Shown here one piece after another: positions 1-37,747 of a DNA stretch of 37,747 nucleotides. Each line of letters opens with the position of its first letter. Positions within the stretch are counted from its first letter, which is position 1. Under the pieces are notes generated by a model. It had not been told where the DNA came from. It searched no databases and was given only the letters and a program-made list of their open reading frames with translations. The translations under genes and the position numbers were made by a program. Location of the stretch: assembly GCA_001784115.1 (NCBI GenBank), contig MFPD01000027.1:1-37747 (forward strand). Direction: 5' to 3'. This DNA comes from Candidatus Levybacteria bacterium RIFCSPLOWO2_02_FULL_37_18. Its GTDB lineage: Bacteria > Patescibacteriota > Microgenomatia > Levybacterales > UBA12049.

Positions 1-192
1 CCTCAATGAGTCCAATCTTTTTTTTATCCAATCTCGTTCAACCTTTAATTTGCCGATTTGTTGATAGAGCTCCTGTATCAATTCTTCCCTGTTTTTCTTG
101 CCTTTTTTAATTGCATCAAAAGGCATGTCATTAAGTTCTAAATGCCAATCCATACCAGGTAACTGTTCACGCTTCCGACACGATCTCGTCAT
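1..192 (-). pseudogene. IS3-like transposase (OrfA-type C-terminal part), N-terminally truncated, runs off the window
   Basis: The minus frame is open from an ATG at 192 (another at 153) to the window edge. It contains the stretch EELIQELYQQIGKLKVERDW followed by IKK. This resembles the C-terminal leucine-zipper-like end of IS3-family OrfA proteins (ELYxQIGxLKVExDWLKKK). The helix-turn-helix part that should precede it is absent. Instead the frame starts inside a palindromic repeat, so the 5' end of the gene was probably lost or replaced. The rest, possibly an OrfB integrase part, lies outside the window. No terminal inverted repeat of an IS is visible. The family call rests on a short stretch and is tentative. 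Confidence 0.5.
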
Positions 193-253
193 CCTGAACG
201 TAGTAAAGGATCTATTCGGTAAAAGATTCTTCTGCTTTCAGTCTCAGAATGAC
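188..253. repeat. Palindromic interspersed repeat (GTCATCCTGA...TCAGAATGAC)
   Basis: The element begins GTCATCCTGAACG and ends CTCAGAATGAC, so its ends are inverted copies of each other. It belongs to the same family as the copies in valS, the polymerase gene and upstream of galE. It is flanked by a second inverted repeat, 159-175 against 266-282, matching at 15 of 17 positions. It lies between ruvC and the truncated transposase. Confidence 0.75.
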
Positions 254-285
254 AGTTTTATGTTAGAAGTGTGAACTGTTACAGG

Positions 286-768
286 CTATTTGAAGTGTTT
301 TTTGTAAGAAAACGCGTGGGTGAGGGCAACAGCGAGGGCATCTGCTGTGTCATCGGGTTTGGGGACTTCTTTTAAATTTAAAAGCGTTTTTACCATTTTT
401 CCCATTTGTGTTTTTTCTGCTCTGCCGTAGCCTGTTAGTGCCATTTTTACCTGAAGCGGTGTGTATATTCCAATTTTCAAATTGAACTGCGCTCCAAGTA
501 ATAAAACTACTCCCCTTGCTTGCCCTACCACAAACGCGGTTTTTGCATTTGTATTAAAAAACAATTCCTCAACAGCCAACGCGTCCGGTTTGTGCTCTTC
601 AATAAGTTCCTTAAGTGTCTTATGTATCTTAAGTAACCGCTCTGGAACAGGAAGTTTAGAACTGGTCTCAATACACCCACTGTTTACTATTTTCAATTTA
701 CTATTTTCAATTGTTATTATTCCCCACCCCATTCTCCCAATCCCCGGATCTATACCGAGTATAAGCAT
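286..768 (-). CDS. ruvC: Crossover junction endodeoxyribonuclease RuvC
   Basis: RuvC is the dimeric Mg-dependent nuclease that resolves Holliday junctions during recombination. The N-terminal motif LGIDPGIGRMGWG carries the first catalytic Asp, AVEELFF supplies the catalytic Glu, and DDTADALAVAL near the C-terminus carries the last acidic pair. The length of 160 residues is normal. The ORF track starts at a TTG (780), but the ATG at 768 puts MLILGIDPG at the N-terminus as in the family, so I use it. ruvA and ruvB are not adjacent here. Codons for IENSKLKIVNS lie in a tandem TTTACTATTTTCAA micro-repeat. Confidence 0.95.
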   Translation of the reverse strand: MLILGIDPGIGRMGWGIITIENSKLKIVNSGCIETSSKLPVPERLLKIHKTLKELIEEHKPDALAVEELFFNTNAKTAFVVGQARGVVLLLGAQFNLKIGIYTPLQVKMALTGYGRAEKTQMGKMVKTLLNLKEVPKPDDTADALAVALTHAFSYKKHFK

Positions 769-862
769 AATTTTAAACAATTATATCATGCGCATAATTT
801 TCAATTTCCATTGAATGTTTAAAAATTTAAATTTTCAAATTAAAAATTTTAAATTAGTTCTT

Positions 863-891
863 TTGCTATTTTTGTTTATTTTTCGTATAAT
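863..891 (+). promoter_or_regulatory. Promoter of the bL25 gene, predicting a leaderless mRNA
   Basis: TTGCTA (863-868), a 17-base spacer and a perfect TATAAT (886-891) lie just before the ATG at 900. Transcription would start about 898-900, leaving no room for a ribosome binding site. Confidence 0.7.
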
Positions 892-899
892 ATCCTTTT

Positions 900-1658
900 A
901 TGGCTCAGCATCCAAAACTAAAAGTTGAAAAACGAACAGTTTTAGGCAAAAAAGTTAAGAAGCTTCGAAAAGAAGGAATTCTGCCTGCAAATATTTACGG
1001 CAAAGACTTAAAATCTACTGCTGTTCAAGTTCCATTAAAAGACTTTTTGGCTGTATTTAGGCAAACCGGAGAAACAGGACTCGTTGAAGTCCAGTTAGAC
1101 GGCCAAATAAGGCCGGTTTTAATTAAAAATCTCCAGCTTGAATACGTTGATAGGACTCCTGTTCATGTAGACTTTTACCAGGTTAACTTAAAAGAAAAAG
1201 TAAAAACCATGGTTCCCCTTGTTTTTGTTGGCGAACCAAAAGCAGTCACAGACAAACTTGGATTACTCCTTACTCCAATCTCAGAAATCGAAGTCGAAGC
1301 GCTTCCTGCTGATTTGCCGGAGAATATAGAAGTCAGTGTTGAACACTTGACAACAGTTGGTGACCAAATTGCAGTTTCTGAGTTAAAAGTTCCATCAGTT
1401 GTAACTGTTTTGTCTGATCCCGAACACGTAGTAGTAAAAATTGACGAATTAGTCAGCAAAGAAACATTAGAGGAAATTGCAGCTGCCGAAGCTGCAGCAG
1501 AAGCTGCAAAAGCCGCGTCAGACGCGGCCGAAGCCGGAACCCAAGGAGCAACACCAACAGCCGAGGGCGAACAACCAGCAGAGAAACCAACTGAAGCCGA
1601 ACAAAAACCCGCCGAAGCTCCTAAAAAAGAACCAAAAGCAGAAGAGAAGAGGGAGTAA
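900..1658 (+). CDS. rplY: Large ribosomal subunit protein bL25, CTC/TL5 family
   Basis: bL25 binds 5S rRNA in the central protuberance of the 50S subunit. Residues about 1-95 form the L25 domain, including the stretch LRKEGILPANIYGK. Residues about 100-185 match the TL5/CTC C-terminal beta domain, with DLPENIEVSVEHL. The last ~65 residues are an Ala/Glu/Pro/Lys-rich acidic tail of low complexity that is likely disordered. The ATG at 900 sits 8 bases after a TATAAT box. The gene stands alone on the plus strand between ruvC and a convergent TPR gene. Confidence 0.95.
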   Translation: MAQHPKLKVEKRTVLGKKVKKLRKEGILPANIYGKDLKSTAVQVPLKDFLAVFRQTGETGLVEVQLDGQIRPVLIKNLQLEYVDRTPVHVDFYQVNLKEKVKTMVPLVFVGEPKAVTDKLGLLLTPISEIEVEALPADLPENIEVSVEHLTTVGDQIAVSELKVPSVVTVLSDPEHVVVKIDELVSKETLEEIAAAEAAAEAAKAASDAAEAGTQGATPTAEGEQPAEKPTEAEQKPAEAPKKEPKAEEKRE

Positions 1659-1684
1659 TTTTAAATTGAAGATTGAAAATTCTT

Positions 1685-1710
1685 AAAAAAATTACTTTAG
1701 TAATTTTTTT
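1685..1710. terminator. Candidate bidirectional terminator hairpin
   Basis: AAAAAAATTAC and GTAATTTTTTT pair perfectly (11 bp) around a TTTA loop. The hairpin lies between the convergent bL25 gene and the TPR gene and is A/T-flanked on both sides. The stem has only one G-C pair, so its strength is uncertain. It overlaps the stop codon of the minus-strand gene. Confidence 0.45.
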
Positions 1711-2159
1711 AATCTTCTCGCATCTTCAAAAAATGGATCAATTGACAAAGCTTTTTCTATATACAATTTTGCAGCTTGTTTATTTCCCAATTGATACCTC
1801 AGGAGGGCAATTCTATAATAAGCGTCTTTAAAACCTTTATAATCTTGGATTATCTTGTTCCAAAACTCAATTTCCAGCAAAATTTTTTGCCTGTCTATTT
1901 CCACCTGTTTTCTTTTACTAAACAACTCATAGCCTTTTCCCAATTCAACTATAATTAATAACAAAAGCGTTCCAGATATAACTACCACCCAAAATTGTTT
2001 TGTTTTCCAATGTTTTAGAATTTTTTTTGCTTCGGTAATAAATCGGGAAAAAGTCGGGAATTGGTTTTTGCTCAAGACAAATCTTTTTTCTGAAGCTATT
2101 TGAACTTTATTTGCAGATTTTTTAAATTTTTTAGGCGGCAATTTTTTCATACAGGCCAC
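1692..2159 (-). CDS. Small TPR protein with one membrane segment
   Basis: The 155-residue product has a basic cytoplasmic N-terminus (about 50 residues). One transmembrane helix follows (FWVVVISGTLLLLIIVELG), then a short coiled region and a TPR-like pair of helices. The C-terminal repeat YYRIALLRYQLGNKQAAKLY resembles a TPR unit. It may be a membrane-anchored scaffold, but no specific function is recognisable. The start is either GTG at 2159 or ATG at 2150; the gene overlaps the end of valS, so the two are probably cotranscribed. Pairing of this gene with valS is the only functional context. Confidence 0.7.
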   Translation of the reverse strand: MACMKKLPPKKFKKSANKVQIASEKRFVLSKNQFPTFSRFITEAKKILKHWKTKQFWVVVISGTLLLLIIVELGKGYELFSKRKQVEIDRQKILLEIEFWNKIIQDYKGFKDAYYRIALLRYQLGNKQAAKLYIEKALSIDPFFEDARRLKKLLK

Positions 2160-4363
2160 GAGGAAATCATGATGGAATCTTTATTCCCCAGTTTTTGGTA
2201 AATTTCCTCAGTCACAAACGGCATAAAAGGATGAAGCAGTTTAAGAAGTATTATGTATAAAGTATAAAGTATTAAGTATGAATTATCATCGAGACGATTT
2301 TTAACATCTTCTATATAAATATCTGCAAATTCATGCCAGATATACTCATAAAGTCGTTCTGCTGCTAAGTTGAATTGGTGCTTATCAATAAAAATTGTTA
2401 TTTCATTGGATAAGTCTTGTGTTTTCTCAATCCACTCTTTATCATTGTCATTTTTAGCAGTCTTAAACAGTATTTTTATGTCATTCAGAGGGAGCGCAGC
2501 GACCGAAGAATCTCTTGACGCATTAACAGATCCTTCGCTTCGCTCAGGATGACTCAATGAAGAACGTTTCATTTCAATGAAGCGGGCTATATTCCAAATT
2601 TTATTAGAAAATTTTTTCATGGCATCAAGTTTTCCATATGACATTGCCTGATCATGACCAAGTGCTGTTCCGTACACTAAGGCCATTCTCACTGCGTCTG
2701 CTCCGTACTGCTCAACAAGCTCCAATGGGTTTACCACATTGCCTTTACTTTTACTCATTTTCTTACCGTACGGGTCATTTACCAATCCATGCAATACTAC
2801 ATGTGTAAACGGAACCTTAGTAGTGCTATATATTCCAAGCATAACCATTCTTGATACCCATGCTTTTAAAATATCGTACCCGGTTTCCATTACAGAAGTC
2901 GGATAGAATCGTTCAAAGTCTCCCTGTTTGCTGGTTTTAAGAGTCACAACTGGCCATTGTCCAGATGAAAACCAGGTATCAAAGGTGTCAGTATCTTGTT
3001 CTAGGTCTTTTGAACCGCACTTGAGGCATTTTTCTGGTTTAGAACCGTCTGTAACAACCCAACCATCATTGCTCGATTGTTCCATTGTTCTATTGTTAGA
3101 TCCTGAAACGAGTTCAGGATGACATCGTAAACACTTCCAGGCTGGGATTCTTATTCCCCACACAATTTGGCGAGAAATATTCCAATCCCGTAAATTTTCA
3201 AGCCATTGAAAATATAATGTTTCAAAGTTTTTAGGAAAAATCTTTACTTCTCCGCTTTTAACCGCTGCTATTGCTTTTTCTGTAAATGATTTTACTTTTA
3301 CAAACCACTGCTCCATTGGAAGCGGCTCTAAAACTGTTTTGCATTTATAACAAACTCCTATTCTATGAACATATTCCTCGTCTATTTTTTCAATGAGCTC
3401 TTTTTGCTTCATTTCAGTAATAATTGCCTCCCTTGCTTTTTTCACATACATGCCAGCAAATTTCCCCGCATGCTCATTCATAGTACCGTCATAATTAATA
3501 ACTTGTTTTAGAGGAAGATTGTGTCTTTGGGCTACTTCATAATCATTAAAATCATGAGCAGGGGTAATTTTCACTACACCAGTACCAAACTGCAGATCCA
3601 CATATTCATCTGATATCACTTTAATCTTTGCCTTTCCAAGTACTGTTTCTATTTCAATTTCTTTTCCTACAAACTTTTTATATCGCTTGTCTTTTGGATT
3701 AACAGCAACTGCAGTATCTCCAAATTTGGTCTCTGGTCTAGTTGTTGCAAGCACTAACGGACCGTATTTTACATAATACAGCGGACTTTTCCGCTCTTCA
3801 TGCACAACTTCCAAATCAGAAAAAGATGTTCCGTCTTTTGTACAATAATGAACAAGCCGAAATCCTCTGTAAATAAGTCCTTCGTCATACATTTTTTTAA
3901 AAGTTTTATACACAAGTTTGACAATTTCAGGATCTAAGGTATATTTTTCCCGCGACCAATCTAGAGAAAATCCAAGCCTTCTAAGCTGATTTTCTATTTT
4001 ACCTCCAGATGACTTTACAAAATCCCAAATCATTGAATAAAGCTCTTCTTGTGAATAATCAAATCGAGATTTGCTTTGGCTTTGGAGTTGTTTCTCAAAT
4101 ACGAATTGCGTTTCAAATCCAGCATGATCTGTCCCAGGAAGCCACAAAACTGCCTCCCCCTTCATACGATGAAAGCGGATTAAAATGTCTTCTATGACAA
4201 ACATTGCGTGTCCAAAATGAAGATCTCCATTTGCATTCGGAGGCGGCAAAATTATGCAGTAGGGTTTTCCACCAGGATTGACTTCAGGCTTAAAATATCC
4301 CTTTTCTTCCCACTGCTTATATAATCTTTCTTCGACTAACCTGGGTTCATACACCTTGTCCAT
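2147..4363 (-). CDS. valS: Valyl-tRNA synthetase with two repeat-derived insertions
   Basis: This is a class Ia aminoacyl-tRNA synthetase that charges tRNA-Val. The ATP-binding signature HFGH lies in PPPNANGDLHFGH, the editing domain has TTRPETKFGDTAV, and KMSKSKGNVVNP is the second signature. I start at the ATG at 4363 (MDKVYEPRLVEERLY) rather than 4387, because it fits the family and lies 7 bases after a promoter. The product has about 738 residues and ends at ISSWPV, so it lacks the usual C-terminal coiled-coil tRNA arm. Two extra segments are encoded by interspersed repeats. One, HPELVSGSN..., splits a zinc-ribbon-like CxxC pair; the other, SHPERSEGSVNASRDSS, lies before the anticodon-binding helices. 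Both keep the frame. The stop TGA overlaps the next gene. Confidence 0.95.
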   Translation of the reverse strand: MDKVYEPRLVEERLYKQWEEKGYFKPEVNPGGKPYCIILPPPNANGDLHFGHAMFVIEDILIRFHRMKGEAVLWLPGTDHAGFETQFVFEKQLQSQSKSRFDYSQEELYSMIWDFVKSSGGKIENQLRRLGFSLDWSREKYTLDPEIVKLVYKTFKKMYDEGLIYRGFRLVHYCTKDGTSFSDLEVVHEERKSPLYYVKYGPLVLATTRPETKFGDTAVAVNPKDKRYKKFVGKEIEIETVLGKAKIKVISDEYVDLQFGTGVVKITPAHDFNDYEVAQRHNLPLKQVINYDGTMNEHAGKFAGMYVKKAREAIITEMKQKELIEKIDEEYVHRIGVCYKCKTVLEPLPMEQWFVKVKSFTEKAIAAVKSGEVKIFPKNFETLYFQWLENLRDWNISRQIVWGIRIPAWKCLRCHPELVSGSNNRTMEQSSNDGWVVTDGSKPEKCLKCGSKDLEQDTDTFDTWFSSGQWPVVTLKTSKQGDFERFYPTSVMETGYDILKAWVSRMVMLGIYSTTKVPFTHVVLHGLVNDPYGKKMSKSKGNVVNPLELVEQYGADAVRMALVYGTALGHDQAMSYGKLDAMKKFSNKIWNIARFIEMKRSSLSHPERSEGSVNASRDSSVAALPLNDIKILFKTAKNDNDKEWIEKTQDLSNEITIFIDKHQFNLAAERLYEYIWHEFADIYIEDVKNRLDDNSYLILYTLYIILLKLLHPFMPFVTEEIYQKLGNKDSIMISSWPV
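2480..2553. repeat. Palindromic interspersed repeat inside valS
   Basis: The element runs from GTCATTCAGAGGGAGCG to TTCGCTCAGGATGAC, with inverted ends typical of the family in this window. On the valS strand it is read as SHPERSEGSVNASRDSSVAA with no stop codon. Confidence 0.8.
3060..3123. repeat. Shorter interspersed repeat inside valS
   Basis: GATCCTGAAACGAGTTCAGGATGAC (3099-3123) is a hairpin-forming half element next to an ATTGTTC/TATTGTT micro-repeat. On the valS strand it encodes HPELVSGS, an insertion compared with the usual zinc-ribbon loop of the enzyme. Confidence 0.65.
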
Positions 4364-4370
4364 GAAGCTA

Positions 4371-4379
4371 ATTGTAGCA
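4371..4379 (-). promoter_or_regulatory. Extended -10 promoter of valS
   Basis: On the minus strand TGC-TACAAT is an extended -10 element. The ATG at 4363 follows after 7 bases, predicting a leaderless or nearly leaderless message. No good -35 is visible, as expected for an extended -10. Confidence 0.6.
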
Positions 4380-4482
4380 TAGAACAAGAGAACGTAGAAG
4401 AAGTTACTTTTTCCCGAGGATTCCCCGAATAATTCCCGCTTAAGACTCGCATGCTCCTTCGGCGAGGCTGGCCCGATCCGAT

Positions 4483-5790
4483 TTATGAAGGTACTAGTTT
4501 ATATCCACGGGTTTTTATGGTTTGAATTTCGTACTGGCTTTTTTGGAGTTTTAACTTGCTTCTGACCCTGGCAACCAACCTATCAATTGCCCAGTCAGAT
4601 ACGCCTAGCTCTTCTACCTCCGGCCAGACAGCTTCAACAATTTTTTCGCGTTCACAAATTTCACTTATGTGATCTTTTAAGAAAGAAAAAAGCGCGTGTT
4701 CTTTTCTGCTAAATTCAATACTTCCGTTTTCTGACAATGGTTTTTTGTCTTTTTGTTGTATGTAGTAATCAAATAAGGGACTAAAAAGTGCTCGAATGTT
4801 GTTTTGTGATTCATATAAAAACCCGCTGTCCCAGATATACCGTCCCAGTTTTCGCTCTTCATCAGAAATTGCTTGACCTTTGCTTATTTTTACAATAATT
4901 TCTTTTTCTTTCTCTGACAAGCTTTCCCATAATTCTTCTGACTGAAGACTAATTCGCTCATCTTTTAACAAGAGATCAAATAGCTCTGCTTTTGTTTTTG
5001 CCTCTTTTTTTCCTTCATGTAAAAAAATTAAAACAAGCTGAAAATACTGAACATATCCGTCCGCTAAATCAAAAATTGATTGTTCTATAGCAGGTGAAAT
5101 CGTAAGCTTGTATTCATCTTTGTATGTTTTATATATAATCTCCATATCCTCTTTTTTAGCAGGTTTCATGTACATTTCTTGGGCAAATGTAGATAGTGAG
5201 GCTCGTGTAAAAACCTCGGGAGCTAAAATATCAAGCCGCCGAAAACTGGTGAATACATACGCGAGTTTCCCATGTGTTGCATCCTGCAATCCCTGTAAAT
5301 TAGCAAAAAACTCAGGCGTGACCGCATCCTTGATGCGATCAAACCGAATAAAAAATATATTTGGAAAAATGCCGTTTTCAACGATTTTTTGCAAGGTTTT
5401 TCTAACTCCGTCGATAGTCAAAAATAAATCCTGGGATTGAATACTACTTGAGAATAACTCCTCAGCATATGTTTTTATTGAAACAGGATAGTTAGAATCT
5501 TCTAAAGCATCTATAATCCGCTTAAACGTAAGCCTCCAAAAAGGAAAGATTTCTTTTTCAACCAAATCATTCAAATCAACAGGAATAAACAGGTGTTTTT
5601 GAGTGGGGCTGATATAAGTTTTTACTATTTTTTCGTGGTATAAAAAAAACCTTAAAAAATTATTAATTCCCACCCGCTTCATGCCAACAAGCACAACCGA
5701 ACTTCTATTTTTTAACTGTTTTCCTAACTCTGCTGCCTCTTCTTTTCGAAACGTTAAGGGAAATGTTGCCTCTATAACAGTTTTGTCCAT
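4483..5790 (-). CDS. STAND/AAA-type ATPase-like regulator with C-terminal OmpR/PhoB winged helix
   Basis: The first ~270 residues look like a STAND/AAA ATPase fold, but the P-loop position reads VGMKRVGINNF instead of GxxxxGK[ST], and the Walker B-like strand is IFFIRFDRI. Nucleotide hydrolysis is therefore doubtful. Residues about 360-435 form a winged-helix DNA-binding domain of the OmpR/PhoB type, with FSRKEHALFSFL, the recognition-helix region IDRLVARVRSKL and the wing TIKTRGYKL. The gene is divergent from the glycosyltransferase gene. The spacer holds direct CTGTC repeats that suit such a winged helix, so it probably controls itself and/or that neighbour. The signal it senses is unknown. 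Confidence 0.8.
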   Translation of the reverse strand: MDKTVIEATFPLTFRKEEAAELGKQLKNRSSVVLVGMKRVGINNFLRFFLYHEKIVKTYISPTQKHLFIPVDLNDLVEKEIFPFWRLTFKRIIDALEDSNYPVSIKTYAEELFSSSIQSQDLFLTIDGVRKTLQKIVENGIFPNIFFIRFDRIKDAVTPEFFANLQGLQDATHGKLAYVFTSFRRLDILAPEVFTRASLSTFAQEMYMKPAKKEDMEIIYKTYKDEYKLTISPAIEQSIFDLADGYVQYFQLVLIFLHEGKKEAKTKAELFDLLLKDERISLQSEELWESLSEKEKEIIVKISKGQAISDEERKLGRYIWDSGFLYESQNNIRALFSPLFDYYIQQKDKKPLSENGSIEFSRKEHALFSFLKDHISEICEREKIVEAVWPEVEELGVSDWAIDRLVARVRSKLKLQKSQYEIQTIKTRGYKLVPS

Positions 5791-5804
5791 ACGCGTTCAT
5801 GCTT

Positions 5805-5833
5805 ATTGTAATGATTCCAAAATCTTTTCGCAA
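5805..5833 (-). promoter_or_regulatory. Promoter of the winged-helix regulator
   Basis: On the minus strand TTGCGA (5833-5828), a 17-base spacer and TACAAT (5810-5805) precede the ATG at 5790 by 14 bases. The leader would be only about 7 bases long. Confidence 0.5.
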
Positions 5834-5855
5834 CACCGTTGTCCCCTAAAAATGA

Positions 5856-5884
5856 CTGTCAGGTTTCTGTCTTACACTGGTCAA
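5856..5884 (+). promoter_or_regulatory. PhoB-box-like direct repeat operator
   Basis: CTGTCAG (5856-5862) and CTGTCTT (5867-5873) are spaced exactly 11 bases apart. A weak third copy, TGGTCAA (5878-5884), sits at the next 11-base step. The E. coli Pho box is built the same way, from CTGTCAT half-sites at 11-base spacing bound by a winged helix of this type. The site lies between the regulator gene and the glycosyltransferase gene. Confidence 0.55.
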
Positions 5885-5900
5885 GCAGTAAATTTTGCTT

Positions 5901-5906
5901 TATACT
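5901..5906 (+). promoter_or_regulatory. -10 box of the glycosyltransferase gene
   Basis: TATACT lies 6 bases before the ATG at 5913. The -35 region (TGGTCA, 5878-5883) is poor and coincides with the third operator repeat, which would suit a promoter needing an activator. Confidence 0.55.
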
Positions 5907-5912
5907 AAACTT

Positions 5913-7346
5913 ATGTCCGATATGCCAGCATTAACAGCCGAACGAGGGATAGTTGCTCCTCATGGAGCAATGCTCACAGGAGAAGCACTCAAGGCTCAAC
6001 TTGTTCAAGTAAGTCCTGAGCGATCAAGGGATGCACTCTATGGAGTAATCGAGTCTCCTTTGGCAACAGCCGTACAAGAAGTAACAGTTGGCCCTTACAA
6101 CGGGGAATTAAATGGCCAGGATGTTAAAAACTTCCTTTCTTCGCCCTCTGAAGTACTAGTGGTAGGATGCGGAAGAAACGAAGCGCAAAATGGAAACCTT
6201 GCCCCTAATCTTGCCTATATGCAAGAAAGCACCAATGGAGCAGGAAATGTATTGTTTGTAGATGCCAACTCCACTGACAATTCCGTAGATACCGCACGAG
6301 CTATGGGAGTAGATGTATTAAGACGCGGAGACGTGCTTACGGAAGTCGTCGATAGAAGAGCTCTTGCTGAAATTCTTGCAATACCGCCAGAGGTATTAGA
6401 AGGCAAGGAAATCACCAGACAACCTCCTCTCCGAAAAGGAATTGATGTACTTATTGCTCGTATTTTGCTTCTCCAAGCTAAAAAAGCAGGACTTGCCCCA
6501 AAACATGTTCTTTTTTCAGACACAGACCTTAAATCCATTCCAGGAGGATCCCTGCAAAAATATCTAATTGGCATGGCTCAGGTAGAAAATAAGACGGCTG
6601 ACGAAAAAGGAACACAACTTAAAGATCCTACAGAAGACAGAAAAGTCTACAGACCCCTTCAACTTGTCGCACGGGCTGCAATTGACTTAAATAAAAAACG
6701 AAGAGACGGAAGAGAACAACAAGGTATATTTACTGGCTCTGAGAATAGAAATAACGAATCTATTTTCGTGTTTGGAAATATGGCAGAAGTCGACTCTGTT
6801 TCTCCATTTTTAAATGAAAGGCAAAGAGAAATTGCCCTTGCCTTAAGTGTAACGCCTGATCTTATTGTCCATCCCTTAACAGGAGAACTTATTATTGCTA
6901 CAGACTCTGAGCTAAGAGCTATGGGAGCAACAGGACAGTGTGTTGAAATTGCTCGCATTATCTCTCTTGCTGGAGAACAACATACTACCCTTGGCAGTTC
7001 TGATCCGCAATTCTTAAAAGATGTCTTACCCCTTGTAGGTAATGTACGCAGAGGCGAACAACAAAGAATTGACGAACCACAAACTGACGCGAAAGAATGG
7101 TGGATGATAGGAGAAGTTATTCCTAAATTCTGGAGAGCTACTACAGAATACATGATACAAACTGGTAAATTTTCTCATGAATTCAGCATGGAAGATTATA
7201 CTAGATTAAATAGATGGCTTCGAGATAGCCGAAGAGGCAGCAGGCTTAATAATCAAACCCAAACAAGAGAAATCGATGAATTCCCCATGGAACGCGCAAT
7301 TCCCTCTGTCCAACAGCTTGACGAAGCAGGGCTGTTAAAAATTTAA
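5913..7346 (+). CDS. GT-A glycosyltransferase, similar to glucosyl-3-phosphoglycerate synthase (GT81-like)
   Basis: GT81 enzymes transfer a sugar from a nucleotide sugar to 3-phosphoglycerate. The product (477 residues from the ATG at 5913) has a GT-A nucleotide-binding start VLVVGCGRNEAQ (about 81-92), the strand-turn VDANSTDNS (about 116-124) and a DxD motif in LFSDTDLKS (about 202-206). HPLTGEL (about 319) followed by QCVEIA (about 343) resembles the PLxGE...VE acceptor region of GpgS enzymes. The ORF-track start at a TTG (5895) lies in the promoter, so the ATG is preferred. No signal peptide is seen, so it is cytoplasmic. Its stop overlaps that of the convergent alanine racemase. A mannosyl-3-phosphoglycerate synthase or another GT2-like role is possible; the substrate is inferred from motifs and neighbours. 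Confidence 0.6.
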   Translation: MSDMPALTAERGIVAPHGAMLTGEALKAQLVQVSPERSRDALYGVIESPLATAVQEVTVGPYNGELNGQDVKNFLSSPSEVLVVGCGRNEAQNGNLAPNLAYMQESTNGAGNVLFVDANSTDNSVDTARAMGVDVLRRGDVLTEVVDRRALAEILAIPPEVLEGKEITRQPPLRKGIDVLIARILLLQAKKAGLAPKHVLFSDTDLKSIPGGSLQKYLIGMAQVENKTADEKGTQLKDPTEDRKVYRPLQLVARAAIDLNKKRRDGREQQGIFTGSENRNNESIFVFGNMAEVDSVSPFLNERQREIALALSVTPDLIVHPLTGELIIATDSELRAMGATGQCVEIARIISLAGEQHTTLGSSDPQFLKDVLPLVGNVRRGEQQRIDEPQTDAKEWWMIGEVIPKFWRATTEYMIQTGKFSHEFSMEDYTRLNRWLRDSRRGSRLNNQTQTREIDEFPMERAIPSVQQLDEAGLLKI

Positions 7347-8506
7347 TCGATTAGCATCCGAGGTATCCTTTTTCCGTTAATATTTACAATATACTCAAAC
7401 CAAAATGTACCCATTTTTTCTGCTACTTCTTCTATAGTAATTTCTTCATCTCCTTGTTTTCCGATAATAACAACCTCATCACCTAACGCAAAATCTCCTT
7501 CATTTGGAAGCTTTAGAACTGTTTGATTCATGGAAATAAGACCAATAATTGGAGCTTTTTTTCCACCCACAAGCATACAACCCACCTCATGGGAAAGACT
7601 ACGCCTATAACCATCTGTATATCCCATAGGCACAATTCCTATACGAGTATCTTTCTCTGCTTTCCATGTCCGCCCATAACCAACCGTAGAACCAGCTGGA
7701 ATCGTTTTTACACATGCAAGTTTTGCTTTTAGCGCAACCATTGCTCGCTTTGGAGTAAAAGCGAATGGAAAGTCTCCCGGAGGTAAGCCATAAATTATAT
7801 TTCCAGGTCTTACTGCACTTAATCGCTTCTTAGGATCATCTCTATGCATTTTTGGCAATCTCATAACAGATGCCCCGTTGGCAACATGAATATATGACGG
7901 TAAGGGTATATTATTTGACTGAAGCTCATCTAAATAATGATTAAATACTTCTAATTGTTCGTAGGCAAAGCTTGGGTCATCATCTCCTGCTGTAGCAAAA
8001 TGAGTCATAATACCTTCTAAGTCAACATGAGGAGATTCATGAACTTCTTTTGCAAGCATAATTGCCTCTTCATTTGGCCATATCCCTTCCCTATGCATCC
8101 CAGTGTCAACATATAAATGAACCCGCGCCTTTTTACCGATTTTTCCCGCAGTATTTTCTATAGCTGGAAACATTTCGCTATCTGAAATCGCCAAAACCAT
8201 ATCTAATTCTAGAGCCTCTACAATATTACTAGAATCTACATAGTCTAAAACAAGCAAGGGAATTTTGACTCCTCCTTGTCGTAGCTCTTTTGCTTCTCGA
8301 AATGCCGATACCCCCACATACTTAGCACCGAGGTCTTGAAGTATATTCCCAACTAACACAGAGTCATGGCCATACCCATTAGACTTTATCATTGGTATTA
8401 TTGTTATTTTTTCCCCTACTGTTTCCTGAATAGATCTCCAGTTATACTCAATATTTTTCCTGCTTATTTCCATCCAGACCGGATGATCTCTTTTTTTGTC
8501 GTTCAT
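7343..8506 (-). CDS. alr: Alanine racemase (copy 1)
   Basis: This fold-type III PLP enzyme interconverts L- and D-alanine for peptidoglycan. The PLP lysine lies in MIKSNGYGHD (Lys41), the second catalytic base is the Tyr in VGYGRTW, and IVPMGYTDGYRR and VDTGMHREG are family motifs. The usual MDQ motif reads MNQ. The length (387) is normal. The gene is last in a minus-strand run with the broken hexokinase-like gene and the HAD gene. A CATAAT box 6 bases before its ATG might give it a separate transcript. This copy is closer to consensus than the paralogue at 10683 and is the better candidate for the housekeeping enzyme. Confidence 0.9.
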   Translation of the reverse strand: MNDKKRDHPVWMEISRKNIEYNWRSIQETVGEKITIIPMIKSNGYGHDSVLVGNILQDLGAKYVGVSAFREAKELRQGGVKIPLLVLDYVDSSNIVEALELDMVLAISDSEMFPAIENTAGKIGKKARVHLYVDTGMHREGIWPNEEAIMLAKEVHESPHVDLEGIMTHFATAGDDDPSFAYEQLEVFNHYLDELQSNNIPLPSYIHVANGASVMRLPKMHRDDPKKRLSAVRPGNIIYGLPPGDFPFAFTPKRAMVALKAKLACVKTIPAGSTVGYGRTWKAEKDTRIGIVPMGYTDGYRRSLSHEVGCMLVGGKKAPIIGLISMNQTVLKLPNEGDFALGDEVVIIGKQGDEEITIEEVAEKMGTFWFEYIVNINGKRIPRMLID

Positions 8507-8513
8507 AGATATA

Positions 8514-9674
8514 TTATGCTACAAGTTTGATTGCTCCGACAATACCGCAATCTGGTATGTCAACAAATTCAACTTTTTTGTCTGTTAATTGCCTGACCGT
8601 CTCCTCAACTGTCTTTTTAAAATTATGAGCTTTCCAGAAAACGCTCCCATCCATTACAAATAACATATCTTTTCCTTTAAAATCCGCGACCCCAGCAACC
8701 TGACACCCAACCAATTGCCCTGCACGATCAATAAAGCTTTGCGCAAGATCAGAAACCCCAGGAATTCTTTTCTCGCTTATATTGGATAATTCTTTTGTTG
8801 AAGAAATCGGAGGGTGATTTACACCTCTTTTTTCAATTGCATCATTAAAATGTTTATAGAGATTACTTCCGTTTACGTCTTTTCCAAACGGCCACCCAGA
8901 CCCTGGCTGCTCGGCAAGATGTTTTGCAAGTGGGGTCATGGGAAATTTATCAAAACTTGCCGCATCAAGATTGACAAATGTCTCAGAATCAAGCAAAAAC
9001 CCCATATTATACCCTGTTCCAACAACGCCAAATGCAATGTTGTCCCCATAAGAGAATGTTTTTCCAGCTAATACCTGACAAAGCCCGTCACCTGCTACGG
9101 AAACAGTAATAGGAGAGCCTCTTTTTTCAGAAAGATTTTTCCCAACTTCCGCTCCCAGAGCTTTTCCAATTAGCTCTGGTGCTGTAATAGATCTCGTATC
9201 GTCAATTTCTGTAATAACTCCATCAAGTTTTTCTCCATCAAACACTGGCTTCATGGTATTTGCGAAGTTAACTGCAACAACACGTACTCGCGGGTCTACT
9301 GTCTCCTCAAAAAATGTGTGTAATTCTTCCAACGTTTGCATACGCGGGAGTTTTTCCGGACCGAATTTTTCAACAATCCTAACTCCACCAGCGGTTTTTT
9401 CTCAAAGAACTCTTACCCCATCACTCCCTCCGAGCATACGCACCTCAAACAATTCACCTTCTGCAACTAAAGACTTTTTGGGAAGATTAAATCTATCTGT
9501 AATAAATGGAAGGCTTGTGGTATTTTCTGCGCCAGTTTTGTATGCAGCATGTGCTGCTTTAAGTTCTGAAATAAAGTTTCCATGGACACCCAAAAGTTCG
9601 GCACGGGAAAAACGATCAGGAACTGGCATTTGGCCTCTTAACTCTGGTATCCATCTTGGTTCTAAATCTGTCAT
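8514..9674 (-). pseudogene. Eukaryotic-type hexokinase homologue interrupted by an in-frame TGA
   Basis: Two ORF-track entries (9402-9674 and 8514-9341) lie in the same frame, separated only by a TGA at 9404-9402. Joined, they give about 386 residues that align along their length with the intact paralogue at 13170. Shared features are SLPFITDRF, the GGS turn, FGVVGTGYNMGF (the GTGxN nucleotide-binding turn), LDAASFDKFP and GSNLYKHFN, which match Hexokinase_1/2 regions. The Asp of the NDT catalytic motif is kept in VAGDGLCQ. UGA is a real stop elsewhere here, so this is a nonsense mutation, a sequencing error, readthrough, or two polypeptides with restart at ATG 9341. It starts 1 base after the HAD gene ends. 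The coding sequence shows no other decay. Confidence 0.7.
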
Positions 9675-9675
9675 A

Positions 9676-10662
9676 TTATTTTAAATCCTGAATAATATGG
9701 TTCTCAAATAACTCAACTACTCCTGAGGCCATTGGCTGGCTTGCAGCTATTACTCCAGGACAATCTTTTAGTCCGCCATTTCCTACAGCCATTGTTACCA
9801 CACCTGGTATTTCAGTCATATTATCCGAAACTGGATTGTCGCCAATATGATACACGGGAATTCCCAAAGGCTTTAGAACCCAAGATAGGTAACCCATTGC
9901 CCTCTGCTTTGACGCACCGGCACTTTTTACAATAACTAGCTCTGATTCGTGATTTACATCATCCACCATTCCCTCTGGATCTGGAAATGGACGTTCCGAA
10001 GCTAACCGATCACGCTCTTCAAGTAAAATAGCTGCCATTTCCTGATGAAATCTGGCACTTTCTGGCGTATGTCTCACAATTTTTCCTCCCTGAACCTGAT
10101 CAAGAAGGCCAGTAACAAAACTTGCCGAAACCTTTCTTCCCGTATTTACCATTACTAACTGATTATGTTGCCCAGGAATATGAGTATCGGCAAAAAGAAA
10201 AGGCCATGGATCAAGATGAAGAACTGCCGTAGTATCTTTTAACTCCTTTTCTTCTATAAGTCTTTCTGCAAATCGTGCTATTAACTCCTTAAACCAATCT
10301 CCGCTTCTCACCAAGTGTACCTCGCGTCCATCAGGAAAACGAACAAGCCCACCTCGCTCAGCAATCGATAATCCCCTCATTCCAAGCCATCCTTCCAAAT
10401 CTACATATGATGAGTCAGAATCGTAACTGGCAACAACTCCTTTTTTTTGCGCTTCTTTGATTACTTCCTCCAGCCGTGGATCAGTTGGCTCCCCAACTTC
10501 CATATGAATAGTCGTATCATCTTTATCCATAAAGACAACAGCACGGGCATGAAGCGATTTGTAATAATCTCTAATCATAAGAGAAGATTGTGTTTCTTCT
10601 TGTGCGTCGGGATTTATTACGGTTTTTACGGGGAATCTATTGGCTTCCAGAGAAGTTACCAT
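9676..10662 (-). CDS. HAD-superfamily phosphatase, possibly a sugar-phosphoglycerate phosphatase
   Basis: Motif I is VVFMDKDDTTIH (a DxDxT-like nucleophile motif), the conserved Lys is likely in KSAGASKQRAMGYL, and the last acidic motif is HIGDNPVSDN. This pattern fits Cof/SPP-like HAD phosphatases acting on phosphorylated sugars. At 328 residues it is somewhat long for the class, with an extended cap region. It lies between an alanine racemase and the hexokinase homologue, near a GpgS-like transferase. I therefore infer removal of phosphate from glucosyl- or mannosyl-3-phosphoglycerate; trehalose- or sucrose-phosphate phosphatase are alternatives. The HAD call is firm, the substrate is not. 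Confidence 0.65.
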   Translation of the reverse strand: MVTSLEANRFPVKTVINPDAQEETQSSLMIRDYYKSLHARAVVFMDKDDTTIHMEVGEPTDPRLEEVIKEAQKKGVVASYDSDSSYVDLEGWLGMRGLSIAERGGLVRFPDGREVHLVRSGDWFKELIARFAERLIEEKELKDTTAVLHLDPWPFLFADTHIPGQHNQLVMVNTGRKVSASFVTGLLDQVQGGKIVRHTPESARFHQEMAAILLEERDRLASERPFPDPEGMVDDVNHESELVIVKSAGASKQRAMGYLSWVLKPLGIPVYHIGDNPVSDNMTEIPGVVTMAVGNGGLKDCPGVIAASQPMASGVVELFENHIIQDLK

Positions 10663-10682
10663 AATAGTTATATACCATATCT

Positions 10683-11882
10683 CTAACTATTTGTCATTAC
10701 ACGAGGCAATCGTGTGGTATGTTGAAGCTTTGTTACATAACGTATAACATTTGTTTCCATACTCTCCGCGAGTTCCTCCAACGTAATTTCTTCATCTCCT
10801 TGTTTACCTACGATAACAACTTCGTCACCTAAGCAATATGTCTCATCAATTGGAAGCTTTAGAACCACCTGATTCATTGCTGCTCTATCTAAAATAGAAA
10901 CTCGTTTTCCGTGAATAAGCATTGATCCTCCTGAATCACGAGGACGGTAGTCGTCGGCATGTCCCACATTTACAATCCCCATTGTTGTATCTTCATCTAA
11001 TTTTGTACCTCCATACCCTACTTCCTCACCCTTAGAAACTGTTTTATAGCCTGCAAGTTTTGCTTTAATTGCAGTTAGAATTTTCTTTGGTGCAAATTTC
11101 ATATATTGGGAAAAATCCTCGCTACCCGGCGTAAAACCATACACAATATTTCCTGGACGAACTGCTGTAAATCTTCCCGTATATGTCTTTAGAATTCTCA
11201 TGATAGTTGCTCCTTCTGCTGCGTGTACGTAAAGAGGCAACTGGATACCTCTTTTCTCTACATTATCCAAGAATTCGTTAAATATACCCAGTTGCTTGTA
11301 AGTTTTTGTGAGATCGGGATTTGTTGGGTCGGCAAAATGAGTCATCAATCCCTCTAGGTCAACATGTGAAGACTGGTGAATTTTTTCTACAATCTCAACC
11401 GCCTCTTGTGGTGGCCAAATTCCCTCACGATGCATGCCTGTATCTACAAAAACATGCACTTTTGCTTTTTTCCCTAACTTTTTCGCCGTGTCTTCAATTT
11501 CAGGAAACATCTGGACATGAGAGACTGTTAAAGCAACATTCATATTCAATGCTGCTGGAAGGTTTTCTGGATCGACATAGTCAGTAACCAAAAGAGGAAA
11601 ATTAATCCCATTGCATCTAAGCTCAAACGCCTCACCAAGCGTTGATACCCCAGCATATCGTGCTCCTGATTCTTGAAGCACTTTCCCGACTTCTACGGCT
11701 CCATGACCATAGGCATTAGCTTTTAACATTGGGATTACTGTTACATCCGGACCAACAATTGACGCTATAGCATTCCAGTTGTGTTCAAGGTTTGGTCTGC
11801 TTAGCTCTACCCAAGCAGAATGCCCTTTAAATTCTTTTTTAGGAGCTTTAAGTTGCTCTTCTGATTCGTTTGTTTCTAACAT
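10683..11882 (-). CDS. Alanine racemase paralogue (copy 2, divergent)
   Basis: It is similar along its length to the copy at 7343 and keeps the PLP lysine (MLKANAYGHG) and the Tyr of VGYGGTK. It diverges in the GYADGYPR motif, which reads GHADDYRPR, and has AAMNQ where family members usually have VSMDQ. These changes lie in the active-site half, so substrate range or activity may differ. The track start at a TTG (11921) lies upstream of a TATAAT box. The ATG at 11882 (MLETNESEEQ), 10 bases after that box, is preferred. It heads the minus-strand run alr2-HAD-hexokinase-alr1. Confidence 0.8.
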   Translation of the reverse strand: MLETNESEEQLKAPKKEFKGHSAWVELSRPNLEHNWNAIASIVGPDVTVIPMLKANAYGHGAVEVGKVLQESGARYAGVSTLGEAFELRCNGINFPLLVTDYVDPENLPAALNMNVALTVSHVQMFPEIEDTAKKLGKKAKVHVFVDTGMHREGIWPPQEAVEIVEKIHQSSHVDLEGLMTHFADPTNPDLTKTYKQLGIFNEFLDNVEKRGIQLPLYVHAAEGATIMRILKTYTGRFTAVRPGNIVYGFTPGSEDFSQYMKFAPKKILTAIKAKLAGYKTVSKGEEVGYGGTKLDEDTTMGIVNVGHADDYRPRDSGGSMLIHGKRVSILDRAAMNQVVLKLPIDETYCLGDEVVIVGKQGDEEITLEELAESMETNVIRYVTKLQHTTRLPRVMTNS

Positions 11883-11892
11883 ATGTGAAAAC

Positions 11893-11898
11893 ATTATA
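11893..11898 (-). promoter_or_regulatory. -10 box of the divergent alanine racemase gene
   Basis: A TATAAT on the minus strand lies 10 bases before the ATG at 11882. TTGCGT at 11921-11916 (17-base spacing) is a weak -35. Confidence 0.55.
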
Positions 11899-11965
11899 TT
11901 TATTTTAACTAGTTTACGCAAGATTATCTATATTTTATACCCTAGTAAGCAATTTAGAGATATTG

Positions 11966-11971
11966 TATAAT
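11966..11971 (+). promoter_or_regulatory. -10 box of the GH63-like hydrolase gene
   Basis: A perfect TATAAT lies 8 bases before the ATG at 11980, predicting a leaderless mRNA. No clear -35 is seen. With the opposite promoter at 11893 it forms a divergent pair. Confidence 0.65.
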
Positions 11972-11979
11972 CCCTTTGT

Positions 11980-13158
11980 ATGACTGTTATTTTAAAAAAG
12001 GATCAAGAATTTTTGAATTCGATCAAGAAAACACTTGCTCCTTTTAAAGCTGGCGTAAAAAGAAAAGCGCAAGGCGAACTTCCCTACGATTATCTGGTTC
12101 CTTCCGGATACTATGAAGAACAATGGGACTGGGATGCGTTTTTTATTGGCATGGCACTTGCCTCTGATATCCCCTCAGAAGGCATTTTTCTTAGGAATGT
12201 CGCTCTTAATCTTCTTCATAATTCCCGAAATGATGGATACATTCCAGGCTGTATTACAAAAGACGGTCCAGAAGGCGGACATAGGTCATTTCTTATGAAG
12301 CCTTTTTTGGCTCAAGGAGCATATTTTGCCTCTAACTTCCTCAAAGATTTTTCTTGGATAGCTCCACATTTTTCTCAGTTAAAAACAGTGGTCTTATATC
12401 GGGAAAAAAATGTCTGGAATAAAAAGTATAATTTAGGTGTATGGACAAATATTATGGCTTCAGGAGCTGATAATAATGTCTCAGGTTTTGGATATCCGGA
12501 AAATTCTGTTGTGGCAACTGATCTAAATACTTTCGTTTACCAGGAATATAAAGCAATGAGTTTAATTGCTGAACAACTTCGAAAAACAAAAGAGTATGAC
12601 TATTTTTCCAAACGCGCATCAGAAATAAAAAATAATATTAACAAATATCTCTGGGATGAATCAGATGGAATCTATTACAACATTGACAGTCGTGATGGGT
12701 CGTTTATTAAAAGAGTCAGCTACAACTCATTTCATCCCCTCTGGGCACATATCGCAAATAAAGAACGTACCAACAAGTTTATTAAAAATTATGTTTTGAA
12801 CTCTAAAAAACTCTGGTCAAATTATGGCATTAGAACCCTTGCCAAAGATGATAAAGAATATAACAATGCTAATATTATAAAGCCTTATTCAAACTGGCAA
12901 GGACCAGTATGGCCAATTGCAAATTATTTTGCTGTTTCTGCTTTACTAAATTATGGATTTCAAAAAGAAGCAGTTGATGTAGCAAAAAAGGTGGCAAAGC
13001 TTTGTTTGGATGACATTAAAAAAACAGGAGGCATGCATGAAAATTATGATGCAGAAACAGGACTCCCTATTGCAGCTCCGAATTTTATTAGCTGGAATCT
13101 TCTCGTTCCGGTTATGCTTGAGGATGCCTTAACAAATAAATCCAGATTTGCTCTATAA
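11980..13158 (+). CDS. GH63/trehalase-like (alpha/alpha)6 glycoside hydrolase, possibly glucosylglycerate hydrolase
   Basis: The 392-residue product has hallmarks of the GH63/GH37 (alpha/alpha)6-barrel group. QWDWDAFFIG lies near residue 47, SGADNNVSGFG near 162 (the SGxDN motif carries the acid Asp), NWQGPVWPIANY near 305 and HENYDAETG near 353 (probable base Glu). No signal peptide is visible, so it acts on an internal substrate. It is followed after 11 bases by the intact hexokinase homologue, which could phosphorylate the glucose released. Bacterial single-domain GH63 members include mannosylglycerate and glucosylglycerate hydrolases; with the GpgS-like gene nearby I favour that, but trehalase-like activity is possible. 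Confidence 0.65.
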   Translation: MTVILKKDQEFLNSIKKTLAPFKAGVKRKAQGELPYDYLVPSGYYEEQWDWDAFFIGMALASDIPSEGIFLRNVALNLLHNSRNDGYIPGCITKDGPEGGHRSFLMKPFLAQGAYFASNFLKDFSWIAPHFSQLKTVVLYREKNVWNKKYNLGVWTNIMASGADNNVSGFGYPENSVVATDLNTFVYQEYKAMSLIAEQLRKTKEYDYFSKRASEIKNNINKYLWDESDGIYYNIDSRDGSFIKRVSYNSFHPLWAHIANKERTNKFIKNYVLNSKKLWSNYGIRTLAKDDKEYNNANIIKPYSNWQGPVWPIANYFAVSALLNYGFQKEAVDVAKKVAKLCLDDIKKTGGMHENYDAETGLPIAAPNFISWNLLVPVMLEDALTNKSRFAL

Positions 13159-13169
13159 TATTCTACTTC

Positions 13170-14252
13170 ATGAATACCCACCATCTTATTACTATTAAAA
13201 ATAACTTTGTCACCGAACTTCAGAGGGCAAACAAAGGGCAAAAAACCAGTCTTCCGTTTATCAGACACGAGCCTGCCTCCCAATCACTGGTAAAAGATGG
13301 AGAATTATTTCAAGTACTTGTGGTCGGAGGAAGTATTAGCAAAAAGGCGCTTGTTAAAAAACAGGGAAAAGATTTACGCATTCTTGAGGTTTCTCAAAAA
13401 AATCAATCACCTTTTAAAAGTAAAGAAGCCTTTTTATCGTTTATAGAACAAGGGCTTTCCGACAGTGTTACAACATTATCGCTTAACCTTGCCTACCCCC
13501 TTAGGCCGGTATTTAACAATTCAAAATTAGAAGGAATTTTACTCTCCGGAACCAAAGAAAATACCTTTAATGGATTAATCGACAAAAATATGTGTAAAGA
13601 AATCGAAAAACATATCCTCACAAAGAAAAAAAGGAAAATACAGGTGACTGCAGCAAATGATACCGTTTGTCTTCTCCTCTCAGGCCTAACACAACTGCCA
13701 TATAATCAGCTTGCCTGCGGGATAGTTGGAACAGGAGTTAATTTTGCCTTTTTTTTAGATAGATACGTATTGGTGAATTTGGAAGCTGCTAACTTTGACA
13801 AATTCCCTCAAACAGAAGAAGGAAAAGAAATTGACAAAAATTCTTCGCTGCCAAAAAGAGCACTTTTTGAAAAAGAAACATCCGGTGCGTATTTGTACAA
13901 ACACTTTAACTTACAGCTACACAAAAAGCATTTGCCTATTATATCTATTGATGACACAAAAGAATTAACAATATTAGCTCAGGAAACACATTCACTATAC
14001 TCACAAATTTCAAGACAAATCTTGTACTCCTCATCAGAACTTGTTGCAACCCAAATTGCGGGAATTTCTGAATTTTTAAATCGAGACTTAACCTTTGTTA
14101 TGGAAGGAAGTTTATTTTGGGAAGGGTTTGAATACAAAACACATCTTGAGCAAACGCTTTCAAAAATCCATAATGACAAACAAATAAGTTTCAAGCATAT
14201 CCATAATAGTTATATTGTTGGAGCCGCTCAGCTTGCTTGCCCGCAAATATAA
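13170..14252 (+). CDS. Eukaryotic-type hexokinase homologue (intact paralogue)
   Basis: Several stretches match the Hexokinase_1/2 fold. These are TSLPFIRHEP (cf. MLPTF before the first phosphate loop), AANDTVCLLLSGL with the catalytic NDTV, GIVGTGVNFAFFL (nucleotide-binding GTGxN), the equivalent of NxEWGxFD in NLEAANFDKFP, and FEKETSGAYLYKHFN (cf. EKMISGxYLGE). The usual first phosphate loop DLGGTN is degenerate (VVGGSISK). At 360 residues it is shorter than classical hexokinases (~450). It likely phosphorylates a hexose, in line with the hydrolase gene 11 bases upstream. nth follows after 3 bases. The reaction is inferred. Confidence 0.65.
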   Translation: MNTHHLITIKNNFVTELQRANKGQKTSLPFIRHEPASQSLVKDGELFQVLVVGGSISKKALVKKQGKDLRILEVSQKNQSPFKSKEAFLSFIEQGLSDSVTTLSLNLAYPLRPVFNNSKLEGILLSGTKENTFNGLIDKNMCKEIEKHILTKKKRKIQVTAANDTVCLLLSGLTQLPYNQLACGIVGTGVNFAFFLDRYVLVNLEAANFDKFPQTEEGKEIDKNSSLPKRALFEKETSGAYLYKHFNLQLHKKHLPIISIDDTKELTILAQETHSLYSQISRQILYSSSELVATQIAGISEFLNRDLTFVMEGSLFWEGFEYKTHLEQTLSKIHNDKQISFKHIHNSYIVGAAQLACPQI

Positions 14253-14255
14253 ACT

Positions 14256-15047
14256 ATGAGTACTCAAGATTCCAAAAACTCTCAAAAGATTCTTGATCTT
14301 TTAAAAAAAGAGTATCCCAATGCTAAAATCATTTTAAATTATTCGAATGAATGGGAATTGTTGGTTGCGGTGATATTGTCAGCACAATGTACTGACGTGA
14401 TGGTAAACAAAGTGACAAAAAAACTGTTTAAAAAATACAGAAGCCTAAATCTATCATCGCGAGCGAAGCGTGGCGATCTCAAGTCTAAAGAGATTGCTTC
14501 GTCACAAGCTCCTCGCAATGACAGTTCACGCCTTGATCGAACAATAACACCAGAAACTCAAGAAATAATAAACTTTGCCGAGGTTCCAATAGCTGAACTG
14601 GAACAAGATATACGGTCTACAGGTTTTTATAAAAATAAAGCCAATAATATTCGGGCAGCTGCAAAACTCGTTCTTGAACAGTTCAACGGAGTACTACCAC
14701 GAACTATGAACGAACTAACTAAGCTACCGGGTGTTGCTCGAAAAACTGCAAACGTTGTTCTAGGAAATGCTTTTGGAATACTTGAAGGAATTGCAGTTGA
14801 TACTCATGTTGGAAGATTATCTCAAAGACTGGGACTTTCTGACCAAAAAGACCCGAACAAAATCGAACAAGACCTTATGAAGCTCTATGATAAAAAAGAT
14901 TGGTTTAAACTCACCTATTTACTAATTGAACACGGCAGAAAAGTCTGCGTTGCTAAAAAACCAAAATGCGACGGGTGTATACTTAACAAACTGTGCCCCA
15001 ACGCATTCAAGTTCTCACACTTTAAAAATTATCCTAAGGATAATTAA
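14256..15047 (+). CDS. nth: Endonuclease III with a repeat-derived insertion
   Basis: Nth is a bifunctional DNA glycosylase/AP lyase for oxidised pyrimidines. The helix-hairpin-helix with the catalytic Lys is LPGVARKTANVV, the catalytic Asp lies in AVDTHVGRLSQ, and the 4Fe-4S cluster motif C-x6-C-x2-C-x5-C is complete (CVAKKPKCDGCILNKLC). The 263 residues exceed the usual ~210. The extra ~40 start after LFKKYRSLN and are encoded by an interspersed repeat (SSRAKRGDLKSKEIASSQAP...). They sit between early helices, away from the catalytic motifs, so activity may survive. It is third in the run after the hydrolase and hexokinase genes. Confidence 0.92.
   Translation: MSTQDSKNSQKILDLLKKEYPNAKIILNYSNEWELLVAVILSAQCTDVMVNKVTKKLFKKYRSLNLSSRAKRGDLKSKEIASSQAPRNDSSRLDRTITPETQEIINFAEVPIAELEQDIRSTGFYKNKANNIRAAAKLVLEQFNGVLPRTMNELTKLPGVARKTANVVLGNAFGILEGIAVDTHVGRLSQRLGLSDQKDPNKIEQDLMKLYDKKDWFKLTYLLIEHGRKVCVAKKPKCDGCILNKLCPNAFKFSHFKNYPKDN
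14454..14522. repeat. Palindromic interspersed repeat inside nth
   Basis: The element runs from TCATCGCGAGCGAAGCG to CTCCTCGCAATGAC, with inverted ends. It is the GTCATTGCGAG subfamily also found upstream of galE and in the polymerase gene. It is translated in frame without a stop. Confidence 0.8.
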
Positions 15048-15081
15048 GCCCAAAACGCAAAGTAAAGTTGACTATGGTATG

Positions 15082-15090
15082 TGTTATAAT
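15082..15090 (+). promoter_or_regulatory. Extended -10 promoter of the DedA gene
   Basis: TGT-TATAAT is a consensus extended -10 element. The ATG at 15099 follows after 8 bases, predicting a leaderless mRNA. Confidence 0.65.
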
Positions 15091-15098
15091 TAACTTTT

Positions 15099-15731
15099 AT
15101 GTTTGACCTGCAAAGCTTCATTAAAGCCGTCGGATATGTAGGTGTTTTTAGCATAGTATTTATTGAATCGGGGCTTTTGTTTGGTTTTTTTCTCCCCGGA
15201 GACAGCCTCCTGTTTACGGCAGGATTTCTTGCATCTCAAGGGTATTTGGATATAACTGTACTTGCTTTCGGTTGTTTTTTAGCAGCTGTCTTAGGGGACA
15301 GCGCCGGATATCTTATTGGACATAAACTTGGTAGAAAACTATTCACAAAAGAAGATTCACTTTTTTTCCATAAAGATCATCTCGTGCGCGCAGAAGAGTT
15401 TTACAAAAAAAACGGCGGTAAAGCAATTATTTTGGCCCGATTCATGCCGTTTATCCGGACATTTGCGCCCATTGTTGCGGGAATTGGATCCATGAAGTAT
15501 TCACAGTTTCTTTTTTACAATATTTTTGGCGGTGTATTATGGGCTATTGGAGTTACGTATGCAGGGTATTTCTTAGGAAGTACTATTCCTGACGTAGATA
15601 AATATCTGCTTCCCATCATCGGCCTTATTATTCTCGTCTCCGTTGCACCACCCTTTTACCACGCATTCAAAACAAAAGAACAACGACAGCAATTCATTGC
15701 CGCAATACGTTCTTTCAGAAAGAAGAAATGA
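15099..15731 (+). CDS. DedA-family membrane protein
   Basis: DedA/VTT-domain proteins are inner-membrane proteins linked to lipid-carrier (undecaprenyl phosphate) flipping and envelope stability. The 210-residue product shows FIESGLLFGFFLPGDSLLF (the E...PGD re-entrant motif), LGDSAGYLIGHKLGR and ARFMPFIRTFAPIVAG (the family RFxPxxRTxxP signature), with about five hydrophobic segments. The next membrane-protein gene overlaps its TGA by 4 bases, so translation is coupled. Confidence 0.92.
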   Translation: MFDLQSFIKAVGYVGVFSIVFIESGLLFGFFLPGDSLLFTAGFLASQGYLDITVLAFGCFLAAVLGDSAGYLIGHKLGRKLFTKEDSLFFHKDHLVRAEEFYKKNGGKAIILARFMPFIRTFAPIVAGIGSMKYSQFLFYNIFGGVLWAIGVTYAGYFLGSTIPDVDKYLLPIIGLIILVSVAPPFYHAFKTKEQRQQFIAAIRSFRKKK

Positions 15732-16558
15732 CCAGGACTTCTCACAAACAATGTATCCCTCTTATTCTAACAGTTGTCACTTTTTTATTTCTATGCCTTT
15801 TCCTCTACGGGTTTATGCTCATTCTCAATTTTTTACCCACGCAGGAAAAAGTTCAATTTAGCTTAAGAAAACGGGACGTTCTCGTGGGGCTTACCATCTA
15901 TTTAAAAACCTCCATTGATTTTGCGATTTTTATAGGGAATCTCATGAGGGGCAACCCGGGCTGGAAAAATCGAATTGCAATAGAAATTGGTACAACTGTC
16001 GGAAATGCGCTCGGAACATTGGCGGTATTGACAATCTGGAACTTTTTCCGAGAAGTGACCCTTCTTATGGCTTTTATGATTATCCTTGCATCGTTTGTGT
16101 TGCTGAAGATGGCCGAGGAAAGTTTTGAAGAATTTAAAAAAAACAAAATACCCGTGGCAACTACTCTTATGAAACTACTCTTTTATCCGTTTAAAAAAAT
16201 TAATCATCTTTTCTCTCCTGTCTTAAATAAGCTTGTTCCCCGTGTTGGCATCGCAAAAGTAAATAAGATGCCATGGATACGGCTTGCATTCTTTTCTTTT
16301 ACAATTCCCTTTATTTTAGGTCTTGATGATTTCGCCGGATATATTCCCTTGTTTTCCGTTATTAATGTATTCGGATTTGCAATCGGAGTTTTTTTAGGAC
16401 ACATGCTTTTAACCGCTGCTCTCTTTCTCTCTCCAAAAAGAACAATTGCCGTTGTCAAACATCCTCTTATGCTTTTTATGGGGACACTGGCGTTTATTGC
16501 AATTGCTCTCTTTGGATTTTTAGAAGTTTTTCGTTTGATACTATCCCTTGTTCATTAG
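15728..16558 (+). CDS. Multi-pass membrane protein of unknown function
   Basis: The 276-residue product has about six or seven hydrophobic segments, the first being IPLILTVVTFLFLCLFLYGFM. Two segments carry buried acidic residues, TSIDFAIFIGNLM and ILGLDDFAGYIPLF, in similar positions of two halves. Such a two-repeat arrangement recalls LysE/TerC-type transporters, but I do not recognise the family. The conserved-looking IEIGTTVGNALGTL precedes a cytoplasmic loop of about 60 residues rich in Lys. It overlaps dedA by ATGA, so it probably shares its message and membrane context. Confidence 0.7.
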   Translation: MTRTSHKQCIPLILTVVTFLFLCLFLYGFMLILNFLPTQEKVQFSLRKRDVLVGLTIYLKTSIDFAIFIGNLMRGNPGWKNRIAIEIGTTVGNALGTLAVLTIWNFFREVTLLMAFMIILASFVLLKMAEESFEEFKKNKIPVATTLMKLLFYPFKKINHLFSPVLNKLVPRVGIAKVNKMPWIRLAFFSFTIPFILGLDDFAGYIPLFSVINVFGFAIGVFLGHMLLTAALFLSPKRTIAVVKHPLMLFMGTLAFIAIALFGFLEVFRLILSLVH

Positions 16559-16560
16559 TC

Positions 16561-16679
16561 TTCATACTTGATACAATTACATCTATCATTCCGAGTTCTG
16601 ATTGAAGAACGAAAAATCTCTATAAGAAAGATTGCTTCGCCCGCCTTTGGCGAGGCTCGCAATGACAAACAAGTATGAA
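16561..16679. repeat. Palindromic interspersed repeat with flanking perfect inverted repeat, upstream of galE
   Basis: The core (16586-16666) runs from TCATTCCGAG to GGCTCGCAATGAC. It is bracketed by TTCATACTTG (16561-16570) and its exact reverse complement CAAGTATGAA (16670-16679). The right arm contains the ATG of galE. It fills the whole gap between two genes. Confidence 0.75.
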
Positions 16680-17646
16680 CATTCTTGTAACTGGCGGAGC
16701 CGGATATATTGGCAGTTTCATGACCAAAGTTTTACTTGATAACGGATACGCTGTTTTCGTTGTTGACAGTCTGGAAAGAGGCCACAAAAACGCGATAGAC
16801 AAACGGGCTGATTTTCGAAAGCTAAATATTGGCAATACGCATGACTTAGAACAATTATTTTTAGGCCAACACATTGATGCCATTATTCATTTTGCTGCAT
16901 ACATCTCCGTTGAAGAATCAACAAAAAATCCAGAGCTTTACTATCAAAATAACGTATTGGGTTCTAAAGCTCTGTTTGCAACTGCAGTCGAACATAATAT
17001 AAAAATGTTTATTTTTTCATCGACTGCTGCCGTATATGGAAACCCAACACAAGTTCCCATCCCCGAAGATCATCCAAAAAATCCAACAAGTCCATACGGA
17101 AAAACAAAACTGCAAATGGAAGAAATTCTATCAAGCCTTACCCAAGGAAGAGATATTTCTTTTACAGTGTTGAGATATTTTAATGCCTCCGGGGCATCAC
17201 TTGACGGATCATTGGGAGAAAACCACACTCCAGAAACGCATATTATTCCAAACGCCATAAAAGCTGCATTGCGTAATGAATCTTTTTCATTGTTTGGAAC
17301 TGATTATAAAACAAGCGATGGAACATGTGTCAGAGATTATATTCACGTACTTGATCTTTGCGATGCGCACTTACTGGCGCTGGAAAAATTAAAAAAACAA
17401 AAAGGACAGTGTTATTACAATATTGGCACAGGAATCGGATATTCCAATCTTGAGGTACTTAAAGAGGTAAAACGCATAACAGGAACAAAAATAAAAATGG
17501 AGGAGAAAAATCGAAGACCTGGCGACCCGAATGTCTTAATTGCAGATCCTGCAAAAATTATCCAAGAGCTTTCTTTTGCTCCCAAATATTCAGACATAGA
17601 AACCATTGTAAAATCTGCATATCTCTGGCATAGAAATCAAGCCTGA
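16675..17646 (+). CDS. galE: UDP-glucose 4-epimerase
   Basis: GalE interconverts UDP-glucose and UDP-galactose using bound NAD, supplying sugars for surface polysaccharide. The Rossmann motif GGAGYIGS is at the N-terminus, the catalytic Ser/Thr region is IFSSTAAVYG, and the YxxxK motif is YGKTK. DGTCVRDYIHVLDLCDAHL is the classical GalE C-terminal signature. The length (323) is normal. The start codon lies in the right arm of a flanking inverted repeat. The gene ends one base before the end of the convergent DUF4012 gene. Confidence 0.95.
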   Translation: MNILVTGGAGYIGSFMTKVLLDNGYAVFVVDSLERGHKNAIDKRADFRKLNIGNTHDLEQLFLGQHIDAIIHFAAYISVEESTKNPELYYQNNVLGSKALFATAVEHNIKMFIFSSTAAVYGNPTQVPIPEDHPKNPTSPYGKTKLQMEEILSSLTQGRDISFTVLRYFNASGASLDGSLGENHTPETHIIPNAIKAALRNESFSLFGTDYKTSDGTCVRDYIHVLDLCDAHLLALEKLKKQKGQCYYNIGTGIGYSNLEVLKEVKRITGTKIKMEEKNRRPGDPNVLIADPAKIIQELSFAPKYSDIETIVKSAYLWHRNQA

Positions 17647-20262
17647 TTATTTTCGAACCAAGTCAACTCTAAATTGAGTATCTCTTTTCAAAGGAAATTT
17701 AGCCCATGCAATTTTTTCTCCTGTTATCATACGATCATCTTTTTTAAAAAGCGTAAAGGTATTTGGATATACGAATGATGCGCTCCATATATCTTCTTCT
17801 GTTCCCGGCTGTTTAAAAATGCGGAGTTTGTAGGATACAATTTTTCCGATTTGCGGAGTATTTTTCAACCGGTACGTAATGACTACTTTTTTTTCAGAGC
17901 TACTTGGAACAGTAAGATAAAAACCATAGACTGTTTTTTCCCCCTGCTCATACTTCTCAACTTCTATCCCCTCTTTGTTTTTAATTTGTTGTTCATTTGA
18001 AAGAACAAAACCCTGAGTTTTATCATCAATACCAATTGATAAAAGTTCTGATTTTTTTGGCAGGATAAATCTAACATAGAATTTATAATCAATTTCTTTT
18101 GTATTTGGTTCTGCAATGTTTTTGTAATTTATTTTTAATTTCCCCGACACACTTCCTTCTTTAGACAGAGTTGTTAATAGGTCTACTTTTCTTTGCACAA
18201 AATAATTTGCTTTATTCCCTCCAATGTTTGATTCGTTAATGCCTACAAAATCCTGTATTTCATTTTCTCTTTCATAGACCGTAGCAGGAATTGCCGATGA
18301 AACACCGGCTACGGAAAATGGCCTTTGCATATCTTTGTCTAAAAACGCAAAAAGAATATGTTTTTCTGCTATTGACAGATATAAAGCATCAAGCAGCTGA
18401 GTATACGAATGAAGAGTCGCAATTTTATTTTGTATCGCGATAAATAAAGAAGCAATAAAATTTTTCTTTTGGGTAGATCCTGGGAAAAAAAAATTTTCCG
18501 CATACTCCTGTGTAAGCCAATATACGTTTTCTTCGGTGACGGTCTTGTTGTAATCTAAAACTTTTACTTCTCCGATTGCTTTTAAAATCTGTTTTACAAC
18601 AGATACGTCTATCCCGATAACACCGTCAATATCAACTCCTGTTTCTTGTTTAAATATAAATGCGGAAACTGTTGCTGCTTTTGGAAAGTCAATATTGTAA
18701 TTGCTGTCTCGTAAAAATAAATGTTTTATGCCCATGTATTTTTGTAAAAACTCAGGCGGATCAATATGTCCCTTTAATTTTCCGTCTGCTTCATACACAT
18801 CTTCAATTGAAAAACCCTCCATCTTTCCTTTATTAAAAGACACAGTCGCATAAGATCCAATAAATCCTCCTGTTGCTCGAAGCTCCATATTGTTTTGGAA
18901 CAACAAAAGATATGTTTTTTTTCTATCGATTCCCAGTACGGAGAGCAGGACTTCGTTTATGTGCTCAAGAAGTACTGTTTGATCCTGGATACTTTCTAGC
19001 TTTTGCTTAATATCACCCGGAACCAATGGATCTATTTTTAAATATTGAAATTCTAAAATAGACTCTTTTATCAATCTTTGAGAAATAAGAAAATCTTCTT
19101 GCGGCTTTTTTGCCGTACCCAGAAATACGTGGGCTAAAGAGCCCAATGCATCATGCAGCTTAACAACAGTACTGCTCAAACTTTTTCCTTTTTGTAAAGA
19201 GTCTGTAAGTTTTTGGACATGTATTCTCTGCCCAACATATGATGACTCTAAAAGCACAAATGGGGAAAAAGAATTTCCAAAAGAAAATATTTTTACGGCC
19301 TTCGTTGCGTGTGATTTACTATCCGCATACTTTCCTTCTTCTGCTTTCTCCTTAACCTTTTTTAATTCATACGTCCCTAGCGACAAACTTAAAATACTTA
19401 TGACAACAGGAAGAAGTACAAAGAATATACACAGGGCAATAATAAAGAGTATTGCTTGCCTGCTGTTTGTTGTCTGTCTTGAGCGCTCAGATGATTGTGT
19501 TTTGGGTTTTTGATACAATCCTTTTTCCAAAACCTCCTCTAAACGTTTTTTTAAAAGATATTCGTCGGGAATACAATACTCCCCTTCTTCTAAAAAAAAT
19601 TGCGGATGTGTTTTTGTTTCTTGTTTTGAAAAATCTATTTTAAAAAGCGGATTTATTTTTTTTAACGCTCTTGCAAAAGATAACTCCGTGGGCGGGTTTT
19701 TTTGAAAAATATAAAAAATTCCGGAGTGTTTTTTTTCGTCAAAAAAGAGTTTCGTAATTACGCGTATTGCATCTTCCATATGTACAGGATAAATCGTTTC
19801 TACTCCCGTTTTAGCAATTTCTATCACTCCTTTTTCGTATGCATTGACAAGAATTTCTTCTACTCTATTTTTCCCCGAAACCATATTCCCAAATACATCA
19901 CCCAGAATAAAAAACATTATATTTTTTTTATCACGAATTCTCTCCCGCAAATCTTGCGCATATTTTCTTTCCAGGACAACAATACATTTCTTTCTTGTTT
20001 GGGCTTGTAATTCGGAAAGTGAATTTTTTATTTCTTCTTCGCCGTTATATACGACAAATATGTACTCATATTCGTACTCGGGAATTACGGGCAGTTTTTT
20101 TCTTTCTTTTTTATAGTGGATATATACGTCATCCTCAGACCTAACATACGCCTCTGGTTTTTTACTGCTTACCAATACAAAGGAATATGCGTCTTTTACG
20201 GATTGCCAAAATATATTTCCAATATTGTCTTGTTTGTCCAGAATTAATACGCGCTGCTTCAT
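17647..20262 (-). CDS. DUF4012 protein with N-terminal degenerate epimerase-like domain
   Basis: Three parts can be seen in 871 residues. Residues ~1-240 resemble a short-chain epimerase fold (GDVFGNMVSGKNRVEEIL, then YPVHMEDAIRVI), but the GxxGxxG NAD motif and YxxxK are absent. A single transmembrane helix lies at ~269-296 (ILFIIALCIFFVLLPVVISI). The outer part holds DUF4012, with NNMELRATGGFIGSY (~457-471), LFLRDSNYNIDFP and DIDGVIGIDVSVV. DUF4012 is distantly like LytR-CpsA-Psr enzymes and is common next to polysaccharide genes in CPR genomes. Neighbours galE and an O-antigen polymerase support a role in attaching or exporting envelope glycans; this is inference. A TATAAT on the minus strand (20282-20277) lies 14 bases before its ATG. 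Confidence 0.85.
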   Translation of the reverse strand: MKQRVLILDKQDNIGNIFWQSVKDAYSFVLVSSKKPEAYVRSEDDVYIHYKKERKKLPVIPEYEYEYIFVVYNGEEEIKNSLSELQAQTRKKCIVVLERKYAQDLRERIRDKKNIMFFILGDVFGNMVSGKNRVEEILVNAYEKGVIEIAKTGVETIYPVHMEDAIRVITKLFFDEKKHSGIFYIFQKNPPTELSFARALKKINPLFKIDFSKQETKTHPQFFLEEGEYCIPDEYLLKKRLEEVLEKGLYQKPKTQSSERSRQTTNSRQAILFIIALCIFFVLLPVVISILSLSLGTYELKKVKEKAEEGKYADSKSHATKAVKIFSFGNSFSPFVLLESSYVGQRIHVQKLTDSLQKGKSLSSTVVKLHDALGSLAHVFLGTAKKPQEDFLISQRLIKESILEFQYLKIDPLVPGDIKQKLESIQDQTVLLEHINEVLLSVLGIDRKKTYLLLFQNNMELRATGGFIGSYATVSFNKGKMEGFSIEDVYEADGKLKGHIDPPEFLQKYMGIKHLFLRDSNYNIDFPKAATVSAFIFKQETGVDIDGVIGIDVSVVKQILKAIGEVKVLDYNKTVTEENVYWLTQEYAENFFFPGSTQKKNFIASLFIAIQNKIATLHSYTQLLDALYLSIAEKHILFAFLDKDMQRPFSVAGVSSAIPATVYERENEIQDFVGINESNIGGNKANYFVQRKVDLLTTLSKEGSVSGKLKINYKNIAEPNTKEIDYKFYVRFILPKKSELLSIGIDDKTQGFVLSNEQQIKNKEGIEVEKYEQGEKTVYGFYLTVPSSSEKKVVITYRLKNTPQIGKIVSYKLRIFKQPGTEEDIWSASFVYPNTFTLFKKDDRMITGEKIAWAKFPLKRDTQFRVDLVRK

Positions 20263-20277
20263 GGTAAAAATTTGTAA

Positions 20278-20709
20278 TTATAGAGATTTGGCTTTATTAA
20301 GAGCCATATTAACAAGTGAGTCAGCTTTTTTATTTTTCTCGCGGGAAATATACGCATATGATACAACAAGACCCAGCTCTGCTTCTTTTTCTCTGATTTT
20401 AAACAAGAGGTTTTTAAGGGCAGCATTTTTTATTTTATATAAACCAGTAAGTTGTGAGTACGCAAGCTGTGAATCCATGAAAAAATATATTTTTGTATCC
20501 TTGTCTAAAAGCTTCTTGTTTTTACAAAGCCACGTAATTGCAAAAAGAATTGCCTTGTATTCTGCAATATTATTTGTTGCGATACCAATTGGTTCTCCGC
20601 CGGACAGAAGTTGCCTCCCGTGTTCGTTTTCAACATATACTCCGATTGCCGATTCTCCCGGATTTCCCCGAGAACCACCATCCGTATAAATATATAAAGC
20701 TTTATTCAT
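20278..20709 (-). CDS. rnhA: Ribonuclease HI-like protein
   Basis: The RNase H fold cleaves RNA in RNA-DNA hybrids. The four catalytic acids are visible: YTDGGSRGNPG, IAEYKAIL, FMDSQLAY and KKADSLVN. The product has 143 residues from the ATG at 20709; the TTG at 20715 in the ORF track adds two residues. It is of the RnhA/'reverse transcriptase-like' short form without an N-terminal hybrid-binding domain. It ends just before the DUF4012 gene and its 3' end contains that gene's -10 box. Confidence 0.9.
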   Translation of the reverse strand: MNKALYIYTDGGSRGNPGESAIGVYVENEHGRQLLSGGEPIGIATNNIAEYKAILFAITWLCKNKKLLDKDTKIYFFMDSQLAYSQLTGLYKIKNAALKNLLFKIREKEAELGLVVSYAYISREKNKKADSLVNMALNKAKSL

Positions 20710-20811
20710 GTTCAATACATAGAATCTCGTTGGTATTTGTGTATTTTTTTGGCGCGAGAAGCACGGTGATACAGCGTGTTGGGCAAAAAAAGGGGCAGTG
20801 TAAAAAGAAAT

Positions 20812-22272
20812 TCAATAGCCATTGTTTTTATTGTAGCAAAGACCGAGGATAAAAGAAAAAAGCAATTGCCCCTGCTGTAGTGTAAGAAAATAATGATCAA
20901 ACAAACCAATGATTAAAATTGTGAAAAGTAGTGTGGCTCCGGGTGCACCCCGATTGAATCGGGACAAACCGGAATGACGAACCGCGTTCAAAATGAACCA
21001 AATAAAGAATGTGAATCCTACAATTCCGGTTTCCGCCAATAGTAACAAATAAATATTGTGCACCGGCTGGAGCAGTATTGTTTTTGTGTTTGAACTTATA
21101 TAATCAGGCAGATTAATAAGAAAATTATTTAAGCCTACTCCAAACAAAGGATGATTTCTGAAGATAGATAATGCTGCTTTATTAAGTTCTGTTCTATACA
21201 CTATGGATTCGTCGCTTAGTTGGATACTAAACCGAGAGAATAGGGGAAAGAAGAATAATCCAAAAAGTAAAAAAGCAAATAATCCAATTAGCCAATACGT
21301 CTTAATTTTTGTTCTTAACTGAACAATCAGCCGATATGCAAATATTAAAATGTACAATAGAACTGCAGTTCTGCTCATTGTTAAAAACAATGCGACCGAA
21401 CCAAAAGTAACAATGCTTGTCATTCCGAACGAAGTGAGGGATCTCTTTTCCACAATGACAGAACGCGTATGTGTATTGAGTAGCATTTGCAAGACAATGA
21501 GGAGATAGCCTGCGAGCACATTCGGATGGGAAAAAGTTCCGTATGGTCTAAGAACCAACGCGCCGTTTAAAGAAGCATTCGCAATGCCGGGAGTTTGAGG
21601 ATTAAAAAATCGCTCGCCGAAAAAATAAAATATTCCCTGTAGAGATCCTTGATGCAGATACTGGGCAGTTGCAAGAAAAGACTCAAATACAACTCCTATG
21701 CTAAAAAGTGTAATCAACCGATTATTGCTAAACCTGAATTTAAGCGCTGTATAATACCCAAAGAAAATAAGCTCCAAAAGTTTTATAAATCCATACAATC
21801 CCAGTTGGGGAAATTTGGAAAAAACAATTCCGGTTCCAAGAGACAGAAAGAAAATAAAATAACAAATGTCATTGCGAGGAGTCAAGAATAAAGCTGGACG
21901 ACGAAGCAATCTTAAGAGATTCTGAATCCCATTCGGCAGGCTCAAGGCCTGAGCGGAGTCGAACGACAAGTTCAGAATGACAGGAATAAGATTGCTTCTC
22001 CACCAGCTGACTCCTCGCAATGACAAAAATGAGTCAATGAGCCATAAAACAATCAATAATAAAATCAATACATCAGTCATGTATATCGTGGGGGAAAGGT
22101 AGTCAATTCGCAGTCCAAGAACTTTTGAATACTCCGGCCAAAAATGAAGACCAAGTTGAGTAGGGAGAAAAAGAATAATTGAATAAAAAAGAAGTAGCTC
22201 TGTCATTGCAAGAAGTTCTTTAGAACGACGAAGCAGTCTGTGTTCAAAAAAGATTGCCGCGATCATATTCAT
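20812..22272 (-). CDS. O-antigen polymerase/ligase-like membrane protein with several repeat-derived segments
   Basis: Wzy/WaaL-type proteins polymerise or ligate polysaccharide at the outer face of the membrane. The product has roughly ten hydrophobic helices. It also has the O-antigen ligase region with PYGTFSHPNVLAGYLLIVLQ and NHPLFGVGLNNFL, and a following VHNIYLLLLAETG. The N-terminal 22 residues, ~50 residues (83-134) between early helices, IVEKRSLTSFGM and a C-terminal HSGLSRFNRGAPG are all encoded by interspersed repeats. The native start may be the ATG at 22206 (MTELLLFYS). Despite four elements the frame is open throughout, suggesting either tolerated loop insertions or recent decay. 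Confidence 0.8.
   Translation of the reverse strand: MNMIAAIFFEHRLLRRSKELLAMTELLLFYSIILFLPTQLGLHFWPEYSKVLGLRIDYLSPTIYMTDVLILLLIVLWLIDSFLSLRGVSWWRSNLIPVILNLSFDSAQALSLPNGIQNLLRLLRRPALFLTPRNDICYFIFFLSLGTGIVFSKFPQLGLYGFIKLLELIFFGYYTALKFRFSNNRLITLFSIGVVFESFLATAQYLHQGSLQGIFYFFGERFFNPQTPGIANASLNGALVLRPYGTFSHPNVLAGYLLIVLQMLLNTHTRSVIVEKRSLTSFGMTSIVTFGSVALFLTMSRTAVLLYILIFAYRLIVQLRTKIKTYWLIGLFAFLLFGLFFFPLFSRFSIQLSDESIVYRTELNKAALSIFRNHPLFGVGLNNFLINLPDYISSNTKTILLQPVHNIYLLLLAETGIVGFTFFIWFILNAVRHSGLSRFNRGAPGATLLFTILIIGLFDHYFLTLQQGQLLFSFILGLCYNKNNGY
20935..20978. repeat. Interspersed repeat in the 3' part of the polymerase gene
   Basis: The stretch GGCTCCGGGTGCACCCCGAT...ATCGGGACAAACCGGAATGAC contains short inverted repeats (CCCGAT/ATCGGG) and the family end GGAATGAC. 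It is in frame within the polymerase gene. Confidence 0.55.
21419..21459. repeat. Interspersed repeat in the middle of the polymerase gene
   Basis: GTCATTCCGAACGAAGTGAG...CACAATGAC is a short copy of the GTCATTC family. It encodes VIVEKRSLTSFGMT in frame between two hydrophobic helices. Confidence 0.65.
21868..22024. repeat. Nested interspersed repeats in the polymerase gene
   Basis: The outer element has perfect 16-bp inverted ends, GTCATTGCGAGGAGTC and GACTCCTCGCAATGAC. Inside it a second element runs from ATTCTGAATCCC to GTTCAGAATGAC. Both are translated in frame. This is an element of one subfamily inserted into one of another. Confidence 0.8.
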
Positions 22273-22286
22273 TCGCTCGCAATGAC
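22202..22286. repeat. Interspersed repeat at the 5' end of the polymerase gene
   Basis: GTCATTGCAAGAAGTTC...TCGCTCGCAATGAC has the family ends. It covers the gap to jag and the first ~22 codons of the polymerase ORF, which bears on the start codon choice. Confidence 0.7.
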
Positions 22287-22288
22287 GG

Positions 22289-22741
22289 TTAACGGGGTCT
22301 TATAACCAGGGCTCTGTCTCTTCCAACTCCGGTAGATTCTGAAACCACTTCGTTATCTTCTACAAGCAGCATATGAATTATCCGGCGTTCCCAGGATTTT
22401 AAATGAGAAAGCGACATTTCTCTTTGCTCGGAAAGCACTCGTTCCTTTGTCTTAAGAGCAAGATTTGTTAAATAATCAGTTCTGTTTTTCTTGTAATCTC
22501 CTGCTTCGATAGAAACCCTGACAAATTTTCCCAGTTTTTTAGAAACTGCCAAAGAGGCAATCAACTGAAGACTTTCCAAAACCTCGCCGTGGTACCCAAT
22601 AACAATTCCCATGTCATTTGTATCCAACAAGACATGAAGGGTTTCATTGTCAAAAGAAAGCTCAAACGTCCCTTCAATTTCTAACGCTTTAAGCAAATCT
22701 TCTATTGTTTTAAAAACTTTCTTTTCTTCTTTTTTATCCAT
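22289..22741 (-). CDS. jag: KH-R3H RNA-binding protein (Jag/KhpB/EloR)
   Basis: This RNA-binding protein is linked to control of cell elongation in other bacteria. The KH domain shows MGIVIGYHGEVLESLQ with the GxxG loop, and the R3H domain shows WERRIIHMLL (RxxxH) followed by STGVGRDRALVI. The Jag_N domain is absent, giving 150 residues instead of ~200-300. It starts 2 bases after yidC, the conserved order at bacterial origins (rpmH-rnpA-yidD-yidC-jag). Confidence 0.93.
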   Translation of the reverse strand: MDKKEEKKVFKTIEDLLKALEIEGTFELSFDNETLHVLLDTNDMGIVIGYHGEVLESLQLIASLAVSKKLGKFVRVSIEAGDYKKNRTDYLTNLALKTKERVLSEQREMSLSHLKSWERRIIHMLLVEDNEVVSESTGVGRDRALVIRPR

Positions 22742-22743
22742 AG

Positions 22744-23553
22744 TTATTTTTTATTTTTGTTTAATTTTTCTACCCACTCAGCTAATCCTCCAAGTCCGGA
22801 AATTTTATGTTGTTGTAGTATACCAAAAACAGTAAACGTATTCCAATACAAAGAAAGGCCAATGGGAAGGGAGTAGGAAAAAAATCCAATCATGACAGGA
22901 AATATATACATAGACTGCGTTTGGAAAGCAGAAGAAAAATCATCTCCGCTACTTGACGGATTATTTTTTGACCGAACAGGAGTTTTTACATACATCATTT
23001 TTGATTGAATAAACTGAAATACTCCCGTGGCAACAGGAATTAAAATTATTAAATACATAGTTTGTATAAGCTGAGAAGGGCTTTGAGAAAGCGGAATGCC
23101 AAGAAAACGAGCATCCCATGTGCTTGTTAATTGTAGCCAGTCAAAGTAAAGCACTTTATTTATCTCGGAAAGAACCATGTCCGGCTTTAAGGCAACTATT
23201 TTCCCAAGCACCGAATACAAAGCCCAAATTATAGGAAGTTGAATGACAACGGGAAGGCATCCGGCAGCCGGATTTATTCCGTGCTCTTTATAAAGCTTCA
23301 TCGTTTCTTCTTGCAAGCGCTTTGAGTCACCCTTATGTAGCTCTTTTAATGTATGTAAATGAGGCGTGACTTTTTGCATTTTGCTTGAAGCTTTTAACTG
23401 CGAAGCGGTAAAGGGGTATAAAATAAATCTGATTAAAACAGTAAGCAAGATTACAGAAAAACCCAAGGGAGATGGAATATGCAAAAACACAAGCACCTTA
23501 TAAATTGCTATTAAAACATTAATAATCGGCTCAACTAAAAAGGTATCAAACAT
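22744..23553 (-). CDS. yidC: Membrane protein insertase YidC/Oxa1
   Basis: YidC inserts and folds inner-membrane proteins with or without SecYEG. The 269-residue product is the short Oxa1-like form without the large periplasmic domain. Hydrophobic segments include LGFSVILLTVLIRFILYPFT with the conserved Arg. The cytoplasmic hairpin carries MQKVTPHLHTLKELHKGDSK and is followed by GINPAAGCLPVVIQLPIIWALY, a family signature. The later segments IFPVMIGFFSYSLPIGLSLYW complete five helices. No lipoprotein signal is seen. Confidence 0.95.
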   Translation of the reverse strand: MFDTFLVEPIINVLIAIYKVLVFLHIPSPLGFSVILLTVLIRFILYPFTASQLKASSKMQKVTPHLHTLKELHKGDSKRLQEETMKLYKEHGINPAAGCLPVVIQLPIIWALYSVLGKIVALKPDMVLSEINKVLYFDWLQLTSTWDARFLGIPLSQSPSQLIQTMYLIILIPVATGVFQFIQSKMMYVKTPVRSKNNPSSSGDDFSSAFQTQSMYIFPVMIGFFSYSLPIGLSLYWNTFTVFGILQQHKISGLGGLAEWVEKLNKNKK

Positions 23554-23576
23554 ACATTAAATGCAAAAGGCAAAAA

Positions 23577-23861
23577 TCAAAAGGCAAAATTATTCCTTAA
23601 TGTTAAAAACTTTTGAGTTTTGAGTTTTGCTTTTGACCTTTGACTTTTGAGTTTTGAGTTTACAAAGGGTTGGCATGATAGTATCCTTCGAATCGACCTA
23701 TATCCTCCAATAACAATTCCATGTTTGCCAATAGATCTTTTAGCATATTCCGAACAACTAAGATTGTGGCGGCATTTTGCGGAAACACCAAGCATCTGGC
23801 TTATAATTTTTGATACAAACATCTGATACAAACTAATGAAAAACAAAAGGATTATCCTCAT
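23577..23861 (-). CDS. yidD: Membrane protein insertion efficiency factor YidD, repeat-derived C-terminus
   Basis: YidD is a small membrane-associated protein that assists YidC. CRHNLSCSEYAKRSIGKHG followed by RSIRRILSCQPF matches the family signature CRFxPTCSxYAxxAIxxHG...RILRCxPF. The usual GxDPVP ending is missing; instead the last ~27 residues (NSKLKSQRSKAKLK...) are read from a TTTTGAGTTTTGAGTTT-type micro-repeat. Its ATG overlaps the rnpA stop (ATGA). Confidence 0.9.
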   Translation of the reverse strand: MRIILLFFISLYQMFVSKIISQMLGVSAKCRHNLSCSEYAKRSIGKHGIVIGGYRSIRRILSCQPFVNSKLKSQRSKAKLKTQKFLTLRNNFAF

Positions 23862-24187
23862 TTCAAATAATCTTCTTTTTTTAATACGTGTAACACGCTA
23901 AAACAAATTTCTTGCTGGTCTTTTTGAATTATTTCTTGTTTTACAATAAATAGCATATCAAGGCCTGATTGTATTATACCAAGATTTTTTTCTATACACA
24001 TGCTAATTATTCTTTTTGTTCTATTTCTTTTTACCGCACGTTTGTCAATCTTTTTAGAAACAACAAATCCATATCTGTTATACAAAAATCCGTTTTTACT
24101 AACTTTTAAAGTAAACAGGGGGGTTGTGTAAGACGCACAATGCATTAACCGGGTGCCAAGCACAAGTCTATTTTGTTTTTTTAACAT
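23858..24187 (-). CDS. rnpA: Ribonuclease P protein component
   Basis: RnpA assists the RNase P RNA in 5' maturation of tRNA. YGFVVSKKIDKRAVKRNRTKR contains the RNR signature. The 109-residue length is normal. Its ATG follows the rpmH stop codon directly with no gap, and its stop overlaps yidD, so the three are translationally coupled. Confidence 0.95.
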   Translation of the reverse strand: MLKKQNRLVLGTRLMHCASYTTPLFTLKVSKNGFLYNRYGFVVSKKIDKRAVKRNRTKRIISMCIEKNLGIIQSGLDMLFIVKQEIIQKDQQEICFSVLHVLKKEDYLK

Positions 24188-24325
24188 CTATACTGATCGT
24201 CGTTTTCTTTTTTTATCCTTTCTTCTTTTTAGTACCCGCTTACCATTATGGGTTTTCATTCTTGACAAAAATCCATGTTTTCTTTTCCGCTTTACCTTTT
24301 TAATTTTGGCCTTGAATTTCTCCAT
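24188..24325 (-). CDS. rpmH: Large ribosomal subunit protein bL34
   Basis: This 45-residue ORF is too short for the supplied track. It contains KRKRKHGFLSRMKTHNGKRV and ends LKRRKDKKRKRRSV, the bL34 pattern (KRKRTHGFRARMKTxxGRxVLxRRRxKGRKRL). The N-terminus MEKFKAKIKKV is slightly longer than in E. coli. It leads the operon rpmH-rnpA-yidD-yidC-jag and sits opposite dnaA, as in most bacterial origin regions. Confidence 0.95.
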   Translation of the reverse strand: MEKFKAKIKKVKRKRKHGFLSRMKTHNGKRVLKRRKDKKRKRRSV

Positions 24326-24333
24326 GTCTCAAT

Positions 24334-24342
24334 AGTATAACA
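24334..24342 (-). promoter_or_regulatory. Extended -10 promoter of rpmH
   Basis: TGT-TATACT on the minus strand lies 8 bases before the rpmH ATG (24325), predicting a leaderless mRNA for the origin-proximal operon. Confidence 0.6.
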
Positions 24343-24426
24343 AATAATTAATCAAACAAGCAAATATGGTTCTGCATTCTAAATTCTATATTAACGCCTG
24401 ATCTACTTCTATCTATTTTTACTCTC

Positions 24427-24456
24427 TTGACAAAAAGTTGTCCACATTATTACACT
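24427..24456 (+). promoter_or_regulatory. dnaA promoter with an internal DnaA-box-like site
   Basis: TTGACA (24427-24432), an 18-base spacer and TACACT (24451-24456) lie 16 bases before the dnaA ATG. TTGTCCACA (24438-24446) in the spacer differs from the DnaA box TTATCCACA at one base, so DnaA binding would block RNA polymerase (autorepression). Confidence 0.65.
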
Positions 24457-24472
24457 GCATGTTACCATTTCT

Positions 24473-25867
24473 ATGAAAAACGATCTAAAACCCATGTGGA
24501 ACAATATTTTAGCCAGCATTGAAACAGAAATATCCAAAGGAAGCTTCCTGGCGCTATTTAAGTCCACCTCTCTTTTGTCTTTGGAAAAAGATTCCTCGCG
24601 AAACCGGCTGGTAGCAAACATTAGCGTCCCTTCAACCATCATCATTGACATGATCAAAAAAAAGCATTTAATGCTTCTTAAAGCAGCTATTAAAAAACAA
24701 GCAAAGGAAGATGCTGATGTTGTTTTTGTTCCCAAGTCTCTTCCGATAGATACACAGGAAATAAAAAATGCGCCCTTATTCGTACACACTATGAATCAAC
24801 TCGAAGAAGCAGCAAGGCCTCAACCGATAAAAACTTCAGATTTTTTACCCAGGTTTCGAAGCGACTACACCTTTCAAACCCTGGCGGTATCAGACAGTAA
24901 TCAGCTCGCATTCGTTGCCGCCTCAACTGTTACTAAAAATCCAGGAACATCGTATAACCCGCTGTTTTTATACGGTCCATCCGGAGTAGGAAAAACTCAC
25001 TTAATGCATGCAATAGCAAATGAGATAAACAAAAAACAACCGGGCATAAAAATTATGTATAAAACATCTGAGGATTTTACCAACGAAGTAGTTGAGGCAA
25101 TTCGGAGTAATCAAACACACGGGATGAAAAAGAAATTCAGAAGTACCGATGTATTTATTGTTGATGATGTACAGTTTATTGCCGGCAAAGACAAGGTCCA
25201 AGAAGAGTTATTCCACACATTTAATATTTTAATTGATAAAGGCGCTCAGATTGTTTTGTCTTCAGACAGGCCTCCCCAAGAAATTAAAAAACTCGAAAAA
25301 CGGCTTTCTTCCCGTTTTTCAGGAGGCTTAACCGTTGACATAGAACCTCCTGATTTTGAACTTCGGTGCGCCATTTTGCTCATTAAGGCTAAAAAATACG
25401 GGTACGATTTACCGATTGACGTAGCAAAGGTTATCGCGCAAGACATTGAGGACACAAGGTTTTTGGAAGGCACGCTGCTTCGTCTTATTACAGAAGCAAC
25501 CACAAAAGGACAGGCATTAACCGACTCACTGGCGCAAAATTCTTTAAAAAATAAAACGGGCGAACAAAAACACTTTATAAGACCCGATGAGCTTATTAAG
25601 TCTGTATGCAGTTTTTACAATGTAAAACCAACCCAGTTAAAAGGCATAAAACGTGACGCTTTCTTGGTGAAGGCCAGACAAATTTGCATGTATTTACTCA
25701 AAAAAGAACTTCATCTGCCGCTTGTTGAGATTGGAAACTTATTGGGAGGAAGAGATCACACGACTGTTATGCACGGATGCGGAAAAATCGAGCGATTACT
25801 CATGGAAAAAGAAAAATCTGCTTTGTTTGATGAGGTCAGGGGGATAACTAAAACACTCATTGGATAA
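24473..25867 (+). CDS. dnaA: Chromosomal replication initiator protein DnaA
   Basis: DnaA binds DnaA boxes, oligomerises with ATP and opens oriC. The product has 464 residues. The N-terminal domain I is weakly conserved, the AAA+ domain has Walker A LYGPSGVGKTH and Walker B VFIVDDVQFI, and the C-terminal DNA-binding domain has GGRDHTTVMHGCGKI, the DnaA signature. Its promoter contains a DnaA-box-like site, and four more lie directly downstream. Position beside rpmH and dnaN is the classical origin arrangement. Confidence 0.97.
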   Translation: MKNDLKPMWNNILASIETEISKGSFLALFKSTSLLSLEKDSSRNRLVANISVPSTIIIDMIKKKHLMLLKAAIKKQAKEDADVVFVPKSLPIDTQEIKNAPLFVHTMNQLEEAARPQPIKTSDFLPRFRSDYTFQTLAVSDSNQLAFVAASTVTKNPGTSYNPLFLYGPSGVGKTHLMHAIANEINKKQPGIKIMYKTSEDFTNEVVEAIRSNQTHGMKKKFRSTDVFIVDDVQFIAGKDKVQEELFHTFNILIDKGAQIVLSSDRPPQEIKKLEKRLSSRFSGGLTVDIEPPDFELRCAILLIKAKKYGYDLPIDVAKVIAQDIEDTRFLEGTLLRLITEATTKGQALTDSLAQNSLKNKTGEQKHFIRPDELIKSVCSFYNVKPTQLKGIKRDAFLVKARQICMYLLKKELHLPLVEIGNLLGGRDHTTVMHGCGKIERLLMEKEKSALFDEVRGITKTLIG

Positions 25868-26033
25868 GGTGGGAAAAACTTTTACCATTGTGTTTATCTA
25901 CATGTTTTCCACATTTTTATCAACAGGTTGTTATCATTTTTTTAATTACGTTTATGTTTATAATTCTTTCCAGGATTGCATTTATACACATTTCCCTATA
26001 TACTACTACAACTACAAATAGATATATCGTCGT
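25868..26033 (+). other. oriC: Putative replication origin (oriC) between dnaA and dnaN
   Basis: Three near-consensus DnaA boxes lie head-to-tail: TTATCTACA (25894), TTTTCCACA (25905) and TTATCAACA (25917), spaced 11 and 12 bases, so on one face of the helix. A fourth, TTATACACA (25982-25990), is followed by CCC (25994-25996) and CTACTACAACTA (26003-26014), whose complementary strand reads 3'-GAT GAT GTT GAT-5'. An AT-rich tract follows. This matches the box-GC tract-DnaA-trio order of the basal unwinding system described in Bacillus subtilis. A very AT-rich stretch (25926-25980) also lies between the box groups. Confidence 0.8.
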
Positions 26034-27161
26034 ATGAAACTACATGTTCTCTCGGAAAACATAACAAGAAAGCTTCCTTTACTTTTACGGGCAGTATCCA
26101 CAAAAACCCAATTACCAGTACTTCTTAATTTTTTAATTCTGACACAAGACGGAAAACTGGTCATAAAAAGTACAGACCTTGAGATTGGCATAGAAGTTTC
26201 TATACCAGTAAACATTGAAGAAGAAGGTGGCGCAACCGTTGTGGCACGAAAATTTTATGACCTCATATCTTCTTTGCCTCCAGAGAAAATTACAATTGAA
26301 ACCCTAGATTCAGGATTAATCATAAAAACCTCAAAAACAAAAAGCACTTTACAAATAATTCCAGCAGAAGAATTTCCAAAGCTATACGAAGAAACAGGAA
26401 GAAGACTAACTGGCTTTAAAAACAAAGACTTAAAAGACTGTATTGTGCCGGTTGTATTTGCTGCAAGCAGCGACATAACACGACCCGCGCTTTCGGGCGT
26501 TTACATAAAACAAGAGGAAGATTCATTTTTACTGGTTGCAACAGACGGATATAGGTTATCTTTAAAACGATATATTGGGAAAATTGTTCATAAAAAACCG
26601 GCGGAGAAAGAATGGGAAAAACCTCTTTTGGTTCCAAGTAGGTTATTTAAAGAAATCAATACACTAAAAGGAGAAGACGAAGAGGAAGTAATATTTTATA
26701 TTTCAAAAAACAATAATCAGATTTTATTTAAAACCACGGACACTATTATTGTCGGAAGACTTATAGAAGCGGAATACCCAAACTACCAAAAAATCATTCC
26801 TTCCAGTTTTCAAACGAGGGTTGTTTTCGACAGAGAGGAAGTGGAGAAGGCAATAAAAATTGCTTCGGTATTTGCCAGAGAAGCATCCAATGTTGTCAAG
26901 TTTGAAATGAAGGATAAACGCATATTTATTTCGGCAAATGCGCCGTCGGTTGGAGAAAACATTGTGGAAGTAGAGGCTGACATACAAGGAGATGAAAATC
27001 AAATCGCGTACAACGCCAGGTACCTTTTGGATTTATTTGCCAACAGTACCTCTGATCAGCTTGTCTTAGAAATGACCGAATCTTTAAGCCCGGGCGTGTT
27101 TAAAATTCCAAATGACGACACCTTTCTTCACTTAATCATGCCAATACGAGTACAGTCGTAA
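26034..27161 (+). CDS. dnaN: DNA polymerase III beta subunit (sliding clamp)
   Basis: The beta clamp tethers polymerase to DNA as a ring dimer. The 375-residue product shows the three-domain pattern, starting MKLHVLSENITRKLPLLLRAV. FAASSDITRPALSGVYI and LVATDGYRLSLKR in domain 2 are family signatures, and the C-terminus FLHLIMPIRVQS matches the usual ending (LIMPMR). Its start follows the origin directly. No strong Shine-Dalgarno is visible. Confidence 0.97.
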   Translation: MKLHVLSENITRKLPLLLRAVSTKTQLPVLLNFLILTQDGKLVIKSTDLEIGIEVSIPVNIEEEGGATVVARKFYDLISSLPPEKITIETLDSGLIIKTSKTKSTLQIIPAEEFPKLYEETGRRLTGFKNKDLKDCIVPVVFAASSDITRPALSGVYIKQEEDSFLLVATDGYRLSLKRYIGKIVHKKPAEKEWEKPLLVPSRLFKEINTLKGEDEEEVIFYISKNNNQILFKTTDTIIVGRLIEAEYPNYQKIIPSSFQTRVVFDREEVEKAIKIASVFAREASNVVKFEMKDKRIFISANAPSVGENIVEVEADIQGDENQIAYNARYLLDLFANSTSDQLVLEMTESLSPGVFKIPNDDTFLHLIMPIRVQS

Positions 27162-27204
27162 AAAGACTCTGGACAAACCAGAGCGACGAGTATAGACTCA
27201 TGGT

Positions 27205-28134
27205 ATGGGCAGGTTTCATGAAGGCGAACCAACTGTATTAAGAAGAGATGTTTTAACATGGGTAGCTGCTTTTGGTGTTCGCTCAGTCACCCCCGTTTCT
27301 TTTTTAGAACAAGGATTTCTGGGCTTTATTGATAAATACACGGGTGATTTTAAAAGATTTAGAAAAGAAGGAGAACGCGTTATAGATTATTTTTCCGGAT
27401 TTATGTCAGATGACAGGGAGTTTAGACTAAATGCTTCTTTAAGCATGAGGCAGTTTGTGGCAATCAGGACAAGGTTAGCTGAGAAAGGTTGGGGGATGTC
27501 CGAGTCGTTCTTTTTTACCTACGGAAAGGAAGGTATGGATTTGTATTCTCCTAAGGATACCGCTAGGGATCCGGAAAGAACCAAACAAAAAGCAATTGAA
27601 TATGCAGAATATCAAGTTGATATGCAGCCGAAAGTTAAAAGAATAGGAATTGCGCATAGCGCCGGATTTATTCCATTATTGGAAATCCTTAGCCAATTTC
27701 CCAACAGATACGATTTGGTGATATTTTTATCGTCTCCTTTATATGGTCTTGAGCCTTCGATTCCTCGAAAATTAAAAGCAGGGGTAGTACATCAGGTTCT
27801 TCGTCAGGCGATTGGCATGGAAGAACACCTTTCGCAGTATTTATTTAATCTTTGGAAAGATAAAGACTATAGAAAAAACCTTGATACCTTTTTTGATCAA
27901 TTTGTTGAAGACGGAAATGAAGTATATTGTTTTACAACTGAAAACGACACAATTGTTCCCAAGGAATCAGCGTTATTAAAAAGCGCGCTTGTAGAAGCGG
28001 GAGGGAATAAGATTCGACAAGTTTTGCCAATTGTATGGTCGCTTTATCCACAAGATGCTCATGGAGCAGTATTTATCGATAAAGAAACGCTAGAAACTAT
28101 TGCTGAGATTGTGGGAGAAAATAAAGCAGCCTAA
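27205..28134 (+). CDS. Alpha/beta-hydrolase-like protein
   Basis: A probable catalytic triad is visible in 309 residues. It comprises the nucleophile elbow GIAHSAG (Ser near 151), Asp in TTENDTIVP (near 247) and His in PQDAHGAVF (near 285). The elbow lacks the first Gly of GxSxG in the strict spacing but keeps xHSAG. No signal peptide is seen. The N-terminal ~100 residues are helical with no clear match. It could be an esterase or lipase-like hydrolase; the substrate is unknown. TATAGA lies 8 bases before the ATG, in line with the leaderless pattern. Its 3' end overlaps the convergent 28131 gene by 4 bases. Confidence 0.65.
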   Translation: MGRFHEGEPTVLRRDVLTWVAAFGVRSVTPVSFLEQGFLGFIDKYTGDFKRFRKEGERVIDYFSGFMSDDREFRLNASLSMRQFVAIRTRLAEKGWGMSESFFFTYGKEGMDLYSPKDTARDPERTKQKAIEYAEYQVDMQPKVKRIGIAHSAGFIPLLEILSQFPNRYDLVIFLSSPLYGLEPSIPRKLKAGVVHQVLRQAIGMEEHLSQYLFNLWKDKDYRKNLDTFFDQFVEDGNEVYCFTTENDTIVPKESALLKSALVEAGGNKIRQVLPIVWSLYPQDAHGAVFIDKETLETIAEIVGENKAA

Positions 28135-28859
28135 AAACTATTGATGTAATTGATACTATGCGTTGTGGGATCAACGCCATGGCTTTTTATCCAATCAATA
28201 ACTTCCTGTTTTACTTTTTCTCGATCAGAAATCTTCATTTTTACCTCAAGGGTTGATTTAGTCTTATAGACAATATCAAAACTACCGGTTTTGTATGGAG
28301 TATAATCCACAAGCGGATAGTATTTTTCCAGGTATGCTTTTTCTTTATCAACCTGCAGCGATGAAGAAGATTGAGCAGGAGTTATGGAGGTGGTAAAGTT
28401 CCAGGAGTATACGGTTTTTCCAAAGCTATCTTTTAAAACAGCTGTATATGTTGTATTTGTTTGTAATCCGCCATAAATTTTTGCAATGACTTGTTTTGCG
28501 GGAAACGTGTTGGTTATTTTAAAGTAATACGGAAGAGGAGGGGAGAATTCTAAGATAAACGACTTGTTGGACTGGATATAGACATTCGTAAAAATGGAAA
28601 CCTCAATCTCTCCCGGATATACATTTTTTTCATTATTCTGGGGACTTGTCTCTACTGCTTGGAATGGAACTTGAGAAGGAGACGGTTTTTGAGCAGAAGG
28701 GTACGCGGTGGGAAACGGAAGGCTTTGGTCAGGAATATTTTGTCTTTTGTTAAAGATAAAGAAAGCCCAAAAAAGAGAAACAAGCGCTGCTCCCGTAATA
28801 GCAAACAGCAGCATGGTTTTATGCGCACCCAAGAAATAAAACAACTTTTCCATATTCAT
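28131..28859 (-). CDS. Single-pass membrane protein with Ig-like outer domain, secretion-operon member
   Basis: The 242 residues comprise a short cytoplasmic N-terminus, one transmembrane helix (TMLLFAITGAALVSLFWAFFIF) and a Pro/Ser-rich linker. A beta-rich region follows, resembling a bacterial Ig-like (Big_5-type) domain (NVYPGEIEVSIFTNV through YSWNFTTS). The C-terminal ~60 residues (KVKQEVIDWIKSHG) resemble the C-terminus of the 29608 protein. It is last in the minus-strand secretion-like operon and overlaps the CHAP gene by 4 bases. Function is unknown. Confidence 0.7.
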   Translation of the reverse strand: MNMEKLFYFLGAHKTMLLFAITGAALVSLFWAFFIFNKRQNIPDQSLPFPTAYPSAQKPSPSQVPFQAVETSPQNNEKNVYPGEIEVSIFTNVYIQSNKSFILEFSPPLPYYFKITNTFPAKQVIAKIYGGLQTNTTYTAVLKDSFGKTVYSWNFTTSITPAQSSSSLQVDKEKAYLEKYYPLVDYTPYKTGSFDIVYKTKSTLEVKMKISDREKVKQEVIDWIKSHGVDPTTHSINYINSF

Positions 28860-29614
28860 TTTTTCCGGACCCTAAAAAAAGTATAGCAATCTTTTGGGTG
28901 AGTTTGTGCATCATTTACAAAACAGGTTGTCGGGTAACTTGATTCTATCCCTTCAAAGCGAATGGTGTCCGGCAAAAGCCTTTTAAAGATAAGCGCGTGT
29001 CCTGCTGATCCAACACTATCGCATCCACTTGCAAAGCCTATGTCTCCTGGTTGTATGTCGTCTGAGTCTGTCCTTGTATAGGTAAGGAGTGAGCTGCGAT
29101 CGGAGTTTAACAAAGAAGGATTCTCCAAGATTTCTACCGGTGAATTTTGAAGAAGAGTAGTAGTGTCGCCGGAAGCAAGGGTGAGAGATATGGCGTTAAA
29201 TCCTAAACACTCCACACATCCATTCGGCTTTGCTCTTTCTCGTCTTTTGCTGAATTTTTCCACAAAATCTCCGGAATATCCTCTTTCCTGAAGAAGGTTT
29301 AAGGTGCATGACTCAACAGCGTTGTTAGTGCGGGTATTGCCGTTTAGTTTTGTTTTTCCTCCAGGCGGGTCTTCGGGAGTGCAGGCTTTGTATGCATTCG
29401 CAACATCTTGGGCAGCTTTGGCAAAATCAGAGGTCTCAGGCTGAGTGCCAACTTTGACTCTGACAGTATTGCTATACGATTGAGCAACAGAGTATGTTGA
29501 ATGAAGCATATAGTATATAACAATTACCATAATTATAATCAGGCGACCACAAAGCTTTGAGTTTTGAGCTATAGTTTTGAGTTTTGACATTTGAGCCATG
29601 GGTTTTCTTAGCAT
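28856..29614 (-). CDS. CHAP/NlpC-like peptidoglycan hydrolase, membrane-anchored or secreted
   Basis: After a hydrophobic segment (LIIIMVIVIYYMLHSTYSVAQS), which may be a signal or anchor, the 252-residue product has a Cys in GCVECLGFNAIS and a later GDIGFASGCDSVGSAGHALIF. This Cys...PGDI...GHxxI order is that of CHAP cysteine amidases. The final part has three more Cys, possibly disulfides. The first ~20 residues are read from a TTTGAGTTTTGAG micro-repeat, so the true start may be downstream. It probably opens the wall for the transport apparatus, like the SLT protein in the same operon. Confidence 0.65.
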   Translation of the reverse strand: MLRKPMAQMSKLKTIAQNSKLCGRLIIIMVIVIYYMLHSTYSVAQSYSNTVRVKVGTQPETSDFAKAAQDVANAYKACTPEDPPGGKTKLNGNTRTNNAVESCTLNLLQERGYSGDFVEKFSKRRERAKPNGCVECLGFNAISLTLASGDTTTLLQNSPVEILENPSLLNSDRSSLLTYTRTDSDDIQPGDIGFASGCDSVGSAGHALIFKRLLPDTIRFEGIESSYPTTCFVNDAQTHPKDCYTFFRVRKK

Positions 29615-30132
29615 CCTTCCAGCAAATAACTAAATGTTATATTTTTATTCTGAAGCTGATTTTTTAGAGAACTACGTAAAACAAACATAATTGGCAAATT
29701 GCAAATTCCGCTTTGACTAAATCCTTGATCCTTAAACCACTCGGTCACATCTTGTTTTACCTTTGCAATATGTTCTGAAAGAATCTCAACTTGAAACATA
29801 TCATACGACTTGGAATAGTAAATTGCATATGAAACATTTATATTAACGACTTGTTTATTTTTTAAAGCCTGACTTATTAGTTTTGCGCGAATATTCCCCT
29901 CCGATTCATTTAGAGGCCGTCGGTGATCGATCTTGTCTGCAAGCTTGACAATTGAGCTTGAATTATAAATAATGCCAGATACTTGTTTGTTTGGAAGAGG
30001 CTGAATATACAGTGTTGGAGCAGGGAAAGCTTTTGGCGCATTATCTTGAGGAGTTTTTATGCTTAAAATAACAAGAACTAAAAAAGAAAGAATTGAAAGA
30101 ATAATAAGTCCTAATAAAATTTTGTTTCTCAT
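29608..30132 (-). CDS. Small single-pass membrane protein of the secretion operon
   Basis: The 174 residues have an N-terminal transmembrane helix (ILLGLIILSILSFLVLVIL) and an outer domain without a recognised family. The region AKVKQDVTEWFKDQGFSQSG is similar to KVKQEVIDWIKSHGVDPTTH at the end of the 28131 protein, suggesting a shared domain. Two Cys near the C-terminus may form a disulfide. It lies 1 base after the SLT gene and overlaps the CHAP gene by 7 bases. Function is unknown. Confidence 0.65.
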   Translation of the reverse strand: MRNKILLGLIILSILSFLVLVILSIKTPQDNAPKAFPAPTLYIQPLPNKQVSGIIYNSSSIVKLADKIDHRRPLNESEGNIRAKLISQALKNKQVVNINVSYAIYYSKSYDMFQVEILSEHIAKVKQDVTEWFKDQGFSQSGICNLPIMFVLRSSLKNQLQNKNITFSYLLEGC

Positions 30133-30133
30133 G

Positions 30134-31270
30134 TTAATTATACGGGCAATCTAAAGGTGTAAGACTAAACCTTTGTCTTGTAGCAGTATCGTGCTTAACA
30201 GGCTCCCAATAACAAAAACTATTGTTAATAGTTAATTTATTATAATTGATTGCATTTTCTATTTGATTTTCCCATACTACGTCACCGGCATCATATTGGT
30301 TATTTCCTTTTCCATTAGGATTCATTTGCATAAGCCCATATGCTCCCTTTCCGCTTGAGGAACCGCCATTGTATGCATTGGGAGAATATGAGCTTTCACG
30401 ATCTGCTAAGAACAACCACAGTGTTTTGTTAACTGAATCAAGCCGGTTAAGTGTTTCACCCAATTTGTCTGTTCGTTCTCCAAGATTTCCCGCAAATGTA
30501 CAAGCTGGGTCTCCAAAATTAATTCCCGCAGGATTGCCAGTTGGAAGATCAACATAAAGACGAGAGGGATTATTGGCTGATAAGCACATATCTGTTGTTG
30601 GAGTAGCTCCAGCTGATTCTCCATACGCTGTATTGTCAATGTTGATATTATTTTCTTTTGGTTTGACAGTAAGGGTAAAGGTATATTTTTTTTCGCCTGA
30701 ATCAGGGTTTGTGGTTGGCAAATTCACATCAGGATCAAGTTTCCAGGTAATCAAAGTTTTATCAGCGTTAAGTTCATGATTTCCGCTTGCACTGATAAGC
30801 TCTGCATTCGAAGGAACAGGGTCTTTAATTATAATATTTTTTTCATTTGTGCCGACATAGGTGGCAACAGTGGTAAACGTAGTTTCTTCGTTTTCATCAG
30901 GAAGTTCTGTCGGATCCGCGGATTTTTCAATGGTTAAGCCTGGGACTTCCGGTTGTCTGACAATGCCGGTTGGCAATGGTATGTCAGGACCTTCTGTGTC
31001 TCCCGGAGCCTCAGCTGTTTTGGGCTTAATGATAATAATTATGGTAATAATAATAACTAGAACAATTGCAGCAATCGGTCCCCACACGGGAAAAGAAGCA
31101 ATCAAACCGCTGGCTGCACTTCCAAGCCTGGCAAGTCTTGCCAATTGTTGAGTTTGTTTTAGCGTGCGCAAAACATTTCCGGCTGAATCAAGAACGCTGT
31201 TAATACTGTCTAGATTGCTGCTTCTTTGTGGTGGAGAATCTTGATTTTGAGCTTGTGTATTATAAGCCAT
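30134..31270 (-). CDS. Membrane-anchored lytic transglycosylase-like protein (SLT fold) with DUF11-type domain
   Basis: The domains run in this order: a Gln/Ser-rich cytoplasmic N-terminus; one transmembrane helix (~62-86, GPIAAIVLVIIITIIIII); a DUF11-like beta domain (GLTIEKSADPTELPDENEE onward); and a C-terminal lysozyme-like region. That region has FLADRESSYSPNAYN (catalytic Glu) and GAYGLMQMNPNG, matching the SLT ES...GLMQ signature. It would cut glycan strands to let a transport channel pass, the VirB1 role in type IV systems. 378 residues. The operon places it after VirB4. Confidence 0.8.
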   Translation of the reverse strand: MAYNTQAQNQDSPPQRSSNLDSINSVLDSAGNVLRTLKQTQQLARLARLGSAASGLIASFPVWGPIAAIVLVIIITIIIIIKPKTAEAPGDTEGPDIPLPTGIVRQPEVPGLTIEKSADPTELPDENEETTFTTVATYVGTNEKNIIIKDPVPSNAELISASGNHELNADKTLITWKLDPDVNLPTTNPDSGEKKYTFTLTVKPKENNINIDNTAYGESAGATPTTDMCLSANNPSRLYVDLPTGNPAGINFGDPACTFAGNLGERTDKLGETLNRLDSVNKTLWLFLADRESSYSPNAYNGGSSSGKGAYGLMQMNPNGKGNNQYDAGDVVWENQIENAINYNKLTINNSFCYWEPVKHDTATRQRFSLTPLDCPYN

Positions 31271-31337
31271 ATTAGAAAATTAACCTAATTTTTTAACAAA
31301 TTCGAATACCAAAGCACGAAATTCGAGTTTTTACTCC

Positions 31338-33140
31338 CTATGAATTAGAGATGTTTGCCTGTTGTGTTGTATTAGCAGGAGGAATTTGTTGGGCTTGCTG
31401 TTTTGCTAAGAGTTCTTCCGGATTTGAGGTAATAAGCGTATGCTCAAACGGCGCCGCCATAACCTTCATGACAACATGATTTTGTCCGGCAAAAAATAAC
31501 CCTTCTCCAATGCCGGAACCAACCAAGAGTTGCTTCTCGCCCTCGGTTAAAAAAAAGGTTTTAGAAACAATGTCAGCCTCAGCTGTGCCTTGCCGTAAGA
31601 GAATTTGGATAGAGGAGTTTGACAAAACTGCTTTACCATAGTCAGTTGATAAAAAATCTTCTACGTCTTGAGTAGCTGTTGTTAATCCTAAGTAGTATTT
31701 CCTGGCCCGTTTGGCAATACTATAGACATACGAAGCAGAGTCCTCATATCTCATCATATACCACGCCTCATCTAAAATCAAAAGCCTTTTTTTGAGTGTT
31801 TTTCGAATTCTCGTCCAGACAAAATCTAAAATTATATGCATGGCAATGGGGCGCAGGGTTTCTTCAAGTCCCCGGATCGAAAACACAGTCATGGGGTTGG
31901 TGATATTAAAATTAGATTGCTGGTTAAAAATGCCTGCTAAACTTCCTTTAATAAATCGTTCTAAAAGCAGCGCTAAGTTTTTAGCAACAGGATCTTCCAT
32001 GCCCAAAAGCGTTTTGTATAAATCTTCCATTAAAGGTGGTTCTTTGGTTTGGGTCGCAGGATCAGGGGTTATGCCTTTTTGCCGGTAGGCTTCAACTAAA
32101 GCTCTGTCTAGAATTGCTTCCTGGGCAGCATCGAGTTTTCCCACCACTATTTTTAAAAGCCCGTGCAAAGACAAAATTTTAAGTCCTAATTCATTTTCTC
32201 CTTCTTGGTAAAGCCCGGAAAGATCAAACGGATTCATTCTTATAGGTGAGGCAGGAGTAAAAGAAAGAATCTCTCCGTTTAGAGAGCGGGTTAATTCCGT
32301 GTATTCTCCTTCCGGGTCAACAATAATTACTTCCGTGCCAAACATAAACTGCCGCATTGCCTCAAGTTTAATGAGGTATGATTTTCCCGAACCCGACTTG
32401 CCCAAAACGACTTCATTCGCGTTTTCCAGAGAAAACCTGTCAAAAATGACTAAAGATCCATTCTGCTCGTTTATGCCGTATAAAACACCTTTGTTTTGAG
32501 TCAGTGTGGCAGACGTAAATGGAAATGTTGACGCTAAGGAAGACGTATCCATGTTTCTGGTGATAAAAAGCCTGTTTTGGCCTAAAGGCATAGTTGATTT
32601 TACTCCGTCTTCCATTTGCAGAGTGGCAGTTTTTTCAACCAAAAGTACAGACGACAATGTTGCTTTTAAGCGTTTTGTCGCTTCCTCTAAATCAGAAAGC
32701 GTAGGGGAAGAAAGGGTAATGTAAAAGCTAAAATGGAAAAACCGCTCAATTCCTTTGGCAAGTTCTTCCTGAAGCGCTAACGCGTCTTCAAGACCTGCCT
32801 GAATAGTCGGGTCAAGCACCTTGCCTTTTTCTTGCTCGGAAGAAAGTGTTGCTTCCATTTCCGCGATTTTTCTTTTTAAATTGGTTAAGATATCGCCTGA
32901 CTCGGTCGGGTAGATAAACATGGAAAGATCCAGTGAGTGATCAAAGTTAATCAGCGGTTCAAGCCAGTTGGCAGATACGTATCTTGGGTAACCAACCATA
33001 AAAATCGTGCGATAGAACATGTCCCCAACTCGTATGTAGCGAAAATCAACTTCAACCGAAGAAGGGGCAAGAAGATCAGGCAGGGAAACCATGCCTTTTT
33101 CAAGGTTTTGTAATATGTTTTGATTAGGTTGTTTTGCCAT
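31338..33140 (-). CDS. VirB4/TraC-type secretion ATPase
   Basis: VirB4 ATPases energise assembly of type IV secretion and conjugation machines. The 600-residue product has Walker A VLGKSGSGKSYLIK (~247-254) and Walker B RLLILDEAWYMM (~452). Typical VirB4 stretches include IIVDPEGEYTELTRSL and YYLGLTTATQDVEDFL, the last resembling the RAD-like glutamine motif. The N-terminal domain is partly in the separate upstream gene 33124, which overlaps by 17 bases. A possible Shine-Dalgarno (AAAGGGG) precedes its ATG. It is the strongest anchor for calling the operon secretion-like. Confidence 0.92.
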   Translation of the reverse strand: MAKQPNQNILQNLEKGMVSLPDLLAPSSVEVDFRYIRVGDMFYRTIFMVGYPRYVSANWLEPLINFDHSLDLSMFIYPTESGDILTNLKRKIAEMEATLSSEQEKGKVLDPTIQAGLEDALALQEELAKGIERFFHFSFYITLSSPTLSDLEEATKRLKATLSSVLLVEKTATLQMEDGVKSTMPLGQNRLFITRNMDTSSLASTFPFTSATLTQNKGVLYGINEQNGSLVIFDRFSLENANEVVLGKSGSGKSYLIKLEAMRQFMFGTEVIIVDPEGEYTELTRSLNGEILSFTPASPIRMNPFDLSGLYQEGENELGLKILSLHGLLKIVVGKLDAAQEAILDRALVEAYRQKGITPDPATQTKEPPLMEDLYKTLLGMEDPVAKNLALLLERFIKGSLAGIFNQQSNFNITNPMTVFSIRGLEETLRPIAMHIILDFVWTRIRKTLKKRLLILDEAWYMMRYEDSASYVYSIAKRARKYYLGLTTATQDVEDFLSTDYGKAVLSNSSIQILLRQGTAEADIVSKTFFLTEGEKQLLVGSGIGEGLFFAGQNHVVMKVMAAPFEHTLITSNPEELLAKQQAQQIPPANTTQQANISNS

Positions 33141-33777
33141 TTTGTGCCCCTTTTACTACAGGTATTTGGATATCTTCGGATGTTGTTGCCGCGTCAATGT
33201 CGCTTTGGAGGGGATTAAATACAGAATAAAACAATCTTACCAATTCTTCTTTTTGTAAAACCTTTGCTTTTAGGTTAGTGCGGGCAATTTGCTCTAAGAG
33301 CGCGTTTGTCTTTGTGGTTAACGATGCTTTTGCCTGCGTGATAAAATCTTTGCTTTTTATGGCATGAGTTGCCCCCAGCTCTAAAGAAGAAAAAGAAATA
33401 ACGACATAAAAGCGTTTGTCCAAAATGCTGTTTTGTCTTACCAGTTCTCCGATATATTGACGGTATTGGGTAATATAGGTACCAAGCTTTTGCTCTTTTG
33501 CTTTCTGGGCTTCTCCGTCAAGTAGCTTAAGATACGAAGAAATATCTTCCCGTTTGCTTTTGATCAAGATCTGAATGGGGAATGAAAGCGAGTTTAATAA
33601 GCCCGCGTATCCTGCGATTTTGGCGTATTGTTCGGCTTGGGACAAAAGGGCAAAGTTAGTTGCTTCAATTTCGATTATCGAACACGCAAAGCCGTTGGTT
33701 AAAGCAACCACAGTATCTACTATATCCGCGATTTCGGTAAAGTATTGAGTTGTCGCGTGAATTTTTGTTTTGCTCAT
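33124..33777 (-). CDS. TraC/VirB4 N-terminal-domain-like protein
   Basis: The 217 residues look like the small N-terminal domain found at the start of TraC/VirB4 ATPases. They include the opening TTQYFTEIADIVDTVVALTNG and the stretch ALLSQAEQYAKIAGYAGLLNSLSFPIQILIKSKR. There is no P-loop. It overlaps PrgI by 4 bases upstream and the ATPase by 17 downstream, so the three are coupled and probably form one complex at the membrane's inner face. Confidence 0.75.
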   Translation of the reverse strand: MSKTKIHATTQYFTEIADIVDTVVALTNGFACSIIEIEATNFALLSQAEQYAKIAGYAGLLNSLSFPIQILIKSKREDISSYLKLLDGEAQKAKEQKLGTYITQYRQYIGELVRQNSILDKRFYVVISFSSLELGATHAIKSKDFITQAKASLTTKTNALLEQIARTNLKAKVLQKEELVRLFYSVFNPLQSDIDAATTSEDIQIPVVKGAQNGKTT

Positions 33778-34967
33778 GTTCCGAATAATTGCTTTTTTAA
33801 TTCATTCCGATGGTCAATTGCAACAATTTCAAGTGGAGGAATAATTTCCCCTGTGGCAGAGAGTTCCGCGGGATCAAACGTATGCCTGCCTGAAGCATCT
33901 TCAAACGTTATTTTATAGCGGCCGTTTGGCAGGGGAGTGGCTGAGGCAAACTGTCCAATAACATTGGTCTTAAACGCCCTGACAGGATTTCCTTCCTGAT
34001 CCTGAATATCAATTAAAATACTCGGCAGGACATTTCCCCTGGGGTCTTTAATAACGCCGGTGATTAAATTCGGAACTTCCGGAGCATACGAAGAAATCGG
34101 CTTTGGAGTATTTGTCGAGGGTCCCAGACGTCTTCCGCGTGGTTTTTGAGCTTCAAACCTAGCTTTTAGAGCTATGAGCTCTTCTTCTAGTTGTTTTTTT
34201 TGAGCCAGGATTTCTTCGAGCTGCTTTTGCAGTTCTTCTGTTTTTTGATGTGCCACAACGGTATGTGTTGCTGTTTCTTCTTCTTTGGCCTGATCAAGTT
34301 CTTTTTTAAGATATTCTGATTCTTTTTCCAATTCTTTTTCCAACTCCTCGGGATTTTCTTTGTCAATGTGAATGGGCGTATCTTTTTTTGGCTGAGGGGC
34401 TTGCTCAGGTGTTGGAGTTTGTGAGGCAAAGGTTGAGCCGGAAACAGGATTCATGGAAATAATCTGAGGGGGGGGTGTGGAGGCAGGCTTTGTGTTTACA
34501 AGTATGGGGCTTGCCAGCACCGTTTTAATAAATAATTCTTCTTTTTCATCAAGTTTGGTTTTAGGTTTTTCAATCTTTTTTTTCGTGATTGTTTGGACCA
34601 TCTGAGAAATCTGCTGTTGGTTTATTTGACTTCGGGCTGTTGTTTTTTTAGGAATTGGTACGGAGATGTCTATTGGTTTTCCGATTTTACCATAGACATA
34701 CTGATCCGGAGCAAACAAAGCATGGACAAACAAGGAAAGCATGGCGTCAAAAGGCCTGCCTTCTATTGGTACAAACGCGAAAGAAAACCCTAGAGAAGCA
34801 GGAACTATTACCAAAGGAATTTTTGCAAAAATCGGGAAGGGCAAGGCATAGCAAATCCATGAGATAACACACCCAGATGCTAAATACAAAAACTGCTTAA
34901 TCGTCATGTTGCCGATAAGCTTAAACTGAAACCCGGTAACATTCTGGGGGATGGGATGATTTTCCAT
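33774..34967 (-). CDS. PrgI-family membrane protein with coiled coil and carboxypeptidase-regulatory-like domain
   Basis: Residues ~1-90 match the PrgI family (a VirB3-like type IV component). VTGFQFKLIGNMTIKQFLYL is followed by two hydrophobic segments and FVPIEGRPFDAMLSLFVHAL. A Lys/Glu-rich coiled coil (EELEKELEKESEYLKKEL and EILAQKKQLEEELIALKARF) leads to a C-terminal beta domain. That domain (GVIKDPRGNVLPSILIDIQD) resembles the carboxypeptidase-regulatory/CNA-B fold. At 397 residues it is a fusion, since PrgI alone is ~110. It leads the secretion-like operon; the facing of the C-terminal domain is uncertain. Confidence 0.85.
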   Translation of the reverse strand: MENHPIPQNVTGFQFKLIGNMTIKQFLYLASGCVISWICYALPFPIFAKIPLVIVPASLGFSFAFVPIEGRPFDAMLSLFVHALFAPDQYVYGKIGKPIDISVPIPKKTTARSQINQQQISQMVQTITKKKIEKPKTKLDEKEELFIKTVLASPILVNTKPASTPPPQIISMNPVSGSTFASQTPTPEQAPQPKKDTPIHIDKENPEELEKELEKESEYLKKELDQAKEEETATHTVVAHQKTEELQKQLEEILAQKKQLEEELIALKARFEAQKPRGRRLGPSTNTPKPISSYAPEVPNLITGVIKDPRGNVLPSILIDIQDQEGNPVRAFKTNVIGQFASATPLPNGRYKITFEDASGRHTFDPAELSATGEIIPPLEIVAIDHRNELKKQLFGT

Positions 34968-35015
34968 AATAATCTCAAATCTGATATCTCAAATGTCAAA
35001 TCTACATCTGAAATC
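34968..35015. repeat. Degenerate TCTCAAATCTGA micro-repeats
   Basis: The spacer between PrgI and the four-helix-bundle remnant is made of variants of ATCTCAAATCTG, ATCTCAAATGTC, AAATCTACATCTG. It is one of several A/T-rich micro-repeat tracts that sit at gene ends in this window. Confidence 0.5.
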
Positions 35016-35430
35016 TTAAAACCTTTTTCCTTTTAAGGTTAAAACACTAGATCCCAACATATTACTTATTTCTGTTAATTCTTCTAAAAGATATTGGGCA
35101 TTCAGTTTTTAATGCAGGACAAGAGCCTCTTAATAAACATAGCCAGTATTTTGTTTCGTTAGAAGATTTTAGAGCGATCTCGTAGAATTTAATAAAATCG
35201 CGTCGTGAACTCGCAGTTTGAGCTTCCATCATGTTTGCGCCGATCGAAGCAGCAGCGCGAAGAAACTGGTCACCAATCGACCAAAATGCTCTTTTATCAG
35301 GAAGGGAGTTTATAAACTTTATTATTGCTAAGGCAAATTGGTAAACCCGGACTTTTACGTCTTTAGATTTTAGATTTAAATTGTAGTTTTGCGATTTGCG
35401 ATTTGCGATTTGCGATTGGACAAGCGTCAT
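35016..35430 (-). pseudogene. Four-helix-bundle protein (23S rRNA IVP family), frameshifted
   Basis: The N-terminal two thirds, with QFLRAAASIGANMMEAQTAS and FYEIALKSSNETKYWLCLLR, are a clear 23S rRNA-intervening-sequence-type four-helix bundle. After LCLLRGSCPALKT the annotated frame becomes nonsense. The +1 frame then continues with NAQYLLEELTEISNMLGSS, the expected last helix, and ends at a TAA (35016). A single frameshift near 35095-35110 therefore breaks the gene, unless it is a sequencing error. The first codons are read from a GCGATTT heptamer repeat. Function of this family is unknown. Confidence 0.75.
35387..35417. repeat. Tandem heptamer repeat (GCGATTT)4
   Basis: GCGATTT occurs three times perfectly from 35391 and a fourth time as GCGATTG. 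It lies inside the start of the four-helix-bundle frame; copy-number change would shift that frame. Confidence 0.8.
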
Positions 35431-35436
35431 ACTGGC

Positions 35437-35442
35437 AGTATA
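35437..35442 (-). promoter_or_regulatory. -10 box of the four-helix-bundle gene
   Basis: TATACT on the minus strand lies 6 bases before the ATG at 35430. It repeats the leaderless spacing seen elsewhere. Confidence 0.5.
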
Positions 35443-35664
35443 GATTCAAATATATGATATCTCTATCTTTGGATATTTATCTGTGCATTGAGTGTATATC
35501 GTGAAAAATCTCTTTTCAACCCCCACAAAGCGAGTCAGACAGGATCAAAATAATGTGGATTTCGTGAAAAGTATACTTATGTGGATCAGTTGCTATTTTC
35601 TTTTACAGTTTTTCTTGGCCATCTTTGACGTTGAAGAATATTTAGAAAATGCCAAAATTGACTT

Positions 35665-36081
35665 TTAGGGTAAAGTAGAAATACCCACTTTTTTAAAATC
35701 TGAATCTAAAGAGATGACTGATTCGACATCAAATTTTTTAACTAAAGCAATAGTTGTGGCATCTGTTAAGGACAGTTTATGCTCAAAAAATTTTTGAACT
35801 ATTTCAAACGCCTCTGATTGTATTTGCTCATCAACCCAAAGCTCTATTATGTTGGAATTTTTTATTCCGTCATTGATTAGATTAATGAACCTTTTGGTTA
35901 TTTTAAGATCAGTATCATAAATCAGCCTAGTTACTGTTTCGTCAATCACATCATTTGAGGTGTGAATTATTATGCCTTTCTTTGAAAGCTGTTTGACTAG
36001 ACTCTTGATAGTTAAATGTTTGGGCTGTTTTGATAAAGAGTAGGAAATCCAGGCAGAGGTATCTATAAAAACTTTGCGCAT
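35665..36081 (-). CDS. PIN-domain ribonuclease toxin (VapC-like)
   Basis: PIN toxins cleave RNA, often tRNA, when released from their antitoxin. The acidic residues are visible in FIDTSAW, DVIDETVTRL, LSLTDATTIAL and SLDSDFKKVG. The length (138) is typical. It starts 2 bases after the ribbon-helix-helix antitoxin gene. The region 35443-35664 downstream holds no gene or RNA that I can recognise. Confidence 0.88.
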   Translation of the reverse strand: MRKVFIDTSAWISYSLSKQPKHLTIKSLVKQLSKKGIIIHTSNDVIDETVTRLIYDTDLKITKRFINLINDGIKNSNIIELWVDEQIQSEAFEIVQKFFEHKLSLTDATTIALVKKFDVESVISLDSDFKKVGISTLP

Positions 36082-36083
36082 TG

Positions 36084-36338
36084 TTAGTCTTTAAGATAAA
36101 TGTTATTTACATTTGTAGAAATATCTCTACTAGGACCTTTAGCAAAGCCTGCCATTTTAAGCAGGGAGTTATTTTTCATTAGCTTCTTGCTGTGAGCTTC
36201 CAATAGCTTCCCATAAACCTTGGCCATACGGTCTATTATATCCCTGATGATTTTAGAGCGTGAAAGATTTGTCAGTTTGGTAAGCTCATCAAGAGTATTA
36301 ACTGAGTCTGGGTTTAAGTAGATCTGATATCTATTCAT
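36084..36338 (-). CDS. Ribbon-helix-helix antitoxin (VapB-like)
   Basis: From the ATG at 36338 the product has 84 residues. MNRYQIYLNPDSVNTLDELT is followed by NLSRSKIIRDIIDRM, a ribbon-helix-helix DNA-binding pattern (beta strand, then two helices). The basic C-terminal part would wrap the toxin. The track's start at 36389 lies upstream of the promoter and is rejected. Autoregulation is likely through the palindrome that overlaps its promoter. Confidence 0.85.
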   Translation of the reverse strand: MNRYQIYLNPDSVNTLDELTKLTNLSRSKIIRDIIDRMAKVYGKLLEAHSKKLMKNNSLLKMAGFAKGPSRDISTNVNNIYLKD

Positions 36339-36373
36339 ACATACACCATAACAAAGATGGTGTATGTTGTCAA
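36339..36373 (-). promoter_or_regulatory. VapBC promoter overlapped by a perfect 11-bp palindromic operator
   Basis: On the minus strand TTGACA (36373-36368), a 17-base spacer and TATGGT (36350-36345) end 6 bases before the ATG (36338), so the mRNA should be leaderless. ACATACACCAT (36339-36349) and ATGGTGTATGT (36357-36367) are perfect inverted repeats over the -10 box and spacer. Repressor binding would cover the polymerase site. Confidence 0.8.
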
Positions 36374-36496
36374 GTACGCTTACCACCATATTTGTAATAG
36401 ACCCGCTTTTGCTGCTTTGCCTAACTTGAGAAGCCTGAACATGGGGAATTTGTTCGGGGACTGCAAGTGAGGGCGCTAAAACAGGTTCAATAAAAG

Positions 36497-36526
36497 TTTA
36501 CAAAAAGAGGAGGAATGGGTTATAAT
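36497..36526 (+). promoter_or_regulatory. Promoter of the AbiEii-type pair
   Basis: TTTACA (36497-36502), an 18-base spacer and TATAAT (36521-36526) precede the ATG at 36533 by 6 bases. The region 36390-36496 upstream holds no gene; a hairpin (CCTGAACA/TGTTCGGG) is seen there without a clear role. Confidence 0.65.
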
Positions 36527-36532
36527 GCGGGT

Positions 36533-36772
36533 ATGGTAAAGATTTGGGATTATGATATAAATGAGCTTAAGAAAACCGAAGGCGGTAGAAGGATAATTCT
36601 GGAAAGAATGATTAATTATGGTCCTGATGAAGGAGAAAAAATCAATCTTTCCGAAGTAAAAAAAAATTGGGATAAACTACAGCTCTTTACACTGCAAAAA
36701 AGATTATTAGAACTTTTAATATGGGGAAAGTACATCTCCTCACGAAAGAGCAAAACACCATTTTGGATGTAG
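36533..36772 (+). CDS. Small protein partnered with the AbiEii-like toxin, possible antitoxin
   Basis: The 79-residue product (MVKIWDYDINELKK, then GGRRIILERMINYG) is charged and helical. I do not recognise a family. The track start at 36515 is rejected because it overlaps the -10 box. It overlaps the toxin gene by 52 bases in another frame, the usual order antitoxin then toxin. The winged-helix AbiEi antitoxin normally found with AbiEii is absent. The antitoxin role is inferred from position only. Confidence 0.6.
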   Translation: MVKIWDYDINELKKTEGGRRIILERMINYGPDEGEKINLSEVKKNWDKLQLFTLQKRLLELLIWGKYISSRKSKTPFWM

Positions 36773-37377
36773 TAAGACAAAACAAGCTTGTTGCGTCCAA
36801 TTTTTATTTCACAGGCGGTACAGCGTTAAGTACGTACTATCTTCAGCATCGATACTCTGAGGATTTAGATTTTTTTAGCGAGAACAAATTTGACAATCAA
36901 ACCATTTTTACCATTATGGAAGAATGGAGCAAGACTCATAATTTTAGATTTGACTCTAGGTTTTCTCAGGTGGTTTATGTATTTAATCTTGTTTTTGCAA
37001 ACAATGCAAAGTTAAAAGTTGATTTTGCTCTATATCCTTACAAGAGACTTGAAAAAGGAGTTATGTATGACGGAATTGAAGTGGATAGCTTATCTGATAT
37101 TGCAGCAAACAAGTTATTGACTATCGCTCAACGGACAGATATTAAGGATTTTGTTGATTTATATTTTCTATTAAACAAATATACCATTTGGGATTTGATT
37201 GAGGGAGTTCGAATAAAATTTAGAATGAGGCTGCAACCATTTTTAATTGCTTCTGATCTGCTAAAAATAGATGAGTTTGATGTATTGCCGAAAATGATCA
37301 AGCCATTAAAGCTTGATAATTTAAAATCATTTTTTCGGGAAAAGGCAAAAGAATTAGCCCTAAAAGATGTGGAGTAG
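36721..37377 (+). CDS. AbiEii/AbiGii-type nucleotidyltransferase toxin
   Basis: AbiEii-type proteins transfer nucleotides to RNA targets and act in phage defence or as toxins. FYFTGGTALSTYYL (GGTAL) followed by RYSEDLDFF (DxD) is the nucleotidyltransferase signature, KLKVDFALYPY supplies the third acid, and LSDIAANKLLTIAQRTDIKD matches the conserved KDxxD region (KDFVDLYFLL). 218 residues, complete. The start overlaps the upstream small gene. Confidence 0.85.
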   Translation: MGKVHLLTKEQNTILDVVRQNKLVASNFYFTGGTALSTYYLQHRYSEDLDFFSENKFDNQTIFTIMEEWSKTHNFRFDSRFSQVVYVFNLVFANNAKLKVDFALYPYKRLEKGVMYDGIEVDSLSDIAANKLLTIAQRTDIKDFVDLYFLLNKYTIWDLIEGVRIKFRMRLQPFLIASDLLKIDEFDVLPKMIKPLKLDNLKSFFREKAKELALKDVE

Positions 37378-37437
37378 AAAATCCTGAATCTTAAGGAATC
37401 AGGAATAAAACTAAGCCTTTTTTCACGAGGCCAAGGT

Positions 37438-37747
37438 TTATCCTGCTTTTACCTTGCTCTTTTTCCTGCTCTTGCCATGCCGTCCGAGTTGAGAGATTTC
37501 TAGAGCAGGAGGAGACGGTTCGACAACAGGTTTAGGAGTCGTTTGAGAAGGTGTGAGTGTTGGAAGCGCCTGAAGAAGGAGTAAGGGTGGGAGAGGGTTC
37601 ATTTTTTTGAACTGTTGTCGAAGCTGTAGGATAGTGGCTTGGGAATATTTTTTCCCTCGGATAATCCACGTGTTTTTTTATCGACTCATTCTGAACTATC
37701 TGAAAGCAGCGAATCAGAATCTATAAAATGGAGATGCTGAAACCGAG
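37438..37747 (-). pseudogene. Decayed or partial proline-rich reading frame at the window edge
   Basis: On the minus strand one frame reads PTASTTVQKNEPSPTLTPSS and then stops. The next frame continues LPTLTPSQTTPKPVVEPSPP and ends ...KSRKKSKVKAG before a TAA at 37440-37438. This looks like one Pro/Thr-rich linker and basic tail broken by a frameshift. No domain is recognisable, and an in-frame TAG lies further upstream. The gap 37378-37437 shows only a weak CCTGAATC/AATCAGG hairpin. Confidence 0.35.

Follow-up and report, generated by a model that had tools for sequence, protein, structure and literature searches.

CGTC-tagged REP elements lying in frame in two loops of a Levybacteria valyl-tRNA synthetase

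How can an essential enzyme contain segments made of dispersed repeat DNA? This question is raised by valS, the gene for valyl-tRNA synthetase (ValRS), in Candidatus Levybacteria bacterium RIFCSPLOWO2_02_FULL_37_18. The window, i.e. the whole stretch analysed, is the 37,747-nt contig C27 (MFPD01000027.1) of a 1.11-Mb genome in 31 contigs. A sequence-only reading had reported two repeat copies inside this gene, and both are indeed present, in frame and without stop codons (Table 1). Very probably, these segments are insertions of CGTC-tagged REPs, which are tolerated in permissive loops where the gene stays intact.

Table 1. Repeats and their host genes in the window
Feature	Position	Strand	Description
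valS	2150-4363	minus	valine--tRNA ligase, 738 aa from ATG; profile, fold and sequence matches
Copy A	2480-2553	minus	REP dimer, tags outside; valS residues 605-628, HPERSEGSVNASRDSSVAALPLND
Tandem tract	3065-3097	minus	AACAATRG type; adjoins Copy B; read NNRTMEQSSND
Copy B	3098-3123	minus	single REP; valS residues 415-422, HPELVSGS
REP dimer	188-253		same family; intergenic; reference copy outside a gene
REP dimer	14452-14522		one arm with degenerate tag; in frame in nth (14256-15044, plus)
REP, ATTGC type	16629-16666	minus	intergenic
REP, ATTGC type	21868-21912	plus	in frame in O-antigen ligase-like ORF (20815-22299, minus)
REP	21989-22024	minus	in the same O-antigen ligase-like ORF
REP	22251-22286	minus	5' end of the same O-antigen ligase-like ORF

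The valS product is a full-length ValRS (823 bits with the NCBIfam valS profile, cut-off 612), whose nearest solved structure, both by sequence and fold, is Thermus ValRS 1gax. An alternative start codon, TTG at 4387, would yield 746 aa. The catalytic motifs HFGH (49-52) and KMSKS (535-539) are undamaged. The nearest named ValRS relatives are from Candidatus Levybacteria/Levyibacteriota MAGs within the Microgenomates. valS is the sole ValRS match in the genome; second among the matches listed comes a 981-aa ORF with a 30% match, probably isoleucyl-tRNA synthetase.

Copy A consists of two inverted arms (2480-2513 and 2528-2553) with a spacer of 14 nt, the commonest dimer spacer length in the repeat sample described below. 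Copy B is composed of the tag TGTC, the stem ATCCTGAA/TTCAGGAT, the loop CTCGT and the tail CT. It forms a hairpin with a perfect 8-bp stem and a 5-nt loop, and none of 200 shuffles folds equally well. The peptide HPELVSGS is located between the two zinc knuckles of the enzyme, C411xxC414 and C446xxC449. Since the codon for C414 is the TGT of the Copy B tag, the insert parts two CxxC pairs and breaks neither. Contrary to the sequence-only reading, no CxxC pair is split. An AlphaFold model of the valS product, based on 27 sequences, has a normal ValRS fold with a mean pLDDT of 85.7. The only stretches with pLDDT below 50 are residues 418-424 and 605-625, which overlap the two REP peptides. As this is confined to the inserts, they look, in the model, like disordered loops added to an otherwise ordinary enzyme.

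The repeat was searched for in an unbiased sample of 527 kb, comprising 30 contig slices (whole contigs or their first 20 kb) and the window. The scan pattern was GTCAT, three variable bases, a short gap, three complementary bases, AT and a short tail. It found 156 copies (134 elements) compared with a single one in the reversed control, so that an essential enzyme, as had been claimed, carries segments of a dispersed repeat. An earlier, looser copy finder without limits on tail and stem had yielded 189 matches vs. 33 in the control and was then tightened. Because the scan itself requires pairing, it was rerun without the demand for complementarity: 145 of 212 tag-to-tail pairs had complementary arms, whereas 0 of 32 did in the control, and there were 13 stem triplets, i.e. 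the hairpin stems covary. In its own genome, the exact repeat pattern has 13 matches vs. none in the backwards control.

With GTC and AT fixed by the pattern and the first tag base free, 145 of the 156 copies have the tag TGTC (104) or CGTC (41). Tails are CT(C/A/T) in 123 copies and CCA in 4. Among 46 dimers, 42 are oriented tags-out, 4 in tandem and none tags-in. Stems of 8-9 bp were found in 43 copies, whereas 93 have only five uninterrupted pairs followed by mismatches. At least nine stem types occur within one genome. Extrapolation yields about 330 copies for the whole genome. A survey of 287 Patescibacteria genomes found the ATTGC subtype in 65 of them and no match in the control; its count in the source genome, 72, is the highest among the matches listed. 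A search of the window against Rfam gave no match, and a plasmid search only weak ones (Halomonas, Methylocystis, Tolypothrix). A literature text search for HPELVSGS and the repeat DNA cores found no description. The O-antigen ligase-like ORF of the window (Wzy_C) contains at least three REP copies, and parts of its N-terminal half are repeat-derived.

ValRS alignments were made with 29 relatives and then with 44 non-redundant ValRS. The zinc-knuckle segment (site 1, the position of Copy B) is 50 residues long in the window, whereas most relatives have 25-32. REP DNA at site 1 or at site 2, the position of Copy A, is also found in the relatives L002, L015, L016, L027, L062 and L066. At site 1, REPs occur as full dimers in L015 and L002 and as a single copy in L027, and L003, L004, L008 and L056 have simple tandem tracts; tracts related to that of the window occur here in L003, L004, L008, L027 and L056. 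At site 2, REP dimers are present in L002, L016, L062 and L066. They are read as VILNEVKDL in L062 and L066 and in the HP frame in L002, L016 and the window. Many Levybacteria ValRS have neither insert, while others have different REPs in the same loops, with two frames used. In L001, L002 and L015, the site-1 REPs begin at the identical nucleotide, and the TGT of the tag is the second Cys codon.

In a ValRS tree made without the insert columns, parsimony requires the REP state to change at least four times per site. Inner branches of this tree are weak, L001, L002 and L027 are close together on branches with 80-90 support, and L062 and L066 have a junction in common, so the safe minimum is two separate events per site. 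Judged from these alignments, both valS segments are insertions. All relatives have at most about 74% amino acid identity; hence there is no clean single-event pair of an empty and a filled site at the DNA level. In nth, the insert of 40 residues includes the REP dimer, and 14 relatives provide the empty site.

Other sequences were observed in ValRS as well. Tandem tracts of several types (AACAATRG, AAATTCG, AAATCCG, AAAAATC) occupy the same two loops in frame in the window, L003, L004, L008, L010, L013, L015 and L056, as if these loops accepted any repeat. L049, another Levybacteria ValRS, has a different repeat-like insert at site 2, SAFAKASTVAKALADKSADK. The ValRS of L029 (436-2949, minus), L064 (1004-3511, plus) and L066 (577-3066, plus) share an insert of about 100 residues directly after the catalytic-domain motif QWP(Y/F)(A/V)TL. 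Its pattern is MGF..V..KGKTKTYRLR..F..GD.V.F.NT.., and it has no Pfam match of its own. Elsewhere in the window, a TraG/VirB4-type P-loop ATPase is represented by two overlapping ORFs of 600 and 217 aa (31338-33777, minus), the upstream one without a Pfam match; this may be a split gene or a frameshift. Two paralogous ORFs about 2.2 kb apart (7343-8506 and 10683-11921, minus), with conserved stretches of 78-84% DNA identity, have the look of alanine racemases.

Insertions in genes are not confined to valS and nth. In the unbiased sample, 33 of 110 elements (~30%) lie in frame in coding-like ORFs with a coding signal on both sides. Genes were called from codon usage and Pfam, not by a gene finder, and coding-like DNA defined in this way makes up 88% of the sample. 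Only 46 of the 110 elements are inside it vs. 85% expected under random placement, i.e. coding DNA is depleted of repeats. If insertion is uniform, about 6% of the insertions in coding DNA survive, calculated as (33/77) x (0.115/0.885). Extrapolated from 33 in 47%, the 1.1-Mb genome probably has about 70 in-frame inserts. Hosts of in-frame copies named by Pfam include MurB, FolD, a RadA-like ATPase, transketolase, TsaD, ribosomal protein L1, GAPDH, GatB (two), the large chain of carbamoyl-phosphate synthase, ATP synthase gamma, UvrA, LeuRS (two), TGT, TopA (two) and Nth.

What kind of element is this? The CGTC-tagged REP superfamily has a (C/T)GTC tag and a stem with AT at its base; tags-out (HH) dimers prevail, TT dimers are rare, some copies are intragenic, and transposase genes are not associated (Di Nocera et al., 2013, PMC3733652). 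Tag variants are TGTC and CCTC. The described families 1-4 have stems of 8-9 bp, loops of 4-5 nt and a short unpaired tail, mostly CCA, and the superfamily is known from five phyla, Patescibacteria being absent from the list (PMC3733652). The Levybacteria repeat has the same unpaired (T/C)GTC tag and AT-initiated stem. Tags-out dimers prevail here too, copies are found within genes, and no transposase is linked. It differs in its Patescibacteria host and in its tail, mostly CT(C/A/T), CCA being a majority trait of the superfamily and not definitional. Furthermore, in contrast to the described families, the stem of most copies is interrupted after 5 bp, ahead of an inner stem, and their loops are longer, one genome contains many stem types, and in-frame copies are frequent. 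Copy B itself, like the other copies with 8-9 bp stems, fits the described stem and loop sizes. Thus, the repeats match the CGTC-tagged REP superfamily by tag and architecture, but as tail and interrupted stem differ from the four described families, they are placed in no named family.

The comparison with Rickettsia drawn in the sequence-only reading proved apt. RPE-4 and RPE-6 are CGTC REPs located in frame within genes of functional proteins (PMC3733652), and in-frame copies in valS, nth and Pfam-supported genes have this trait, too. These elements belong to the same class but to a distant phylum, and the likeness is one of description, not of alignment. RPE-1 (Ogata, 2000; reviewed in PMC2229807) is also palindromic and in frame in conserved genes, and a guanylate kinase with an RPE in it is both translated and active. 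However, RPE-1 measures 105-146 bp (PMC2229807), and it is not among the RPEs that Di Nocera et al. assigned to the CGTC REPs (PMC3733652). REPINs/RAYTs (GTAG REPs) resemble the Levybacteria repeat in their short hairpins, inverted pairs and many dispersed copies, but have a GTAG tag and a linked Y1 transposase, neither of which was found here. Target-site duplication, a trait of MITEs, was not found either: direct repeats of 2-9 nt are not enriched around 41 dimers. The element type itself is already known. Three aspects appear unreported in the searchable literature, which does not cover subscription papers: the Patescibacteria host, the large number of in-frame copies and the repeated use of two loops. 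No prior report on such repeats in CPR genomes was found there.

The following course of events is proposed. CGTC-tagged REPs, i.e. short hairpins that bear an unpaired (T/C)GTC tag and occur alone or in tags-out inverted pairs, would have dispersed through the genome and landed widely, and gene-breaking insertions would have been lost. Survivors would be those that keep the frame, contain no stop codon and lie in a solvent-exposed loop, where the extra peptide, to judge from the open frames presumably translated, may be neutral or mildly costly. Two ValRS loops would be permissive, one being the tip between the zinc knuckles and the other the linker that precedes the anticodon-binding helices, so that different lineages hold different repeats there.

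Alternatively, the segments might be ordinary lineage-specific loops whose likeness to the repeat is due to chance or codon bias. Both sites do vary in length across many ValRS. Nevertheless, the complete repeat, with hairpin, tag and tail, is present at each and recurs at many unrelated loci, and the pairing is missing from the reversed control. The residues are not shared by relatives, which hold other REP subtypes at both sites. The genome-wide DNA repeat refutes this explanation, to which we give next to no chance. The sequence-only reading had proposed, in addition, that the elements are under selection to stay open where they land, which would mean that they evolved as protein-compatible inserts. 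Consistent with this, dimers within genes have more open frames than other dimers (0.50 vs. 0.235), and five frame classes are used; such an excess is, however, expected from conditioning on gene location. For elements outside genes, open frames are no commoner than in dinucleotide shuffles (dimers 0.235 vs. 0.291, sd 0.027; singles 0.643 vs. 0.650 +/- 0.022), element lengths are not multiples of three, and coding DNA is avoided overall. The repeat was found in and out of genes, and the copies in genes use no single frame. Selection on the element is highly improbable on these grounds, and since intergenic copies resemble shuffles, the proposal is supported only as a purging of gene-breaking inserts: selection is seen on the host gene, not on the element.

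The choice among the five frame classes is non-uniform (p=0.0012, n=39), which suggests that the inserted peptides are not fully neutral. The antisense ..RND/QND frame is over-represented in gene-embedded elements of the own genome (13 vs. 5.7 expected, n=39); our guess is that hydrophilic peptides are better tolerated. Perhaps, selection acts on peptide character and hydrophilic frames, too. This excess of one hydrophilic frame could also speak for recruitment of the REP loops for a function, tuning of ValRS or its zinc knuckle, which would explain why the same two places were hit repeatedly, three times at one nucleotide with the TGT of the tag as the second Cys codon. Yet peptide sequence, length and frame vary between relatives, many of which have no insert and several not even the Cys. 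Moreover, the inserts are predicted to be disordered, and unrelated simple tandem tracts occupy the same loops. Recruitment is, hence, very unlikely, and toleration of REP insertions is the preferred reading.

Which activity might move the repeats? We know of no mobiliser of CGTC REPs. The genome has six Y1 transposase loci, and no target-site duplications were found at the dimers, as is known for the IS200/IS605 family. They might accordingly be REPINs moved by genome-encoded RAYT (Y1) transposases. However, the tag is CGTC, not GTAG, and none of the six Y1 genes has repeats on both sides. In a comparison of 60 genomes, REP counts show no significant correlation with Y1 counts (rho 0.18, p 0.17), and REP carriers without Y1 as well as Y1-rich genomes without REPs occur. 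RAYT mobilisation is therefore unsupported, and we consider it quite unlikely. One of the six loci (L031/L035, G000:C31:11427-11791) has its Y1 gene in two frames, with ORFs of 81 and 91 aa, and is probably broken; at the remaining five, the ORFs are 224-288 aa long. A bolder proposal would be a Patescibacteria CGTC-REP system that is or was recently mobile by a non-RAYT mechanism with target preference, as three ValRS insertions at one nucleotide with the Cys TGT in the tag might indicate. Through it, many essential enzymes encoded by a reduced genome would gain translated loop peptides, and selection would act on which frame is tolerated. We regard this proposal as unlikely.

Overall, the finding is real and well supported: an element of known kind in a host group not reported before, with an unusually heavy in-frame load. 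In-frame palindromic insertions are best known in Rickettsia and Wolbachia. With the same class of element, Patescibacteria add another independent setting, of much greater diversity, for studying how selfish repeats enter proteins. Insertion tolerance becomes directly measurable, since related species hold different inserts in the same two ValRS loops. For annotation, caution is required: peptides like HPELVSGS, VILSEAKDL and SRAKRGDL are markers of DNA repeats, not of domains. Finally, a clade with many repeat-rich and repeat-free genomes offers material for finding the mobiliser of CGTC REPs.
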